A DNA stretch of 48,872 nucleotides from Thermoplasmatales archaeon ex4572_165 (GTDB lineage Archaea; Thermoplasmatota; E2; DHVEG-1). Shown here one piece after another: positions 1-48,872 of the stretch; position 1 is the first letter of the stretch; every line of letters begins with the position of its first letter. Below the pieces are notes generated by a model. That model saw nothing but the letters and a program-made list of their open reading frames with translations. It ran no database searches and was not told the DNA's origin. Both the position numbers and the translations under genes were made by a program. Where the stretch lies: positions 1 through 48,872 of the forward strand of contig NJDG01000012.1 in the NCBI GenBank assembly GCA_002254885.1, read 5' to 3'.

Positions 1-162
1 AGGTTTCAAACCCTTCATTAAGAGTGTTAACTTTGCTCAGATTATCTGTTGATTGGTATCAGCAGAAATCCTTTTTGATTCAATGAGCTGAATCAATCAG
101 TTGGATATCTTATTTCAAAGTATTGCAAAATATTTTTGTGATAATACATTATGCCTTTTTTA

Positions 163-285
163 CTAATTTGACAAAGTCAAGTTAGACAAAAAGATTTGAC
201 TAATAAAAATACTAATCGTTAAAACAAATGCAGATACTGGAAGCGTCTTTCCAAGCATATAATAAAACTCTGCCTTATCATCTCC
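163..285 (-). pseudogene. Displaced C-terminal end of the TadC-like membrane protein
   Basis: Directly after the in-frame stop of the upstream reading frame, a different frame encodes 40 residues. They start GDDKAEFYYMLGK and run into a clear membrane helix (LPVSAFVLTISIFISQIFL), ending at a TAG at 163-165. Archaeal TadC/FlaJ proteins usually end with a membrane helix, and the annotated frame lacks one. Removing one G from the GGG run (CCC on the plus strand at 284-286) joins the two frames. I infer a one-base insertion, either sequencing error or a real mutation. The remaining stretch 1-162 shows nothing I can support. Confidence 0.6.
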
Positions 286-1870
286 CAGTTGCCTTCAATG
301 TTGAGGTTAATTCAGAAAGCGTTTCACTAATCTTCTTTTCAACTTGTTGAAGATCCTTTAAATGATCAGCAAGCTTAATAATTGAGATACTAACAGATTT
401 CTGACTTTTTTTAATGCCCTCTACAAATAAACGAAGAATTGAATGAATGCGATCTGAATAAATATATTTCAATGATCCATATTCTTTGCTAAATAAAGCA
501 TCATAAACATTTGTCTGTATCGCTGATAAATTATATGCCGTATGGGAAAAAAGTTGAGCGATATCTGAACCTTTCATCATTGAAGAAGTGTAATGAAAGC
601 TTTCCTCAGGTGATTTTTCTTCACTGATCCGTTTTCCCATGATATATAATGCATCTGAAAACTCTGTTTCCATCTGTTTAATTGAATCTCTGATTTTTTT
701 TACTGGATGATAAACCATATATGCATAATATGCAAATGAAAGTGAAAAACCCCATATTATCAGAAGACTTAAAGGGATAATTTCATGTAATTGTGAAAGA
801 AACGATGATTTTAGCAGAAAAAATGATGGAAGAAGTAATGAAAGAAAACCCGGTGCTGAACATATAATACCAATAAACACGGCAATAATAAAATGTTTTT
901 TTCTATTGATTTTTTTAAGATCTGGATGATTAGTAGGGATAGATGGCGGATTAAATGTTGCAGGACGCAACATTAAAATTTTTCGAATATATAAAAACAG
1001 AAAAAGAGGAAGGAGAATGTCATAAAGGATAAATATTTGAAAAATCGTAATCTGTAAGCCAATCAGACCCGCGGCAGGGAGCATAGCAATTATAGCCAAT
1101 GGAATCATGATTCCTATTGAATAAATGACAAGGGTTGGTTGATGTAGTTTTTCAGCGTATTCATGCATTAAATCTCTTGTTCCTTCAAGACCTACATCTA
1201 ATGCTTTATTGAGTGTTATGATTCGTTGAGATTCATCAGATTCATCAATTGAGCTTCTAATGAGATGTAGTGCTCTTTTCAGATGATCACTCCAACTTCC
1301 CCATTGATTAGCAAAAGCAGTAAGTCCATCATGAATGCCATGATGTATGCGTATTTCCATATCCCATAACATTTTACGAAGATCTTTTGATAGAGTTGTT
1401 GAAGACTCTCTTGCAGCAAATTTTACACTATTTTCAAGATTTGGAACAAGTTTTAAATACATAACTAGATAGCTTAGGATCTCAGGAATATCACCAAGAG
1501 AATGAATTTTGATATATTGCACGTATACTTTTGGGTATGATGCAATAAGATTCATAAAAATCAAGGGAAGAAAAATTGTTGAAGTCATTAATAGAAAAAT
1601 AGTCAACAAGTCAATGTTCATCTTGGAAGAATAATACAAAACAATAATGCTGCTATCAAATGAAAACAAAATTATAAAGCTAAGAAACGCAACCATATAT
1701 GAAAGTGTGAGAATATTATTTTTTGTAACGTCTAAACCTGAAAATCTTAGAGTTTGAATGTATTCCTCTGTGAAATAGGAATTATCTTTTGAATCATTTC
1801 TGTTTAACCAAGAAAAATGGTTTTGAGCAAATCTTGTTGCCTTTATATACCAATGTGTATCGTTATTCAT
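278..1870 (-). CDS. Type II/IV secretion (TadC/FlaJ-like) membrane platform protein
   Basis: This 530-residue protein is predicted to be the inner-membrane platform on which a GspE/TadA-type ATPase drives assembly of a pilus or secretion fibre. It has membrane helices near residues 54-82, 90-113, 248-290, 330-358 and 370-390. They are separated by two helical cytoplasmic stretches, at about 120-240 and 395-530, which is the layout of two T2SSF domains. Its start overlaps the stop of the upstream ATPase gene by 8 bases, so the two are translationally coupled. The frame stops before the expected last membrane helix, which lies in another frame at 163-285. No archaellum genes are visible nearby, so the fibre type is unknown. 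The family call is firm; the exact role is inferred. Confidence 0.82.
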   Translation of the reverse strand: MNNDTHWYIKATRFAQNHFSWLNRNDSKDNSYFTEEYIQTLRFSGLDVTKNNILTLSYMVAFLSFIILFSFDSSIIVLYYSSKMNIDLLTIFLLMTSTIFLPLIFMNLIASYPKVYVQYIKIHSLGDIPEILSYLVMYLKLVPNLENSVKFAARESSTTLSKDLRKMLWDMEIRIHHGIHDGLTAFANQWGSWSDHLKRALHLIRSSIDESDESQRIITLNKALDVGLEGTRDLMHEYAEKLHQPTLVIYSIGIMIPLAIIAMLPAAGLIGLQITIFQIFILYDILLPLFLFLYIRKILMLRPATFNPPSIPTNHPDLKKINRKKHFIIAVFIGIICSAPGFLSLLLPSFFLLKSSFLSQLHEIIPLSLLIIWGFSLSFAYYAYMVYHPVKKIRDSIKQMETEFSDALYIMGKRISEEKSPEESFHYTSSMMKGSDIAQLFSHTAYNLSAIQTNVYDALFSKEYGSLKYIYSDRIHSILRLFVEGIKKSQKSVSISIIKLADHLKDLQQVEKKISETLSELTSTLKATGR

Positions 1871-4040
1871 GATATCTTTTTTTCAAATAGTCATCAAACC
1901 AAATTTTCCATTGTTCTTTAATAAAAGTATAATCAACATGATTATGTTTTTGTTTACTGATTTCAAGAAATGACCAAAAAGCAGTATTTGCATCTTGAAT
2001 ACAAGGAGCTTCTAAGACTTTTGGGTATGTATCGCTTACCTGTACGATTTGTTCTTTGATCCATGCACGTGTTTTGATATTTTCAAGGATCTTTTCGATA
2101 GAAACACCCCATTTTTTTGCAATATGTCCTAATAACTCCGATTGACCAATTGCAAGGGTGTCTGTTTGTTCTAAATAATCATTTTCTGTGTTATATATCA
2201 TTAGATCAGAAAAAAGATGTGTTGGATTTGTTGTATCAATAAAACCTTTTTTCCTTGTTTCTGATATTTGAATGACTCTTCGATGTTTTTCAAAGCCCCC
2301 TTCTTTTCTTATTGGGGCTGTAATTATGACTGCTTCAACTGCTTTAAAAGAACTGGGAGATATACCAAGATCATAAACAATTCGTTCGTAGACATCTTGT
2401 GTTGTTGACCCATGAATTGTTCCCATGATAAGATTGCCTGCGGCACCAACTCGCATTGCTTCAAATAGGACTTTTGCCTCCATTCCTCGTACTTCCCCAA
2501 GAATTAACACTGATTCTCCAAGTCTTAGCGCAGTTCGTAATGCATTAGTTGGCGACATTTCAGAGCTTTGATTTGATGAAAGCATTGATTTTGTCACAAG
2601 GGACTGCATTTTGAATCCTTGCTTCTGTAAAATTGATATTGGAATTTCTGTTGTGTCCTCAATAGTAAGAATACGGAATCGTTTTGGGATTTCATTGATA
2701 AGTGCGGTAAGAAGAGATGTTTTTCCTGCCCCCCTTGATCCAGCAATGAGAAGTGATGTTTGTCCATCTACAAGAAGGCTTAATAGACCGGCAGCATGGC
2801 TTGTAATCATCTTGTTTTTTACAAAATGGGCAAGAGTCCAAGGATGCTTTCTATGGCGACGTAATGCAAACGCGATTCCTTTTGGTGTTAGAGGATTACT
2901 AATTGCTGCAATCCTAGTATGAAATGCTGGAAGATCCATATCCAAGACAGGTGATGCTTCTGAAAAAGGTCTTCCACTTAAACTTCTGAATCTTGAGGCA
3001 AGAGCCTCTACATCGTCTTCGGATAGATATATGTTTGAAGTGTATTCTTCTCCATTTACAACAAGATGGAGAGGATTATTGTTTACAGGTGCATTAATAT
3101 AGATATCTTGGATGTTTTCATCTTCTAAAAGGTATTCAATGATCCCATAGCCTGATGTGTTTCTTGAAAAAATTTCAGAGAGTTCATCTATTTGAGCTGC
3201 CTGTAAACTGAGATCTTGTGTTTCCAGTAGTGATGTGATAGTTGTACGTGCGAATCTTTTAAAGTATTCCTTTGAATTTTTAGGTTGGAGAAAACCGGTA
3301 TCTTTTGGTCGATGAAATGATAGTTTTTCTCTTACTTTTTCTAGTAAAAGTAGTTCTTTTTGAGGGAGATTGAATTCAGGAGGATAAAGAAAATAGAGTT
3401 TTTCTATGGTTGATGGATGCGTATAAAGATTAACACGAGCAGATAGAGATTTTTCATTGTCTATTTTGTAAGTCTGTTCAAAAATTGCATCATGTGGCGG
3501 TTCGGTTTGAATGAATGAATCCAAAAAACCTGGACGGACATAAGGCCGAATGAATGTTGTATAAAAAATGTTACTGTCATTTGTTTTTTTAAATGAATAA
3601 TCATAATTTATTTTTTTTTGTATATTTTCAAATAATGATTTTAATTGACTGCTGTCTTTTTGCAGATCCTGCAGTGTTAGGTATGCTTCAAATGGATCTG
3701 TTTCTGATGTTTTTTTTAAGATTTCAAGCTGTTCAGCATGTTTAGTTGTTTGATTGTTTTTTTTATTGGAGTTAATTTGATATTGTATGTTTATTTCTTC
3801 AATTATGGTAGTTAACTTTTTCAGAAGTTTAAGATTTTGTCCCTTGTAAAGCTTTACCAGTGAATCATTAAGAATTAATATGGTTGTGGATGGATTGTTT
3901 GATAGATTTTGTAATATGTTTTTTCGACATATTGAGTCAAAAAGTGATGCAGAGCCATATGTGCAAGATCTACATTGTAACTTTATTGTTGAATCTTGAG
4001 ATGATTCAATTTTTTGTATGGGACATAGTGATTTATCCAT
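1863..4040 (-). CDS. Type II/IV secretion system ATPase (TadA/VirB11/GspE family)
   Basis: This 725-residue cytoplasmic ATPase would power the neighbouring TadC-like platform. The Walker A motif is GSRGAGKTS at residues 434-442. The Walker B-type segment is LILGEVRG with Glu516, followed by a His-box-like GTIHG segment. The N-terminus carries four cysteines (C6, CRSC around 23-26, and C38 in SICRKNIL), a pattern I recognise from long archaeal secretion ATPases and likely a small metal-binding or structural module. An Asp-box-like region (ILTIEDTTEIP) follows Walker A, as is usual for the family. It is transcribed as a pair with the platform gene, and the promoter probably lies in the divergent region 4041-4131. 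The substrate fibre cannot be told from this window. Confidence 0.9.
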   Translation of the reverse strand: MDKSLCPIQKIESSQDSTIKLQCRSCTYGSASLFDSICRKNILQNLSNNPSTTILILNDSLVKLYKGQNLKLLKKLTTIIEEINIQYQINSNKKNNQTTKHAEQLEILKKTSETDPFEAYLTLQDLQKDSSQLKSLFENIQKKINYDYSFKKTNDSNIFYTTFIRPYVRPGFLDSFIQTEPPHDAIFEQTYKIDNEKSLSARVNLYTHPSTIEKLYFLYPPEFNLPQKELLLLEKVREKLSFHRPKDTGFLQPKNSKEYFKRFARTTITSLLETQDLSLQAAQIDELSEIFSRNTSGYGIIEYLLEDENIQDIYINAPVNNNPLHLVVNGEEYTSNIYLSEDDVEALASRFRSLSGRPFSEASPVLDMDLPAFHTRIAAISNPLTPKGIAFALRRHRKHPWTLAHFVKNKMITSHAAGLLSLLVDGQTSLLIAGSRGAGKTSLLTALINEIPKRFRILTIEDTTEIPISILQKQGFKMQSLVTKSMLSSNQSSEMSPTNALRTALRLGESVLILGEVRGMEAKVLFEAMRVGAAGNLIMGTIHGSTTQDVYERIVYDLGISPSSFKAVEAVIITAPIRKEGGFEKHRRVIQISETRKKGFIDTTNPTHLFSDLMIYNTENDYLEQTDTLAIGQSELLGHIAKKWGVSIEKILENIKTRAWIKEQIVQVSDTYPKVLEAPCIQDANTAFWSFLEISKQKHNHVDYTFIKEQWKIWFDDYLKKRYHE

Positions 4041-4131
4041 TGAACAGTTAATGTTTTATAATATTATATAGTTAACTGAATAATTATAATAAAAATTGCG
4101 ATTTAGAAATTATCTTTGAGGTAAATACAAA
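4041..4131. promoter_or_regulatory. Divergent promoter region between the secretion ATPase and the HerA-like gene
   Basis: On the minus strand a TATA-like tract (ctatataatattataaa) lies about 20-30 bases before the ATPase start. On the plus strand an AT-rich box (attataataaaaa) is followed by a Shine-Dalgarno-like GAGGT at 4117-4121, 10 bases before the ATG of the HerA-like gene. Both are typical of archaeal promoters. No operator palindrome stands out. Confidence 0.45.
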
Positions 4132-5397
4132 ATGAAAAATGATCCTTTATCAAAAAAAACATACGTATTTGGGAAAAAAAGTGAAGATAAAAATGGTTTA
4201 TTGTCAATTGGAAAATTCTATGCTCTTGATGGATCTTATGGAAAAAATGTATACCTTGATGCAAAATATCCTCATATCATAAGTATTTTTGGAAAACGAG
4301 GTTATGGAAAATCATATACAATGGGAGTATTTATTGAGGAAATTGCAAATCTAGATACAGAAATAAAAAATGACTTGTCTGTTATTATAATCGATACACT
4401 TGGTATCTACTGGACAATGAAATATCCAAATAAGAAAGAAGAAGACATTCTTGATAAATGGGATCTTAAACCCGATGCAATTGATATAAATGTTTATAGG
4501 CCAAAAATTTCCGATGTTAAAGATGATGAGATCACAGATGATTTTTTGTCAATTCCTGCATATCTTCTCAGTGCGGATGTTTGGTGTCAACTTTTTGATG
4601 TAAAGCCAACTAGCTCTTTTGGTATAGCACTGATCCAAGCTATTAATAATCTAAAAGAAAAATATTTAGATTTCTCATTAGAAGAGATTTTTGATGAAAT
4701 TAAAAATAATGTAGCTCATACCAAAGAAATAAAAAATATTGCAGAAAATTTCTATCATTATGCAAGATCATTAGGGATCTTTTCAAATGAAGAATCATGT
4801 ATTGAGAGGATCTTTAAACCTGGATCGATAAATATTATTGATATCAGTAATTTACCTGGAATTCATTTAAAACAGATGATCACAGGAATAATCAGTGAAC
4901 TTATTTTTCAAAAACGGGTTTTAGCAAGAAGATTAGAAGAAATAGATCAGATGAAAAAACAAAAAAATAGTGATTATGTGCCAAAGATATGGATGGCCAT
5001 TGATGAAGCACAAATTTTCCTTCCAAAACATATGGACCATTACAGTAAAACCGTCTTGATTGAACATTGGCTGCGCCAAGGGCGACAACCTGGTTTATCG
5101 TTAATACTTGCCACACAACAGCCTAGTGCAATAGATCAAGAAGTTTTTTCACATTCAGATCTTGTTTTTTGTCATCGATTAACCTCTCAACATGATATCA
5201 AAGCTCTTCATCAGATAAGACCTAGCTATATGCATGAAAACATTGAATCTATCATTGAGAAAATGGGTCATGAAAAAGGAGTATGCAATATTATTGATGA
5301 TACTATGGAGCAAGCACATATCTGTAAAATTCGACCAAGGAAAACCTGGCACGGAGGAAATGAACCTAAAATTACTAAACATATAAATATAAAGTGA
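4132..5397 (+). CDS. HerA-like (DUF87) P-loop ATPase
   Basis: This 421-residue protein belongs to the HerA/FtsK-like ring ATPases that pump DNA or act with membrane complexes. Walker A is GKRGYGKS at residues 54-61 (Lys60). Walker B ends in MAIDEAQ with Asp291 and Glu292. A sensor-like ILATQQPS segment follows after HWLRQGRQPG, which is characteristic of HerA. A conventional HerA is about 500 residues and normally sits beside nurA and mre11-rad50, none of which is seen here. The gene is followed after 9 bases by a pilin-like membrane protein and is divergent from a secretion ATPase. I infer a role linked to a surface apparatus or DNA transfer rather than classical end resection, with moderate certainty. 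Confidence 0.82.
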   Translation: MKNDPLSKKTYVFGKKSEDKNGLLSIGKFYALDGSYGKNVYLDAKYPHIISIFGKRGYGKSYTMGVFIEEIANLDTEIKNDLSVIIIDTLGIYWTMKYPNKKEEDILDKWDLKPDAIDINVYRPKISDVKDDEITDDFLSIPAYLLSADVWCQLFDVKPTSSFGIALIQAINNLKEKYLDFSLEEIFDEIKNNVAHTKEIKNIAENFYHYARSLGIFSNEESCIERIFKPGSINIIDISNLPGIHLKQMITGIISELIFQKRVLARRLEEIDQMKKQKNSDYVPKIWMAIDEAQIFLPKHMDHYSKTVLIEHWLRQGRQPGLSLILATQQPSAIDQEVFSHSDLVFCHRLTSQHDIKALHQIRPSYMHENIESIIEKMGHEKGVCNIIDDTMEQAHICKIRPRKTWHGGNEPKITKHINIK

Positions 5398-5406
5398 GGG
5401 TAAAAA

Positions 5407-5973
5407 ATGATTAGATTTATTGAGAATATATTTGGTTCAGAAATGATACCAATACGTTTAATCATAAGCATTTCAGTTATTGGATTTATTTCATTTTTAG
5501 TTGTTCAGGGATTGACAATGAGCTATCATGTAATAAATGAGGATGAGTTTTCACAATCACTTACTAGATTACAAAAAAACGTTGAAACAATAGTTAATAT
5601 TGGACATCCAAGAGATGTCTCAGATGTATTTTCACTAAAAGGAACCACTCATGTACATTCATTATATGTTCCATCTGAGATAATGTCTGTGTCGTTTGGA
5701 TCAGATATAAATGTTAATTCAAGTGAGCTTAAGATAAAAAATTTATCAAAAATTGTATATTCTTCAATGAATGCAGGAGATCATGTATTATGGTGTGATA
5801 ATTCATGTCAATTTATAAGAGGAATTTTTAATGATGGTCGCTGGCTTCCTTCATGGAATGATTCTAGATTTACAATTAAAGAACAGGGTCAATATATGAT
5901 TACATTTGAATTAGTAACTGATGGATCATCATTGTTTATATTAGTTTATGATGAGAGTAATGTCAATTTGTAG
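5407..5973 (+). CDS. Uncharacterised single-pass membrane protein, pilin-like N-terminus
   Basis: I do not recognise this 188-residue family. The N-terminus has a short polar stretch ending SEMIPIR, then one hydrophobic helix at about residues 16-38 (LIISISVIGFISFLVVQGL). An extracellular beta-rich part with two cysteines follows (CDNSC near 138-142). This is the layout of archaeal type IV pilin-like and other N-anchored surface subunits, but no clear prepilin peptidase site (K/R-G before the helix) is visible. It starts 9 bases after the HerA-like gene, so the two are probably co-transcribed. The divergent secretion ATPase and platform genes make a minor pilin or fibre-associated protein a reasonable guess, not a demonstrated one. 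Confidence 0.55.
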   Translation: MIRFIENIFGSEMIPIRLIISISVIGFISFLVVQGLTMSYHVINEDEFSQSLTRLQKNVETIVNIGHPRDVSDVFSLKGTTHVHSLYVPSEIMSVSFGSDINVNSSELKIKNLSKIVYSSMNAGDHVLWCDNSCQFIRGIFNDGRWLPSWNDSRFTIKEQGQYMITFELVTDGSSLFILVYDESNVNL

Positions 5974-6048
5974 AATTTTTTAATTATAATGAGAATTTAA
6001 CGTATCAATATTCTCTTTTTGCCTTATTTTAAGTAAAAATTTTTATAA

Positions 6049-6066
6049 TATACAATTAATTGTATA
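6049..6066. promoter_or_regulatory. 18-bp perfect palindrome overlapping the sulfotransferase promoter
   Basis: TATACAATTAATTGTATA is a perfect 18-bp palindrome. It overlaps a TATA-like tract (tttttataatata) at 6040-6052, about 60 bases before the sulfotransferase ATG. A repressor bound here would block TBP. Because the region is very AT-rich, a palindrome of this length could also arise by chance about once in a window of this size. Confidence 0.4.
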
Positions 6067-6127
6067 GTTAGATAATAAACAAAGTAACTGCAATATTTGA
6101 TAATAAACTGGAGTTGAAAACAATACC

Positions 6128-7252
6128 ATGAATTCATTAGAATACAATAAGCAAGATTACCTAAGACTTGGCGAACAACCATTATCTGGTACTTCACTAG
6201 TGAATTGGGTCCGAATACTAAGAGATAATAACTTTAAAATTGATTGGGAGTTCATTCCAAAAGCAATTTATGTTACGAGTATGATTCTTGCACTTTCTCC
6301 ATTTAGATACCTTGAAAGAAAAAAGTTTGATTCAAAGATTCAACAAGTAAAAAACGTTCAACCTATATTTATCGTAGGACATTTTAGAAGCGGAACAACC
6401 TTTTTACATTATCTCCTTGGTCAAGATCCAAATCTAGCGTACGTATCAACCTTTGAAACAATGACACCAGGGATAATTATTGCAAAAGAAGAATTATTTA
6501 AAAATCTTGTAAAAAATCATCTTCCAACAAAACGACCTATGGATGATCTAGAAATGAATGCTAATCTACCATATGAGGAAGAATATGCAATCGCAAATCT
6601 AAGCCCTCATTCATTTTATCATGGATGGTATTTTCCAAGAAATTTAAAATCATATTTTGATAAATATTCTGTATCTAATAATAAAAATAATGGAAACATT
6701 GAACATTGGAAGAAAACATATGATTACTTCGTAAAAAAAATCACATATAAAAATAATGGAAAACCCGTATTGTTAAAAAGCCTTGTCAACACTGGAAAAA
6801 TCAAACATGTTTTAGAGCTTTATCCAAACGCAAAATTTATTCATATTCACCGAGACCCATATAAGGTCTATATGTCAACATGGAAACTCTATCAAAAGAT
6901 CTTACCAATCTTTTCATTTCAACATATTGATTCAGAAACATTAGATGAAAATATATTATATAACTATAAAGAACTATTTTCAAAATATCTAAAAGAAAAA
7001 TCATTGATTCCAAAAGAAAATCTAATTGAGTTTGGATATAACAAATTCGTTAATAACCCTGTTGAAACACTTAAAGAAACCTACGAAAAACTTCGAATCC
7101 CACAATTTGAATCTGCAAAACCATTTTTTGAAAAATATGTCGATGAACATCAAAATTATAAAGCTGAGGAATATCAATTTAATATTTCTCTAAAAAAGAA
7201 GATTTATAAAAATTGGAAAATAATGTTTGATGCATATGGATATGATCAATAA
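6128..7252 (+). CDS. Sulfotransferase family protein (PAPS-dependent type)
   Basis: The 374-residue protein should transfer a sulfuryl group from PAPS to an acceptor hydroxyl or amine on a glycan, lipid or small molecule. The 5'-phosphosulfate loop is visible as GHFRSGTT at residues 84-91, preceded by a beta strand (IFIV). The 3'-phosphate segment is the HIHRDPYKVYMSTW block around 238-251. Both are placed as in the Sulfotransfer_3 family. There is no signal peptide; a weakly hydrophobic stretch around 46-60 (YVTSMILALSPFRYL) may associate with membrane. It stands alone behind its own promoter with a palindrome, and converges on the lipid prenyltransferase gene with only 22 bases between. PAPS synthesis genes are not in the window. 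The acceptor cannot be predicted. Confidence 0.83.
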   Translation: MNSLEYNKQDYLRLGEQPLSGTSLVNWVRILRDNNFKIDWEFIPKAIYVTSMILALSPFRYLERKKFDSKIQQVKNVQPIFIVGHFRSGTTFLHYLLGQDPNLAYVSTFETMTPGIIIAKEELFKNLVKNHLPTKRPMDDLEMNANLPYEEEYAIANLSPHSFYHGWYFPRNLKSYFDKYSVSNNKNNGNIEHWKKTYDYFVKKITYKNNGKPVLLKSLVNTGKIKHVLELYPNAKFIHIHRDPYKVYMSTWKLYQKILPIFSFQHIDSETLDENILYNYKELFSKYLKEKSLIPKENLIEFGYNKFVNNPVETLKETYEKLRIPQFESAKPFFEKYVDEHQNYKAEEYQFNISLKKKIYKNWKIMFDAYGYDQ

Positions 7253-7274
7253 TCAATTAAATCTTAGATTTTTT

Positions 7275-8117
7275 TTAAAGTATTGCACCAATAATGATTG
7301 CAACAATACCAACAGCTGATGCGATTCGTAAGAGACTTACTGTTTTTGTTGTATTTCTAAGATCTTTTAAAGTTTCAATGATTGCATATAAACAGATAAA
7401 ATCAACAATTGAAATGAAAATAAGGTATCCAATCTTTAATTGTCCAAGAATATATGGAAAAGGCGTTAGAATTATTGCTATGATTAATGCAACTGCTCCA
7501 ACAATGGCAGCATTTTTTTCACCAATTCTCATAGGTAGTGTCACTCTTGAAAGAAGATCGCCTTTAACATCTTCTACATCTTTTAGTATTTCTCTGCCAG
7601 TAAATAAGAAAAATGCAATAAGTGAAAGGATAATTGATGCAAATGGCTTTCCAACTGCTGCACCACCAAAGGTAAAAGATATTGCACCCATAAATGCTAC
7701 AAGAACATTTCCTGCAAAACCTTGATTTTTCATGTACACCTCATAGACATATAAAAGTCCTATTGACATCAAGACAATACCAAAACAGATGTAATTTATA
7801 AAGAATGAAATCACAAGAGCAAGACCAAATAATACATATGAAAAATATAATGCTTCATTTGCCGTTATTCTTTTAGACGGAATAGGTCGTTTTGGATGGG
7901 AGATTTTATCTATTTCATGATCAAAGAAATCATTATATGGCATACTTCCTGCTGTGGCAAGGCCAACAACGACCATTGCTAGAAGTAAGGGAATTGAAAA
8001 TGGTGATGCACCAGCTATGATTCCGCCTAAATATGCCCCGCCAAGGCCAAGAAGAGTTGTAAATGGTCGTATTGATTCAAAAAGCGCGATGCTTTTGATT
8101 GAAAGTGATCGTTTCAT
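7275..8117 (-). CDS. UbiA prenyltransferase, likely digeranylgeranylglyceryl phosphate synthase
   Basis: This integral membrane enzyme likely adds the second geranylgeranyl chain to geranylgeranylglyceryl phosphate in archaeal ether-lipid synthesis. Counting from an upstream ATG at 8129, the first Asp-rich motif is NDFFDHEID (residues 66-74) and the second is DVEDVKGD near 185-192. About eight hydrophobic helices follow the UbiA pattern. I chose the ATG at 8117 because a GGGGG Shine-Dalgarno-like run (8123-8127) lies 5 bases upstream; the ATG at 8129 lies within or before that run. The length (280 residues) matches archaeal DGGGP synthases. The gene is monocistronic and divergent from the GH39-like gene. 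Related UbiA enzymes for quinones or haem cannot be excluded from motifs alone. Confidence 0.85.
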   Translation of the reverse strand: MKRSLSIKSIALFESIRPFTTLLGLGGAYLGGIIAGASPFSIPLLLAMVVVGLATAGSMPYNDFFDHEIDKISHPKRPIPSKRITANEALYFSYVLFGLALVISFFINYICFGIVLMSIGLLYVYEVYMKNQGFAGNVLVAFMGAISFTFGGAAVGKPFASIILSLIAFFLFTGREILKDVEDVKGDLLSRVTLPMRIGEKNAAIVGAVALIIAIILTPFPYILGQLKIGYLIFISIVDFICLYAIIETLKDLRNTTKTVSLLRIASAVGIVAIIIGAIL

Positions 8118-8387
8118 GTTATCCCCCATATTTTGAATTATTTGATCTTTATATGTATTATCTTCATTATTAATAAATATTTATAAAAATTTTTTAGTTA
8201 ATTGACGAATAATTCATAAATTATTAATGAATTTAAATTGAATGAGTAATCCTAATTTAAATATTGAAAAAATTTAATTTATTTGAAATGCAATATAAAC
8301 AAATATATTGGTAACATAATTATAATTTCATGAAGAAAGTTGATAATACAAAAATTTATATTCAACCCATATTATATCATAAATTAT

Positions 8388-9791
8388 ATGAAAAAATTTG
8401 TCAATATTTTTATCATATCTTCTTTTATCCTTTTATCGATGAATTTGGTTTCATGTGTTCAATCACAAGATCATATAATCCATTTTGATTGTCTTCAAAC
8501 AGACAAGGTAATTCATTATCTTAGTGAGATTAATTGTGGCCCATTACCAAATCATGATAATCATGATGGAGTAGATTTAACAAAACAATATCAAGAAGTT
8601 GGAATTGATTTTATTCGAACTCATGATTTCAATGGTCCCACTGATGTCAGTTCAATTTTCCCAGATTTTTCTTTAGATCCATTTCTTGAATCAAGTTATA
8701 ATTTTAGTATTAGTGATCGTTACATTTCGGGCATTATAAATGCAGATTGTAAAGTTTTTTATAGGTTAGGAGAGAGTGCGAGTATTGAAGAACAGTTACG
8801 TCAACCTCCATCTAATTTTACAAAATGGGCTGAGATCTGTAAACATATAATCATGCATTATAATGATGGATGGGCAGATGGATATAATTATAATATCAAA
8901 TATTTTGAGATTTGGAATGAACCTGACCTTATGGGTTTTTTCAATGGAACCGCAGGACAATACTATGAGTTATATAGGACAACTGCTGAAAAATTAAAAG
9001 AATATAATCCATCATTAAAGATTGGAGGGCCATGTACATCTTCAATAAATAATGTAAATTATACAACGGGTTTTTTAACATATGTTTTAGAACATAATAT
9101 CCCGTTGGATTTCTATAGTTGGCATATGTATGCCGATACTCCATTTCAAATATATGAAGCATCAAAAAATGTTAGAAATTTACTAGATAATTTTGGATTA
9201 AAATACACAGAGAGTATTAACACTGAATGGAATATCAATATAGGATTTCCACAGCGCGATAAAAACAATGCAAAAAATGCTGCATTTACAACAAGTACAC
9301 TTACTTTATTGCAGGATACAGGAATAGATTATGCCTTTAGATATCGTGGAACGGGTGATAATAATTTACTTGCTCGTTTTATCGGTTTTGATTTATCATT
9401 ATTTTCATATGATGGTACATACAAAACACCTTCACTTTCATATAAAATTATGAACATTATGGAAAAGAAAACACCAAAACGTATACAAACAGAGAAAATA
9501 GGTGGATTATCAGGAATAACATATTTGGGAGGTATTTCGGAAGATCAATCAAATATCAGCATTCTTATAAGCAATTATGAAGCGGGAGATCAAGAGTATC
9601 AAATCATACTAGATAATATCCCCTGGAACAACTCATACACAATTGTTCATTATGTAATTGATGATAGTTCACATTTTGAAATAAAAGAGGAATATAAAAT
9701 GAACTCATCTTCAATTGAGCTTTCTGAAACCATTAAAAGTTCTACTGTTCATTTTTTCCTATACGATTTATTTTTGCAATGGCATTCATGA
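8388..9791 (+). CDS. Secreted GH39-like beta-xylosidase, lipoprotein
   Basis: This is a clan GH-A (TIM-barrel) glycosidase resembling GH39 xylan beta-xylosidases. Counting from the ATG at 8388, the acid/base is Glu178 in WNEPD and the nucleophile is Glu280 in INTEWN. The N-terminal signal sequence ends in LVSC, a lipobox-like site, so the enzyme is probably exported and lipid-anchored. An upstream TTG at 8340 would put 16 extra residues before the signal, so I prefer the ATG. A beta-sandwich C-terminal part follows the barrel. It opens the block of secreted polysaccharide-active enzymes and would remove xylose or similar sugars from oligomers released by the GH10 enzyme. The precise sugar specificity is inferred. 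Confidence 0.8.
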   Translation: MKKFVNIFIISSFILLSMNLVSCVQSQDHIIHFDCLQTDKVIHYLSEINCGPLPNHDNHDGVDLTKQYQEVGIDFIRTHDFNGPTDVSSIFPDFSLDPFLESSYNFSISDRYISGIINADCKVFYRLGESASIEEQLRQPPSNFTKWAEICKHIIMHYNDGWADGYNYNIKYFEIWNEPDLMGFFNGTAGQYYELYRTTAEKLKEYNPSLKIGGPCTSSINNVNYTTGFLTYVLEHNIPLDFYSWHMYADTPFQIYEASKNVRNLLDNFGLKYTESINTEWNINIGFPQRDKNNAKNAAFTTSTLTLLQDTGIDYAFRYRGTGDNNLLARFIGFDLSLFSYDGTYKTPSLSYKIMNIMEKKTPKRIQTEKIGGLSGITYLGGISEDQSNISILISNYEAGDQEYQIILDNIPWNNSYTIVHYVIDDSSHFEIKEEYKMNSSSIELSETIKSSTVHFFLYDLFLQWHS

Positions 9792-9990
9792 TGATATTCT
9801 TTGATTGATTTGTTTTCAAAATAAACATATTAATCAGGTTAAATTGTTTGATAGGTTTAATTGTATTTGAACTTGAATTACATTTTTTTTTGTAAATATT
9901 ATAAGTAGCGATTCTCTTTGGTTATCAAAATCATAATTTTTAAATCAAAATGAATAGTAATCCACACAATATATGAAAAAAAGGATATTA

Positions 9991-10043
9991 ATGATACATA
10001 TGTATCATATATTAACAACTGTTAAGCAAATATATAAATATTA
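9991..10043 (+). promoter_or_regulatory. Two palindromes and a TATA box ahead of a candidate RNA
   Basis: ATGATACATATGTATCAT at 9991-10008 is a perfect 18-bp palindrome. TTAACAACTGTTAA at 10012-10025 has 6-bp inverted arms around AC. A TATA-like tract (aaatatataaatatta) follows at 10028-10043. Paired operator-like sites directly before a TATA box suggest a regulated archaeal promoter. AT-rich composition raises the chance rate of such palindromes. Confidence 0.45.
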
Positions 10044-10059
10044 TAATAACCATAATAAT

Positions 10060-10175
10060 TAGTGTAACAATCATTTGGAGGAAGAGAGGGGAAATTATTT
10101 TTGTCCCCTATATTATACCTCCTCTCTTTCTTACATTAAAACTTATTTTCAATAATGTGTTTTTTATTTTTTTTT
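10060..10175 (+). ncRNA. Candidate structured non-coding RNA with CCTCC motif
   Basis: About 25 bases after the TATA box comes a stretch with no ATG frame of note, which stands out as locally G- then C-rich in an AT-rich gap. It can fold as GAAGAGA (10081-10087) with TCTCTTT (10123-10129), enclosing GGGGA (10088-10092) with TCCCC (10104-10108). That leaves a bulge holding CCTCC (10118-10122), which equals the anti-Shine-Dalgarno core. GGAGG at 10077-10081 offers an alternative partner. T-runs at 10160-10165 and 10167-10175 fit archaeal poly-T termination. The RNA would be about 115 nt. No known RNA family is recognised. The 9792-9990 stretch before it shows nothing else. Confidence 0.42.
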
Positions 10176-10322
10176 AATAGATGAGAACAAATATTCTTAG
10201 TATTAATTATAAAATAATATGAATAATTATCTATCTGTTGAAATAAAAAATCTTAAATACCTAATGGTGTTGTCAAACTTTAACTAGATTGTTTATAGTA
10301 ATCTAGATAGGAAATAGTAGAT

Positions 10323-10496
10323 ATGTATAGAGACAATAGAGGCGGAGGGGGCGGATACGACCGTGGCCCTCGCGAAATGCATAAAGTAACATGTGCAGAA
10401 TGTGGTAAAGAAACAGAAGTACCATTTAAACCAGATGGAACAAGACCTGTATATTGCAGAGATTGTTACCAAAAACGTAAACCAAAAAGATTTTAG
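10323..10496 (+). CDS. Small CxxC...CxxC zinc-ribbon protein
   Basis: This 57-residue ORF encodes an Arg/Gly-rich start (RGGGGGYDRGP), then CAEC at residues 24-27 and CRDC at 45-48, with a basic end (KRKPKRF). The two pairs are 17 residues apart, which matches the family of small 'CxxC-x17-CxxC' zinc-binding proteins found in archaea and candidate phyla bacteria. The RGG-like start suggests RNA binding. Its own TATA-like box (cttaaata) lies about 70 bases upstream. It sits alone between the candidate RNA and the xylanase. Function is unknown; nucleic-acid binding is inferred. Confidence 0.8.
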   Translation: MYRDNRGGGGGYDRGPREMHKVTCAECGKETEVPFKPDGTRPVYCRDCYQKRKPKRF

Positions 10497-10816
10497 ATTT
10501 TAACTGTTTTTTAATCAATTCTTTTGGTTTAAAAAATAAAAATTCCTAAAATCATCTTTTTTTTATTTTATTTATAATTAAATACTTGGTTTACATCATA
10601 AAAACATAGATTGATATGTTCATCATGATATTTTCAATTGTGAAATAGGTGAAAACTATTGTTTCACTATGCAATATTTTTCATCTATATTGGTATTAGA
10701 TCATCTTAAAAGACCATAATTAATACGAAAACAATATAAGGCATTATTATCTTAATTATTATATAAAGATTTACACTATAAATATCAAGTAATAATTGAA
10801 AAAAAGGGAGAATAAG
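10497..10816 (+). other. Gene-free stretch before the xylanase gene
   Basis: There is no ORF I can support in these 320 bases. A weak stem with 6-bp arms (GTGAAA at 10640-10645 with TTTCAC at 10662-10667), plus an inner ATAG/CTAT pairing, lies mid-way. The final part (near 10755-10790) is AT-rich and likely contains the promoter for the uORF and xylanase gene. Confidence 0.3.
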
Positions 10817-10906
10817 ATGCATATGAAAATTAGAAGTACTATTCGAAAAACCCTTTGTGTATTTTTAATTTATTTGTCGATGTTATGGAGAAATAGCTAT
10901 GAATAA
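10817..10906 (+). CDS. 29-codon upstream ORF overlapping the xylanase start
   Basis: A Shine-Dalgarno-like GGGAG (10806-10810) precedes an ATG that opens a 29-residue frame with a basic start and hydrophobic middle (KTLCVFLIYLSMLW). It ends at a TAA at 10904-10906, just inside the xylanase frame, whose ATG is at 10899. It looks like a signal-peptide core and could be a translational-coupling leader, or the remnant of an older gene start. A second Shine-Dalgarno-like GGAG (10887-10890) serves the xylanase ATG itself. Coding status is unproven. Confidence 0.4.
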   Translation: MHMKIRSTIRKTLCVFLIYLSMLWRNSYE

Positions 10907-13595
10907 AAAAAGTGGTAGTTTGATAGTTTGCCTTTTAATTATACTTCAATTGAATATCTATGGATTGGCTCTTGAGGGAGATATCATTTACAATGGTGAT
11001 TTCAAAAATGATTTAGATCACTGGAATCTAGGTGGAGTCGATTCGTATTGTACCTATGATTTGATACCTGGGAATGATTATAATATTCTAAAAATAGATG
11101 TTTTTAATAAACCAGAGCAACTTTGGAATGTTCAGTTATTACAGGAGTATAAAACCTCGGTGAATACGGATGACCTTCTTCTTTTAAACTTCAATATAAA
11201 AAATCCAGATAATAATCTAATTGTTGCAGTTCAGGACAATGGTGATCCATGGGAGAAATATATTTGGATTGACATCCAAAGTTCAAATACAACAGAACAT
11301 TATACAATTGCGTTTGATGGTGGCCTTTACAATTGGGATGCAGAAGAGGTTGAACTATGTTTCTTTTTTGGAGAAAAAACCAGTCTTTTTGAAATATCAA
11401 ATATTTCATTTAAGAATCTAGGGCCTCATATAGATATTAATTCCTTAAATCCAGATATGATTTATCATCCATTTTTTGGAATTCAAAATAATTCAGATAA
11501 TTGGAGACAACCCGCGCTTGAAAGAATTGAGAAAATAAGGAAATCACCATTGACAATTTCCTGTATTAATCAGAACAATATTCCATTGGAACAAGTGGAA
11601 ATCACGATAAATCAGACAAAAAAATATTTTCCATTTGGAGTAGCTGTTGCTGCAAATCTTTATGGGGGTAGAGACTACAACCCGAAATATGTAGAAATGG
11701 TTGAAAAACTTTTTAACATGATCACTATTGAAAACCATTTAAAATGGAAGATGATAGAAGGGGCATATCCCTCTGTTGATTATGTTTTTGATTGGGCGGA
11801 GGAACATAAAATCCCAATTCATGGACATTGTCTTTTCTGGCCATCATTTCATCATTGCCCCGACTGGTTAGAAGAACAATCAACAGAAGATATCTATGAA
11901 AGTGTCATTTCACATGTGGATAACTATTCGAAAGAATTCAAAGGACAGGTTGTCCACTGGGATGTTATTAATGAAGCAATAACAAATGATGAAATATGGG
12001 AGTTATGTGGGATTCAACTACTAGCAGATTGCTATCTGAAAGCAAAAGAAAATGATCCTGAGGCTCTTTTAATGTATAATGATAATGGCTTGTTGATTAA
12101 CAATCCAACAAAACAAGATCAAGTCATAGAACTTATTCGAGAATTACAAGGACGAGGTGCACCAATAGAAGGGCTAGGAATGCAAAGTCATCTAGGTACC
12201 CCACATATTGTCACACCAGAAAATGCTTTAAAAAGTCTTGATAAAATGTCAAATCTCAACCTGCCAATATTTATCACTGAGTTGGATATTGGAACAGAAG
12301 GACACTGGGATTTTCAGGCTGAATACATCAGAGATTTGCTTACTGCATTATACAGTCATGAATCGGTTCATGGTATCATTCAATGGGGTTTCTGGGAGGG
12401 TCATCATTGGAGACCTGATACTGCATTATATACCACAGATTGGACTCCTCGACCTGCAGGGTTAGCATTTGAAGAGATCATGTTCAATGAATGGGAAACC
12501 CATGTAACACGTATTACTAATCAATCTGGAATAGTATCAGAGGAATGTTTTCATGGTGATTTTGAAATAACTGCAAAATATGATAATAATATTATTACAA
12601 ATACAATTACGGTACTTCAAAATGAAACTGCTTCTCTAACTGTAATTATCCATACTGATAATATGCCGCCATCTACTCCTTTGATAAATGGACCAACGAA
12701 TGGAAAAGCAGGAAATCGATATGAATATAGTTTTTCATCATCAGATCCAGATGATGATAATTTATCATACACTATAAATTGGGGAGATGGAACAATTGAA
12801 GGATGGATGGGGCCATATGTTTCAGGTGAACCCATTTCTTTGAATCACACATGGGCTGAAAAAGGAAGTTATCCAATCCATGTGAAGGCAAAAGATATTC
12901 ATAGTGCTGAAAGTGAATGGGGAACGGTTGAAGTATCTATATCAAATTCAAAACAAAAACATCGATTCTCATTAATGAATCTAGTAGATATTCTATATGA
13001 AAGACACCCAATATTAGCACGAATTATCGAATATTTCATATTAAAAGTTAGAGAAACAGATGAACAAACTCTTTTGTTTCCACCGATAAAAGATAGCCCT
13101 ATTTATGAAGTAAATATCGATTATTATCTCAATCATTCATTTCAGGATTTAACAAATGATATCCCTCGTATCGCAGAACTTGGTATCCATACCATGTATA
13201 TTCTTCCAATCATGGAAACCGTATATCCTGACCCCGATGTAGCATATCTCATTAAAGATCATTATGTCATTAATCCTCGTTTTGGAAATGGGGATGATTT
13301 AAGTACACTTGTCGAAACTGCTCATACCTATAATATCCGGGTTCTTCTTGATTTTGTGACCTCTCTTGCATATGAAGGAAGCTATATAGCAGAAGAACAT
13401 CCCGAATGGATTCTTACAGATAATAATGGAGAGAAACAAAGATATTTCTTTCTGAGGTTTCAGGACCAACATTTCTATGGGGAGAAAATGATAGCAATGA
13501 ACTACCATTGTTTGATGAAATGTGTGATGTGGCATATAATTATGAGTTCTGTGGATTTATGGGTGGATCACCTCTTTTTGGGTATCATTATGTGA
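10899..13595 (+). CDS. Secreted GH10 endo-xylanase with CBM, PKD domain and truncated GH13 domain
   Basis: Domain order: a signal peptide (about 1-25); a jelly-roll carbohydrate-binding module of the CBM4/9/22 type (about 29-175, beginning DIIYNGDF); a GH10 barrel (about 215-530) with acid/base Glu359 in DVINEA and nucleophile Glu461 in FITELD; a PKD domain (about 590-685) with WGDG; a basic-hydrophobic tail (about 682-716); then the first third of a GH13 barrel. The reading frame is lost at about 13440, so the last ~50 residues are out-of-frame sequence and the GH13 part continues at 13439-14251. The GH13 region I reads DFVTSLAYEGS where DFVxNH is usual. The xylanase part looks intact and should cut xylan outside the cell. 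The GH13 part cannot work as read. Confidence 0.85.
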   Translation: MNKKSGSLIVCLLIILQLNIYGLALEGDIIYNGDFKNDLDHWNLGGVDSYCTYDLIPGNDYNILKIDVFNKPEQLWNVQLLQEYKTSVNTDDLLLLNFNIKNPDNNLIVAVQDNGDPWEKYIWIDIQSSNTTEHYTIAFDGGLYNWDAEEVELCFFFGEKTSLFEISNISFKNLGPHIDINSLNPDMIYHPFFGIQNNSDNWRQPALERIEKIRKSPLTISCINQNNIPLEQVEITINQTKKYFPFGVAVAANLYGGRDYNPKYVEMVEKLFNMITIENHLKWKMIEGAYPSVDYVFDWAEEHKIPIHGHCLFWPSFHHCPDWLEEQSTEDIYESVISHVDNYSKEFKGQVVHWDVINEAITNDEIWELCGIQLLADCYLKAKENDPEALLMYNDNGLLINNPTKQDQVIELIRELQGRGAPIEGLGMQSHLGTPHIVTPENALKSLDKMSNLNLPIFITELDIGTEGHWDFQAEYIRDLLTALYSHESVHGIIQWGFWEGHHWRPDTALYTTDWTPRPAGLAFEEIMFNEWETHVTRITNQSGIVSEECFHGDFEITAKYDNNIITNTITVLQNETASLTVIIHTDNMPPSTPLINGPTNGKAGNRYEYSFSSSDPDDDNLSYTINWGDGTIEGWMGPYVSGEPISLNHTWAEKGSYPIHVKAKDIHSAESEWGTVEVSISNSKQKHRFSLMNLVDILYERHPILARIIEYFILKVRETDEQTLLFPPIKDSPIYEVNIDYYLNHSFQDLTNDIPRIAELGIHTMYILPIMETVYPDPDVAYLIKDHYVINPRFGNGDDLSTLVETAHTYNIRVLLDFVTSLAYEGSYIAEEHPEWILTDNNGEKQRYFFLRFQDQHFYGEKMIAMNYHCLMKCVMWHIIMSSVDLWVDHLFLGIIM

Positions 13596-14251
13596 TTACA
13601 AATGGATCTCCAACTCCAGACAATCCCTTAGTTGAGACCATTCTTGATGACATTGTCTATAACAAGGCAACATCAATGGAAGTAGTATCGTTTCTAACAA
13701 ATCAAACAATTCTTTATAATGGAACACGGGCAAACTTTATTGAAAACCATGATACTGAACGAGTATCCATTGCATTTCCAAAATCGCAAAAAACACTTTT
13801 TGCTTTGATTTCAACAATACCAGGGATACCTGTGATTCATGCAGGTCAAGAACAAGCCTCATCAAAATCGAAACAAAAACGTACTGACCCAATAAGACCC
13901 TCTTCTGATGAAACATTAGAACCCTTTTATAAACAGATGCTACAGATCAGGGCTAATCATCCAGCGATTCGATATGGGGAAATTCATGATATTTGGAATG
14001 GGGGAGATAATGCTATTGCATTTTTAAGAACCTATGAAAATGATCATGTTCTTGCGATAATGAATTTTGCTGATACACAAAATTCATGTAAACTCAGGAT
14101 CCCTCTGGAAAAAATTGGTTTATCTGAATCATCTACATATATTCTGTATAATGAGCTCACAGGAGAAAAACAATCGATATTAGGTAGTAATCTCTATGAT
14201 TTTGCTATTAATCTTGATTCGTATGATTTTAAGATTCTTAGTATTCAATAA
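13439..14251 (+). pseudogene. Out-of-frame C-terminal two-thirds of the GH13 (alpha-amylase family) domain
   Basis: The frame resumes as KIFLSEVSGPTFLWGEND, where the Glu fits the GH13 acid/base on strand beta-5. It goes on through FIENHDTERV, which holds the conserved NHD transition-state Asp, to a C-terminal beta domain and a stop at 14249-14251. The preceding ORF stops making GH13 sense right after NNGEKQRYF. The section expected between these, which carries the nucleophile Asp (GFRxD motif), is absent. I infer a deletion of very roughly 60-80 codons that is not a multiple of three bases. A TTG at 13508 could start an isolated fragment, but this would be inactive. Either gene decay or an assembly gap. 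Confidence 0.78.
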
Positions 14252-14398
14252 AATATTTATGTTTAATGAAATGTAAAAATTATTTTCCATAATATTACCA
14301 TCTAAAAAAATAGATACTTAGTATTAATTTTGGAAAAAATATATAATATTTGAGTTGGATATATTTATTAGATATATTAAATAGGTGTAAAAAAAAAA

Positions 14399-16978
14399 AT
14401 GCGAAAACTATTGAATATCTCAATTATGCTTCTTATTATTCTATCATCAATTTCATTTCAAAATAATCATCAAACACAAGCAAAAAACATAATTCAACAA
14501 GACCCTCCATCAATTTCATATCTTATGGCTGATACCATTACTTATTTTTCTGTTCCCGAAAATGGAAATCTAGCAATTACGTTTCATCATAATTATTACG
14601 ATGGAAATGCTAACTTTAAAATCTTTAATCAAAAAGGAGATTTGTATGATGAAATCATCTTTCATCATAGTGAAAGTGATGAAACAAAAAATGTTAATTT
14701 TTTAGATGCTGGGACCTATAAAATGGTTGCTTGTGGAACAAGGTTTTCTTACTCAATGAATTTCTCTGGACCAGCATTTGACTGGAAATTTGTAATGTTA
14801 GGATTACCACATAAAGGAATATTTCGTGTAAAAGAAGAAGAAACAGCTACGATGTATTTCAAAGTAAATAAACCACAATTTACCTTTTATGTAAACCATG
14901 AACTAGCACCATTTCAAAATAGAAGAGGAACCATTAAACTATATGATGCTTCGGATAATCTACGGTCAACATTTACATTGGGATGTACAAATCTAAATGA
15001 ATGTTTTGAACAAAAACAAGACTTTCAAAGAGAAAATAATGATGAAGAATTCTGGTATGCAACAATTACTGGTGAAACCAGTTCTCAGGCACGGATAGGT
15101 ATCTGGATAGATGATAATACATTTCAGTATCCAACAGGACGTTGCTTGCTTCTTACAATTTCAGAGGAATATTATTTCATTCCGGAGTTTGAAAATCAAG
15201 ATGTTTCAATACTGATAAATGAGGAAACAGATCATAAAGCAAAAATTGGTGCTGCTTCTTATCCAGGATTTGAGTATGAGGAACTATATACAGCATATAC
15301 AAAAGATTTGAATCTTGGAACATTTAATCATTATGTTTCATGGAGATGGAGGGAACGAGCTAGCAATGGCAACTCAGAAAACGATGATTCTGACCCATTT
15401 CATATAAATTGGGATGGCTTTGATTTCTCTTCAACAGAACAAAGATTTTCATCTTTTTTCCATGAATTAAATATCAGCCCAATAGTAAACATTCAATGGA
15501 GCTCTGACTGTTTTATATCACAACATCCGGCATTATGGGATGAAAACCAGATGGATGAATATGCTGAATTATGCCTTGCAATGGTTATTTTTCTTGTTGC
15601 ACCAGATATCATTGATCCAGCTACTGAACGGGAACCATATCTGATTTCAGCGATACATTTTTTTGCAGAACCAAACCTTTTATTTAATGAATATTTAGAG
15701 AGAGATGATGCTATTGATCAATATATTCAGATACTTCAAAAAGTAGGGGAAAGAATTAAAAGTTATCCAGATGAAAGAATACAACAGACAAAAATATGTG
15801 TATCTGGAGTGGGAGGCGATAGCTTTGGGGAAGAACAAAAAGAATACTGGATTTCAAGAATCTTAGAATCAGCAGAGGAATACACAGATATTGTTTCATG
15901 GGATATGTATTTCAAATGGTGTCTTGAAGAAGTCGAGGGATATGGGAAAGACGTTGAAAAAATACAAACAATACTAGATGAAAAAGGATATGATAAAGAA
16001 ATAGCAATGCCTGAATTTAATCTTAGAGGAGGAGTACCCACATCCCATTATTTCTTTGGATCAAATTATTCTGCTTTATTCTTATTTGGAGCAATATCAC
16101 AAAGTATAAACAAGGGAATGGATGAAATTGTCTATTTCAGCCTTGTCGATTCAAATTATGAACCACGATGTAAAGGATTAATAACATCGGATGTATCGAT
16201 GCCGCCATACTCAACACTCCCTCCATTTACAAAAAAACCACAATATCATGCAATGCAGATCATAGGTGAGATTTGTAAGGGAAATATTCTAGAAATTTCC
16301 AGTGAGTCATCACAAATAGATATTTTAGCATCAAAAGAAAATGAGATCATTCGAATGGGTATTTCAAATCGATACGAAGCATCTACAAATATCTCAATTC
16401 CGATAGCACAAGGGACACCAGTTATTATTTATTCAGTAGAAAATAATGGTTTACAATGCATTGAACAAACAATAAGCCCAGGACTAATAGATTTTGATAT
16501 TCCAGCATGGAAAATATATTATTTAATATGTGGAAATCAAGCAAGTGACTCATCAGCAGATATTACATGCAAGGGGTCATTACAATGGAGTAATGTTGGC
16601 CCAGAAACTGAGGTATCAGGACAATTCAGTGTATCAAATACAGGTCATATAGATTCATATTTAGAATGGGCAATCATTGAATGGCCTGAATGGGGGATAT
16701 GGTCATTTCAACCAAATTCAGGTGTAGATTTAACTCCTATTGATGGAGAGGTTTACGTTGATGTGACAATAAATGCACCAGATAAAACAAACAAGGATTT
16801 CACAGGCTATATAATCATTGCTAATGTCGATGATGCAAATGATATAGATATGATACCAGTTACTCTTTCAACAACAAAATCAAAACATATTCAAATGTAT
16901 GGGCTTTTACAAAATTTATTTGAAAAATCAATATCATGGCATAATTTTATTAAAGATATGCTCCTATTATTTAATTAA
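14399..16978 (+). CDS. Secreted clan GH-A-like glycosidase with Ig-like C-terminal domain
   Basis: The 859-residue protein has a signal peptide (about 1-29), a beta-rich N-terminal part (about 40-280) that may bind sugar, and a TIM-barrel region (about 285-640). In the barrel Glu424 (HFFAEPN) and Glu539 (AMPEFN) sit where clan GH-A enzymes of GH30/39/51 type keep acid/base and nucleophile. I cannot assign a numbered family. A C-terminal Ig-like domain (about 725-825) follows. It is of a kind I associate with surface proteins of related archaea (SVSNTG, WSFQPNSG). The protein ends in the basic-hydrophobic tail also seen in the xylanase and the beta-helix/acylase. The run of homopurine before the ATG leaves the ribosome site unclear. 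It probably acts on hemicellulose side chains or backbone outside the cell; the substrate is unknown. Confidence 0.6.
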   Translation: MRKLLNISIMLLIILSSISFQNNHQTQAKNIIQQDPPSISYLMADTITYFSVPENGNLAITFHHNYYDGNANFKIFNQKGDLYDEIIFHHSESDETKNVNFLDAGTYKMVACGTRFSYSMNFSGPAFDWKFVMLGLPHKGIFRVKEEETATMYFKVNKPQFTFYVNHELAPFQNRRGTIKLYDASDNLRSTFTLGCTNLNECFEQKQDFQRENNDEEFWYATITGETSSQARIGIWIDDNTFQYPTGRCLLLTISEEYYFIPEFENQDVSILINEETDHKAKIGAASYPGFEYEELYTAYTKDLNLGTFNHYVSWRWRERASNGNSENDDSDPFHINWDGFDFSSTEQRFSSFFHELNISPIVNIQWSSDCFISQHPALWDENQMDEYAELCLAMVIFLVAPDIIDPATEREPYLISAIHFFAEPNLLFNEYLERDDAIDQYIQILQKVGERIKSYPDERIQQTKICVSGVGGDSFGEEQKEYWISRILESAEEYTDIVSWDMYFKWCLEEVEGYGKDVEKIQTILDEKGYDKEIAMPEFNLRGGVPTSHYFFGSNYSALFLFGAISQSINKGMDEIVYFSLVDSNYEPRCKGLITSDVSMPPYSTLPPFTKKPQYHAMQIIGEICKGNILEISSESSQIDILASKENEIIRMGISNRYEASTNISIPIAQGTPVIIYSVENNGLQCIEQTISPGLIDFDIPAWKIYYLICGNQASDSSADITCKGSLQWSNVGPETEVSGQFSVSNTGHIDSYLEWAIIEWPEWGIWSFQPNSGVDLTPIDGEVYVDVTINAPDKTNKDFTGYIIIANVDDANDIDMIPVTLSTTKSKHIQMYGLLQNLFEKSISWHNFIKDMLLLFN

Positions 16979-17082
16979 TATTTAAGCTAAAACAACGATT
17001 GTTATTAGATAACATGGATACAAAAAAAAAAAATTAAATTAAATGAATATATAAATTATTTACAGAATATTGGTGATATTAT

Positions 17083-18186
17083 ATGAATAAAAAAATCATA
17101 ACGATCGGAATTTTTTTAATATTATTCTATATTTCTCTTTGTGGATGTATAACAGAAGATAATTATTATGAGAAAATAAATATCATTGGTGAAACCGCAT
17201 TAAATGGGGTTTATGATCCATCTATTGAATATGATCAAAATGGAACAGGATGGATGGCTTACTCGCCTGTTGAAGCACCTGAATATGTGCACACGCATCT
17301 TGCTAAATCAATGGATCATGGGAAAACATGGTCATATGTTCAAACAATTAATCAAGGGAAAAACGGAACAATAATTCTTGAAAATGAAACTGAAATCAAT
17401 GGAGTATGGAGACATGAAGTATCCAGCTTAGTAAATGATCCAAATGATCCAGGGAAAGAATGGAAAATATTCTGGCATAAATACTTTGCAATTTCACCTT
17501 ATGAGGCAGAGAATAGACTATTTCAATATGGCTGGATTGCATACAAATATGCATCTCATCCAATGGGTCCATGGTCTGAGGAAATCCCATTATTTGGATC
17601 AGGAATATTCCCTCCGAAACCTTTTGAAACATTAATTGATTTGAGTAGTTTACATGAGGATTTAAATGAATTCGTTGTTTACTCAGAACCAGGTTCACTT
17701 GTTGTAGATGATATAATGTATCTAAGTCTAAATGGTCATGTAATTATTAATGATCAGAATATTGGAAAAACAATACTACTTTCATCTGATGATCATGGAG
17801 AAACGTGGCAGTATGTAAACACTCTTTTAGAACCAAATAATTCAAAAGAATATGGTGGATTGTATTTTTCTGGTTCTAGTCTAGTTGAAGAAGAGGGTCG
17901 TTTTTTCATATTTGCATGTCCTGATAACCCAGATGGTAATTTAAAACAGCATTTTGGTACTTGCATATATGAATTTGAAGATATAACAAAAGGAATTTTA
18001 ATAAGGGATGAAAATGAGGAATTAATGATTCATAAATATCTAAAAACAACGTTAATAAGTGGGGGACAAAGTGATTATGATGAGCAAAACACCTATGGTG
18101 GGATAATAATGCCACAGCAGAACTATTCAGCTTTCCCAGAAATCTTCCAGATTTTCAATACAAAAGAAAAAATCATATCAAATTAA
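17083..18186 (+). CDS. Secreted beta-propeller lipoprotein with Asp-box repeats (sialidase/GH43/GH93-like)
   Basis: This 367-residue protein has a signal sequence ending LCGC, a lipobox-like site, and then a beta-propeller-like fold. Two Asp-box motifs are clear: SMDHGKTW (about residues 71-78) and SSDDHGETW (about 229-237). The early YDPSIEYD segment recalls the first blade of GH43/GH93-type glycosidases. Asp boxes are shared by sialidases, GH93 exo-arabinanases and non-enzymatic propellers, so enzyme class is open. In this locus an arabinan or arabinoxylan side-chain activity is plausible. The gene follows the previous one by 104 bases and precedes the esterase by 41, so the locus may be transcribed in segments. 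Confidence 0.6.
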   Translation: MNKKIITIGIFLILFYISLCGCITEDNYYEKINIIGETALNGVYDPSIEYDQNGTGWMAYSPVEAPEYVHTHLAKSMDHGKTWSYVQTINQGKNGTIILENETEINGVWRHEVSSLVNDPNDPGKEWKIFWHKYFAISPYEAENRLFQYGWIAYKYASHPMGPWSEEIPLFGSGIFPPKPFETLIDLSSLHEDLNEFVVYSEPGSLVVDDIMYLSLNGHVIINDQNIGKTILLSSDDHGETWQYVNTLLEPNNSKEYGGLYFSGSSLVEEEGRFFIFACPDNPDGNLKQHFGTCIYEFEDITKGILIRDENEELMIHKYLKTTLISGGQSDYDEQNTYGGIIMPQQNYSAFPEIFQIFNTKEKIISN

Positions 18187-18227
18187 ACTTATAAATCAAT
18201 ATATATTTAAAGTAAAAGGTTGTAATA

Positions 18228-19274
18228 ATGAAAGCCATCAAAATAAATATTATTAATAAAAAAATGGTTTACATATCATTTATATTTGTAATATTATTAA
18301 CATCAACAGTTTTTTCAGGTTGTCTTAAAAATATAGGTCTAGGGGGTGAAGATTACCGATGGGATGTAAACTGGATAACACAACAAGATAGCTATGGTAC
18401 TGGCGATTATGGCCGTAGAATCGAAGTTCAGAATGTTTCACGTTTTTATAAGTTTCATATTCCTATTGGATATAACCCTGAGATTTTAACACCCGTGGTT
18501 TTATGTTTACATGGTGGCGGAGGATACCCAGGTGCAGTGAGATATCAAACAGATTTTGATATCCTTGCAGATAATGAAGGATTCATCATAGTATATCCTG
18601 GAGGGCATCATAGATTATGGAATGATCGTCTATTATTTTGGAATGATGGCAGAACACCAAAAAACGATCCTTCTTTTAGTGATATTGATGATGTTGGTTT
18701 CATATCATTATTAATTGATGATTTAGGGATGTATTTTAATATTGATGAAAATCGAATCTTTGCAACAGGCATATCAAATGGTGCAATGATGTCATATCGG
18801 TTAGCTTCTGAATTGTCGAATAAAATTGCAGCTATTGCTCCCGTTGCAGGTCAAAGAGCAATTGGTGAATTTGGACAAGTTCCACCTGTTCCGGTTCCAA
18901 TAATTCATTTTCATGGTATTCTTGATGAATGGGCCCCATATTATGGAGGAAAACAAGTTTCATCATTTTTTCTTGAAGATTTCAGAAATTCAGTTTTAAA
19001 TACTACGATATCATGGGTTATTCATAATAAATGTCCATTGGATCCATATGATACATTTAGAATTGGTAATGCAACCTGTACAAAATATGGACCTGGATTA
19101 AATAATTCGGAGGTAGTCCTTTGGACTCTTGAAGATGGAGGTCATACATGGCCAGGTGGTAAAATCACAAAATCAGAGGGGGATTATTTAGGAATTGGAG
19201 TAGGTCCAATTAATCATGATATATCCTCTATGGAATTAATATGGAAATTTTTTGAAAGTCTTCCAAAACAATAG
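18228..19274 (+). CDS. Secreted PHB-depolymerase/feruloyl-esterase-like lipoprotein (copy 1)
   Basis: This is an alpha/beta hydrolase of the LpqC/PHB depolymerase family, which includes feruloyl and acetyl-xylan esterases. The oxyanion strand is LCLHGGGG. The nucleophile Ser183 lies in GISNGA, the Asp is probably in HGILDEW, and the His is in EDGGHTWPGG. The signal sequence ends FSGC, a lipobox-like site. A second ATG at residue 13 would give a shorter signal peptide. It is a paralog of the gene at 23183. In this gene block it would cut ester-linked ferulate or acetyl groups from xylan to expose the chain; this role is inferred from family and context. Confidence 0.78.
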   Translation: MKAIKINIINKKMVYISFIFVILLTSTVFSGCLKNIGLGGEDYRWDVNWITQQDSYGTGDYGRRIEVQNVSRFYKFHIPIGYNPEILTPVVLCLHGGGGYPGAVRYQTDFDILADNEGFIIVYPGGHHRLWNDRLLFWNDGRTPKNDPSFSDIDDVGFISLLIDDLGMYFNIDENRIFATGISNGAMMSYRLASELSNKIAAIAPVAGQRAIGEFGQVPPVPVPIIHFHGILDEWAPYYGGKQVSSFFLEDFRNSVLNTTISWVIHNKCPLDPYDTFRIGNATCTKYGPGLNNSEVVLWTLEDGGHTWPGGKITKSEGDYLGIGVGPINHDISSMELIWKFFESLPKQ

Positions 19275-19352
19275 AGTATATAAATAAAAAAATAGGTTTT
19301 TTGGGTTAAATTTGGGCAAATCGTTATAAATAGGTTCCGTTCATTAAAAATT

Positions 19353-22300
19353 ATGAAAAAAATCGTAGCCATATTTACCTTAATTATTCTACTTTTTACT
19401 GTTATTGGAGCAGAAGAACTTAGAGTTAATATTCAAGATGATGAAACAGTCATACTTTTTGTGGATATTAATAATATGTACTGTGATGATGATAATCCTG
19501 GAACTGAAGAAGAACCTTTATACCGTATACAGGAGGCTGCAAACCGATCAATTCCTGGGACAATGATATATGTAAAAGAAGGAATCTATTATGAGACTGT
19601 CAATGTTAGAAATTCTGGTAATGTCGATGAGATGATTACTTTTAGTGCATTTGAAGACGATTGTGTTGTTGTTCATTCTACAAGTTATGCCTGTTTTAAT
19701 ATGCAAAATGTGGAGTATATAAAGATAAATGGTTTTGAACTTACAGGAGCCTGGAATGATGGTACTGCGGCTCATGGTGGTGGAATAAAAGGCCATCCAG
19801 GTGTATATGAAGAAGGTGAGTATGGTGTTAGAAATAGTATTTTTTCAAATAATCTTATCTATGATAATGATGCAGGTATGCATCTAGTCTTAAGCGATAA
19901 TAATATGATAAACAATAATATCGTCTTTGATTGTGGGGAAGCATCAATTAGGCTAAAACGATCGAGTAGAAATGAGATATTCAATAATTTAGTATATAAC
20001 AATGGAATAAATGAAGCATGGGGAATCACTTTTTATGGCTCACCTTATACAAAAGTATATCATAACACAATTGTAGAAAGAGAAGGTGGAGCAGTTTATA
20101 TCTATGAGGGAACCTCGAATCTAAATGGTGCAACACCTGGTTCAGAAGAATTTTGTATTCCATCCAGCAATTCAAAGGTATATGACAACATCTGTATCGT
20201 AGCAAAAAATGGAGCACCACTTGTTATTGGAAGTAGTACAACAACAGATAGAAGACCAATTCTTGATGAACTATATGGGCCAGTTGATAATCAATATCAT
20301 CATAATTTATGGCATCATCAAGAAGATAATACAGTTGTTGTAAGCTGGGGAGATCTTTGTTTAGAAGAACCAAATGTTTTGTTAAATCTACAAGACTTTC
20401 AACATGAATATCATGGATATGGATTTGAATCAATGTCAACTGACCCGTTATTCAAAGACACGGAAAACTATAATTTTAACTTAAAATCTACAAGTCCTGC
20501 AAAAAAATCTGCATCAGATGGTACAGATATTGGTGTAGATTTTGATAAGCTCCCTGCAAAATTTAATACAAGACATATTAATTCAAATGATGCAGATGTT
20601 AACATTATTTCAGACATATCAGATAAAGATTATGATATTACTTTTTCCAGTAATGGCATTCCTCCAAATGAGGTTCATATTTATCGTGATTATTATGGAG
20701 TACCTCACATATATGGTGGATCGAATCATGCGATGTTCTTTGGTGAAGGATTTGCTCATGCTGAGGATCATCTTGAGCAGATGTTAGAAAACTACCGTAC
20801 TGTCCAGGGAACTATGGCAGAGGTTTTTGGGTCTGAGTATCTTGCATCAGATAAGCAAATGCGTTTACTTAGAGTAGCTCATATTGTTGATGAAAAGTAT
20901 AATGAGTTATCTTTTGAAGCTAGAGAGGCAGTAGAGGCATTTGCACAAGGTGTCAATTATTACATGGAAAATAACCCAGAGAACGTTCCAGAATGGGCAA
21001 CTCCAGTTACACCCCAAGAGATAGTAGCATGGACGAAGTTAATAATTCTCGCACGACCTCTAGGACGACTTCAAAAAGAAATATTACATGGATTTGGTAA
21101 TTATACCATATTTAGTGACGAGGGTGCTGTTTATGAATCCAATGAATGGGTGGTGGCACCTGAAAAGACTGCTGATGGTCACGTTATGCTTCAGACAGAT
21201 CCTCACCTTTTATGGTCTGGTATGAACTCATGGTATGAAGTACACTTGGAAAGTGATGATTATCATGTTGCCGGTGCAACTATGTGGGGGGTACCAGGTG
21301 TTATGATGGGACATAACGACCATGTTGCATGGGCTTTGACTGCCAACAGCCCTGACACCGCTGATGCATACATCGAGACTATCAAAACGAACTCACTTAA
21401 ATACCGTTACGATGGGCAATGGCTTGATGTAGAAATCATAAATGAAATAATTGAAGTGGCTGGAGAAGGCCCTGTGGAAGTCAAGTTTTATTATACACAC
21501 CATGGTCCAATAGTTTACTACGAAGAAAATATTGCAATCTCAGGTAAAATGAGTACATGGGATCAGGTAGGTGCTATTGATCAATTCCTGGCTTACAATC
21601 GGGCCCAGAATTTGGATGATTTTAAGGATGCACTGTCAATGTTACAATGTGTTCGTTGGAACCATGTTTATGGGGATGTAGATGGAAACATTTTCTATAT
21701 ATGGAATGCCCGTGTGTTTCATCGTCAAGGCAACTATGATTATACAAGACCATTAGATGGAAGTACTTCCAATACAGAATGGGGGGCTCTTGTAACACTT
21801 GAAGAACTGCCGCAGGAAATCAACCCTGAAAGCAAGTTCTTCCAAAACTGCAACACAGCACCATGGTATATCAACCCGTTGACTACAATTAAAGAAGGAG
21901 ATTATCCAGATTATGTTGTTGGAGGTGATTTTGGCGCTCGAGGCATACGTTCGTCTGCCCTATTAGACGCAAAGTGGGATCTTACAGTAAATCGAATGAA
22001 AGAAATATCATTGGACAACTTCTGTTTAAATGCGGAGATGCTGATTCCTCTAGTGGACTATTGCTATGAGCATGAAGGTGAAAACGTATCTGATCCAGAG
22101 GGATGGCTTCCACAGGCTATAGATGTATTAAATGCATGGGATTACAATGCAGATGCAGATGCTAAAGAAGTAGCCCTAGCTAGGTTGTGGATCGAAGAAG
22201 TGAACAGGCAAACTGGGGGTGTTAATCTTCTGGATCCAACACAACCTGAAGATCTCAATGTTGAAGAGATGCATAGATATTTAGAATTATTAATCCATGC

Positions 22301-23072
22301 AACTGAAACAATGTACAGTACATATGATAGCTTAACTATTCCATGGGGAGAAATTCATGTGTTTCAAAGGGGAGATAAGATACTTCCACTCAGTGGTGCA
22401 GGACATGTTTTTAACTCATTGCATATGTCTCATGGCCCAATTTCCGATGATGGAATCATGTACTGCGATAGTGGTTCATCTTATATGATGCTTGTTCAAT
22501 TATCAAATCCCGTACGTGCCTGGAGCCAGTTTCCACTGTCTGAGAGTGATGATCCTGAAAGCTCCCATTATTCAGATATTTCTGAGTTATATAGCAGACA
22601 GGAATACAAGCCTGCATGGTTCACTGAACAAGAAGTGATGGCCAACCTTGATCCAGTTGATCCCAATCCAACCATAATTATCATTCCAGAGGAAAATAAC
22701 CCTCCACTTAGACCAAATATTAAAGGTCCATCAAATGGCAAAGCAGGTAGTAAATATGAATATACATTTACCACAATCGACTCAGATGGAGACGACATCT
22801 TTTATTATATGGAGTGGGGAGATGGTAATAATGACGGCAATACCTGGATTGGACCATATTCATCAGGCGAACAAGTAAAGATAAATCATACTTGGAGTGA
22901 AACCGGAAACTACAATATAAAAGCAAAAGCCAAAGATATCCATGATTCAGAGAGTAACTGGGGAACACTATACATCAGTATGCTAAAAAATAAACAATTA
23001 TTCTTTATGTTAATATGGGAACTGAGTGAATGGTTTCCATTGCTGAAACAAATTTTAATATTGATTACATAA
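19353..23072 (+). CDS. Secreted fusion: beta-helix domain + penicillin acylase (Ntn hydrolase) + PKD + tail
   Basis: Domains in order: signal peptide (about 1-20); a right-handed parallel beta-helix (about 30-395) of the pectate-lyase-like/DUF1565 kind with repeated Asn-rich turns; a penicillin-acylase (peptidase S45) domain from about 445 (VHIYRDYYGVPHIYG) to 1100; a PKD domain (about 1125-1215); and a short hydrophobic tail. The S45 nucleophile is Ser596 in YESNEWVV, which would become the beta-chain N-terminus after self-cleavage. Conserved DPHL, WYEVHL and GHNDHVAWALT follow. The residue before Ser is Glu, where Gly is common. G+C in the acylase part is close to 50% in the rows I counted, against about 27-30% in the beta-helix and tail. 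It likely hydrolyses amide bonds outside the cell (acyl-homoserine lactones, N-acyl compounds or peptides); substrate unknown. Confidence 0.8.
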   Translation: MKKIVAIFTLIILLFTVIGAEELRVNIQDDETVILFVDINNMYCDDDNPGTEEEPLYRIQEAANRSIPGTMIYVKEGIYYETVNVRNSGNVDEMITFSAFEDDCVVVHSTSYACFNMQNVEYIKINGFELTGAWNDGTAAHGGGIKGHPGVYEEGEYGVRNSIFSNNLIYDNDAGMHLVLSDNNMINNNIVFDCGEASIRLKRSSRNEIFNNLVYNNGINEAWGITFYGSPYTKVYHNTIVEREGGAVYIYEGTSNLNGATPGSEEFCIPSSNSKVYDNICIVAKNGAPLVIGSSTTTDRRPILDELYGPVDNQYHHNLWHHQEDNTVVVSWGDLCLEEPNVLLNLQDFQHEYHGYGFESMSTDPLFKDTENYNFNLKSTSPAKKSASDGTDIGVDFDKLPAKFNTRHINSNDADVNIISDISDKDYDITFSSNGIPPNEVHIYRDYYGVPHIYGGSNHAMFFGEGFAHAEDHLEQMLENYRTVQGTMAEVFGSEYLASDKQMRLLRVAHIVDEKYNELSFEAREAVEAFAQGVNYYMENNPENVPEWATPVTPQEIVAWTKLIILARPLGRLQKEILHGFGNYTIFSDEGAVYESNEWVVAPEKTADGHVMLQTDPHLLWSGMNSWYEVHLESDDYHVAGATMWGVPGVMMGHNDHVAWALTANSPDTADAYIETIKTNSLKYRYDGQWLDVEIINEIIEVAGEGPVEVKFYYTHHGPIVYYEENIAISGKMSTWDQVGAIDQFLAYNRAQNLDDFKDALSMLQCVRWNHVYGDVDGNIFYIWNARVFHRQGNYDYTRPLDGSTSNTEWGALVTLEELPQEINPESKFFQNCNTAPWYINPLTTIKEGDYPDYVVGGDFGARGIRSSALLDAKWDLTVNRMKEISLDNFCLNAEMLIPLVDYCYEHEGENVSDPEGWLPQAIDVLNAWDYNADADAKEVALARLWIEEVNRQTGGVNLLDPTQPEDLNVEEMHRYLELLIHATETMYSTYDSLTIPWGEIHVFQRGDKILPLSGAGHVFNSLHMSHGPISDDGIMYCDSGSSYMMLVQLSNPVRAWSQFPLSESDDPESSHYSDISELYSRQEYKPAWFTEQEVMANLDPVDPNPTIIIIPEENNPPLRPNIKGPSNGKAGSKYEYTFTTIDSDGDDIFYYMEWGDGNNDGNTWIGPYSSGEQVKINHTWSETGNYNIKAKAKDIHDSESNWGTLYISMLKNKQLFFMLIWELSEWFPLLKQILILIT

Positions 23073-23182
23073 TTAAAAACAATTGAAATGGTTGAAAACT
23101 TGAATTTAAAAAAGTAATGAAACAATAAATATTATAGATTAGTATCTATTTGGATAAAAAAATAAGCAATGAGCCGATAAAT

Positions 23183-24094
23183 ATGGAAAAAAAGTCAATA
23201 ATAGTAATTTTCATGATTATTATTTTACTAAGTTTCACTCTTTTTAGTGGGTGCATTACAGATAAACAATCAATTGAATATGATGGATTAACAAGAACAT
23301 ATCTTATTCACATACCTGATTTTGATAATGTATTAGAGGAAAAACCGTTACTGATAGCACTTCATGGTGGTGGTGGAAACTCAGAGAACATGAGGGGTAA
23401 AACAGGGTTTAATGATTTGGCAGATGAACATGGTTTTATTGTTGTATACCCAGATGGAACAGGGAAGTTAAAGAATAAACTAGTATGGAATGCAGGTTAT
23501 TGTTGCGGATCAGCACTAGAAAATAATGTTGATGATGTTGGATTTATTGATGCTTTAATTAAAGAACTTCAAAAAACTCTAAATATTGATGAGAATGGAA
23601 TTTATGTAACAGGTCATTCAAATGGAGGAATGATGGCATATCGTCTTGGTTCTGAACTCTCAGATATTATTGCTGCAATCGCACCAGTAGCTGGAACAAT
23701 CGGTGGGCAAGCAACAGAAGAAGAAAACATCTGGCAAATACCAGTTCCAAATAATCCTGTTTCAGTGATTGCATTTCATGGGCTTCTTGATCAAAGTGTT
23801 CCATATTATGGAGGACATGGGAATAGAACAAGTGGAACAAGAATCGATTTTTCTGTAAATCAATCTATTTCGTTTTGGGTTGAAAAGAACAATTGTAATC
23901 CTGTTCCAGATATAGATGAACAAGGAAATATCTCAGTAAAAACATATTTGGGTGGAGATCGTGGTACAGAAGTTGTTTTGTATACTATAATAAATGGTGA
24001 TCATTACTGGCCAGGTTCACAAAAAGATCCATATATGGATGTATCAGCTAGTGAAATCATCTGGGATTTTTTTAAGACTCATCCAAAACAATAA
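23183..24094 (+). CDS. Secreted PHB-depolymerase/feruloyl-esterase-like lipoprotein (copy 2)
   Basis: This is a second alpha/beta hydrolase of the same family as the gene at 18228. The oxyanion segment is IALHGGGG, the nucleophile Ser146 is in GHSNGGM, the probable Asp is in HGLLDQS, and the His is in NGDHYWPG. Long shared stretches (NIDEN, MMAYRL/MMSYRL, IAAIAPVAG) show that the two are paralogs. I start at the ATG at 23183 because it gives a compact signal peptide ending FSGC (lipobox-like). A TTG at 23150 would add 11 residues. The gene ends the polysaccharide block. A role in removing ester groups from plant or algal polysaccharide is inferred. Confidence 0.77.
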   Translation: MEKKSIIVIFMIIILLSFTLFSGCITDKQSIEYDGLTRTYLIHIPDFDNVLEEKPLLIALHGGGGNSENMRGKTGFNDLADEHGFIVVYPDGTGKLKNKLVWNAGYCCGSALENNVDDVGFIDALIKELQKTLNIDENGIYVTGHSNGGMMAYRLGSELSDIIAAIAPVAGTIGGQATEEENIWQIPVPNNPVSVIAFHGLLDQSVPYYGGHGNRTSGTRIDFSVNQSISFWVEKNNCNPVPDIDEQGNISVKTYLGGDRGTEVVLYTIINGDHYWPGSQKDPYMDVSASEIIWDFFKTHPKQ

Positions 24095-24150
24095 GTGAAG
24101 TACATTATAAAAAAGATATTTCATCTTTGAGATATCTGACTAAATATAGG

Positions 24151-24242
24151 TATAAAAAGTAATTATGAAATCAAATATGTGTAACTACCAGTATCATATT
24201 ATTAGTTGGATAGGTCCACCGCATAGGTGACCTTTCCACCTA
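24151..24242 (+). ncRNA. Possible small RNA with two mutually exclusive hairpins
   Basis: A TATA-like box (tataaaaa, 24151-24158) is followed by a stretch with two alternative stems sharing one strand. One is GGT-CACC (24213-24220, one bulged C) with GGTG-ACC (24226-24232). The other is TAGGTG (24224-24229) with CACCTA (24237-24242) across a 7-base loop. A 21-codon frame (24165-24230) ends inside the first stem. No gene follows on the plus strand, so a switch has no obvious target. The rest of the gap 24095-24383 shows nothing else. Confidence 0.3.
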
Positions 24243-24383
24243 GTTATTTGAAAGTCTGGAAATCATTGAAATTGAGAAATAGGATTGAGTTGGATAAACC
24301 CATCAATGTTAATGGTTTGAATGAAACTCCCATCTGAAACACTGCAATAAAACATTAATCTATAATGAATTTTTTGATTTTTT

Positions 24384-24608
24384 CTATCCATTTCTTTTTT
24401 GACTTAGCCATCTTCTTACTCTTAATCTATTAACTTCTCTTTTATGATCAAATGATTTTTTATCCTCACGAGTTTTCACAACTTTTGGCCCAATATCAGA
24501 TTTCTTAATTTGTGATCTTAAAATTTTAATTGATTTATCAAATTTATTACAAGAAAAGCATTCTTCTTTATATGTCATTTTACAAAATGGACATATTATA
24601 TCCGACAT
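24384..24608 (-). CDS. Small CxxC zinc-ribbon protein with basic tail
   Basis: This 74-residue protein begins MSDIICPFC and has two Cys pairs, CPFC and CFSC, about 10 residues apart. This is a short zinc ribbon, followed by a very basic helical tail (REVNRLRVRRWLSQKR). I chose the ATG at 24608 over a TTG at 24614. Such small proteins often bind nucleic acid or a larger complex. Its neighbours give no functional clue. No family name is assigned. Confidence 0.6.
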   Translation of the reverse strand: MSDIICPFCKMTYKEECFSCNKFDKSIKILRSQIKKSDIGPKVVKTREDKKSFDHKREVNRLRVRRWLSQKRNG

Positions 24609-24754
24609 AAACAAGTATATTCATAAGCCGTATGATTATCAACTAAATAATCTAACTATGGAAGAAAAATAATATTTGTTATAGGTTATTATCAAAATTA
24701 TTAAATATAACTTTATTACTCCCAGAATAATTAAATAATGGGAGAAACACAACT

Positions 24755-25171
24755 ATGGCATATGATTTTCCAAGTAAAGAATGGATAGAAGCATATAAGA
24801 ATGCATTGAATGGCGAACCAGGAAAAGCATGGCAAAAAGCAGCTGAAACATGGGAAGGAGATTTCCTCTTTGTTATTGAATCTGATGCTACCTTTAAAGA
24901 AACTATTCAATTTTATATCAATCTTTGGCATGGTGAATGTCGAGAAGCAAAGATGATTACTGACTCAAACTCAATTCCTGATGCTGAAATTCAGTATGTT
25001 GGCAAATATTCAAATTGGCAAAAACTTATCAAAGGTGAAATTGACCCCATTAGAGGAATTATGATGAGGAAATTCAAGCTTGTTGGAAATAAAGCAAAAG
25101 TGATGCGTTCTATTACAGCTGCAAAAGAACTTGTTGCAACAGCTCAGAAAATTGATACTAATTTTGTTTAA
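24755..25171 (+). CDS. SCP2 sterol-transfer-like lipid-binding protein
   Basis: This 138-residue cytosolic protein has the SCP2-like pattern: an N-terminal helix (FPSKEWIEAYKNALN), an amphipathic middle, and the closing KLVGNKAKVMRSITAAKELV, which matches the K-L-x-G-D/N-x-x-K motif of the family. SCP2 domains bind fatty acyl or isoprenoid ligands in a hydrophobic tunnel. In archaea the ligand is unknown. It has an AT-rich promoter with no clear Shine-Dalgarno and stands alone. Confidence 0.72.
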   Translation: MAYDFPSKEWIEAYKNALNGEPGKAWQKAAETWEGDFLFVIESDATFKETIQFYINLWHGECREAKMITDSNSIPDAEIQYVGKYSNWQKLIKGEIDPIRGIMMRKFKLVGNKAKVMRSITAAKELVATAQKIDTNFV

Positions 25172-25255
25172 AAAATCCTTATCGACACACATCTAATCTT
25201 CTTTAAAAAAAATATATAAATCTTTAAATTTACCTTTTTCTTTCCATATTTTATT

Positions 25256-25996
25256 ATGAAGAAAAATGATTTACATACTCTTACGTATTCATCATCTGAG
25301 ATAAAAGATAAAACTCATAAAATATACTCTCAAATAATTAATCAATCTAGTATGATTGATAAAGGAAATTATGTTAAGATAGAAACATATGATCTAAAAC
25401 TCCTTTTTTCTTTATATGATACTTATTTTTTCCAAGGGTTTTTTAAAGATAATTATGAGGATAAAATATTTTTCAGATTATCGAAACGAATGACTAGTGC
25501 AGGAGGAAAAACGCAACGTTTCAAGGATTCAAATACCTTCATCTTATCACTATCTACATTTTTAATTTTTAAAACATTTAATGATATTGAACGAGAAATA
25601 AAGATAAATGGAATTATTTGTCATGATCGATTAGAAGCAAGTATGCGCATCTTTGAACATGAAATAATTCATGTAATTGAACATATACTTTATGATACTT
25701 CAAGTTGTTCAAAGCCATATTTTAAACGTTTAAGTAATAATATTTTTGGTCATACAGATGTAACCCATCGATTAATCACTCAGAATGAAATTGCAGATAA
25801 AACTTTTAATTTGCATGTTGGTGATTTTGCATCATTTGATTATGAAGGGCAATTTTATAAAGGAGTTATTAGCCGTATTACCAAACGTGCAACTGTTATG
25901 GTTAAGGATCCAGAAGGCGATTATTTAGATTCAAATGGAAATCAATATATAAAATATTATATACCAATCTCACAACTAACAAAGATAGAAAAATAG
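25256..25996 (+). CDS. SprT-like zinc metalloprotease
   Basis: The 246-residue protein has the SprT arrangement: FFRLSKRMTSAGGKT (about 74-88), then a strand ending in FILSLS, then an HExxH zinc site, His135-Glu-Ile-Ile-His139, in FEHEIIHVIEH. SprT-like proteases (Spartan and relatives) can cut proteins crosslinked to DNA. The C-terminal part (about 190-246) is a KOW/SH3-like beta unit (HVGDFASFDYEGQFYKGVI). The typical C-terminal zinc ribbon of SprT is not seen. There is no signal peptide, so the protein is cytosolic. The start is the only suitable ATG, preceded by an AT-rich promoter. Function in DNA-protein crosslink repair is inferred. Confidence 0.72.
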   Translation: MKKNDLHTLTYSSSEIKDKTHKIYSQIINQSSMIDKGNYVKIETYDLKLLFSLYDTYFFQGFFKDNYEDKIFFRLSKRMTSAGGKTQRFKDSNTFILSLSTFLIFKTFNDIEREIKINGIICHDRLEASMRIFEHEIIHVIEHILYDTSSCSKPYFKRLSNNIFGHTDVTHRLITQNEIADKTFNLHVGDFASFDYEGQFYKGVISRITKRATVMVKDPEGDYLDSNGNQYIKYYIPISQLTKIEK

Positions 25997-26179
25997 AAAA
26001 ATTCTTTTTATTCATATATATTTTTCCAGACATAACTTGTAAGATGAGTAAACTATCACAACCTATGAATGTTTCATATTAGTCATTCTAGTAGATACAA
26101 TGTTGGTATTTTCAATTTGTAATTTTTACACAAACATTAATAATAGAAGTAATTTGAAAACAATTTAATGTGAGTTGAT

Positions 26180-26368
26180 ATGAATAAATCAATGTATAAT
26201 CATCTTGTATTTAGTGGAGTATCCTTTATTTTAGCATTTTTTGTATTGTATGTAATTATTTTTCTTTTATCATTCAAGATTGAACCATTAATCGCTGTGA
26301 TAGATGTATTATTGTTTTCATTTGGTGTAACTCTCTTAATACTAGCCTCCAAGTGTAGGAGATTTTAA
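26180..26368 (+). CDS. Small two-helix membrane protein
   Basis: This 62-residue ORF has two hydrophobic helices (about 10-32 and 36-56) and ends in a short basic tail (KCRRF). Nothing in it identifies a family. A stretch of non-coding sequence separates it from both neighbours. The composition supports a real short membrane protein, but a chance frame cannot be ruled out. Confidence 0.4.
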   Translation: MNKSMYNHLVFSGVSFILAFFVLYVIIFLLSFKIEPLIAVIDVLLFSFGVTLLILASKCRRF

Positions 26369-26521
26369 CAGCGGAACAAAAACAAAATTTGATTTTTACA
26401 CATTTGGTCAATATATTAGGAAACCTAATAATAATTCCCCAGCTCATTTATTTAACAACTAATGCAACATTCATCAAAAAATAGATTTTAATATTTATTA
26501 AAATAAAATATTATAAGTCAA

Positions 26522-26565
26522 TGGGTCTGCTGAGATTTGAACTCAAGTCTATAACACCTAAGCTA
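26522..26565 (-). tRNA. Degenerate 3' tRNA fragment (T-arm and acceptor strand)
   Basis: Reading the minus strand, the T-stem TTGAG and CTCAG flank the loop TTCAAAT with canonical T54, T55, C56 and A58. Seven acceptor bases (CAGACCC) and a discriminator A follow. TAGCTTAGG just upstream resembles a D-arm. No matching 5' acceptor (GGGTCTG) or anticodon arm is found nearby. I therefore call it a tRNA remnant, possibly an integration scar. The rest of 26369-26659 holds no gene I can support. Confidence 0.4.
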
Positions 26566-26659
26566 CAAGTATATCAAGTTACTTTCAGGAAATATCGTTA
26601 TTAAAAAAACCGTTTTCCATTTATGTATTAGAAGTTTTCAAAACCTATATTTCATACAA

Positions 26660-27271
26660 TTATTCAATCCGGTTTATAACATCAGCCATCGGTTTTCGCA
26701 GAGGTATCTGTTTTGATTCATTTTTTCCATATCCAAAGATAAGAGCTGCTGAGATATGATAGCCTTCAGGAACCCCAAGATCACGTATGATTTGTTTATT
26801 TAAAGACAAAAAACTTGCAAATCCAATCCAACAACTTCCAATATCCAATGAATGTGCTGCTAGCATCATGTTTTGTGCGCAACACGCACAGGATTCATCA
26901 TAGAATTGTTTCTTTTTTGTAACGATAAATATTAATGCTGGTGCATCAAAAAAGATTATATCTTTTGGAGCCATTGCAGCACCATAAAGAAACATCAATG
27001 TTTTCTTCTTCCGCAATTCTTTATAAGTAATCTGAAGAATAAAACGTTTTTTTAGTATTTTTTTAATCTCATTTTGAACATTTTTGGAAAGTTCTTTGAT
27101 CTTGTTTCTATTTGTAATAACAATAAAACGCCATGGTTGATCATTTTTTGCAGACGGTGCATATTTTCCTGCATTAATGATTTGATTTAGAGTCTCCTTA
27201 TCAATTGGTTTATCCTCAAATTTTCTAATGCTTCTTCGCTGTTTTATGGCATCCATTATGGCATTTGTCAT
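26660..27271 (-). CDS. Nitroreductase family FMN-binding oxidoreductase
   Basis: The 203-residue protein starts with the classic RRSIRKFEDKPI and continues with APSAKNDQPWRFIVI, the FMN-binding face of nitroreductases. A C-terminal region, ISAALIFGYGK, closes the flavin site. A Cys cluster (ESCACC near 126-131, and GSC) is noteworthy but not a known metal site. These enzymes use NAD(P)H to reduce nitro compounds, quinones or flavins; the natural substrate is unknown. It lies downstream of the Rpo3 gene on the same strand, separated by about 125 bases with its own likely promoter. Confidence 0.85.
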   Translation of the reverse strand: MTNAIMDAIKQRRSIRKFEDKPIDKETLNQIINAGKYAPSAKNDQPWRFIVITNRNKIKELSKNVQNEIKKILKKRFILQITYKELRKKKTLMFLYGAAMAPKDIIFFDAPALIFIVTKKKQFYDESCACCAQNMMLAAHSLDIGSCWIGFASFLSLNKQIIRDLGVPEGYHISAALIFGYGKNESKQIPLRKPMADVINRIE

Positions 27272-27398
27272 AATATATCAATCCAATAATGATAAATATA
27301 TACTGCTTATATTTCTTTACTTTAAAAAAAATGTATTATTCTTCATAAAGAAAATTATTGAAAAGATAGAGAAAAAAGTTAGAATGGAAACTAATTGT

Positions 27399-28100
27399 TT
27401 ACTTGATTTTTTTTAGCTTCTTTTCAAATTCATCAAGTTTTTCTTCAAAGATTTGAATGGAATGATCTAATGCATCTTTGGCATTAAGAGATCCATCGGT
27501 CTCAAAATGAAACTGTATATGTGATTCATCTAATTCAACAGATATGAAATCAATTTTTTCTTTTTGAAGATAAGATTCAAAGACAGATAGATGTTTAATA
27601 TCATCTAATTCCAAGGTGTCCTTGTTCATTGTTACTAGTCCTTTCGGGAGTTCCTTAATGAACGATTCAACCTCCTTTATATCCTTTGGATCAAATCTGA
27701 TTTTTGGTATGAATCGATATCCTGGTGAAATTACAGATTGCCATTTGGCGTGATCTTTTCCACGACCAAGGATTGCTTCAACCTCTAAAATGATACGTTG
27801 ATTGTTGAATAATTCTACAATAGGGACATTATCTTCGGTGATTTTCCAGCTTTCTTCACTTGCCTGTAAATCACCTGAATGAACCATGCCCGCTCCTTCC
27901 TTACTTAAAGTATAACGAACCATGCAACTTGGACAGCCTTCTCCTTTGCAGCTGCATTCATCATGAAAGTTAAGCAAAGTTAAATCTGTTGGAATTGGGA
28001 TTAATCCAATTCGATGACTTACAATTTCATCAAAAAGAGTTGTTGTATTATCATAGATTATTATGTTTTCAATGGCGAGTTTAGGAAGCTCTGAAAGCAT
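27399..28100 (-). CDS. rpo3: RNA polymerase subunit Rpo3 (RpoD), N-terminus missing
   Basis: This subunit pairs with Rpo11 and Rpo10 to scaffold the archaeal RNA polymerase. The visible protein begins at [14 protein letters not shown], normally residue 35 or so of the family. It includes the iron-sulfur-type cysteine segment CSCKGEGCPSC and the C-terminal dimerisation part. The same frame continues 21 bases upstream as INSFRRI, clearly Rpo3 sequence (family pattern NxLRRIML), with no start codon before it. The first ~30 residues are therefore missing, at the point where the upstream rps11 also loses its end. The annotated ATG is internal and not the real start. Rpl18e, which usually follows, is absent. 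Confidence 0.85.
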   Translation of the reverse strand: MLSELPKLAIENIIIYDNTTTLFDEIVSHRIGLIPIPTDLTLLNFHDECSCKGEGCPSCMVRYTLSKEGAGMVHSGDLQASEESWKITEDNVPIVELFNNQRIILEVEAILGRGKDHAKWQSVISPGYRFIPKIRFDPKDIKEVESFIKELPKGLVTMNKDTLELDDIKHLSVFESYLQKEKIDFISVELDESHIQFHFETDGSLNAKDALDHSIQIFEEKLDEFEKKLKKIK

Positions 28101-28420
28101 TATCCTTCGAAAACTGTTGATAAGCCAGTTCGGACAAGTGCACGAATTGCTGCTTGAGCTCCTCGTCCAGGAGTTGTTGATTTATTTCCCCCTTTTCCAC
28201 GGATTTTAATATTTAAACGGTCAAAACCCTTATCTTTTGCGTTTTCAGCAACAAGTTGAGCTACTTTCATAGCTGTATAAGGACTTCCTTCATCTTTTGC
28301 AGATCTTGCAACCATTCCACCAGAACAACGAGTAATGGTTTCTGCACCTGTCATATCCGTAACCGTTATAATGATATTGTTAAATGAAGCAAATATATGA
28401 GCTACACCTTCTCTTGCCAT
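28100..28420 (-). CDS. rps11: Ribosomal protein S11 (uS11), C-terminus missing
   Basis: The protein is a small-subunit protein of the platform near the decoding site. It matches uS11 from [15 protein letters not shown] through [24 protein letters not shown]. The family then normally continues with about 22-26 residues (IGRIEDVTPxPHDG and a GRRGRRV end). Here it reads STVFEG and stops, at 106 residues. It overlaps the S4 gene end by one base, as expected for this operon. The break coincides with the missing N-terminus of Rpo3. A deletion of roughly 150-200 bases across the two genes, real or introduced in assembly, explains both. Confidence 0.85.
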
Positions 28421-29196
28421 TATTCATCACTTCCTTTATTTTTAGGTTTTTCAGTTTTTTCTTCTGGTTTTTTTCCCTTTGTTTCAGATGCTTCTTTTAA
28501 AGGTTTTACTTGTTTTGCATCTTTGTTTTTTTTATCAGAAGCAACTTTTTGTTTTTCAACAGGTTTTCCATCTGTGGGTTTACCTGCTGCTGACTTAACA
28601 TCTTTTTCTTTTCTAGCAGGAATGGGGGCTGAAACTGCAGGTTCTGAACCTCCAGTCATTTTTGATACAAAATCACCGCTAGGTCGTGCAGGATGTGCAC
28701 TGTCGTTTAATGGGGAAGCCTGAGTATATTCAATATCTTTTTCTTCATTTTTTGTAACTCTATAACCTGGTACATTTATACATCTTCCAGCTATGGCAAT
28801 ATGACCATGGTTGATGAGTTGTCGTGCCTGTTTTGGTGTACTTGCAAATCCTTTCAAATATGTAAGTGTTTGTAGCCTACGGGAAAGAACAATTTCTGTA
28901 TTGAGTGCTAGCACATCATCAAGTGTGGAATTCAACGGAAGTATATTATATCGTGTTAAATGTGAAATAAGTTGATGCATTTCTTTTTTTGCTTGTGGAT
29001 CTTCACTTCCAATACTTGCAAGAAGTCCACGAGCTTGACCTCTGTATCTTCTTAGGGTCGTTTCTGCCTTCCATATTTCCCGTTTATTTTTTAAACCATA
29101 TTTTGCAACAAGTTCATTTTCTGCTTTTATCCTTGTTTCTTTCCATGGATGGTTTGGAGTCTCATACTTTTTCTTTGAAAATTTTGGTTTACCCAT
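28420..29196 (-). CDS. rps4: Ribosomal protein S4 (uS4) with long charged C-terminal extension
   Basis: Residues 1-170 are archaeal uS4, including the S4 RNA-binding part ([22 protein letters not shown]) that binds 16S rRNA early in assembly. The family usually ends near 170-180 residues. Here about 85 further residues follow, rich in Lys, Glu, Pro and Ala (for example [16 protein letters not shown]), low in complexity and probably disordered. S13 in the same operon also has a charged extension. The gene lies between rps13 and rps11 with tight spacing. Function of the tail is unknown. Confidence 0.9.
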
Positions 29197-29218
29197 ATTA
29201 ATCCCTACAATTCAATTA

Positions 29219-29734
29219 TTAACGTCCTCTTGACTTTGAAACACCAAGTGTTAATCCTGAACGTTTATTTGATCTGGTTTTCTGCCCCCTCACAGAAAGC
29301 CCTTGTTCGTGCCTAATGCCACGGTAGCATCTAATTTTACGCATCATGTTTACTTCATCTCTAAGTTTTAGCTCTATTTCAGGACCTATAAGATGAATAT
29401 CTTCTCCAGATTCATAGTCCTTTCGATGATTTAACATCCATGCGGGTGCTGTTTCCTGAATTCCATCAATCGCTTTCTGTAAAAGAGATACTTGTTTATC
29501 TGTGAGAGTTCCTACTTTGAGGTTTCTATCTAGACCGGAATTATCAATGACAAGTGAACTTAGATGTCTACCAATTCCTTTGATACTTGTCAATCCAGTT
29601 GTTAGTGTTTTTTCACCATCAACATCCGTATTTGATAATCGAACAATGAATTTGAAGTCATCTGAATGTTTTTCAGTTTTTACTTTTTCTTTCACAGGTT
29701 GTTGATCTGATTTGTCTTTTTTGTTATCGGCCAC
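29219..29734 (-). CDS. rps13: Ribosomal protein S13 (uS13) with charged N-terminal extension
   Basis: The protein sits in the head of the small subunit and contacts the large subunit. It starts at a GTG (29734), with a Shine-Dalgarno-like GAGGT on the minus strand a few bases upstream; an ATG just before it is out of frame. Residues 1-25 are a charged extension (KKDKSDQQPVKEKVKTEK). The uS13 core follows (DFKFIVRLSNTDVDG), with KIRCYRGIRHEQGLSVRGQKT near the end. It opens the rps13-rps4-rps11-rpo3 operon. The downstream gene follows after 22 bases. Confidence 0.9.
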   Translation of the reverse strand: MADNKKDKSDQQPVKEKVKTEKHSDDFKFIVRLSNTDVDGEKTLTTGLTSIKGIGRHLSSLVIDNSGLDRNLKVGTLTDKQVSLLQKAIDGIQETAPAWMLNHRKDYESGEDIHLIGPEIELKLRDEVNMMRKIRCYRGIRHEQGLSVRGQKTRSNKRSGLTLGVSKSRGR

Positions 29735-29787
29735 GTTTCATACCTCAATCTAATTTTTTATTTGTATCCATTTCCATGCAATGGGCG

Positions 29788-29800
29788 TATTTTATATAAT
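29788..29800 (-). promoter_or_regulatory. TATA box for the rps13 operon
   Basis: On the minus strand, ATTATATAAAATA lies about 55-65 bases before the GTG start of rps13. Transcription from about 25 bases downstream would give a leader of about 35 bases that includes the GAGGT ribosome site. This matches archaeal promoter geometry. Confidence 0.5.
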
Positions 29801-29898
29801 TAATTTTAATAATGGAAAGTAGAGCAATAATAAAACAACCCGTATTTAAGCATAACCCTTGCTTTTTCCATTTTTCCTTATCTGATTTACTTTAAAAT

Positions 29899-29941
29899 TG
29901 GAAATTTCGATTGTACATTTAATATTTTGGGAAAATTTCCA
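29899..29941 (-). terminator. Inverted repeat after the pseudouridine synthase gene
   Basis: TGGAAATTT (29899-29907) and AAATTTCCA (29933-29941) are perfect 9-bp arms around a 25-base loop. They lie 23-65 bases after the synthase stop and before the rps13 promoter. They could separate the two transcripts. There is no clear poly-T run on the minus strand after it, so termination is a guess. Confidence 0.3.
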
Positions 29942-29963
29942 TTTTAATATTTAAATTTTGCAT

Positions 29964-30692
29964 CTAGCTGCTCTTTACATGCTTTTCTATTTTTTGAAGT
30001 TCCTTTTTTGTTGCATATCTCCATTCTCCCGGATTAATAGATCCAAGTAGAATAGGTCCGATTTGTGTTCTTTTCAATGATACAATATGAATATTTAATT
30101 CCGCCAACATTCTTCTTATATGCCGGGTTTTTCCTTCCGTAAGAATGATTTCATAACAGTAATGTTGATTTTTCATATTATTTTTTTTTATCTTCATTAC
30201 TTTAAGTATTTCTTCTTTTAATTTTATACCCTGTTCCATATGTTCCATCTGTTTTTTTGTCAATGGTTCATATGTCGTCACTTCGTATATTTTCTTTATT
30301 TCATATCTTGGATGAATTATTTTATTTGCAGCATCCCCATCATTTGTAATGATAAGAAGCCCCTCACTCATATAATCTAGCCTTCCAATACAAAAAACCC
30401 TTTCAATTTCTTTGGGAAGTAGATCCAGAAATGTTTTTCGTTTTTTTGGATCCTTTGATGAACAGATATATTCAGGTGGTTTGTTTAGAAATATCCATAT
30501 CTTTTGTTTTGGTGTAACAATCATTTCATCAAATTTTATGGTTTGTATATTAGGGTCGATTTGTGTACCTTGTTCTTTGATGGTTACATCATCTACCTTT
30601 ATCCGACCTTTTTCAATATAAGATTCACATGTTCTTCTTGATCCAAGTCCACATTGAGCCAAATATTTTTGTAAACGTACCTTTTCATTCAT
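29964..30692 (-). CDS. RsuA/RluB-type pseudouridine synthase
   Basis: This 242-residue enzyme converts a uridine in rRNA to pseudouridine. The N-terminal S4 domain (about 5-60, QKYLAQCGLGSRRTCESYI) binds RNA. The catalytic Asp is in GRLDYMSEGLLIITNDG. A KTRHIRRML segment near 190-200 is typical of the RsuA/RluB/E/F group. That group is mainly bacterial, and most archaea use other pseudouridine synthases with guide RNAs. The gene is likely of bacterial origin, although its base composition is now like that of its neighbours. It has its own upstream region and an inverted repeat after the stop. The target position cannot be told. Confidence 0.85.
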   Translation of the reverse strand: MNEKVRLQKYLAQCGLGSRRTCESYIEKGRIKVDDVTIKEQGTQIDPNIQTIKFDEMIVTPKQKIWIFLNKPPEYICSSKDPKKRKTFLDLLPKEIERVFCIGRLDYMSEGLLIITNDGDAANKIIHPRYEIKKIYEVTTYEPLTKKQMEHMEQGIKLKEEILKVMKIKKNNMKNQHYCYEIILTEGKTRHIRRMLAELNIHIVSLKRTQIGPILLGSINPGEWRYATKKELQKIEKHVKSS

Positions 30693-30883
30693 AGGTTGTA
30701 GTACAAAACATGATTATTTTATAAAAACATGATGAAAAAACACTGATTATGATTGTATTAATCTAAAACATAATTATCATAAAATAAATTAAGTTCAAAA
30801 AAAATTGGTTTTTATTACACAATAATAACACAATCATTAAAAAGTAGTTTTATATTGATTGTTGCGGAACACTCTAAGCATCT

Positions 30884-30926
30884 TCGCTTATAAGCGAAAA
30901 TTTGAACGACAAATATAAATATAAAT
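30884..30926 (+). promoter_or_regulatory. 16-bp palindrome and TATA box before the LuxE-like operon
   Basis: TTCGCTTATAAGCGAA (30884-30899) is a perfect 16-bp palindrome, unusual for its G+C content in this gap. A TATA-like tract (aaatataaatataaata) lies at 30910-30927. A Shine-Dalgarno-like AAGGAG follows (30948-30953), just before the ATG at 30963. The palindrome sits just upstream of the TATA box, where an operator or activator site would be. Confidence 0.45.
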
Positions 30927-30962
30927 AATTTCAATTGCCAAAGTTTTAAGGAGAAAAAAACC

Positions 30963-32330
30963 ATGATTGATTTCAACACCTATATGGACAACCTTCATAA
31001 AAATATTTCAAGTTATGCTCCACAAAAAACCGAACAACCTGAACTTTATGAATCATTATTCAAACCAAAAGACATCTACCGCATACCACTTGATGAAGCA
31101 GAAAAAATGCAGTTAAAGACCATCAAAGCAGCATTTATCCACCATTATAACAACAATCCTTTTTATCATAATTTTTGTAAAGAACATTCAATAACCCCTG
31201 AGGATATCAAAACAAATGATGATCTTACAAAAATTCCTCTTATTCCAGATAAATTCTTTAAAGATTACCCTGAAGGTAAAGAATATGCAACATGGATTGC
31301 TAATATATATACAGGGGAACTGCCCAAAATTGTTATAAAACAAAAAAAACCAACATATGATGATGTTATTGATGCATTTCACGAAGCAGGAATCTATGTA
31401 ACATATAGCAGTGGAACTGGTGGAAGACATACATTTATCCCACGGGATAAAACCACATTTTTAAATGCAGAATATACCCTAGCCAAATCACTTGTCCCAA
31501 TGATCTACCCCTTATGGAAACATGATTCATATGGTTATTTATTAATGCCAAATCCTAAACTTAATTTTATTTTCGCAGGAAAAGCCCTTGAGATATATTT
31601 TGATGCGGTAAAAAACGTTGAAGTGGCTATTGACCGGAAGATCAATACAGAATTAATTGAAATGACAATGCATGGAAAAAAGGGGTTAAAGAGCAAAATT
31701 GTTCGTCATATTGCAAGTAAAGGAGCAAAAAACATGATCGATGACATCATCGATTGGCTTGAAGTTCGCGATAAAGCAAATGATACTATAACGCTAGTTG
31801 GAGCTCCATATATCCTTTATGCAGTTATGGAAAAATTGAAACAGCAAGGGAGAAGTTTTAATTTTGGAGAAAGAGGCGGAGTTGCAACGGGAGGAGGTTG
31901 GAAGATTCATGAACATAAGCGTATGCCAGTATCTGATTTTAGAAAAGAAGTTAAAGATGTTTTAGGAATTCCAGAAAAATTCTGTTTAGATATTTACGGT
32001 ATGGTTGAAGGAAATGGCTGGTTAACTCAATGTCCAGAAGGACATTATCTTCACGCCCCATATTCATTTTATAAACCCTTAGTTTTGGATGAAGAATTCA
32101 AACCCGCAGAATATGGTGAATGGGGGCAATATGCATTTCTTGATGGGGCTGCAAGAAGTTACCCAGGATTTATTGTTACAGGCGATAAAGTTAGATTATT
32201 GAAACGATGTCCAGTCTGCGATCGACCAGGGCCAGTTCTTGAACCAGAAGTTAAACGTGTGAAAGGTGCTGATGTACGTGGATGTGCAGAAGAAGTACGT
32301 CGAATGTTAACATCAGATCTTGGCGATTAA
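30963..32330 (+). CDS. LuxE/PaaK-like acyl-activating enzyme (acyl-protein synthetase)
   Basis: The 455-residue protein belongs to the ANL adenylate-forming superfamily in its LuxE-like branch, which activates a carboxylic acid as an acyl-AMP and passes it to a thiol. The nucleotide loop is TYSSGTGGR at residues 147-155. Later GATGGGW-like (GGVATGGGWKIH) and YGMVEGNGW segments match the LuxE pattern. A CPVCDRPGPV Cys pair lies near 418-427. The substrate acid is unknown; there is no LuxC or LuxD nearby. It forms an operon with the transglutaminase-like gene 15 bases downstream, which suggests the two act on the same product or protein. The start is well supported by AAGGAG. Confidence 0.75.
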   Translation: MIDFNTYMDNLHKNISSYAPQKTEQPELYESLFKPKDIYRIPLDEAEKMQLKTIKAAFIHHYNNNPFYHNFCKEHSITPEDIKTNDDLTKIPLIPDKFFKDYPEGKEYATWIANIYTGELPKIVIKQKKPTYDDVIDAFHEAGIYVTYSSGTGGRHTFIPRDKTTFLNAEYTLAKSLVPMIYPLWKHDSYGYLLMPNPKLNFIFAGKALEIYFDAVKNVEVAIDRKINTELIEMTMHGKKGLKSKIVRHIASKGAKNMIDDIIDWLEVRDKANDTITLVGAPYILYAVMEKLKQQGRSFNFGERGGVATGGGWKIHEHKRMPVSDFRKEVKDVLGIPEKFCLDIYGMVEGNGWLTQCPEGHYLHAPYSFYKPLVLDEEFKPAEYGEWGQYAFLDGAARSYPGFIVTGDKVRLLKRCPVCDRPGPVLEPEVKRVKGADVRGCAEEVRRMLTSDLGD

Positions 32331-32345
32331 AGGAGCACGATAACT

Positions 32346-33320
32346 ATGATGTCTTTTCATGAGATGAAAGATAAAGATTACATTCCTCAGAAAACACAGT
32401 TAATGATGATGATTGGTGGTGGTTTTGGACTTGCTAAAACCCTTCTTTTAAATTTAAGTGATTTAAAAAAACTACGAATTATACCACCAAATAGTGAACG
32501 TTATATTCGGCCAACTAGACCTTATGATCTTCCAAGTTTTGAATCCTCTATGAAATTATGTGTTTCGGAAGAGAAATATCTTCGTCCAACACTGCATTGC
32601 GATCATCACGAGCCAGAAGTCATTGCATTAGCACATCAATTAGGCGCTTATAAAAAAACAGATAAAGAATTTGCAGAGGATGCATTTCATTTTGTAAAAG
32701 AAAACATGACTCTTGAAATCATTGCTTTCAACCCAGTTAGTGAAACCATAAAAAGAGGAACTGGGACTTGTATTCATTTGATCTCGGTTTTTATCGCTCT
32801 GTGCCGAGCAGCAGGCATTAAAGCCAGATATAAAATGTTTGCAATGAATATGATAAAAGCATGGTATGATGCTGTTGTCGATGTTGATCCTCTCGTTAAA
32901 AAATGGTATGACTCCATGGGATATTTCATGATTGAAGGAGAAGGAGAAATCTATATTGATGGAGAATGGATTGTTGCCCACGTTGGCCCAAAGGCTGAAC
33001 GGCAGGCCGCAGCAGGTATTCCCATTACAAAATTTGGTGAAGATTCGCTAGGTAGATGGTTTTTTGCTATTCCTGGCAGCATCATGGTGATGGAATCAAT
33101 TCCTTTTGGTCTTGCAGGTGCAATACGTGGACTTAGTAAAATCGCCCCCGGTTCTATGGAAAGAGTGAACATCAGTATTCAAAAACAAATTGCAAGTGGG
33201 AAAAAAATCATTGCTGATGCTGGTGGAGTTGAAGCTTATGACAAGAATGCACGTGAAAAAATGGAAATCAAACAACCAACCCTTCAATTACAAACAAAAG
33301 ATGAAATCGTTTTTTCCTAA
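32346..33320 (+). CDS. Transglutaminase-fold protein, catalytic triad incomplete
   Basis: The middle of this 324-residue protein is transglutaminase-like: Cys142 in RGTGTCIHLISVFIALCRAAGIKAR, which I note only in part (RGTGTCIHLI), followed by the EIYIDGEW strand near 201-208. In active family members a His lies just before that strand and an Asp follows. Here the matching place reads IEGEG, and I do not see the His. The protein may bind or use a different residue, such as His212. The C-terminal third (KPTLQLQ) has no recognised domain. It is co-transcribed with the LuxE-like enzyme. There is no signal peptide. A role in making or breaking an amide is possible but not shown. Confidence 0.6.
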   Translation: MMSFHEMKDKDYIPQKTQLMMMIGGGFGLAKTLLLNLSDLKKLRIIPPNSERYIRPTRPYDLPSFESSMKLCVSEEKYLRPTLHCDHHEPEVIALAHQLGAYKKTDKEFAEDAFHFVKENMTLEIIAFNPVSETIKRGTGTCIHLISVFIALCRAAGIKARYKMFAMNMIKAWYDAVVDVDPLVKKWYDSMGYFMIEGEGEIYIDGEWIVAHVGPKAERQAAAGIPITKFGEDSLGRWFFAIPGSIMVMESIPFGLAGAIRGLSKIAPGSMERVNISIQKQIASGKKIIADAGGVEAYDKNAREKMEIKQPTLQLQTKDEIVFS

Positions 33321-33379
33321 TCGACCCAAAAAAAAAGAACACATATAAATCTAAATGAATAGCCAAGAAATGATGACCT

Positions 33380-34843
33380 ATGAACAATTCAGATGAAACT
33401 ATCTCATTTCCAGAACCTTTAAAGGTTCAAATCGAAAAACCATCCTTGAAAAAATATATTAAATATCTTAGTTTTTTTGGTCCTGGCGCTATTGTTGCCT
33501 CATTGACCGTAGGTCAAGGGCAACTTATTCTTGGCCCCCAAATCGGTGCATTATTTGGTTTTTCTTTTCTCTGGTTAATCACAATTAACCTTGGCTCTTA
33601 TCTTATTGCTTATGTAAGCTGCCGGTTTACGATGCTTTCAGGTATAAGTATCATTGATCTGTTTGCATTTAAAACAAGGAAAGGTTGGTTTAATTGGCTT
33701 ATTATCATAATTATGCTTATTTTTATTCCAATTTTTGCCGCATCCATTATTACTTCTCTTGGTCAAGCTTTGTCATGGATATTTGGATTTGGTCATTATC
33801 TTTGGTGGGGTATTGGATGTTCATTTATTGCAGCGCTTCTTGTTCTTGTTGGTAGATATCGACTATTGGAATATACACAAGCAGTTTTTGTTGCAGTGCT
33901 TGCAATTGGTGCAGTTGTATCAGTGTTATTTATCCAACCTGATTATGCTGAAATCATTCCTCATTTTTTTAAAATTGGTCTTGAAGTCCCTAATGAATAC
34001 CCTACATGGGTTAGTCAGGTTGAAGGTTTTTCTCCAACACCCATTCCATTGTTGATGCTTGGTTTCCTTGGAACGCTTACATTTACTCTCATCACCCTAG
34101 TTGGATACCTTGGTTGGATCAAACAAAAGAAATGGGGTATTTTCCGAAATGAAACTAATTCTCAAGAGTATTCAAGCAAGTTATTTTCGTCCTTTAAAAA
34201 ACACGGAAAAATTACTTATTTACCAAATGATCCGTCTGAAATTAAAAAATCAAAAATGCTATTAACTCCTTTGAAAATTGATCTAGTTTTTGCATTTATT
34301 ATCGTAGCCATAGTTTCTGCTTCATATATCATAGCTGGTAACTATTTACTGGGGCCACAAACTGATGGATCTGTATTACTCCCATCTGATACGGAACTTA
34401 TTAGGACCCAAGGTGAGATTTTCAAGAGTATTGCTTCTTGGCTGCTTCCATTATTCAAACTCGGTGTGTTCTTTGCCCTATTTGGAACTATTTATGCAGG
34501 TCTTGAAGCAGGAACTAGAATGTTATATGAATTGTTTCAAACATTAGATAAAAGGGTAAAAACTTTTGAATACAAGCGATTTATGCTTTATACAATCCTG
34601 TACATTATGGTTCTTGGTATTCCTCTTTCAATTCTCATGTATAAAGGTTTATCTGTTCTTCTTATGTTAAGTATAACCTTGATGTTTATTGGTGTGTTTG
34701 GAGTTATTATCTATGGTATTAGTGCAATCTATATGAGTCAAAAAGTACTTCCTAAACAGTATCGATTATCGCCTTTGAACCTTCTAATAGCTATTGTAGG
34801 AGTTATCCTTCTTTGTATACCATTATTGTTTTTAATTTTATGA
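33380..34843 (+). CDS. NRAMP-like divalent metal transporter, unusual first motif
   Basis: This 487-residue membrane protein has about 11 hydrophobic helices with NRAMP-like order. The first helix begins with a GPGAIVASLTVGQG stretch. Family metal transporters carry DPGN at this position; here the acidic and Asn residues are absent. A charged cytoplasmic loop (about 252-292) splits the helices. In NRAMP-related magnesium transporters and other branches this motif also varies. It probably moves a divalent cation, but the ion is uncertain. It follows the LuxE/transglutaminase pair by about 60 bases and could be in the same transcript. Confidence 0.65.
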   Translation: MNNSDETISFPEPLKVQIEKPSLKKYIKYLSFFGPGAIVASLTVGQGQLILGPQIGALFGFSFLWLITINLGSYLIAYVSCRFTMLSGISIIDLFAFKTRKGWFNWLIIIIMLIFIPIFAASIITSLGQALSWIFGFGHYLWWGIGCSFIAALLVLVGRYRLLEYTQAVFVAVLAIGAVVSVLFIQPDYAEIIPHFFKIGLEVPNEYPTWVSQVEGFSPTPIPLLMLGFLGTLTFTLITLVGYLGWIKQKKWGIFRNETNSQEYSSKLFSSFKKHGKITYLPNDPSEIKKSKMLLTPLKIDLVFAFIIVAIVSASYIIAGNYLLGPQTDGSVLLPSDTELIRTQGEIFKSIASWLLPLFKLGVFFALFGTIYAGLEAGTRMLYELFQTLDKRVKTFEYKRFMLYTILYIMVLGIPLSILMYKGLSVLLMLSITLMFIGVFGVIIYGISAIYMSQKVLPKQYRLSPLNLLIAIVGVILLCIPLLFLIL

Positions 34844-34954
34844 TAATTTAAAAGATTTAAAAATAATATATTTTTGGTAATTTTCTACTATTTTTGTAGT
34901 TTTTCAACAAAATTTAAGTAAAATATTTATATTATTATATAAATGTATATATAC

Positions 34955-37900
34955 ATGAGATTTAAGAAAAAATGGGGAATACATTTACTTTTTTTCTGTT
35001 TATTAATATCATCTTTTACTCCAATGATTCAAGCAGATGATTCAATGGTTACAACAGATATTTCTCAACTTTCCTTTAAACAAGAACTCATCATTCCAAT
35101 TGACACTAGTCTTGAAGAAGCAAAATATCAACCGATTGACATGAGAGTTCAGTTTGATTCGTCTTGTTATGCAAAAAATGAAAGCATCCATTCCGTAAGA
35201 ATAGCTTTTGGTGAAGGATCGGATCTTACTGAACTAGAATCTCAAATCTATGATCTCAGTCATACAGATGAAACCCATATTGATTCATGCAGTATTGTAT
35301 TTTTGATCCCATCAGAGGCAACAGGTTCAGAGAAATACTATGTTCTCTATGACAGCCAAACAGTGGATCCTCCATCATATCAAAATCATTTTAAAATGAA
35401 GGATACCCATTATTTTTATGAACCAATCAGTGGACAAACCATGGATTTTGATTATTATCAACTTATTGAAGATGACTTCATAATTTATGCCATTATTCAA
35501 AGTGGAGAATTACTTGGAAATGGGATGTCAAATTCCATTATAAAACTCTTACCAAATTCGACAGAATTCAAAACAAAAAATGCAGAACAAATTGCATCAT
35601 TTTGCATGAGTTATAGTACCGATCCATCTGGAACCCATACTGGTTCTCAATGGGCAACAGACATTGAGAAAACGGTTCTAGTACAAGGAAACCTAATGAT
35701 CCGGATTCAAATAAAAGGAACCTCACCAAATGGAAATATAAAGACTGATAATATTTATACTTATTATTATAATCCATTACCATCAAAAAGGGTTCATGTC
35801 AATGTAGATCATGAAGTTCTTAATACGGTTGAAATAAAAGGCAATCAAGAAAGAGAAGGAAGTTATTGTTCACTCTCAACTATAAAAGCAAGAAGTGCTA
35901 CAATTGAGGATATGAATTTAGGTGAGATTCTACCTAACATCCATATATTCAACGAGGATGAAACCATCCGAGGCTATGACATTCCAACTAATCCAGATGT
36001 TAGTCCTGCTGATTGGTTATTATCATCAACAGATGATGAAGATCTTGGAAGTAAAGCATGGTTCTGTATGGATGACCCATCAGCCGGTAATGTCCATGGA
36101 TTCATTTTTGATAAAAATTCTGGAATATTAGAAGGATCAGATGATGGTATTCAAGTGAAAACCAGTGTCAACCAACATGTAAAGCTACCTGGTCTGGAAG
36201 CTGACACCGGAGATCTATATGCCCTTAGAAACGCCTATGAAAATGGAAAACATTCAACAACTCTCTCAGATGATGTACATGTAAACTTCAATGTAGAATA
36301 TATTGCCGCATCAACAGGCGGATATGAAATTGTAGATAAAGAATCAACATTATATCAGTCATTAATAAAAGATAGACCAATTACAAGAGGGAACCAAACA
36401 GAACCACAAGAACCTCAAGATGAAAAAGAACGATATACCTTGACAGTATTGGTTCATAATGCTCCATCTTTTCCCCTTGGATCATTGTTAGCCGCAGGAA
36501 CTGGTAGAAATATATCCTATTTAACCGCAGAATTATATAGAGAAAATGACTTGGCATCCTCAGGATCTGCGCAACGTCTTCAGCTTGGCGACATTAACAT
36601 CGATCTTGAAGGCAAAACATTTTCTGAAAAAATTCAAACCATTAGAAGTATTTTTGATATTAAAAATAGTACATTTTTTAAATCATTTCGTTTCCCCAAT
36701 TTAGAACAAGGAACATATCTAATAAAAATCTATAAGGAAAACCCAATAATCGGAAAGGAAAGAAAATACATAGGTTATGCAATTACAGAATTAACAGATA
36801 CTGCCAAAGTCCATATTACCTGTAAGAAAGAAACCTCGATGGATGTTTTAGTATTTGATCAAAACAATGATGGAATTGAAAAAATTCTAGTTTCAATTCA
36901 ACAGGAAGACATCATTATTTCAGAAGTAATTTCTGATGTAAATGGTACTGCTCATCTTGTTCTTCCTTTAGATTCAAAATCATTATTGACTCTTCAAGGA
37001 TTGTATCAAGGTTTTTCTGTTTTTAATCAAGAGGTAAAATTCGGTTTTTTAGATAGATTAAGAACACAGAAAGAAACAATCACAATTGATCTTTATGATC
37101 TAGATGTGGAGGTTATAGACACACTGGGATTAGCACCTGCCATCAATCCAAATCCATTGGTAACAAGCGATGAAATGGTTCAACCACAAAATATTCAAGC
37201 AATTCAAAAGAATCCTGGAATCTATGAATTTACAGACCTATTTTCAAATACATATAATTTAAAAATGAGTTATAAATCCTTTAAAATAGATGAAATAATT
37301 GATTTAAATCAAGACACTTCAACAAAAATTCTGTTTCCAGCTGAATTTATAGTTAATATCGAATTATTAAATTCATATGGTCTCCCTATGGATGAAGCAT
37401 CATTTTCCTTAATTAGAGAACATCTTGGACCCCGTGTTTCAATAAAAAATGGAGAAACATCTGTGAAAGTCCCACCTGGAACTTATAAATTGGATATCAG
37501 TTCAGAAAATGATGTGATTGCTGCTCAGCAAGTTGAGGTAAAGGGAGATAAAACTCTTACAATTATTAGCAATCAAGGATCAATGATCCATACTCTCATA
37601 ACTGCTTTTTTGCTTATTTTTGGTGTGGGCAGCTGCATTTTTCTTATGAGAAAACAAAAGAAACGATTTGCTTTACATGTCTTTCTTTCAATCATCATCA
37701 TTTTAAGTATTTTTCAACCTTGGTGGATGTTAACTGGTGAAACAGATGGTGTAAATATCCAAACAACAACACTTCTTTTTCCATCTCAAATAATTTCATT
37801 GACAAGCTCTGCTGATACAATTGGGGGTGAAATCAGTGAGGTACCTGAAGAGTTTATTATGATTCTTCAGATTCTTATTTATCTTCTCATCCTTGCAGCA

Positions 37901-38239
37901 ATTCTTAATCTGTCTCTTGTGTTTATCTTTAAAAGATTTCGGAAAATTACGTTACTCATCCGCATTCTTACTATTGTTTGTCTATTGCTTAGTATGGTTT
38001 TATTTTATGTTGCAATGTCTGAGGTTACAAAAGTTGGAATAGGTGGTTTCTCCGGTTCAGATACACTACCTATAACAATTCCAGGAACTGCAGATCAAGC
38101 AGATGTCTCTTGTTCTTGGGGACCATCATCTGGGATGTTTCTTCTCCTTATCGTATTTCTTGGTAGCATCTTTTTGCTATTTCAGAAGAAGATATTTCCA
38201 TTCATTCAACGCTATATTCCATTTCTTGACAAAATATAA
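34955..38239 (+). CDS. Large extracellular protein with CnaB-like domains and C-terminal membrane helices
   Basis: The protein has a signal peptide (first about 30 residues from the ATG at 34955; an ATG at 34943 adds four). Roughly 900 residues of extracellular sequence follow, rich in beta strands. Late in this part two carboxypeptidase-regulatory/CnaB-like units are visible: MDVLVFDQNNDGIE (about 635-710) and VNIELLNSYGLPMDEASF (about 805-880, ending VPPGTYKLDI). The C-terminus has five membrane helices after about residue 885, separated by short loops and one extracellular loop of about 50 residues. I do not recognise the family. It may be a surface receptor or scaffold. A TATA-like tract lies just before the start, so the message may be nearly leaderless. 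Confidence 0.5.
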   Translation: MRFKKKWGIHLLFFCLLISSFTPMIQADDSMVTTDISQLSFKQELIIPIDTSLEEAKYQPIDMRVQFDSSCYAKNESIHSVRIAFGEGSDLTELESQIYDLSHTDETHIDSCSIVFLIPSEATGSEKYYVLYDSQTVDPPSYQNHFKMKDTHYFYEPISGQTMDFDYYQLIEDDFIIYAIIQSGELLGNGMSNSIIKLLPNSTEFKTKNAEQIASFCMSYSTDPSGTHTGSQWATDIEKTVLVQGNLMIRIQIKGTSPNGNIKTDNIYTYYYNPLPSKRVHVNVDHEVLNTVEIKGNQEREGSYCSLSTIKARSATIEDMNLGEILPNIHIFNEDETIRGYDIPTNPDVSPADWLLSSTDDEDLGSKAWFCMDDPSAGNVHGFIFDKNSGILEGSDDGIQVKTSVNQHVKLPGLEADTGDLYALRNAYENGKHSTTLSDDVHVNFNVEYIAASTGGYEIVDKESTLYQSLIKDRPITRGNQTEPQEPQDEKERYTLTVLVHNAPSFPLGSLLAAGTGRNISYLTAELYRENDLASSGSAQRLQLGDINIDLEGKTFSEKIQTIRSIFDIKNSTFFKSFRFPNLEQGTYLIKIYKENPIIGKERKYIGYAITELTDTAKVHITCKKETSMDVLVFDQNNDGIEKILVSIQQEDIIISEVISDVNGTAHLVLPLDSKSLLTLQGLYQGFSVFNQEVKFGFLDRLRTQKETITIDLYDLDVEVIDTLGLAPAINPNPLVTSDEMVQPQNIQAIQKNPGIYEFTDLFSNTYNLKMSYKSFKIDEIIDLNQDTSTKILFPAEFIVNIELLNSYGLPMDEASFSLIREHLGPRVSIKNGETSVKVPPGTYKLDISSENDVIAAQQVEVKGDKTLTIISNQGSMIHTLITAFLLIFGVGSCIFLMRKQKKRFALHVFLSIIIILSIFQPWWMLTGETDGVNIQTTTLLFPSQIISLTSSADTIGGEISEVPEEFIMILQILIYLLILAAILNLSLVFIFKRFRKITLLIRILTIVCLLLSMVLFYVAMSEVTKVGIGGFSGSDTLPITIPGTADQADVSCSWGPSSGMFLLLIVFLGSIFLLFQKKIFPFIQRYIPFLDKI

Positions 38240-38296
38240 AAAAAAAAATTGTTTCATGAGAAACTATAATAATCACAATTATTCTATGCCGTATTA

Positions 38297-38935
38297 ATGA
38301 GTTCATTGCTGATTAATGAGATATTTTATTCTATTCAAGGTGAAGGAAAGTGGATGGGGCTTCCAAATATTTTTATTCGAACAACCGGCTGTAACCTTAG
38401 ATGTTCATATTGTGATACAACTTATGCATATAAAAATGGAGAAGAAAAATCCTTAGAAGAAATTTTAGAAGAAATATCAAAATTTTATTGTAAAAAAATA
38501 TGTGTAACCGGTGGTGAACCATTAATTCAAGATAATATCTCAGAGTTATTCACGTTATTAATTGATAACGGATATTTGCTTTGTTTAGAAACAAATGGCT
38601 CAAAATCAGTTGAACCATATTTAGAATATAAGAACTTGTTTTTTTCATTGGATATTAAATGTCCATCTTCTGAGATGCATGAGAACATTTATTTATCAAA
38701 TCTTAAAATGCTTCGCCCTATCGATCAGATTAAATGTATTATTGGAGACAGAAAAGATTATGAATATGCAAAACAAATTCTCAGTGACAATAATATTTCT
38801 TGTAATGTGTTTTTCCAACCAATCTGGGGATTTTCACTTCAAACAATTTCCAATTGGGTATTAGAGGACAATCTTCCATATTATGTTGGTATTCAACTCC
38901 ATAAATATATCTGGGGTTGTACAACTGGAAAATAA
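38297..38935 (+). CDS. queE: 7-carboxy-7-deazaguanine synthase (QueE)
   Basis: This radical SAM enzyme makes 7-carboxy-7-deazaguanine, a precursor of archaeosine in archaeal tRNA. It has the iron-sulfur motif CNLRCSYCD (CxxxCxxC), preceded by QGEGKWMGLPNIFIRTTG, of which the QGEGKWMG part marks the family. Glycine-rich VTGGEPL binds SAM, and LETNGS follows. The length (212 residues) matches archaeal QueE. It lies 58 bases after the large surface protein and 141 bases before psmA, so it is probably separate from both. Other deazaguanine genes are outside the window. Confidence 0.9.
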   Translation: MSSLLINEIFYSIQGEGKWMGLPNIFIRTTGCNLRCSYCDTTYAYKNGEEKSLEEILEEISKFYCKKICVTGGEPLIQDNISELFTLLIDNGYLLCLETNGSKSVEPYLEYKNLFFSLDIKCPSSEMHENIYLSNLKMLRPIDQIKCIIGDRKDYEYAKQILSDNNISCNVFFQPIWGFSLQTISNWVLEDNLPYYVGIQLHKYIWGCTTGK

Positions 38936-39076
38936 GACCTTTTTATTAATTTATTTTCATGAGGTTTTAATGTAAATGTATCACAAACTATTTAGACCGA
39001 AAGTGTATTGTGAGGATAAAAAATAAGTGAATTTCATATCAAAAAAATAATTAATATGTAAAGGTGGAAAAGAAAA

Positions 39077-39799
39077 ATGCAACCAACAAATATGGCATAT
39101 GATAGAGCAATTACTGTTTTCTCCCCAGATGGAAGATTATTTCAAGTTGAATATGCAAGAGAAGCAGTAAAACGTGGAACGACAACAGTTGGATTGAAAT
39201 ATAAAACTGGAGTTGTTCTTATTGTAGATAAAAGGATATCATCTAAATTAATTGAACCTGGTTCAATTGAAAAAATTTTCAAAATTGATAAGCATATCGG
39301 TTGTGCAACTTCAGGTCTTGTTGCAGATGCACGATCTTTAATTGATAGAGCCCGAATTGATGCTCAAATTAATGAAATAACATACAGTGAACCAATTCAA
39401 GTAAAAACACTTGTGAAAAAAATCTGCGATTTTAAACAAACATACACCCAATATGGCGGAGTGAGACCATTTGGTACTGCTCTTCTAATTGCAGGTTGTG
39501 ATGATACAGGCCCACGTCTATTTTCAACAGATCCCTCTGGTGCACTAATGGAATATAAAGCAAGCAGTGAAGGCGCAGGACGAAATGGTGCCATGAGCTT
39601 TTTTGAAAGCAACTATAAAAACGATTTAAGCAAAGATGAAGGAGTCGTACTTGCTTTAAAAGCCTTACATCAAGGAACTGAAGAAAAATTGAATCCCGAT
39701 GCAGCAGAAATTGGAATTGTCGATAAAGATTTTGATTTTAAAATTATTTCACGAGAAGAAAGTAAAAGTTATACTCAGCAGGCCTTTGGAGGCAACTAG
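39077..39799 (+). CDS. psmA: Proteasome alpha subunit
   Basis: This subunit forms the outer rings of the 20S proteasome and gates entry. The N-terminus ([22 protein letters not shown]) carries the alpha-specific helix H0 and the YDR gate residues; quoted in short, [22 protein letters not shown] and the KISSK-like DKRISSKL follow. The 240-residue length is normal. It begins the archaeal proteasome-exosome superoperon, with SBDS after 2 bases. A Shine-Dalgarno-like GGTGG lies just upstream (39064-39068). Confidence 0.95.
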
Positions 39800-39801
39800 A
39801 T

Positions 39802-40497
39802 TTGGTAAGTCTGGATGATGCAGTTATTGCCAGATTTAAAAAAAATGAGGACCATTTTGAAATTCTTGTAGATCCTTATGGTGCTGCTGATTTCATCGAT
39901 GGAAAAGAGATTGATGTCCTTCAAATTCTTGCTATTGATGCAATCTTCACTGATGCAAAGAAAGGTACGCATGCACCAGAAGAGAAAATTAATGATATTT
40001 TTGAAACCACCAACATTGAAGAAGTATCAAAATATATTTTATTAAATGGTATTATTCAGCTCACAACAGAGCAACGCCATAAGATGCAGGAAAACAAGAA
40101 AAAACGAGTTATTGATAATATTGTTAAAAATGCAATGGACCCTCAGACAAAAACTCCACATCCACGCATACGTATTGAAAATGCTATGAATGAAGCAGGG
40201 ATTCATATTGATCCATTTAAACCAGTACGTGAACAGGTAAAACTCACAGTTGATGCCATTCGTCAATTCATTCCTCTTTCAATGGAAAAAGTAAGGATTT
40301 CAGTTAAAATTCCAGCCCAATTTGCAGGAAAAGCATATGGAGTTGTACGTAGAATAGGAACTCTTGACCGCGAGGATTGGCAGTCTGATGGCTCCTGGGT
40401 TGGTATCATTATTTTACCTGCAGGCATGCAAAATGAGTTATATGATAAATTGAATGATGCAACGAAAGGAAACGTTTCAACAAAAATTCTTAAATAA
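39802..40497 (+). CDS. Ribosome maturation protein SBDS
   Basis: The archaeal SBDS protein assists late maturation of the large ribosomal subunit. The 231 residues show the N-terminal FYSH domain (VSLDDAVIARFKKNEDHFEILV, quoted in part as ARFKKNEDHFEILV), a helical middle (PHPRIRIENAMNEAG), and the C-terminal ferredoxin-like part. The start is a TTG at 39802, set by a GGAGG Shine-Dalgarno at 39788-39792 inside the end of psmA, with 9 bases between. It is the standard partner of the exosome genes in archaea. Confidence 0.93.
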   Translation: MVSLDDAVIARFKKNEDHFEILVDPYGAADFIDGKEIDVLQILAIDAIFTDAKKGTHAPEEKINDIFETTNIEEVSKYILLNGIIQLTTEQRHKMQENKKKRVIDNIVKNAMDPQTKTPHPRIRIENAMNEAGIHIDPFKPVREQVKLTVDAIRQFIPLSMEKVRISVKIPAQFAGKAYGVVRRIGTLDREDWQSDGSWVGIIILPAGMQNELYDKLNDATKGNVSTKILK

Positions 40498-40536
40498 TAC
40501 AAAGGTTTTCATCCTTAAAAATTAGGGTAGCATAAT

Positions 40537-41220
40537 ATGTCGCAATCTGAAAGAGAAATCGTTATTCCAAGCCAATATCTGGGTGAATGTGATCAGTTTA
40601 AGTCAGGGAGAGGTACTTTCATTGAAAATGGAAAGATATATTCTCAAATAATTGGCATTCTCCAAAGAAATGAAAAATATCTTAATGTTATTTCATTGAA
40701 AGGTAAATATGATGCCGTGACCGGCGATACAGTGATTGGCATTATTGATGCTGCAATGTCTTCTAGCTGGCTCGTCAATATTAATGCACCTTATCCTGCG
40801 TTATTACATGTCAATGAGGTTCCATGGCGAGTTGAATTCAATGAAACCGATAAATATCTTAATTCTGGCGATACCATAATGACCGTTGTATCATCTGTCG
40901 ATATGGAAAAAAAATTGCAAGTTAGTATGAAAGATAGAAATCTTTTTAAAATCAAGGGTGGGACAATTATTGATGTTGAACCATCGAAAATCCCAAGGAT
41001 TATTGGTAAGAAAGGTTCTATGATCCAATTATTAAAGAAATATACCCAATGTAGAATATTTGTTGGAAAGAATGGACGAATCTGGATTGACGGGAAGCAG
41101 GATATGATTGGAAAAGCTATTCAAGCTATAAAACTTATTGAGAAAGAATCAATTTCTTTTGGTTTAACAGATAAGATTGAGGATTTTCTCAAACATAATT
41201 CAGACTTAAAGGAAGTGTAA
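40537..41220 (+). CDS. rrp4: Exosome RNA-binding subunit Rrp4
   Basis: Rrp4 forms the cap of the archaeal exosome and feeds RNA to the Rrp41/Rrp42 ring. This 227-residue protein has an N-terminal domain, an S1 domain (about 60-140) and a KH domain, with IIGKKGSMIQLL as the GxxG loop (about 148-160). It ends with a helical tail. Rrp41 follows after 6 bases. It is separated from SBDS by 39 bases. Confidence 0.93.
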   Translation: MSQSEREIVIPSQYLGECDQFKSGRGTFIENGKIYSQIIGILQRNEKYLNVISLKGKYDAVTGDTVIGIIDAAMSSSWLVNINAPYPALLHVNEVPWRVEFNETDKYLNSGDTIMTVVSSVDMEKKLQVSMKDRNLFKIKGGTIIDVEPSKIPRIIGKKGSMIQLLKKYTQCRIFVGKNGRIWIDGKQDMIGKAIQAIKLIEKESISFGLTDKIEDFLKHNSDLKEV

Positions 41221-41226
41221 TGTAAA

Positions 41227-41985
41227 ATGAAATCAGATAAACAGCTTATTGATGAAACAGGTATTCGTTCAGATGGACGGAAACCAGATGAACTGCGAAA
41301 TGTAATAATTAAAGCCGGTGTTCTGCATAGAGCCGATGGATCTTGTTATCTTGAATGGGGTGGCAATAAGGTTATTGCAGCAGTCTATGGCCCTCGCGAA
41401 GCAATCCCTAGACATTCACAGAATTCATTACGTGCTATCGTTAATGCCAGATACAATATGGCTGCGTTTAGTGTCGATGATCGAAAGCGACCAGGTCCAG
41501 ATCGAAGAAGTAGAGAAATATCAAAAGTTATTTCAGAAGCTCTTGAAAAAGTAATCTTAACTGATTATTACCCAAGAGCCGCAATTGATGTAAATATTGA
41601 GGTTTTAAATGCAGAAGCAGGAACACGATGTGCAGGTTTAACTGCTGCAGGAGTTGCTCTTGCAGATGCAGGAATTCCTTTGAAAGATATACCTGTTGCT
41701 TGTGCTGCTGGAAAGATTGGTGCAACAGAGGAAGATGGAACATTTACAGGTGGTCATGTCGTTCTTGATCTTGGAAAAGAAGAGGATAACTTTGGAAATG
41801 CAGATCTTCCTATTGCAATTGCCCCACGTACAAATGAAATACTTCTTTTACAGATGGATGGTCATCTTTCCTCAGATGAATTTGAAAGAGCATTGGATTA
41901 TGCAATAAAAGGATGTCATGATATTTCAAAGCTTCAAAAAGAGGCATTATTAAAAAAATATAATGTATCAGAAGGTGATGAATAA
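41227..41985 (+). CDS. rrp41: Exosome catalytic subunit Rrp41
   Basis: Rrp41 is the phosphorolytic RNase PH-like subunit that degrades RNA from the 3' end. The 252-residue protein shows [13 protein letters not shown] at the start. It has a basic [10 protein letters not shown] (RNA and phosphate binding) and the acidic [17 protein letters not shown] region with the catalytic aspartates. The gene overlaps rrp42 by one base (TAATG), a strong sign of coupled expression. Length and order match the archaeal superoperon. Confidence 0.95.
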
Positions 41986-42824
41986 TGACAATTTCTCCAG
42001 TGATTAAAAAGGATTATTTAAATCAGCTTGCAAGTGATGGGAAAAGAGCAGATGGCAGAAAAATGAATGAATATCGTCCTATCGTGATTGAAACCGACAT
42101 TATCGGAAAAGCAGAGGGTTCTGCAAGAGTAACAATTGGTAACACTCAGGTTGTTGCAGGTATTAAGATGGCCATTGGTACACCTTATCCAGATACTCCA
42201 AATCAAGGTGTAATGTCGACAGCTGCTGAATTAATTCCACTTGCATCACCTGATTTTGAGGCAGGTCCTCCACGAGAAAATGCAATTGAAATTTCAAGAG
42301 TTGTTGACCGTGGGATCCGAGAATCAGATGTGATTAAATTTGATGAGCTTTGTATTATTCCTGGTGAGAAAATATGGCTTTGTTTCATTGATATTCATAT
42401 AATTGACTATGATGGTAATTTATTTGATGCATCATCTCTTGCAGCTCTTGCAGCATTGCTAACTACTAAAGTCCCAATTGAACAGCATAGAGAATCACTT
42501 GAGCCACTCATCGAGAAATTTCCAGATATACAAACATATCTTGATACCCACCAAAATGATTATCCATTACCTGTTCGTGAACCACCAATCTCATGTACTT
42601 TTGCAAAGTTCAATAACACAATTGTTGTTGACCCTGCTCTTGATGAAGAAGAAATTGCAGATGTCCGATTGACCGTTGCAACCGATGAAAAAGGTGATAT
42701 TCGTGCTATGCAAAAGGGGTTAAATGGTAGTTTTTCGGTAGAGGAGATAAAAAACATTATAAAAGAGGCCGTTATTAACGGGAAAGAATTACGAATTAAA
42801 TTAAAAGAAAGCATTGGTAGATAA
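41985..42824 (+). CDS. rrp42: Exosome subunit Rrp42
   Basis: Rrp42 is the non-catalytic RNase PH-like partner that alternates with Rrp41 in the hexameric ring. The 279 residues include DGKRADGRKMNEYR and GNTQVVAGIK, and the C-terminal helix. Catalytic aspartates of Rrp41 are not conserved, as is normal for this subunit. The gene sits between rrp41 (one-base overlap) and the L37Ae gene (3 bases). Confidence 0.93.
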   Translation: MTISPVIKKDYLNQLASDGKRADGRKMNEYRPIVIETDIIGKAEGSARVTIGNTQVVAGIKMAIGTPYPDTPNQGVMSTAAELIPLASPDFEAGPPRENAIEISRVVDRGIRESDVIKFDELCIIPGEKIWLCFIDIHIIDYDGNLFDASSLAALAALLTTKVPIEQHRESLEPLIEKFPDIQTYLDTHQNDYPLPVREPPISCTFAKFNNTIVVDPALDEEEIADVRLTVATDEKGDIRAMQKGLNGSFSVEEIKNIIKEAVINGKELRIKLKESIGR

Positions 42825-42827
42825 ATT

Positions 42828-43139
42828 ATGGCAAAAAGAACAAAGAAAGTCGGTTCCGCAGGTCGTTTTCAATCCAGATATGGTGTCCGTTCACGATCAC
42901 GTCTCCGAAATGTAGAACGTCAACAACTAAAGAAACATGTCTGCCCTAGTTGTAAACATACTTCTGTGAAACGAGTAAGTACCAGTATTTATTCATGTAA
43001 GAAATGTGGTGTTAAATTTGCTGGTGGCAGCTATATTCCTAAAACCGATGTAGGATTTCAAGTTGATAAAATCATTCGTGGTGAAAAAACATCTTCTAGT
43101 ATCTTAATAAATGCAGTAGAAGAGGTTGAATCTAAATGA
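42828..43139 (+). CDS. rpl37ae: Ribosomal protein L37Ae (eL43)
   Basis: This 103-residue large-subunit protein starts with the basic AKRTKKVGSAGRFQSRYG and has a four-Cys zinc ribbon, CPSC (about 40-43) and CKKC (about 61-64), typical of eL43. The stop overlaps the start of rpo12 (ATGA). It belongs to the exosome superoperon in many archaea. The C-terminal extension of about 25 residues is slightly longer than in many relatives. Confidence 0.92.
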   Translation: MAKRTKKVGSAGRFQSRYGVRSRSRLRNVERQQLKKHVCPSCKHTSVKRVSTSIYSCKKCGVKFAGGSYIPKTDVGFQVDKIIRGEKTSSSILINAVEEVESK

Positions 43140-43276
43140 GCGGTTATCGTTGCGGAATCTGTAAGAAATCAGTAAAATTCGATGTAAAGAATATTGGAAT
43201 GCAATGTGCATATTGTGGAAGTAAAGTGTTCTATAAAGAACGGCCAACTGTTGCAAAACGTGTTCACACAAGATAA
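43136..43276 (+). CDS. rpo12: RNA polymerase subunit Rpo12 (RpoP)
   Basis: This 46-residue protein has the RpoP zinc ribbon: YRCGIC at residues 4-9 and CAYCGSKV at 24-31, followed by the basic end (RPTVAKRVHTR). It supports the Rpo3/Rpo10 part of the polymerase. The start overlaps the L37Ae stop by 4 bases (ATGA), so the two are coupled. It closes the run of the superoperon; a prefoldin beta gene often found next is not present. Confidence 0.92.
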   Translation: MSGYRCGICKKSVKFDVKNIGMQCAYCGSKVFYKERPTVAKRVHTR

Positions 43277-43341
43277 TCAAGAATATTGCATTATTTTACT
43301 TTTCTATATAAACATCTTTGATTATGTGTTTATTATCTTAT

Positions 43342-43568
43342 TTAGTGTAATCCATTTAATATTTTTTTGGCACATTCATATTCTTCTTGATTATGTACCT
43401 GAAATACCTTATCCCAATTTTTTATGATTTTTTCCCATATGGCCCTCCATATTTTTTATAACATCTCTTAATTTACTCTTCAAACAATATTTTTGAAAGA
43501 TTTGTTACAAATTCTTCACTAAATTCCGATATATTTCTCTCTCCAGGATATTTAATGGCCCCTTGCAT
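43342..43568 (-). pseudogene. Frame-broken small ORF, unrecognised
   Basis: On the minus strand a 31-residue frame opens at 43568 with a TATA-like tttaaata about 45 bases upstream. It encodes MQGAIKYPGERNISEFSEEF and stops at 43473-43475. The next frame carries on with a similar helical protein (KLRDVIKNMEGHM). A third frame then reads IKNWDKVFQVHNQEEYECAK to a TAA at 43342-43344. The three pieces together would make a plausible 75-residue soluble protein. The shifts fall near short A-rich runs. This may be a decaying gene or sequencing indels. The rest of 43277-43874 holds only the hairpin at 43649. Confidence 0.45.
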
Positions 43569-43648
43569 GGCACTCTCTCTCCTCAAACAATGAAATATAT
43601 CTTCGCAATATTTAAAGATTGCTTATTTTACCTAATTTTTTAAAATTA

Positions 43649-43681
43649 GAAAACATGGAACAAAGATAGTCCCATGTTTTC
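43649..43681. repeat. Perfect 10-bp inverted repeat (hairpin)
   Basis: GAAAACATGG (43649-43658) and CCATGTTTTC (43672-43681) pair fully across a 13-base loop. It lies between the promoter of the broken ORF and pcc1, in a gap with a C-rich patch at 43687-43735. It could be part of a terminator or small RNA. No T-run of note follows on either strand. Confidence 0.35.
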
Positions 43682-43874
43682 CTGTGATTATCCATCCTTC
43701 CTCATCATCACATCCCCCCATTCTAACTCCCTTTTTGTTACAATTATCATATAGGAATACATAAAGCATTTTTATAATTTATTATTTTTTTAAAGTTTAT
43801 TATATAAATGATGAATATGATAGAAAACATTTAATCATGAAGCAGTATTGCTAAATAAAAAATATGAGGAATGC

Positions 43875-44120
43875 ATGAATACATTTACAAAAAAAATTGT
43901 GTTAACAATCTCTTTTGATTCAGAAAAACAATCATGTATTATTGCGGGTTCTTTAAAACCTGAAATGCAAAAAGATATACCTCACGTGAAAATTGTTTTA
44001 AAACAAAACAAAGAAAAAATTATTTTGGAATTTTCTGCAATGCAAACAAATGTTTTACGTGCCGCGATCAATTCATATGTTCGTTGGATTGAAACTGCAT
44101 ATTCCATAAATTGTATCTAA
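43875..44120 (+). CDS. KEOPS complex subunit Pcc1
   Basis: This 81-residue protein matches Pcc1, the dimerising subunit of KEOPS, which makes N6-threonylcarbamoyl-adenosine in tRNA. The signature is GSLKPEM (about residues 29-35) and the closing LRAAINSYVRWIETA, quoted here in part as NSYVRWIE. I start at the ATG at 43875 with a GAGG Shine-Dalgarno-like site just upstream; a TTG at 43848 would add nine residues. In many archaea it follows the exosome-polymerase genes, as it does here after a gap. Confidence 0.85.
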   Translation: MNTFTKKIVLTISFDSEKQSCIIAGSLKPEMQKDIPHVKIVLKQNKEKIILEFSAMQTNVLRAAINSYVRWIETAYSINCI

Positions 44121-44126
44121 CAATCT

Positions 44127-45389
44127 TTAAATGATCATTGTTTCATTTCTTTCAGGCCCAACAGATACAATGGATATTGGAGTTTTGAGATATTCTTGAA
44201 TAAAGAGGATGTAATCTTGTGCGGATTTTGGTAGATCTGAAAATGAATCTATATTTTCTATCTTATCCCATCCTTTAAATTCTTTATATATTGGTTTACA
44301 ATCTGCAACATCATCAACATCATATGGATAAATATCAGTCATTTCTCCCTTAAACTCATATCCCATACATATCTTAATTTTTTTCAATCCATTTAACACA
44401 TCAAGTTTTGTAAGAGCTATTTTTGTGATTCCTGAAAGGTCACATGAATGTTTCACTACAACTAGATCCAACCATCCACAACGTCTTGGCCTACTTGTCG
44501 TTGTTCCAAATTCATGACCCACCCTCTGAAGATGCTGTCCGACATTATCTGTAAGTTCTGTTGTCATTGGACCTTCTCCAACTCGTGTTGTATATGCTTT
44601 AACAATACCAATAATCTCAGTAAAGTTTTTTGGTGGAATTCCTACACCAATTGACGCTCCACCTGCAATTACATGTGATGATGTTGCATATGGATATGTC
44701 CCATAGTCAACGTCAAGCATTGTTCCTTGGGCCCCCTCAAAAAGAAGGTTTTTTTCTTGATTTACCGCGTTTTGAATGATGATATGAGTATCAGAGATAT
44801 ATTTCTTTAATTGTTTTCCAAAATTGACATACAGATTCAATATTTCTTTTTGATCTAGTTTTTCATCGATTTTATATACCTCAAACATTTTTTGTTTTAT
44901 TGGAATGACTCTTTCAAGTTTTTTTTGAAGTCGTGATGTGTTTAGAATATCTCCTGCACGGATTCCATTTCGGCTGATTTTATCACTATAACAAGGGCCG
45001 ATTCCACGTTTTGTTGTACCTATCTTCTGATCAGCAAGATATCGTTCTTCTGCACCATCCAAGAGTTTATGATACGGCATAATGATGTGTGCTCTATTGC
45101 TTATAAGCAATTTCACATCGATATCTCTTTTTTCTAAGGATTTTATTTCATTTGAAAGAATTTCTGGGTCAATGACACACCCATTTCCAATAATTCCTAT
45201 TTTTCCAGAGATCACACCAGAGGGTATTATATGAAGTTTGTACTCTTCTTTATTTACAATAATAGTATGTCCTGCATTATTACCTCCCTGAAACCGTATT
45301 ACATATTCTACATTTTTTGAAAGATAATCAACAATTTTTCCTTTTCCTTCATCGCCCCATTGTGTTCCAATCACAAGTTTAACAGTCAT
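44127..45389 (-). CDS. purA: Adenylosuccinate synthetase
   Basis: PurA joins IMP and aspartate with GTP hydrolysis in AMP synthesis. The GTP loop GTQWGDEGKGKIVDYLS is near residues 8-24, with the catalytic Asp in GDEGKGK. GGNNAGHT, TTKRGIGPCY and TSRPRRCGW follow in order. At 420 residues it has the length of the bacterial-type enzyme, while several euryarchaea have a form near 340 residues. It converges with pcc1, with 6 bases between, and has a simple promoter upstream. Confidence 0.93.
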   Translation of the reverse strand: MTVKLVIGTQWGDEGKGKIVDYLSKNVEYVIRFQGGNNAGHTIIVNKEEYKLHIIPSGVISGKIGIIGNGCVIDPEILSNEIKSLEKRDIDVKLLISNRAHIIMPYHKLLDGAEERYLADQKIGTTKRGIGPCYSDKISRNGIRAGDILNTSRLQKKLERVIPIKQKMFEVYKIDEKLDQKEILNLYVNFGKQLKKYISDTHIIIQNAVNQEKNLLFEGAQGTMLDVDYGTYPYATSSHVIAGGASIGVGIPPKNFTEIIGIVKAYTTRVGEGPMTTELTDNVGQHLQRVGHEFGTTTSRPRRCGWLDLVVVKHSCDLSGITKIALTKLDVLNGLKKIKICMGYEFKGEMTDIYPYDVDDVADCKPIYKEFKGWDKIENIDSFSDLPKSAQDYILFIQEYLKTPISIVSVGPERNETMII

Positions 45390-45448
45390 TTCTTAATCAC
45401 AAATAAAGGGTAAGAAAATCAGATACATAAAGATGCTGTAAAGTATCT

Positions 45449-45841
45449 TTATTTGATCACTGTGAGGTTAATGTTAGGAGGTGTTTCCAAATTTCGTTTT
45501 ACAGTACAAAGTTTGGCAACTTTTATAAGTGCATTTTTGTATTTATCCGGAAATGATTCACCGGTTTTAATTTTAAGCTCAATATTATCAACAAGTTTTA
45601 TTTTGTCATTCCAATGTGCGTCTAATGTAAGTTTAAGGTCTTCTGTTGGCAATTTTCGTTCTTGACAAAAACGGAGAACATATATTCCAGTACAGGTACC
45701 AATACTTGAAAGAAATAATGAATAAGGATCTGGTGCAGTTCCTCCTCCACCCGATTCCTTTGGTTGATCTGTAATTATTTTAAATCCATTAAAACTTGCA
45801 TTTACTTTTTGACCACCGGGAAAATCAAAAATCATCTCCAT
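45449..45841 (-). CDS. OsmC/Ohr family protein
   Basis: The 130-residue protein has the OsmC fold pattern: an N-terminal strand region, the GGGGTAPDPYSLFLSSIGTC segment (about 31-50) with the first Cys, and a second Cys in VAKLCTVKRNLE near 110-121. OsmC-type proteins reduce organic peroxides through a Cys pair or carry out related thiol chemistry. The Cys positions fit the YhfA-like branch rather than classical Ohr. It stands alone between purA and the site-2 protease. The substrate is unknown. Confidence 0.8.
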   Translation of the reverse strand: MEMIFDFPGGQKVNASFNGFKIITDQPKESGGGGTAPDPYSLFLSSIGTCTGIYVLRFCQERKLPTEDLKLTLDAHWNDKIKLVDNIELKIKTGESFPDKYKNALIKVAKLCTVKRNLETPPNINLTVIK

Positions 45842-45905
45842 TTATATTACCTACAAAACCTGTAAAAGTACGTTTCATTAAATATTTTTTCAGAAAATCT
45901 TATGA

Positions 45906-47078
45906 ATGGACAATATAGTATCCCAATTTATTCATATGAATCAAACCTGGAATTTTTCTGTAAACAACTCACAAAAAAGAAATGAAAATGTTGATATTGA
46001 ATTCATAAAACAAGAGATTGGACAAAGATTTCCATTTTATGATATGAGAATAATGGATCAAACTCTTGCTTTTTATTGTACTATAGATTCAGCTAATGTT
46101 GATTCTTTATTTGATGATTTGCGAAAAATTCTTTCACAAAAAGGGTATGTCTCATTTTTACGTCATGAACGCGGAGAAGACATTATTTATGTGACAAAGA
46201 AGCCATTTCGAAAAGAGAAATCAATTTGGATTAATATTATATTGCTGATTGCAACAATTATTACAACAATGATAACTGGTTCACTTTTACATATTGGTGT
46301 CAGTGATTTACAATCTTTGGAGAATATATGGTCTGTGTTATATCCTGAAAACCTTTTATTTGGTACTTTCTACTTTTCATTTCCTCTTTTGAGTATTTTA
46401 TTCATTCATGAAATGGGGCATTACTTTATCTCAAAAAAACATGGTATTCATACTTCACTTCCATTTTTCTTACCAATCCCCCCAATTGTACCTGGTTTTA
46501 ACATTGGTACATTTGGAGCGTTAATTTCAAGTCATGACCCCATGCCAAATAAAAAAGCATTGTTTGATGTGGGAATATCCGGACCTCTTGCAGGTTTCAT
46601 CGTAGCAATCCCTGTTACCATTATTGGATTAATTACATCAGATTTAGTGGCTGTTGACAGTATTGTATCAGGTGAAACAATTCTAGGTAGTTCATTGTTA
46701 TTTGAATTACTTACATCGATTTTTGTAACTATACCTGAAGGATTTGCTCTTACATTAAATCCTATTGCATTTGCTGGTTGGATAGGTTTACTTATCACCT
46801 CAATTAATTTACTTCCAGCAGGTCAGCTTGATGGAGGACATATCTTTCGAGCAATTTTTGGCGATAAACAGAAATATGCAGGTTGGATCGCAGTGTTTAT
46901 TATGGTCTTTACAGGTTGGATTTTCTTTGCATTTATCATCATTTTATTAATCGGAATGAATCATCCGCCCCCTTTAAACGACGAAGGATCGTTGGATTTG
47001 AAAAGAAAGTTATTATTCATTGTTGCTGTTGCAATTCTTATACTTTGTTTTATTCCTTATCCGATTTTAACTTTGTAA
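45906..47078 (+). CDS. Site-2 protease family membrane metalloprotease (M50)
   Basis: The protein has 390 residues. After an N-terminal soluble part (about 1-105) come membrane helices. The zinc site HEMGH (in FIHEMGHYFISKKHGI) is near residues 168-172. The third ligand region is LPAGQLDGGH near 301-310. Both motifs are intact. M50 proteases cut membrane-anchored regulators within the membrane. Archaeal members of this length, with the cytoplasmic N-terminus, are common in Thermoplasmatota and Methanomicrobia. The gene lies 64 bases from the divergent osmC gene; the target is unknown. Confidence 0.88.
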   Translation: MDNIVSQFIHMNQTWNFSVNNSQKRNENVDIEFIKQEIGQRFPFYDMRIMDQTLAFYCTIDSANVDSLFDDLRKILSQKGYVSFLRHERGEDIIYVTKKPFRKEKSIWINIILLIATIITTMITGSLLHIGVSDLQSLENIWSVLYPENLLFGTFYFSFPLLSILFIHEMGHYFISKKHGIHTSLPFFLPIPPIVPGFNIGTFGALISSHDPMPNKKALFDVGISGPLAGFIVAIPVTIIGLITSDLVAVDSIVSGETILGSSLLFELLTSIFVTIPEGFALTLNPIAFAGWIGLLITSINLLPAGQLDGGHIFRAIFGDKQKYAGWIAVFIMVFTGWIFFAFIIILLIGMNHPPPLNDEGSLDLKRKLLFIVAVAILILCFIPYPILTL

Positions 47079-47142
47079 TTTTTTTTAGAATAGCAAGCTT
47101 TAAAAAATATTACATAATAATCCAATTGTAAAGTGACTGTCT

Positions 47143-47367
47143 ATGAAAACATATCTCAAAATTCTATTCAGCAGCGAAGGTCGTTCACCTTCAGAGGTAA
47201 AAGATCTCTTATTAAACATGGGTTTTAAGGCAAATAAAGGAAACTATGATTTTGTATATGACTGGGCTGAAGAATCAGCAGAACTTGAAGAACTCATTTG
47301 GTTTGCCGATACAGTACATTCAGCCCTGCAAGATAGTAAGGTTTTATTTGAAATAGAAACAATTTAA
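47143..47367 (+). CDS. Small conserved archaeal protein
   Basis: This 74-residue protein reads as an alpha/beta fold: KTYLKILFSSEGRSPSEV, a helix (KDLLLNMGFK), then NYDFVYDW and a final helix-strand (EELIWFADTVHSALQ). I recognise the YDFVYDW pattern from short uncharacterised archaeal proteins, without a known role. It lies 64 bases after the M50 protease in the same direction. Confidence 0.7.
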   Translation: MKTYLKILFSSEGRSPSEVKDLLLNMGFKANKGNYDFVYDWAEESAELEELIWFADTVHSALQDSKVLFEIETI

Positions 47368-47494
47368 GCAATACTATTTTATAAGATAATCTTTCCATTT
47401 TATAATCTCATTTTTATTCTCATAAAATATTTAAAAGAATTTTTCTCAAAATATTTTTATACTCTTAATGAATATCAATTCGCGTGGATGATGG

Positions 47495-48313
47495 ATGCAG
47501 AGGGACAAGATTCAAGAGAATAATATAGAAGCAGAGAAGAAATTATCACGACGTGGCGAATTAATTTACTACACTGGTGCATTATTTTTTATATCTGGAA
47601 TTATACTACTTATTTTAGGGACAATTTCAATAATGTTTTTTCAAATACATTATGAATCTGACAGTCAAGTCGTACTTAATATTGTCTCATTCTTTGGATC
47701 AGGATTAATAATTCTTTCTCTTGGAATAAATCTTATGATAAAACAAGGGAAAAAGGGATATGCTGCCCTTTTAATTGGAATTATCTTTTCGGCTTTTTCA
47801 ATTATATTGTTTTTGCTTAATTATCAAAAAAATTGGTATTATCCAACTATCAGCTATGTACTTATCTCATATATTGCAGGTCTAATGACCTTAATGGGAA
47901 ATGCATTTGGAAGTATTACATTATGGCTTATTCGTTCAAATAGTCCACAAGCAACTGCAAAAGCAAAAAAAATTTCTCGCGAATATTCCGATGAAGAAAT
48001 TGAAAGAGATATTGAAAATGCTGTAAAAAAAAGTCTTGAATTGGCCGCCGATGAATTACAATTTGACCTTATAAACACAAAACCATTAAAAGTTGGAAAT
48101 GCAGCTTTTGGATCTGAAACAATTATTAAAGTAAAAGATGATATAAAAGAGACATATTCATTAGAACAAACCAGAAATCCAGGAGAACGTGAAATTTGGG
48201 GTGGAACTGGCGTCGATAAAACATCAAATCTTTTAGCAAATGCATTAATGGAAAAACCAAAAATTAAAAGATCTCGTTTTAAAGAATTCTTTTCCCGCCA
48301 TAAAAATTTTTGA
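47495..48313 (+). CDS. Uncharacterised four-helix membrane protein with cytoplasmic tail
   Basis: This 272-residue protein begins with about 25 charged residues (IEAEKKLSRRGELIYY). Four membrane helices follow, at about 27-50, 62-82, 88-108 and 118-143. A hydrophilic C-terminal half comes next, with an acidic helix (SDEEIERDIENAVKKSLELA) that looks coiled-coil-like. I do not recognise a family. It stands between a small conserved gene and a broken transposase, with no operon partners that would suggest a role. The upstream gap (47368-47494) has an AT-rich promoter. Confidence 0.55.
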   Translation: MQRDKIQENNIEAEKKLSRRGELIYYTGALFFISGIILLILGTISIMFFQIHYESDSQVVLNIVSFFGSGLIILSLGINLMIKQGKKGYAALLIGIIFSAFSIILFLLNYQKNWYYPTISYVLISYIAGLMTLMGNAFGSITLWLIRSNSPQATAKAKKISREYSDEEIERDIENAVKKSLELAADELQFDLINTKPLKVGNAAFGSETIIKVKDDIKETYSLEQTRNPGEREIWGGTGVDKTSNLLANALMEKPKIKRSRFKEFFSRHKNF

Positions 48314-48354
48314 AACATAAAACATATAATACTTAGAGGATTAAGGATCTTCTG

Positions 48355-48872
48355 ATGGAAAAAAAGAGTATTTCATTAGGTAAACGAACGTATGAAGATG
48401 CTACGGATACACATAGTTTGAAACATGACCCTGAGGCAAAATACAGTGGTTATTATAAACACTGTGGATATAAAATTGATAAAACGATAGATGCAGATAT
48501 AGATAACAGATGAAGGGAAAAGTTTAATCCATTCACAGGAACATCTCAAGTTTCTAGGTATTCATGAAGAAGAAAGAACCATGGATATTAAATATGCAAC
48601 ATTTGAAAATATCGCCCATAGTGAAATCAATAGTATTTCTCTGTATTATAAAATAGCAAAAAATTGGGTGTTCAGTAAAAAAGGTGAAGAAAAAGAGATA
48701 AAGAAACGATATCAGAAATACCACCAGGAACACGATTTCATCGTTAACCCCACACTTGATTTCATACTCCGATACCTCTATAAAAAAGGCGACATAGAGA
48801 ACGTTGGAGCTTATTATAGAAATCAAAGAATGAAACAAGCCGAAAATGATCCTGAGAGATATAAAAAAATAT
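48355..48872 (+). pseudogene. Broken DDE-type transposase, cut by the window end
   Basis: A 52-residue frame (48355-48513) starts MEKKSISLGKRTYEDATD and includes HDPEAKYSGYYKHCGYKIDK, a pattern seen in DDE transposases where GYKxDxxxDAD precedes the next conserved block. The protein continues in another frame as TDEGKSLIHSQEHLKFLG and on to RYLYKKGDIENVGAYYRNQR at the window end, with no stop. A short deletion, perhaps 10-15 codons and not a multiple of three bases, separates the two parts. The insertion sequence is therefore inactive as read, or its copy is misassembled. Terminal repeats are not seen inside the window. Confidence 0.65.

Follow-up and report, generated by a model that had tools for sequence, protein, structure and literature searches.

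Gene layout, active site, and genomic setting

The window, that is, the whole stretch of DNA analyzed (48,872 nucleotides), carries a five-part acylase gene whose features are collected in Table 1. The S45 domain scored 486.8 bits against PF01804 (Pfam cut-off 21.3) and covered profile positions 1 to 673 of 675; this was the single S45 gene found in the source genome, which is 73% complete and consists of 55 contigs. The β-helix module was recognized by Pfam matches to PF13229 (41.3 bits, cut-off 25.9) and PF05048 at approximately residues 142 to 256. The PKD domain (residues 1135–1199) scored 22.6 bits against PF00801, for which the gathering cut-off is 23.5, and it has homologs in many unambiguous PKD-tail proteins of the archaeon's family; together with the hydrophobic tail, it is ∼40 to 55% identical to the tails carried by dozens of further proteins of this family. 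The signal peptide has no lipobox, which suggests export of the predicted protein without a lipid anchor.

Table 1. Features of the acylase gene, in window coordinates
Feature	Position	Strand	Basis or remark
Whole ORF, 1239 aa	19353..23072	+	Signal peptide, β-helix, S45 acylase, PKD, C-terminal tail
Signal peptide, residues 1–24	19353..19424	+	Reciprocal best match to HyVt-387 acylase signal
Inserted right-handed β-helix module and linker, ∼residues 30–428	19440..20636	+	PF13229/PF05048; borders approximate
S45 penicillin-amidase domain, residues 440–1095	20670..22637	+	PF01804, E = 2.2e-145; high GC3s
Ser596 codon, predicted autoproteolysis site and nucleophile (β-Ser1)	21138..21140	+	Invariant in 65/65 aligned S45 sequences
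His618 codon (β-His23)	21204..21206	+	60/65 sequences; cephalosporin acylase alignment
Asn834 codon, oxyanion-hole Asn (β-Asn244 of cephalosporin acylase)	21852..21854	+	57/57 sequences with a residue in this column
Arg863 codon, active-site Arg	21939..21941	+	53/57 sequences with a residue in this column
PKD domain and hydrophobic C-terminal tail, residues 1096–1239	22638..23069	+	PF00801 just below cut-off; GC3s equal to that of S45

The original prediction for this DNA had stated that the Ser596 nucleophile is kept. This was confirmed, with correct numbering, and the other active-site residues (His618, Asn834, and Arg863) are present as well. The four align with β-Ser1, β-His23, the oxyanion Asn, and the active-site Arg known from S45 enzymes such as cephalosporin acylase and PvdQ. 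Because the catalytic residues are present, the protein probably works as an N-acyl-amide hydrolase, and we predict an exported, self-cleaving enzyme. Residue 595, immediately before the nucleophile, is Glu in the window and in the related genome G003, and Gly in most relatives, which counts somewhat against cleavage at this otherwise conserved site.

The acylase gene is flanked on both sides by genes for lipoprotein-like enzymes of the PHB-depolymerase/feruloyl-esterase type (18228–19274 and 23150–24094, +), both of low GC3s (∼0.14). Genes of the GH39 and GH10 families lie upstream. The GH39 gene (8340–9791, +) has a counterpart directly upstream of the acylase in HyVt-387 (locus L065, 11607–13314, +), where it is split across two overlapping frames; identity between the two products is 49% in one part and 37% in another. 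Beyond the usual C-terminal tail, the reading frame of the GH10-PKD-tail protein (10899–14251, +) stays open and takes in the beginning of a GH13 amylase. The remainder of this amylase (13508–14251) lies in a different frame, and a large share of its catalytic middle (Pfam positions ∼90–304) is lacking. The arrangement suggests an amylase in decay that became joined to the xylanase gene, which would make it a second gene join near the acylase. Farther downstream, a gene for a LuxE-type acyl-protein synthetase (30963–32330, +; PF04443, E = 2e-30) is followed by a transglutaminase-like gene.

The arrangement of a PKD domain, an SMPKNK-like motif, and a hydrophobic/amphipathic C-terminal tail of ∼30 residues recurs on very many proteins of the family (22638–23069 and 12639–13025 in the window, and many other loci, including L005–L021, L064, L066, and L068). 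We found no Pfam or NCBIfam model naming this PKD-associated tail, and the motif is unmentioned in the literature searched; the arrangement may serve for surface retention or sorting in a manner specific to the lineage.

Base composition along the reading frame

The original prediction drew on the G+C counts of seven 60-base rows (29, 31, 30, and 29 in the acylase, 16 and 18 in the β-helix, and 16 in the tail), all of which were exact on recount. These rows are extremes, the means per 60 bases being 24.7 for S45, 19.6 for the β-helix, and 19.2 for the remaining window. The rise in the acylase part is real: the G+C content of the S45 region was 0.411, above that of all 100 genes sampled from the source genome (0.329 ± 0.025), and among the 1,968-bp stretches of the window the one with the most G+C (0.414) begins at 20697, in the S45 region, with the best stretch outside the gene at 0.378. 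Synonymous composition was unusual in part of the protein as well, the GC3s of S45 (0.274) topping the same 100 genes (0.177 ± 0.027). The codon background consisted of the window and ∼110 kb of further stretches from the same genome. When the S45 amino acids were recoded with the genome's own codon usage, the predicted G+C content was 0.378; thus 0.049 of the 0.082 excess (∼60%) is due to amino-acid composition, and synonymous codon choice supplies the other 0.033.

GC3s was 0.158 for residues 1 to 430 (signal and β-helix), 0.274 for S45, and 0.254 for the PKD domain with its tail. A single changepoint was detected in the reading frame, at residue 457 (near-equal fits at 450–475), and none of 2000 permutations gave one as strong; it sits ∼20 to 30 residues inside S45, an offset within its resolution. 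There was no second GC3s changepoint to the right of residue 457. The β-helix differed from S45 (Fisher P = 2e-5), whereas S45 and the PKD tail did not differ (P = 0.67). Of the two G+C changes at domain borders in the original prediction, the one between β-helix and S45 is thus also seen in GC3s; the one between S45 and PKD is an amino-acid effect only, the GC3s of the PKD tail being the same as that of S45. S45 and PKD form one compositional unit with unusual GC3s, and the β-helix looks native to the host genome.

In two class relatives of the acylase, the S45 domain fits the codon usage of its host (GC3s of 0.234 versus 0.234 in HyVt-387 and 0.138 versus 0.155 in G003), and therefore neither the domain nor its conservation forces a high GC3s. 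Expression or constraint as the cause of the high value was rejected on these normal values and on the occurrence of the step inside one reading frame.

Relatives of the acylase and probable order of events

A signal-S45-PKD protein without the β-helix was found in three relatives of the same class: HyVt-387 ("Thermoplasmatales archaeon," DRIF01000136.1), G003, and G015, with S45 identities to the window acylase of 70, 68, and 66%, respectively. G003 and G015 belong to the window's own family and HyVt-387 to another family of the class; the acylases of G156 and HyVt-387, which are equal in length and score, were counted as one relative. All three proteins are orthologous to the window protein in layout (signal, compact S45 domain, and PKD) and have its catalytic residues, but the β-helix region is a gap in each when they are aligned to it.

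The signal peptide also belongs to this comparison. Window residues 1 to 24 (MKKIVAIFTLIILLFTVIGAEELR) and the signal of the HyVt-387 acylase (MRKFVSICMILILLFSILGIGEFN) were reciprocal best matches with a score of 54, and the runner-up among 69 signal-like N-termini scored 37 against the window signal. The corresponding DNA match just reached the shuffle maximum, so it is the protein comparison that carries the claim of homology. DNA similarity to HyVt-387 became clear again at the codons for GIPPNEVHIYRD (∼residue 430), and for the remaining linker DNA the similarity was no better than that of shuffles. Direct repeats at the insertion borders amounted to just one 8-mer in AT-rich DNA and were uninformative. 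Judged by these alignments, the two flanks (signal to the left, S45-PKD to the right) are parts of the acylase and the ∼400 residues between them are not.

Because both flanks are homologous to relatives that have no β-helix, the module appears to have been inserted into an existing acylase gene. We consider it quite likely that the layout of signal, S45, PKD, and tail is ancestral and that the β-helix of ∼400 residues entered it in frame, with the direction inferred from the relatives. The single GC3s step near the β-helix/S45 border and the use of comparable β-helix modules before other domains in the class speak for this as well. The original prediction was right that a domain fusion took place and that its setting is archaeal. 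Its further proposal, an acylase joined to a β-helix/PKD frame that already existed, is not supported, given the three insert-free relatives, the composition common to S45 and PKD, and a signal that is the acylase's own; most likely, the order of events was the reverse, with the acylase old and the β-helix the newcomer.

Two other histories of the fused gene were weighed. An ancestral β-helix could have been lost in the three relatives, or the S45-PKD part of a resident β-helix-S45-PKD gene could have been replaced by a related copy of higher GC3. The position of the window protein as sister to G003, rather than as a basal branch, counts in favor of these histories, and replacement would explain the raised GC3s of S45-PKD together with the native composition of the N-terminal part. 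Loss, however, would have to have happened several times independently, since all three relatives, two of them from the window's own family, are without the module. With three known relatives of the S45-PKD body, loss in all of them retains a small share of the probability, and overall we regard this pair of explanations as unlikely. We give still less credence to an assembly chimera in which β-helix and acylase were joined in the contig only. The assembly has 55 contigs and the fusion was seen once, but the acylase's own signal precedes the β-helix, so that a chimera with one junction is ruled out and two in-frame false joins would be required.

In a tree of 54 S45 sequences, the four compact archaeal sequences formed one clade restricted to Thermoplasmatota (support 100/100), in which the window S45 was the sister of G003 (97/98), from the same family. 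This clade lay on the side of the compact bacterial acylases (Pseudomonadota, cyanobacteria, Spirosoma, and PvdQ), separated from the remaining S45 proteins of Thermoplasmatota (100/99); the bacteria sampled were Pseudomonadota genomes and plasmid records, which weakens the deep placement only. The compact acylases of cyanobacteria, Spirosoma, and sphingomonad-type Pseudomonadota resemble the window S45 in length and are nearest to it on the bacterial side, but they are free-standing proteins of roughly 700 to 820 residues with ∼26 to 30% identity. The compact S45 type may once have come from bacteria; any such origin would have long preceded the β-helix fusion because the compact type is common to two archaeal families.

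The original prediction had favored gain of S45 from a higher-G+C donor and its joining to a secreted β-helix/PKD frame; we weighed this as a recent gain from a bacterial donor. The excess of S45 over all sampled genes in G+C and GC3s, as well as the grouping of the compact type with bacterial acylases deep in the tree, would suit such a course. We nonetheless hold it to be highly improbable: the best bacterial matches are ∼30% identical or less, against 66 to 70% for the class relatives; these relatives have S45-PKD without the β-helix; the PKD composition equals that of S45; and the signal peptide derives from the acylase itself. The nesting of the window S45 in the Thermoplasmatota clade, and the match of two relatives to their hosts' codons, likewise speak against a higher-G+C donor of this kind. 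A bacterial donor of the window acylase was rejected on the tree and the identities.

The S45-PKD body could also have been inherited vertically, with the raised GC3s a local quirk, an explanation that concerns this body only and is compatible with insertion of the β-helix. Its nearest neighbor in the tree comes from the same family, and its GC3s lies just ∼0.1 above the mean. However, this GC3s exceeds that of 100/100 genes, expression does not explain a step inside one reading frame, and the compact S45 type was found in only 3 of 45 genomes of the family, both genus-mates being without S45. Vertical descent without transfer thus seems to us possible and somewhat doubtful. In view of the patchy presence and the raised GC3s, a later transfer from one class member to another is plausible, although unproven; the body would then have come from an unsampled member with slightly higher third-position G+C. 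The HyVt-387 lineage was rejected as the direct donor because its GC3s is lower (0.234 versus 0.274) and its codon usage fits the window S45 no better than the genome's own.

Of the observations that would count against the original prediction, a tree with the acylase inside Thermoplasmatota was obtained, but no archaeal homolog with the same fusion was found. A second β-helix-S45 fusion was detected neither among 80 genomes of the class nor elsewhere in a 390-genome sample of the phylum, in which one other S45 reading frame was long enough for both domains and had its surplus at the C-terminus. There are reports of penicillin amidase in other Thermoplasmatota (PMC9287336) and of PKD-bearing peptidases in Thermoprofundales, the MBG-D archaea (PMC6461988); we found no report of an acylase with a β-helix or PKD domain in the literature searched.

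Predicted working of the exported enzyme

Among solved structures, the cephalosporin (glutaryl-7-ACA) acylases (PDB 3s8r and 1ghd) were the best matches over the whole S45 domain, with Ser1, His23, and Asn244 aligned; they are well under 30 to 35% identical by alignment and have neither β-helix nor PKD domain, and their substrate preference is not transferable. PvdQ-type acyl-homoserine-lactone acylases share the Ntn-hydrolase family, the active-site residues, and the side of the tree with the window protein, but PvdQ itself sits on a long branch, and the window protein clearly failed the NCBIfam PvdQ equivalog test (145.3 bits versus a cut-off of 950).

The structural model of the β-helix was a coil of short strands of moderate quality (mean pLDDT of 57). 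Its matches (PL6, Pel9A, GH136, and GH120) reflect likeness at the level of the fold only and suggest that the modeled fold is nearest to carbohydrate-active enzymes. On the basis of this fold type and of the glycoside hydrolase and esterase neighbors, our best guess is that the β-helix targets a glycan. Relatives of the module in the family are just ∼30% identical, and other modules of the class are ∼28 to 29% identical. Three class proteins (L077, 68–2278, +; L096, 1–2265, −; and L100, 1372–3189, +) resemble the window protein in having an N-terminal signal and a full β-helix before another domain, although their β-helix is just 28 to 29% identical to that of the window and the second domain is not S45. 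This conserved second domain ('YYGVDTI...SHEPFWNDGNPFTT...') had no Pfam match and is possibly an undescribed catalytic domain.

In the working that we propose, a complete right-handed β-helix module would have entered the gene in frame, after the signal peptide and ahead of the S45 domain, and the exported precursor would cleave itself between Glu595 and Ser596. The α chain would carry the β-helix at its N-terminus, and the β chain would have Ser596 as its free N-terminal nucleophile and the PKD domain with the tail at its C-terminus. The two chains would stay joined as a heterodimer that hydrolyzes an N-acyl amide extracellularly; the β-helix would serve as a putative glycan-binding or positioning module, and the PKD/tail part would hold the enzyme at the cell surface. 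A bolder idea, which we rate as a long shot, is a bifunctional surface enzyme in which a glycan-active β-helix in the α chain and the N-acyl-amide hydrolase in the β chain act jointly on N-acylated polysaccharides or glycoconjugates, the β-helix having been captured recently by an acylase that is mobile among Thermoplasmatota.

Composition made the G+C-rich catalytic part look like the late addition; comparison with the relatives shows S45 to be the shared core. With insert-free relatives, homologous flanks, and a step in composition between the parts, the gene is a clear example of how an exported enzyme of archaea can gain a domain by insertion. The β-helix-S45 layout was found in no second genome of those sampled; apart from that, the gene is a modest, if uncommon, instance of ordinary shuffling of domains within a known family of enzymes.
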